Assembly: GCA_021845945.1 (NCBI GenBank)
Contig: JAJZRD010000146.1
Coordinates: forward strand, 1 to 9,326
From: Chloroflexota bacterium
Lineage (GTDB): Bacteria; Chloroflexota; UBA6077
Reading direction: 5' to 3'
Length of the DNA: 9,326 bases
Shown here: positions 1 through 9,326 of the stretch, piece after piece
Position numbering within the stretch: the stretch's first letter is position 1
How the letters are laid out: every line of letters starts with the position of its first letter
Made by a program: the position numbers and the translations under genes
The notes under the pieces: model-generated
What the model saw: the letters and a program-made list of their open reading frames with translations, nothing else
Told to the model about the DNA's origin: nothing
Database searches by the model: none

Positions 1-535
1 GCGGGCCAAGGCCACCGGGCTGGACATCCGCACCGTGAACCCCGTTCCCGCCAACATCAAGGGGGGCCTCAGCTCCCTGGAGGAGAAGAGCCTCGGGGCG
101 ATCCACAAGGCAGGCACGGCGCCGATCCAGGGGGTCCTGAGGTACGCCGAGCGACCGGAGCGCAAGGGGCTCTACTTCGTCGACAACTGGATGGGCCACC
201 TCTCCATCTTCGCCGGCTACGCGGCGTCCGGGGCTAACGTCGTCATGTTCCAGTTGGGCGGCGGGGGAGTAGCCGGCAGAAGCCTCCTGGAGGGGTCCCC
301 CTCGGTGGTGGTGCCCTTCCTGTGGGCCACGGCCAACCCCAGGACCTACGCCACGGCCAGGGATAGCGTCGACTTCTACTCGGGCACCGTCATCGAGGGC
401 ACCGAGACGCCGGAGGAGGCGGGAGAGCGCTTCTACCGCACGGTGATCGACGTCGCCTCGGGCACCCTGGCTAAGAGCGAGACCCTGGCCTACGTCGACC
501 CGATCCAGATGTACCTGCAGGAGCCGGTGTTCTAG
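1..535 (+). CDS. UxaA-family hydro-lyase (altronate/galactarate dehydratase type), C-terminal part only
   Basis: The reading frame is open from the left edge (frame starting at base 2) to TAG at 533-535, so the true start lies outside the window and about 177 residues are visible. The segment NPVPANIKGGLSSLEEKSLG, followed by an alternating 'IHKAGTAPIQGVLRYAERP' stretch, is the hallmark of the catalytic C-terminal domain of altronate dehydratase (UxaA), galactarate dehydratase (GarD) and the large subunit of sulfolactate sulfo-lyase (SuyB). These cytoplasmic, metal-dependent enzymes eliminate water (or sulfite) from sugar acids or sulfolactate. After this comes 'KGLYFVDNWMG', then a glycine-rich 'MFQLGGGGVAG' where family members usually carry a TTGRGT-like turn. 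The C-terminus closes with 'EGTETPEEAGERFYRTVIDVASG', as in the family. The substrate cannot be decided from this part. Family assignment is strong; altronate versus another acid is open. Confidence 0.85.
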   Translation, partial: RAKATGLDIRTVNPVPANIKGGLSSLEEKSLGAIHKAGTAPIQGVLRYAERPERKGLYFVDNWMGHLSIFAGYAASGANVVMFQLGGGGVAGRSLLEGSPSVVVPFLWATANPRTYATARDSVDFYSGTVIEGTETPEEAGERFYRTVIDVASGTLAKSETLAYVDPIQMYLQEPVF

Positions 536-550
536 CAAGGGCGCGGCAGG

Positions 551-622
551 CGGGAGGGTGTCAGCGGGAGGGCGAGCCTCCCAGGACCGTCGGGAGGGTG
601 TCAGCGGGAGGGCGAGCCTCCC
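551..622. repeat. Two tandem 32-bp direct repeats (40-bp period)
   Basis: Bases 551-582 and 591-622 are identical over 32 bp. Each begins CGGGAGGGTGTCAGCGGGAG and ends in GGCGAGCCTCCC. They are separated by an 8-bp spacer (583-590), giving a 40-bp period. Each unit is itself partly palindromic (GGGAGG...CCTCCC). The array sits between the stop of the UxaA-family gene and the yjbQ start, does not code in any convincing way, and looks like a dispersed intergenic repeat rather than a gene. Confidence 0.85.
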
Positions 623-678
623 GGCGAGCCGCGTGTTCCCCTCGTAAGATGGCTCGGCAGGAGCCTCGCCCTCCCGCT
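603..678. repeat. 76-bp imperfect palindrome (14-bp inverted repeat ends)
   Basis: AGCGGGAGGGCGAG at 603-616 is the exact reverse complement of CTCGCCCTCCCGCT at 665-678. The interior contains a second, imperfect pair around GGCGAGCC (623-630) and GGCTCGGC (651-658). The element overlaps the second copy of the direct repeat and ends about 12 bp before the yjbQ ribosome-binding site. Size and structure resemble REP- or MITE-like palindromic elements. It could form an RNA hairpin that helps end the upstream transcript, although no U-tract follows it. No transposase is associated. Confidence 0.7.
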
Positions 679-702
679 CCATAGAAACCAGGAGGCATCG
701 CC

Positions 703-1128
703 ATGATCACCCTGGAAGTCGAGACCAGCGCCCGCCAGGAGATGGTTCGGATCACCCACCAACTGGCCCGGGCGGTCCAGGAAGCCGGCTGGGAAAACGG
801 CCTCTGCCAGCTCTTCGTGCCCCACACCACGGCGGGGATAACCCTCAACGAGAACGCCGATCCCGACGTGGTCCGAGACCTCCTCTACTCCATGGAGCGG
901 CAGGTGCCCTCCAACGATCCCCACTACCGCCACTTCGAGGGCAACTCGGCGGCCCACATCAAGGCGAGCATGATGGGCTTCTCGATGGCCGTGATAGTGC
1001 AGGGCGGCCGGTTGGCCCTCGGGCGGTGGCAGGACATCCTCTTCTGCGAGTTCGACGGCCCCCGTCGCCGCCAGCTGATGCTGGAGTTCGTGCCCTCCCC
1101 ACCCAGGGACTCTTTTACACTCATTTAA
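703..1128 (+). CDS. yjbQ: YjbQ/UPF0047 family protein (secondary thiamine-phosphate synthase type)
   Basis: The 141-residue product matches the full usual length (about 130-140) of the YjbQ family. Visible motifs: PHTTAGITLNENADPDVVRD at residues 40-59, HFEGNSAAHIKAS at 77-89, and LGRWQDILFCEFDGPR at about 106-121. These are the conserved histidine/acidic blocks that line the presumed active site of this small trimeric fold. E. coli YjbQ has weak thiamine-phosphate synthase activity, but the physiological role of the family is uncertain, so the name should be read as a family label. The ATG at 703 is preceded by AGGAGG (690-695) with 7-nt spacing. The stop codon (1126-1128) lies inside the regulator box of the next transcription unit, so this gene and the downstream promoter overlap. 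No clear terminator follows. Confidence 0.92.
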   Translation: MITLEVETSARQEMVRITHQLARAVQEAGWENGLCQLFVPHTTAGITLNENADPDVVRDLLYSMERQVPSNDPHYRHFEGNSAAHIKASMMGFSMAVIVQGGRLALGRWQDILFCEFDGPRRRQLMLEFVPSPPRDSFTLI

Positions 1129-1172
1129 CAGCTGAGTAACAATTGCTTAGCAGCCCCACGGCACAATATTAT
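1114..1172 (+). promoter_or_regulatory. Phased response-regulator box (four hexamers, 11-bp period) with -10 element
   Basis: Four related hexamers lie exactly 11 bp apart: TTTACA (1114-1119), TTAACA (1125-1130), GTAACA (1136-1141) and TTAGCA (1147-1152). A -10-like TATTAT follows at 1167-1172. No good -35 hexamer is present; the last hexamer overlaps the -35 position, as expected for an activator-dependent promoter. Tandem 11-bp-phased hexamers are the known binding pattern of OmpR/PhoB-family dimers, and TTAACA with about 5-bp spacers resembles the Bacillus PhoP box. The same arrangement recurs upstream of the HtrA gene at the same distance from its -10. Inferred start of transcription is around 1179, about 260 nt before the small membrane protein. 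Confidence 0.7.
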
Positions 1173-1209
1173 GTCGTACGGGGGTCAAAGGCGACCGCCA
1201 AGTCCAGTC

Positions 1210-1338
1210 GCGAGGTTGAAGGCCGGCGAGAGAGTGGTGGTGATGGGCCAGCAGGGCTAGGACGGCAGCTACACGGCGAGCAGCGTCCAGATCTCGCCGG
1301 ACAACGGCCAGTCGGGCGAGCCACCGGCGGCGCGGTAG
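1210..1338 (+). pseudogene. Tail of a DUF5666-like/OB-fold-type protein interrupted by an in-frame TAG
   Basis: In the frame starting at 1210 the sequence reads RLKAGERVVVMGQQG, then TAG (1258-1260), then DGSYTASSVQISPDNG and a short tail to a second TAG (1336-1338). 'LKxGdrVvVxGxxxxDGsyTAssVxI' is the typical last portion of small secreted beta-barrel domains such as DUF5666. The parts on either side of the stop fit that pattern together, so the stop looks like a nonsense change in a once-continuous gene. The expected N-terminal part (signal peptide and earlier strands) is not recognisable upstream in any frame, so the head appears lost. It lies in the leader downstream of the regulator box, so it may once have been a target gene. 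Family recognition rests on about 35 residues and is tentative. Confidence 0.4.
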
Positions 1339-1355
1339 GAAGAGTCGCCAGGAGC

Positions 1356-1403
1356 GCGGCCGTCTGGCCGCCCTGGGCGGGCATCCTGCCCGCCCGCCCA
1401 GGG
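1356..1403 (+). promoter_or_regulatory. Two adjacent GC-rich hairpins in the leader
   Basis: GCGGCC (1356-1361) pairs with GGCCGC (1366-1371) across a GTCT loop. Directly after it, CCCTGGGCGGGC (1371-1382) pairs perfectly with GCCCGCCCAGGG (1392-1403) across a 9-nt loop. The second stem is 12 bp and nearly all G:C. No U-run follows, so it is not a classical intrinsic terminator. It could pause polymerase, protect the downstream mRNA from 5' decay, or be left over from the end of the broken gene just upstream. It ends 37 nt before the small membrane protein ORF. Confidence 0.5.
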
Positions 1404-1440
1404 TAGTTGCCGCCGGTTATGTGAGATGGTGTTATGATGC

Positions 1441-1560
1441 ATGGATGGCTACCCCAACTGGGTCGATAGTGGTTGCGGTTGCCTGACGGCCTTGAGCCTG
1501 ATTATCGCTTTGGCGCTTCTGGTGGGCCTGGTGCTGCTGAGGGGCGCCGCCATCGTCTAG
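1441..1560 (+). CDS. Small single-helix membrane protein (39 aa)
   Basis: ATG at 1441 opens a 39-residue frame ending in TAG at 1558-1560, just 14 bp before the response-regulator start. The N-terminal stretch (residues 1-14) is polar and acidic, with Asp2, Asp9 and a Cys12-Gly-Cys14 pair. Residues about 15-33 form one strongly hydrophobic helix (LTALSLIIALALLVGLVLL), followed by Arg34 and a short tail. By the positive-inside rule Arg34 favours N-out/C-in, placing the CxC pair near the outer face. An in-frame TGA at 1435 fixes the start. The ribosome-binding site is weak (GGTG at 1428-1431). I recognise no family. Its place as first intact gene in front of a regulator/kinase pair suggests a small accessory or modulator of the sensor kinase, but this is inference. 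Alternatively it may be a leader peptide. Confidence 0.55.
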   Translation: MDGYPNWVDSGCGCLTALSLIIALALLVGLVLLRGAAIV

Positions 1561-1574
1561 AGTGGGTGATGCCC

Positions 1575-2294
1575 ATGTCCAATGGAACTGTGCTCGTTGT
1601 GGACGATGAGAAGAACATCGTGCAGCTGGCCAAGCTCTACCTGACCAGCGAGGGCTACAGCGTCGAGGCTGCCTACAATGGTGTGGAGGCACTGGAGAAG
1701 GTGAAGACCCACCGTCCGAACCTGCTGGTGCTGGACCTGATGATGCCCCAGATGGACGGGTGGGAGGTATGCCGCCGTCTTCGCAAGGAGAGCGACATCC
1801 CCATCATCATCTTGACCGCCAAGAGCGACGACGTGGATAAGATCATCGGCCTCGAGCTGGGGGCCGACGACTACGTCACCAAGCCTTTCAACCCCCGAGA
1901 GTTGGTGGCTCGGGTGAAGGCCGTGCTCCGCCGCTACCAGGCGGGGGATCGACCCACCCGACAGGTGGAGGCCGGCGACATCGCGATCGACCTGGACCGG
2001 CGAGAGGTGGTGGTGGCGGGGAAGCAGGTCTCCCTGCGCGCCAAGGAGTTCGACCTGCTGGCAGCCTTCGCGAAGCAGGTGGGGGTCGTCCTGGATCGGG
2101 AGCGATTGCTCAACACCGTGTGGGGCTATGACTACGTGGGCGACACCAGGACCATCGACGTCCACGTTACCTGGCTCAGAGACAAGATCTCCGGCAGCGA
2201 GACCACCCGTATCCAGACCGTCTGGGGGGTTGGATACAAGATGGTAGTCACCGCGGGCGAGGAGACGGAAGTTGTTCCGCAGTCTCAGAGCTAA
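1575..2294 (+). CDS. OmpR/PhoB-family response regulator
   Basis: The 239-residue product has an N-terminal receiver domain (about 4-118) with the acidic pair Asp10/Asp11, phospho-acceptor Asp54 in VLDLMMP, Thr81, Tyr100 and Lys103 (TKPF). A winged-helix DNA-binding domain follows (about 129-224), with the recognition region DTRTIDVHVTWLRDKI and the closing wing TVWGVGYK. It is a cytoplasmic transcription factor activated by phosphorylation, presumably from the kinase encoded next. I chose ATG 1575 because GGTGAT (1565-1570), complementary to the 16S tail, lies 4 nt upstream. ATG 1569 is a close alternative, and any start near 1473 would add residues that overlap the small ORF and resemble no receiver domain. 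The polar C-terminal tail after residue 225 is dispensable-looking. Phased boxes upstream of this unit and of htrA are the likely targets. The family cannot be narrowed to one named regulator; MprA-, PhoP- and CssR-like are all possible. Confidence 0.93.
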   Translation: MSNGTVLVVDDEKNIVQLAKLYLTSEGYSVEAAYNGVEALEKVKTHRPNLLVLDLMMPQMDGWEVCRRLRKESDIPIIILTAKSDDVDKIIGLELGADDYVTKPFNPRELVARVKAVLRRYQAGDRPTRQVEAGDIAIDLDRREVVVAGKQVSLRAKEFDLLAAFAKQVGVVLDRERLLNTVWGYDYVGDTRTIDVHVTWLRDKISGSETTRIQTVWGVGYKMVVTAGEETEVVPQSQS

Positions 2295-3762
2295 GCTGGT
2301 AGCCTCCTACAGCCTGGTAATCCTGCTCTGCCTCGTGCTGGCCGGCTCTGCCTTCGTCTACATGCTGCGGGACTACCAGCGGCAGATCAAGCTGAACCAA
2401 CTGTCGGATCTGGCCGTGCCGATCACCTGGCAGGTTCGGCTACTGGAGCGTGCCGGTACCCCGCCCGACCAGATAGCTGCCTTCCTCCAGGACAGGGCGT
2501 CGGAGATGGACGTCCGCATCCTGTTGGTGGACTCCAACTCCGGGCAGGTGGTGGCGGACACCGACGGCACCCTCCAGGGCGGCCGGATCCCGCTGGCTCA
2601 GGCCTCGCAGCCCAGGGACAACCCCAACACGGTCTCGGTAACCTTCATTCGGGAGGGCAATCCGGGCTTCGTCTTCATCGTGACCCAGAGCCGCCCGGCC
2701 CCCACGGACCATTTCGTGACCAGGCCCCCCTCCTACGTCGTCGCCCTGGCGGTGCCGGAGCAGAGCCTCACCTCCAGCTGGCTGGAGCTGGCCCCGCGGC
2801 TCTCCTTCGCCGCCCTGATATCGTTGATCGTGTCCATCGCGGCCGCCTTCTTGCTCTCTCGCTCCATCTCCAAGCCCATCGCCGCCATAACCAGGGCCTC
2901 GGAGGAGATGGCCAGAGGAAACTACGACCAGAATATCCCCATCCGGAGTCGGGACGAGGTGGGCCGGCTCGCCGAGGCCTTCAACTACATGTCCAGGCAG
3001 GTGAGCATCTCCCACCGAACCCTGCGGGACTTCCTGGCCAACGTCTCCCATGATCTGCGGACCCCGCTCACCTCGGTGCAGGGCTTCTCCCAGGCTATGA
3101 TGGACGGCACCATCAAGTCGCCGGGGGAGTACGGCGAGTCGGCCCAGATCATCAACTACGAGGCCGGCCGCATGCGCCGGCTGGTGGAAGACCTGCTGCT
3201 GCTCTCCAAGATCGAATCGGGGCAGTTGCCCCTTGATCGAGGAGAGCTGGATCTGAGGGAGTTGCTGCGCATGTGCGTCAAGCGCGCCGGACCCCAGGCT
3301 CAGCAGGAGGGGGTAACCCTGGTGATGGAGGCGGATCAGCCGGCTCAGGTCGACGGTGACGAGGGCCGGTTGGAGGAGGTCTTCCGAAATCTACTGGATA
3401 ACGCCCTGCGCCACACGCCTCGGGAGGGAACCGTCACCGTGAGGCTGGAGAGCGCAACCGCCGTCGGTCCCAGCGGGAGCGAGAAGGGCAACGGGCAGAG
3501 CCGCAACGTCCGCCATCGCGTGGCGGTGCACAACACCGGGTCCTACATCCCGCCCGAGGACCAGCCCAGGATCTTCGAGCGGTTCTATCAGGTAGACAAG
3601 TCCAGGGCTCGCAACAGTGATGGGAGCGGCCTGGGGCTCGCCATAGCCAGAGAGATCGTCCACGCCCACGGTGGGACCATCTCGGTGGAGAGCGCCCCCG
3701 ACCGGGGCACGACCTTTACCTTGGTTCTGAGCGGTCAGCCATTAGCCATTAGCCCGCGCTGA
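2272..3762 (+). CDS. Membrane sensor histidine kinase (HAMP-HisKA-HATPase)
   Basis: The 496-residue product starts with TTG at 2272, preceded by GAGGAG (2259-2264) at 7-nt spacing. It overlaps the regulator gene by 23 bp, implying translational coupling. Domains in order: TM1 (about 9-31), an extracytoplasmic sensor of about 145 residues without recognisable motifs, TM2 (about 177-196), HAMP (about 197-247), HisKA with phospho-acceptor His260 in NVSHDLRTPL, and the ATPase domain with N-box around NLLDNALRH (373-381), F-box FERFYQVDKSR, and G2 GSGLGLAIA (451-459). The G1 box reads HNTGSYIP (420-427) in place of the usual DxGxGI. A hydrophilic insert (about 400-415) precedes it. The kinase should autophosphorylate His260 and pass phosphate to Asp54 of the partner regulator. 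Next to HtrA, an envelope or protein-folding signal is likely; this is inferred from context, not seen in the sensor. Confidence 0.93.
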   Translation: MFRSLRAKLVASYSLVILLCLVLAGSAFVYMLRDYQRQIKLNQLSDLAVPITWQVRLLERAGTPPDQIAAFLQDRASEMDVRILLVDSNSGQVVADTDGTLQGGRIPLAQASQPRDNPNTVSVTFIREGNPGFVFIVTQSRPAPTDHFVTRPPSYVVALAVPEQSLTSSWLELAPRLSFAALISLIVSIAAAFLLSRSISKPIAAITRASEEMARGNYDQNIPIRSRDEVGRLAEAFNYMSRQVSISHRTLRDFLANVSHDLRTPLTSVQGFSQAMMDGTIKSPGEYGESAQIINYEAGRMRRLVEDLLLLSKIESGQLPLDRGELDLRELLRMCVKRAGPQAQQEGVTLVMEADQPAQVDGDEGRLEEVFRNLLDNALRHTPREGTVTVRLESATAVGPSGSEKGNGQSRNVRHRVAVHNTGSYIPPEDQPRIFERFYQVDKSRARNSDGSGLGLAIAREIVHAHGGTISVESAPDRGTTFTLVLSGQPLAISPR

Positions 3763-3798
3763 CTGTCAACGGGTGAAAGCCGGTTGCTGGCGCAAGAT

Positions 3799-3846
3799 TT
3801 AACACTAGCGTAACAACTGCTTGGCATAAAGCTGTTACTATCTTAT
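3799..3846 (+). promoter_or_regulatory. Second phased regulator box and -10 element, upstream of htrA
   Basis: TTAACA (3799-3804), GTAACA (3810-3815) and TTGGCA (3821-3826) repeat at 11-bp steps, with -10-like TCTTAT at 3841-3846. Over 29 bp (3798-3826 against 1124-1152) 23 positions are identical to the box before the regulator gene, and the -10 sits at exactly the same offset (31 bp from the GTAACA hexamer). The match includes the flanking bases (GTAACAA, then TGCTT, then GCA). The two sites lie in otherwise unrelated sequence, so the conservation points to binding by one factor, most simply the regulator encoded between them. Inferred transcription start is near 3853, leaving an mRNA leader of about 55 nt. 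Confidence 0.72.
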
Positions 3847-3906
3847 GCTGCGAAGCTCGGTCGGAGAGTAGTCGGATACCCATTCCCCACCTTCCGGAGG
3901 TAGGCG

Positions 3907-5103
3907 ATGAAGCCCTTGTTGAAGAACTTTGTTCTCGTCCTGCTGGCCATGATCGTTGGGGCGGGCCTGATGCTGGGCTATCAACGCTATCAGCCCGTCG
4001 CCACGATAACCAAGCCTCTGGTGGCCGGTGCCCAGGCCACGGCCGGTAAGGCTAGCCTTCTAGATGAGGATGCCATCGCGTCCATCTACGATAAGGTAAG
4101 CCCCGCGGTGGTCTACGTCACCAACACCGCCAAGGCGGGCAGCCAGCGCAACTCGCCCTTCCGCGATCTGCCCCAGCTGCCCGGTCTGCCCCAACAGCCC
4201 CAGCCCTCGATGGGGACCGGCTCCGGGGTCATCATCGACGACCAGGGGCACATCCTCACCAACAACCACGTGGTCGACGGCGCCGATCGGCTGGACGTGA
4301 CCCTGGCCAACGGCGACACCGTCCAGGCCAAGCTGTTGGGCCGCGACCCCGGCAACGACCTGGCCGTGCTGAAGATCGACGTGGACAAGTCCAAGCTGAC
4401 GGTAGCCGATCTGGGCAGCTCCCAGGGCTTGAGGCCCGGCCAACTGGCCATCGCCATCGGGAACCCCTTCGGCCTCGAGCGGACCATCACTGTAGGTGTG
4501 ATCAGCTCCGTGGGGCGCACCTACGGCGGTGGGAGCAGTGCCAGGCCGATCCGCAACATGATCCAGACCGACGCATCCATCAACCCCGGCAACTCGGGGG
4601 GGCCCCTCCTCAACTCCTCCGGGCAGGTGGTAGGCATCACCACGGCCATCGAGAGCCCGGTCAGAGGCTCGGTGGGCATCGGCTTCGCCGTTCCCATCGA
4701 CGCGGCCAAGAGCGAGCTCCAGGATCTGATAGCCGGCAAGACCGTCTCCCATCCGTGGCTCGGGATCTCCGGCACCCCGGTGACCTCCAATCTCGCTCAG
4801 GAGCTCGGCGTTCCGGGCGAGGGGGTGTACGTGGTGCTGGTGCAGTCCAATAGCCCGGCCGCCGACGCGGGGCTGAAGGGCGCGACGCGCTCCGGGTCCC
4901 AGTCCGGCACCCAGGTGCCCAAGGGTGGCGACGTGATCCTGTCGGTGGACGGACAGAAGGTCAGCAAGGTAGAGGACATCTCCTCCTACCTGGACACGAA
5001 GAAGGCGGGCGACAAGGTGACTCTCAACATCCGCAGGGGCGGTGAGGAGAAGCAGATCGAGGTGACCCTGGCCGAGTGGCCCGACAACCTGACCCAGCAG
5101 TAG
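3907..5103 (+). CDS. htrA: HtrA/DegP-type serine protease, membrane anchored, one PDZ domain
   Basis: The 398-residue product begins at ATG 3907 behind GGAGG (3896-3900) at 6-nt spacing. An uncleaved-looking signal anchor spans residues 7-24. A low-complexity linker rich in Pro and Gln (about 84-101) leads into a trypsin-like domain with the complete triad: His121 in TNNHVVDGA, Asp151 in GNDLAVLKID, and Ser230 in NPGNSGGPLLN. One PDZ domain follows (about 284-388), with WLGISG as its start and the ligand-loop region GEGVYVVLVQSNSPAADAGL. It should act outside the membrane, degrading or refolding damaged envelope proteins. It has its own promoter with the phased box and ends in a strong terminator, so it is a single-gene unit next to, not inside, the regulator/kinase operon. 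Length and architecture are normal for Gram-positive, actinobacterial and Chloroflexota HtrA proteins. Confidence 0.95.
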   Translation: MKPLLKNFVLVLLAMIVGAGLMLGYQRYQPVATITKPLVAGAQATAGKASLLDEDAIASIYDKVSPAVVYVTNTAKAGSQRNSPFRDLPQLPGLPQQPQPSMGTGSGVIIDDQGHILTNNHVVDGADRLDVTLANGDTVQAKLLGRDPGNDLAVLKIDVDKSKLTVADLGSSQGLRPGQLAIAIGNPFGLERTITVGVISSVGRTYGGGSSARPIRNMIQTDASINPGNSGGPLLNSSGQVVGITTAIESPVRGSVGIGFAVPIDAAKSELQDLIAGKTVSHPWLGISGTPVTSNLAQELGVPGEGVYVVLVQSNSPAADAGLKGATRSGSQSGTQVPKGGDVILSVDGQKVSKVEDISSYLDTKKAGDKVTLNIRRGGEEKQIEVTLAEWPDNLTQQ

Positions 5104-5108
5104 ATAGA

Positions 5109-5159
5109 CAGGGCGAAGAAAAGGGCGAGGCCCGCGGCCCCGCCCTTTTCTTCGCCCTG
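5109..5159 (+). terminator. Strong intrinsic terminator after htrA
   Basis: A 19-nt arm at 5109-5127 (CAGGGCGAAGAAAAGGGCG) is perfectly complementary to 5141-5159. The 13-nt loop can itself pair (GGCC with GGCC). The right arm carries the TTTTCTT run, and the left arm gives a similar U-rich stretch on the minus strand, so it could work in both directions. It starts 5 bp after the htrA stop codon. Confidence 0.85.
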
Positions 5160-5185
5160 CTTCCAGAGAGTGCTAGAGAATCGAA

Positions 5186-5308
5186 AGGAGCATCCTGACC
5201 TACAGCGGGACTCTCCAGTCCAGCTTCCAGGTCGGTGTAGCGCCCAAGAGCTCCGGGCGGGTGGAGAAGCTGATGGTCGACGTGGTCAGCCAGGTCAGGA
5301 CCGGCGCC
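5186..5308 (+). pseudogene. Fragment of an efflux membrane fusion protein (HlyD/AcrA type)
   Basis: In the frame through 5198, residues [20 protein letters not shown], then [20 protein letters not shown], match the start of the lipoyl/barrel-sandwich region of RND-type membrane fusion proteins (typical pattern: GxIxxTYSGTVQSxxQVxVxPKxSGRVxKLxVDVGxxVKxG). The canonical Gly after VDV is Val here. There is no signal peptide or start codon ahead: an in-frame TAG lies at 5174-5176. After about 40 residues the frame passes directly into RND-transporter sequence. Only this N-terminal slice of a protein normally about 350-400 residues long remains, so it is a remnant, not a gene. Confidence 0.65.
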
Positions 5309-5520
5309 ACAAGCCTGGCCCTCACCATCGGTATCCTGGTGGACGACTCCATCGTGGTGCTGGAGAACATCCATCGCCACCTGCACATGGGGGACAAGCC
5401 CAAGGATGCCGCCCTGAAGGGGCGGAGCGAGATCGGGCTGGCCGCCATGGCCATTACCCTTTCTTCTGGAAGCGGCGCCGGGCCCTCCAGGAGGCTGTCG
5501 GAGACCGGCCCGCACTCTGA
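5309..5520 (+). pseudogene. Fragments of an RND (AcrB/HAE-type) efflux transporter
   Basis: Directly after the fusion-protein fragment, and in the same frame, comes [20 protein letters not shown], then RHLHMG and [18 protein letters not shown]. This is the TM4 region of RND exporters, whose conserved acidic pair (the DD in VDD) carries protons. The similarity stops abruptly after ITL near 5462. In another frame the sequence [19 protein letters not shown] up to TGA 5518-5520 looks like the basic cytoplasmic tail of such a transporter; this last assignment is tentative. Of a protein usually above 1000 residues only about 50 plus perhaps 20 remain, so this is a deletion derivative of a fusion-protein/transporter operon. 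It lies between the htrA terminator and the start of the MFS gene. Confidence 0.7.
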
Positions 5521-5544
5521 TCGTGGCGCAACAGAAGGAGCACC

Positions 5545-6750
5545 ATGTCGCAGCACCCGCCTGCAGCGGCTCCCGCTGCCACTCCAGTCGGCCAAGAGCG
5601 TCTGTTCAGCAGGAATTTCCTGCTGGCATCGCTGGTAACCCTGTCGACTTTCTCCAGCTTCTACTTCCTCCTCGCCACCCTGCCGCTGTACGTGATCCGG
5701 ATAGGGGGGACCGAGGCCGAGGTGGGGTTGGTCATGGGGGTGATGAGCGTCTCGGGCGTGGTGCTGAGGCCCTTCGTGGGCAAGGCGGCGGACGACCACG
5801 GCAAGAAGCTGCTGATCCTGGGAGGCACCGCCCTGCTGGCCGCGGTCTCGGGGGTGTACGCCCTGGTCAGCTCCGTGCCGATCCTGCTGGGCCTCCGGCT
5901 GCTCCACGGCATCGGCTGGGCCTCCTTCGGCACGGCCACCAACGCCCTGGTCGCCGACGTGGCGCCGCGCAGCCGCCGGGGCGCGGCCATGGGCTACTAC
6001 GGCATGTTCACCAACCTGGCCATGGCCGTCGGGCCGGCGCTGGGGGTGACGTTGATGACCAGCTACAGCTTCACGGTCCTCTTCCTCGCCTCCGCGGGAC
6101 TGGCCGTGCTCTCGGTGCTGCTTTCTCAGGGGATTCAGGAGCCGGCTCCTTCCAGCCGCTCCAGACATCCCAAGGGACCCAACCAGGGGATCATCGAACG
6201 AACGGCCCTCTTCCCCTCCCTGATCCTGGCCCTGACGGCGACGACCTACAGCTCCATCGTCACCTTCGTGCCCATCTACGCGGGCAAGCAGGGAATGGGC
6301 AATCCCGGGCTCTTCTTCACCGCCTACGCCATCACCCTGATCCTGGCACGCGGCTTCACCGGCCAGCTTTCCGATCGCTACGGTCGGGCGGCGGTGATCG
6401 CGCCGGGTCTGATGCTGGCCACCGCGGGGCTCTGGCTGCTGTCCACGGCCGCCTCACCGGTCTCCTTCCTGACGGTGGCGGTGTTGTACGGCCTCGCCTT
6501 CGCCTCCATCCAGCCCGCCCTGATGGCTCTGGTGGTGGATAGGGCCGCGCCCGGCCGGCGAGGAGCCGCCATGGGGACCTTCTCCACCGCGATGGACCTG
6601 GGGATCGGCATCGGGTCCTTCCTCTGGGGCTTCGTGGTCCAGGCAGCCGGTTACGGGACGATGTACACCCTCGCGGGCGGGGTCGCCCTGCTGGCGCTGG
6701 CCATCTTCCTGTTCGGGGCGCGGCAGGGGCAGATGCGGAAGGTGTCGTAG
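5545..6750 (+). CDS. MFS exporter (DHA1-like, 12 transmembrane segments)
   Basis: The 401-residue product starts at ATG 5545 after AAGGAG (5535-5540) at 4-nt spacing. It shows the two-fold repeat of the major facilitator superfamily. Each half has a motif-A loop ([16 protein letters not shown] at 79-94 and [13 protein letters not shown] at 273-285) and a similar segment ([20 protein letters not shown] at 141-160; [20 protein letters not shown] at 336-355). Hydrophobic stretches fit 12 helices with a central cytoplasmic loop at about 198-220. The N-terminal 20 residues are Ala/Pro rich and cytoplasmic. Such proteins use the proton gradient to export drugs or small metabolites; the substrate cannot be told. 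It lies immediately after the remains of an RND efflux operon, so an efflux role is plausible but unproven. No terminator is obvious before the convergent chemoreceptor gene, 78 bp away. Confidence 0.92.
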
Positions 6751-6828
6751 GCGTGGCCGTCCACCCCCATCGGATGAAGCCTCGACTCCTCGACTATCAA
6801 GATCCAGAGGTCGGGTCATCGCCGTCAG

Positions 6829-9006
6829 CTACCGCCTGTGCACCAGCGAGACCAGCTTCCTCTCCCCCTCGGGCATCGCCGACGGAGCGGCGCCCTGCCG
6901 GCCCAACTGCAGCTTGAAGCGGGCGACGATCTCCCTCAGCTTCTCGGCCGTACCGGCCAACTCCTGGGCCTCGGCGCTCATCTGCTGCACCTGGGCCGAC
7001 ATCTCCTGGGCCGAGGCCAGCACCTCTTCGGTGGAGGCGCTGTTCTCTTCGGCCACCGCCGCCACCGACTCCGCGGCCGACATCACCACCGAAGCCTGGC
7101 GAGCCATCTCCTGGGTGGAGCCCGTGCTCTCCTCCACCACCGCGCTGATGCTCCCCGTCGCCTCCACCACGCTCCGAGAGCCCGCCGCCATCTCCTGAGC
7201 GGCCACGGCGATCTCGGACACCTGCTGCGCCATGGAGCCCACCGCCGCCTGGATCTCCTCCAGGGCCCGACGCGCCTGCTCCGCTCGTCTCGAGCCATCC
7301 TCCACCTGGGAAGACCCCGACTGCATCGCTAACACCGCCTCGCGCGTCCCGCCCTGGACCTCCTTGATCAACTCGGCTATGGCTCGGGTCTCCCTCTGGG
7401 AGCGCTCGGCCAGCTTCCGCACCTCCTCGGCCACCACCGCGAAGCCCCGACCATGCTCGCCGGCCCTGGCCGCCTCGATGGCTGCGTTCAGCGCCAACAG
7501 GTTGGTCTGCTCCGCGATGTCGTCGATGGTCTCCACCACGGCGCCGATCTTCTCTCCCAGCCTGCCCAGATCCTCCACCTTGGCCGCCGCCTGGAGCACC
7601 ACTTCTTTGATCTCGGCCATGCCGGTCACCGTCTCCCCGACGGCCTTGGCTCCCTGCTCCGCGGCCCCCTTGGTCTGGTCGCCCACCGCCGCCAGATGGT
7701 TGGCGTTGCCCGCCACTCGCTCCACCCGGGCCGCCATCTGATCCGCCGCCGCCGAGGCTGTCTGCGCCTGGCGAGCCTGCTCGTCCGCCCCTCGGGCTAT
7801 GGAATCGATGGCCAGGCTCAATTGGCCCACGGCCTCGTTGCTGGCCTGGGCGGAACGGGACACCTCCTGCGAACCGCCGGCCATGTTCTGCATGGCGTCG
7901 GCCACCTGCTGCACGACGCTCCCGGCCTGGGTGGCGGCTCCCTGCAACTGGCCCGAGCTCTTCGCCAGGCTCTCGGCGGTGCCTTTGACCTCGGACACTA
8001 CGTCGCCCAACCGGTCCACCATTCGATCGACGGCGATGCCCAGGATGTCTCTGCTGGACTGGGGACGCACCTCCTGGCTTAGATCGCCCGAGGCGACCCT
8101 ATCCACCACCATGGAGAGACGCACCAGGTACATCCGCACCCGAATGAATGCCTCCCTCAACCTCTCCACTTCGTTCCCATTGGAAGAGAGCATGGCGTCG
8201 GAGGACAGCCTGAACTCCTCGGAGGCGTCGCTGCGCAGCGCCAACACCCCCACGATTTGGCCTCTATATCGGATGGGCGCCGTGTGGACTACCTGAGGCG
8301 AGAGGGTATCGATGCTGAGAGATATGTCGGACGAGTAGAGATCCCCCCGAATCGCCGCCTGGAAGTATGGCCGGAAATCGTAGTTGTTGCCCACCATCTT
8401 GGGGTTAGACGCCGCGACACAGCTGCCCGTCGCGTCCATGGCGAAAACGCCGGTGAAGCAGGGACTGGACTTCCAGTAGTTCACCAACAGCTGCTGCACG
8501 GCCTGCGGGTCCTGTCTCACGCCCGCCGCGGCGGCCACCACCAACTGCTCGGAGGCTATCCGGCTGGCCAGCCGCTGGCGCTCGGCACAGACCCGCTCGT
8601 CGGCGCGGGCATCCGCTGCCGATTGTGCCGGCTCCAATCGCCTGGGGGTGGCCGCCCCGTCGCGGGAAGAGCGTTCCCTCTCCACGGAGGTTCGCTCCAG
8701 ATCCCCCAGAGCCAGCTTACCGGCGTCTTCCGCCAGCCGGCGAAGTGGATTGGCCACCGAGGCTGCCACGAAGAAGGCCAGGAGCCCGGACAGCAGCAGG
8801 GCGACGGCCACGAGGAACAGGGCCGAACCCGCCATCGGATCCGTGCGATTCACCAGCGCCTCACGAACCCGCATGCTGTCCAGGTAGCTCAGGACCAGAA
8901 CGGGAACCAGAGACACCGCCAGAGTGAAGAGCGTGAGCTTCACCCTGAGTGACCAGTTGTTGGGATCAATCGAGCTACGCCTGTACTCCATGGCTGCATC
9001 TCTCAT
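6829..9006 (-). CDS. Methyl-accepting chemotaxis protein with Cache-like domain after TM2
   Basis: The 725-residue product starts at ATG 9006-9004 behind AGGAG (9020-9016) at 9-nt spacing. Order: short cytoplasmic head, TM1 (about 23-41), about 20 outside residues, TM2 (about 61-84), a partial HAMP ([19 protein letters not shown], about 86-104), a charged linker, and a PDC/Cache-like sensor (about 140-260; [20 protein letters not shown] and [11 protein letters not shown] are typical). A second HAMP follows (about 288-343), then a long signalling coiled coil whose tip is [20 protein letters not shown] (499-518) continuing to [18 protein letters not shown]. It should control CheA/CheW. The C-terminus ends LVHRR, with no NWETF-type CheR-docking tail. 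In most relatives the Cache domain lies between TM1 and TM2 outside the cell; here it follows TM2. No other chemotaxis gene is in the window. Confidence 0.93.
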
Positions 9007-9020
9007 CGTGCGTATCTCCT

Positions 9021-9250
9021 GGGGGCAAGTCGATACAGGATTATTATCGGCAAGACCACCGGGTTCCTTGATACCTTTCCGTCACTCGAAACCGTTCCGT
9101 TACGGTAGTAGTGGAGACTCCCGGCAGAAAGGGCTGAGAAGGATAGACCGACGACGTGGGAACAGAGGTGGAACGTATCCTGCTTTTGGGTGCACCCTGC
9201 CAGAGTGGGCAGCGCCCAACCAACCCTGAACGGCTGGCTGGCCGCGGATA
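9021..9250. other. Gene-free stretch upstream of the chemoreceptor
   Basis: Apart from the sigma-28-like promoter described separately, I see no coding signal here. One short inverted repeat (ACCGT 9091-9095 with ACGGT 9102-9106) is present. A frame open over 8924-9229 on the plus strand overlaps the chemoreceptor in antisense and has no family features. Confidence 0.5.
9044..9070 (-). promoter_or_regulatory. Sigma-28 (FliA/SigD)-type promoter for the chemoreceptor gene
   Basis: On the minus strand the octamer GCCGATAA (9051-9044) is a perfect match to the known sigma-28 -10 consensus. At the standard 15-nt distance upstream lies CAAG (9070-9067), a weak version of the TAAA -35 core. Transcription would begin near 9037, giving a leader of about 30 nt that contains the ribosome-binding site of the chemoreceptor. 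Chemoreceptor genes are classical sigma-28 targets, which supports the call; the poor -35 is the main weakness. Confidence 0.55.
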
Positions 9251-9252
9251 AG

Positions 9253-9297
9253 GAAAAAGGGGTTGATACCGCTGGGGGCGATATCGACCCCTTTTTC
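9253..9297. terminator. Intrinsic terminator, possibly bidirectional
   Basis: GAAAAAGGGGTTGAT (9253-9267) pairs with ATCGACCCCTTTTTC (9283-9297), a 15-bp stem with one G:U pair and a 15-nt loop. T-runs lie at the 3' end on both strands (TTTTTCTTT on plus, TTTTTCCTT on minus). No plus-strand gene precedes it closely, so it more likely ends a leftward gene located beyond the right edge. Confidence 0.75.
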
Positions 9298-9326
9298 TTT
9301 CAGGGGGGTAGGGGCAACTGCCAGTC

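Follow-up and report, generated by a model that had tools for sequence, protein, structure and literature searches.

Phased hexamer arrays before a two-component operon and htrA in a Chloroflexota bacterium: candidate operators of the regulator encoded between them

Genes and phased arrays of the locus

The window analysed here, a stretch of 9,326 nucleotides from a Chloroflexota bacterium, carries on its plus strand genes for a response regulator of the OmpR/PhoB family (1575..2294; Response_reg and Trans_reg_C domains), a sensor histidine kinase (2272..3762; extracytoplasmic, HAMP, HisKA and HATPase_c domains) and an HtrA-type serine protease with a PDZ domain and an N-terminal hydrophobic stretch (3907..5103). 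Both domains of the regulator score above the respective cutoff (PF00072, 120.2 bits; PF00486, 88.5 bits), which places it in the OmpR/PhoB family, and the protease contains Trypsin_2 and PDZ_2 and reaches 325.3 bits with the Do/HtrA model TIGR02037 (cutoff 416.2). Immediately 5' of the regulator lies a small plus-strand ORF of 39 residues with one hydrophobic stretch (1441..1560), and a hydrophobic ORF of 44 residues occupies the equivalent position in locus L003. Further upstream on the same strand, similarity by eye points to a decayed DUF5666-type gene with an in-frame stop (1190..1338), the intact counterpart of which, with a DUF5666 match, is located at 4699-5256 of locus L001.

The regulator and kinase genes are flanked by two plus-strand arrays of hexameric half-sites. 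Array 1 (1114..1152), the putative operator of the regulator-kinase operon, lies 5' of the decayed gene and comprises four half-sites (TTTACA/TTAACA/GTAACA/TTAGCA); array 2 (3799..3826), the putative operator of htrA, comprises three (TTAACA/GTAACA/TTGGCA). As described in the first-pass annotation of this DNA, all seven hexamers are found at these positions in exact 11-bp phase, and the 29 bases from 1124 agree with the 29 from 3798 at 23 positions. The first hexamer of array 1 (1114-1119) is situated within the coding tail of yjbQ, and the yjbQ stop codon (1126-1128) falls inside the second.

Both arrays are genuine and exceed chance expectation. Their scores (27.7 for array 1 and 15.1 for array 2) were reached by 0 of 300 resampled copies of the region in either case, and the pattern DTWACA-N5-DTWACA-N5-DTWRCA is matched without mismatch at 1114 and 1125 and with one mismatch at 3799. 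When up to four mismatches are allowed, the only other matches on both strands of the whole window are two that overlap array 1 (three mismatches each), and no match with up to two mismatches arose in 60 copies of the window generated by a first-order Markov model. A search for known RNA elements returned no Rfam match at the gathering score.

If the hexamers were ordinary sigma-70 -35 elements embedded in AT-rich promoter DNA, no regulator would have to be invoked. Two sigma-70-like pairs with 9/12 matching positions, TTGGCA-N17-TATGCT at 3821-3849 and TTTACA-N18-AACAAT at 1114-1143, are compatible with this explanation (0.4 pairs scoring that high are expected in shuffles of the region). However, it does not account for three to four hexamers that keep an exact 11-bp phase in orthologs and across the phylum: in a spacing test on 111 segments, strong matches numbered 21 at 11 bp and 5 at 13 bp, and were absent at 9, 10 and 12 bp. 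A stand-alone -35 was rejected on this phasing and conservation, and we regard it as exceedingly improbable.

Conservation of the arrays and position of the -10 element

Arrays are present at 6/6 htrA promoters linked to the kinase (the window, L001, L002, G013, G015 and G017; scores 9.6 to 26.1; L181, at a contig edge, was left out of the scoring), and, counted from the first hexamer of the top-scoring array, TANNNT lies at precisely +37 or +48 in all six. Among other htrA-family copies in 16 genomes of the order, 2/25 score at least 9.6, a threshold which is the lowest score among the linked promoters themselves (Fisher p 4e-5; rank test p 2e-4). A score of at least 14 is attained by only three of the six linked promoters, and 4/25 unlinked copies qualify at a resampling p of ≤0.027. 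At the operon promoter, an array with [TCG]ANNNT in register is found in the window, L001, L002, L003 and G010; TANNNT occurs in L002 only, where the aligned array is second-best and another site scores higher. A shared putative direct-repeat operator is hence kept in orthologs 5' of both transcription units (6/6 linked htrA promoters and five operon promoters); a lack of such conservation would, by the first-pass annotation's own criterion, have refuted its reading.

The autoregulatory site is, however, not universal: strong arrays (score ≥14) occur in 21/80 loci, distributed over 9/58 regions upstream of the regulator, 6/31 regulator-kinase gaps and 6/22 regions upstream of the kinase. Within the order, ten regions upstream of the regulator (L087, L089-L097) are devoid of an array at p ≤0.1. 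Inspection by eye suggests for at least two of the genomes concerned (L004/L091 and L006/L093) that a MacB-like permease ends just 5' of the regulator, and the promoter may therefore be located further out.

The arrays have a marked orientation. In 97 loci, DTTWACA-N6-TWACA has 19 plus-strand matches (17 when the two copies of the L001 site are subtracted) and a single minus-strand match, and a reversed-pattern control matches once on each strand. A half-site matrix, trained on 15 of the loci later scanned with it, yielded 34 plus-strand and 4 minus-strand matches in 934,513 bases of related loci, and for 24 of the 34 the longest frame that begins up to 500 bp downstream encodes a regulator or a kinase. 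Genome scans of relatives gave little beyond this. The strict scan with at most one mismatch found 1, 2 and 1 matches in G001, G002 and G003 (reversed-pattern control 0, 2 and 0), and the two-hexamer pattern found 2, 1, 0 and 2 in G001, G002, G010 and G012 (control 0, 2, 0 and 0). Of the 'self-contained regulon' proposed at the outset, the operon and htrA sites are retained, but these sparse scans let no further targets emerge. A scan of the class matched 2/29 genomes (control 1); the new match, L184, exhibits TAGCAT at +48, counted by eye, and precedes an open frame.

The first-pass annotation had also assigned identically placed -10 elements, TATTAT (1167) and TCTTAT (3841). Their equal placement holds, each being 42 bp from its TTAACA, but their role is not confirmed: we rejected a -10 at +42 since TANNNT occurs there in 0/33 arrays, as compared with +37 in 10, +48 in 10 and +53 in 4 (offsets from the first TTWACA). 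These 33 arrays, which are partly kin by descent, were selected blind to their -10; later repeats inside one array were dropped, identical arrays were merged (36 to 33), and L083, L085, L099, L109, L110, L111, L118 and L154, as well as the too short L116, were left out. Outside the window, TANNNT is found at +37 or +48 in 17/31 arrays, compared with a mean of 1.7 for other pairs of offsets 11 bp apart. Because of this preference, the -10 elements are probably CACAAT (1162..1167, plus strand; +48 from the first hexamer; alternative TATTAT, 1167-1172) and TACTAT (3836..3841, plus strand; +37; alternatives TCTTAT at 3841 and TATGCT at 3844), both 9 bp past the last hexamer, although CACAAT itself does not fit TANNNT.

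The regulator, its paralogue and phosphate

Pho boxes have an 11-bp spacing, and the Bacillus repeat is TTAACA. The arrays may accordingly be read as pho boxes bound by a paralogue linked to phoU, with htrA and the two-component operon being phosphate-starvation genes. The pho box of PhoB/PhoP consists of direct repeats (PMC10294691, in excerpt), and phosphate-type genes of Chloroflexota do carry the same array: half-site and phase recur before a Na/Pi transporter (L102), phoU (L114) and PstS-type genes (L100, where a 157-residue frame intervenes, L104 and L115), with TANNNT in register at L100, L104 and L115 and not at L102 and L114. The genome of ortholog L002 (G002) contains a PstS-type gene divergent from a phoU-regulator pair; each of the two has an array, neither with a -10 in register. 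Across the phylum, three strict hexamers gave 16 matches in 12/301 genomes (control 4), which represent 14 separate sites. Seven precede transport-type genes (L100, L102-L107), of which only L100, L102 and L104 are phosphate-type by Pfam; two precede DUF2680-like exported proteins, one is the htrA site of L001, and the others precede other genes.

The regulators themselves argue for a different assignment. In the tree, the phoU-linked regulator is placed in the adjoining group (support at the fork 91/85), but the window regulator falls into a separate clade of 66 members (support 100/99) and reaches 216.6 bits with the PhoB model TIGR02154 (cutoff 296.2). In the recognition helix, the window regulator carries TW where the phoU-linked L124 carries RG and its tree neighbour L125 RS; most Anaerolineae carry AH there. 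Moreover, no phosphate genes were seen among the window's proteins. The DNA-level link to phosphate raised by the first-pass annotation is therefore real, comprising a close, phoU-linked paralogue and PstS-type genes with the same half-site, but for the two sites of the window it is the weaker reading because the regulator's clade is separate and the arrays track kinase-linked htrA over other copies; as the sole reading it was rejected on these grounds, and we consider it unlikely. Gene order and the regulator phylogeny point instead to the local regulator.

It is also conceivable that both regulators bind, such that two paralogous systems share one half-site, small base differences determine the choice, and htrA integrates envelope and phosphate signals. 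The half-site common to the htrA site and the PstS-type and phoU sites within G002 is consistent with this, as is a shift at its third base, which in the TW lineage is mostly A (18/21 half-sites) and in the Anaerolineae lineage mostly T (22/28); the G013/G015/G017 group, with AG or SS in the recognition helix, has 3 A, 3 T and 1 C. That shift, however, is a single phylogenetic contrast in a hand-picked list obtained partly with a T-weighted matrix, and overlapping binding is no proof of overlapping use. We deem dual binding quite improbable.

Based on the evidence collected so far, the OmpR/PhoB-family regulator whose gene lies between the arrays probably binds both of them as tandem sites and would thereby regulate its own operon and activate htrA. 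The direct-repeat operator proposed for this family is supported by the 11-bp phased half-sites and by the same layout before relatives of the regulator and the kinase in other parts of Chloroflexota. Since relatives keep the layout, with array and -10 register retained at orthologous operon and htrA promoters, the switch probably activates both itself and the protease, and positive autoregulation coupled to protease activation, as initially suggested, remains the best reading of the sequences. In such a switch, an envelope signal would cause the kinase (2272-3762) to phosphorylate the regulator, dimers of which would occupy the 11-bp slots on the same side of the helix. With the last slot ending 9 bp before the -10 and replacing the missing -35, the bound regulator would recruit RNA polymerase (class II activation). 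The regulator-kinase operon would thereby be subject to positive feedback, and HtrA would be induced, which may then degrade or refold damaged exported proteins.

Relation to known systems and implications

The best reading by analogy is that the window's system may work like CiaRH-htrA, Cpx-degP (degP being a Cpx target), CssRS-htrA and MprAB-htrA. The window regulator reaches the cutoff of none of the curated regulator models among the best 25 of 101 matched families, and models specific for CiaR, CssR and MprA are absent among those 25. Besides the PhoB model, this holds for MtrA (NF040689; 241.2 bits, cutoff 300), CpxR (NF008199; 167.1 bits, cutoff 341) and WalR/YycF (NF040534; 250.2 bits, cutoff 340). 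WalRK (YycFG) of Bacillota nevertheless provides the top-scoring NCBIfam model for both proteins among the best 25 of 101, and the Bacillus wal operon includes an htr gene. Foldseek and VIA-align matches of the predicted kinase structure (46 aligned sequences, 45 of them picked out of 120 listed; mean pLDDT 79.4, pTM 0.51) mostly cover the kinase core, with YycG/WalK entries in the lead and CusS and HK853 likewise near the top. Unlike WalK, the kinase scores 268.9 bits with NF033092 (cutoff 725), and Pfam found no PAS domain in it at E 0.001. The WalR site, given in an excerpt of PMC10746227 as TGTHH-N6-WGTNDD, fits by eye the reverse complement of window positions 1125-1141.

For Streptococcus CiaRH, excerpts describe binding of the two-component regulator at the htrA promoter (PMC12826053), a site consisting of the direct repeat TTTAAG-N5-TTTAAG in 11-bp phase, and promoter predictions in which the -10 was sought ten bases past the last hexamer (PMC3091779). 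As far as these excerpts go, CiaRH shares with the window a two-component regulator at an htrA promoter and an 11-bp phased direct repeat; it differs in its phylum and in its half-site, which ends in AAG and is present in two copies, whereas that of the window ends in ACA and is present in three or four. The recognition helices are VVEVYVSKVRKKL in CiaR (PMC3091779, in excerpt) and TIDVHVTWLRDK in the window regulator. CpxAR of Enterobacteria and Pseudomonas, for which an excerpt names RND efflux genes among the predicted targets, uses GTAAA-N5-GTAAA (PMC12802237), the reverse complement of TTTAC-N5-TTTAC; relative to the promoter, the Cpx repeat probably runs opposite to the window arrays. 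Finally, the excerpted sources depict Corynebacterium MprAB as positively autoregulated with htrA as direct target (PMC12113857), and Bacillus CssRS as an autoregulated two-component system with an HtrA target (PMC12826053). CssRS-htrA/htrB and, in Actinobacteria, MprAB-htrA/pepD accordingly resemble our reading in autoregulation and target, and are from different phyla. Among the open-licence papers listed for Chloroflexota, none dealt with an HtrA-linked two-component system of the phylum or with its operator, which is weak evidence of absence because only such papers were covered.

It is tempting to speculate, albeit with considerable doubt, that Chloroflexota employ a quantised promoter code with three or four 11-bp TTWACA slots, a -10 locked 9 bp past the last slot and no -35, common to the envelope-stress clade and its phosphate paralogue. 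After duplication, the two would have been set apart by a recognition helix altered from R[GS] to either TW or AH and by the base at position three of the half-site, A going with TW and T with AH. Members of this abundant phylum have for the most part not been cultured, and if such a code were true, regulons could be read from sequence across the phylum, a readable operator at a fixed distance from the -10 allowing their prediction from contigs. Two paralogous regulators that naturally share one half-site may likewise serve as a model for specificity, and the system described here would set Chloroflexota beside the Cia, Cpx, Css and Mpr systems.

Arrays and their -10 register in the window

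Besides the C-terminal part of a galactarate/altronate dehydratase-like protein and yjbQ, the window encodes a response regulator (1575-2294), a histidine kinase (2272-3762), an HtrA-type protease (3907-5103), an MFS transporter and, on the opposite strand, a chemotaxis receptor. A G+C-rich, cgggagggtgtcagcgggagggcgagcctccc-like repeated stretch (541-690; by eye) separates the dehydratase fragment from yjbQ, and an AcrB-type efflux pump fragment, apparently a decayed gene, lies 3' of htrA (5261-5470; ACR_tran, 7e-12). The hexamers described in the first-pass annotation, their 11-bp phase and the identity of 23 of 29 bases between the site before the regulator-kinase operon (array 1, 1114-1152) and that before htrA (array 2, 3799-3826) were all confirmed. 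The rest of the window holds no further separate site within 4 mismatches of the hexamer pattern, and 60 first-order Markov copies of the window gave 0 matches at ≤2 mismatches.

The -10 elements initially proposed, TATTAT (1167) and TCTTAT (3841), probably have to be replaced. In 33 arrays picked blind to the -10, TANNNT peaks at +37 and +48 from the first hexamer (10 arrays each), that is, 11 bp apart (shuffle p = 2e-4, the floor of the test, and a generous value since the arrays share some ancestry). Outside the window, 17 of 31 arrays carry TANNNT at +37 and/or +48 (mean for other offset pairs, 1.7), and only 3 of 31 carry it in the register first assigned (+42/+53). This register leaves 9 bp between the end of the last 11-bp half-site position ('slot') and the -10. 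A search for streptococcal CiaR promoters used ten bases here (PMC3091779).

Conservation at htrA and operon promoters

The order regulator-kinase-htrA is kept in the related Chloroflexota loci L001 and L002, whose kinases are 64% and 53% identical to that of the window, and in genomes G013, G015 and G017 htrA lies 0.2 to 2.1 kb 3' of the kinase. The expectation that orthologous promoters would retain the site was borne out: array and -10 are present at 6/6 kinase-linked htrA promoters, window included, the -10 being located at +37 in the window (TACTAT) and L001 (TAGCAT), and at +48 in L002 and G017 (both TACAAT) and in G015 and G013 (both TAGAAT), with offsets counted from hexamer 1 of each promoter's top-scoring array. 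With a half-site matrix from 17 training loci, excluding L001-L008 and L085-L097, these promoters score 9.6 to 26.1 (at least 14 in 3/6). Taking their lowest score as threshold, 2/25 other htrA-family copies reach 9.6 (L165 and L178; L181, at a contig edge, was excluded), and both share the kinase's contig, some 27 and 11 kb off. Linked and other copies differ in a rank test (p 2e-4), and resampling p is ≤0.027 for 6/6 linked versus 4/25 other copies.

Operon arrays with a register -10 were found in the window (CACAAT), L001 (CATAAT; 5' of the operon-leading DUF5666 gene), L002 (TATAAT; second-best array there), L003 (CATACT) and G010 (GATACT); no array lies immediately 5' of the regulator in L001 or ten more order members (L087, L089-L097). 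Between array 1 and the regulator, a DUF5666-type gene (1190-1338) is decayed, with an in-frame stop (by eye), and is intact in L001 (4699-5256). Small hydrophobic ORFs lie just 5' of the regulator in the window (1441-1560, 39 aa) and L003 (5115-5249, 44 aa), with no clear mutual sequence similarity by eye.

Distribution in the phylum and relation to phosphate control

Judged from sequence comparison, the array site is real and widespread, yet not universal. A search of 97 loci totalling 912,170 bases for the two-hexamer pattern gave 19 plus-strand matches, of which 17 all fall in the 80 kinase-oriented loci and the remaining two are copies of the L001 site; the single minus-strand match lies before phoU in L084. 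The reversed pattern has one match per strand, and the mean plus-strand count for 200 permuted patterns is 0.6, the maximum of 12 coming from the motif shifted one base. The matrix at ≥14 yields 34 plus-strand and 4 minus-strand matches in 934,513 bases; when each of the former is assigned to the longest frame that begins within 500 bp, a regulator or kinase lies downstream of 24, htrA of 2 (window, L001), exported-protein genes of 3 (L010, L049, L058) and a PstS-type gene of 1, with 4 elsewhere (L034, L036, L060 twice). Strong arrays (score ≥14) occur upstream of the regulator in 9/58 segments, in the regulator-kinase gap in 6/31 and upstream of the kinase in 6/22 (4/46, 2/23 and 3/19 without training loci), in 21/80 loci, against 0.63 expected from resampled sequence; in the same segments, there is no strong hit at a spacing of 9, 10 or 12 bp, and there are 5 at 13 bp. 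In G190 (L101, 1501-2540) and G054 (L099), a four-slot array lies 5' of an exported multi-repeat protein, which in L101 has a DUF2680 match and is followed by a regulator frame (by eye).

Phosphate control had been named as a competing reading. Elsewhere in the phylum, arrays lie 5' of PstS-type binding proteins (L100, L104, L115), a Na/Pi transporter (L102) and phoU (L114), and further ones 5' of another solute-binding protein, an MFS transporter, MgtC and an ABC ATPase. Genome G002 has one array each at its PstS-type gene and its phoU-regulator pair; this phoU-linked regulator is the second-best match there to the window regulator (51%) and falls in the neighbouring group of the regulator tree. 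The corresponding regulators L123 and L125 have no phoU alongside in the flanking stretches examined (L149, L151). The recognition helices differ: the window regulator and most others of its order have HVTWLR (AG, SS, AW or KH in five members), and most Anaerolineae have HIAHLR, against HIRGLR for the phoU-linked copy and HIRSLR for its tree neighbour. The third half-site base is A in 18/21 TW-lineage and T in 22/28 Anaerolineae-lineage half-sites, hand-listed and amounting to one phylogenetic contrast only. Overall, the phosphate reading points to a true family relationship; at arrays 1 and 2 the local regulator is the better candidate.

Proposed mode of action

With architecture, conservation and -10 register of the arrays established, we propose that phosphorylated regulator dimers would fill the slots, that the bound array would replace the -35, and that envelope damage would thereby induce HtrA, with positive feedback on the regulator-kinase operon. 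The gene neighbourhoods of relatives are consistent with a function at the envelope: L001 encodes DUF5666, DUF2680 (24.7 bits vs cutoff 25) and HlyD-type proteins, with a HlyD-type protein (9794-11722) downstream of htrA; the end of a MacB-like permease precedes the regulator in L004 and L006 (by eye); and the L049 exported protein has an LTXXQ match below cutoff (18.4 vs 24.3 bits). A structure model of the kinase gave no clue to the signal. Among the matches listed (25 of 101 families), the window regulator scores below every curated regulator cutoff. In its proposed mode of working, the Chloroflexota system resembles CiaRH, Cpx, CssRS and MprAB; as far as our searches go, its occurrence in this phylum, the register of its promoters and a half-site common to the phosphate paralogue appear to be new.
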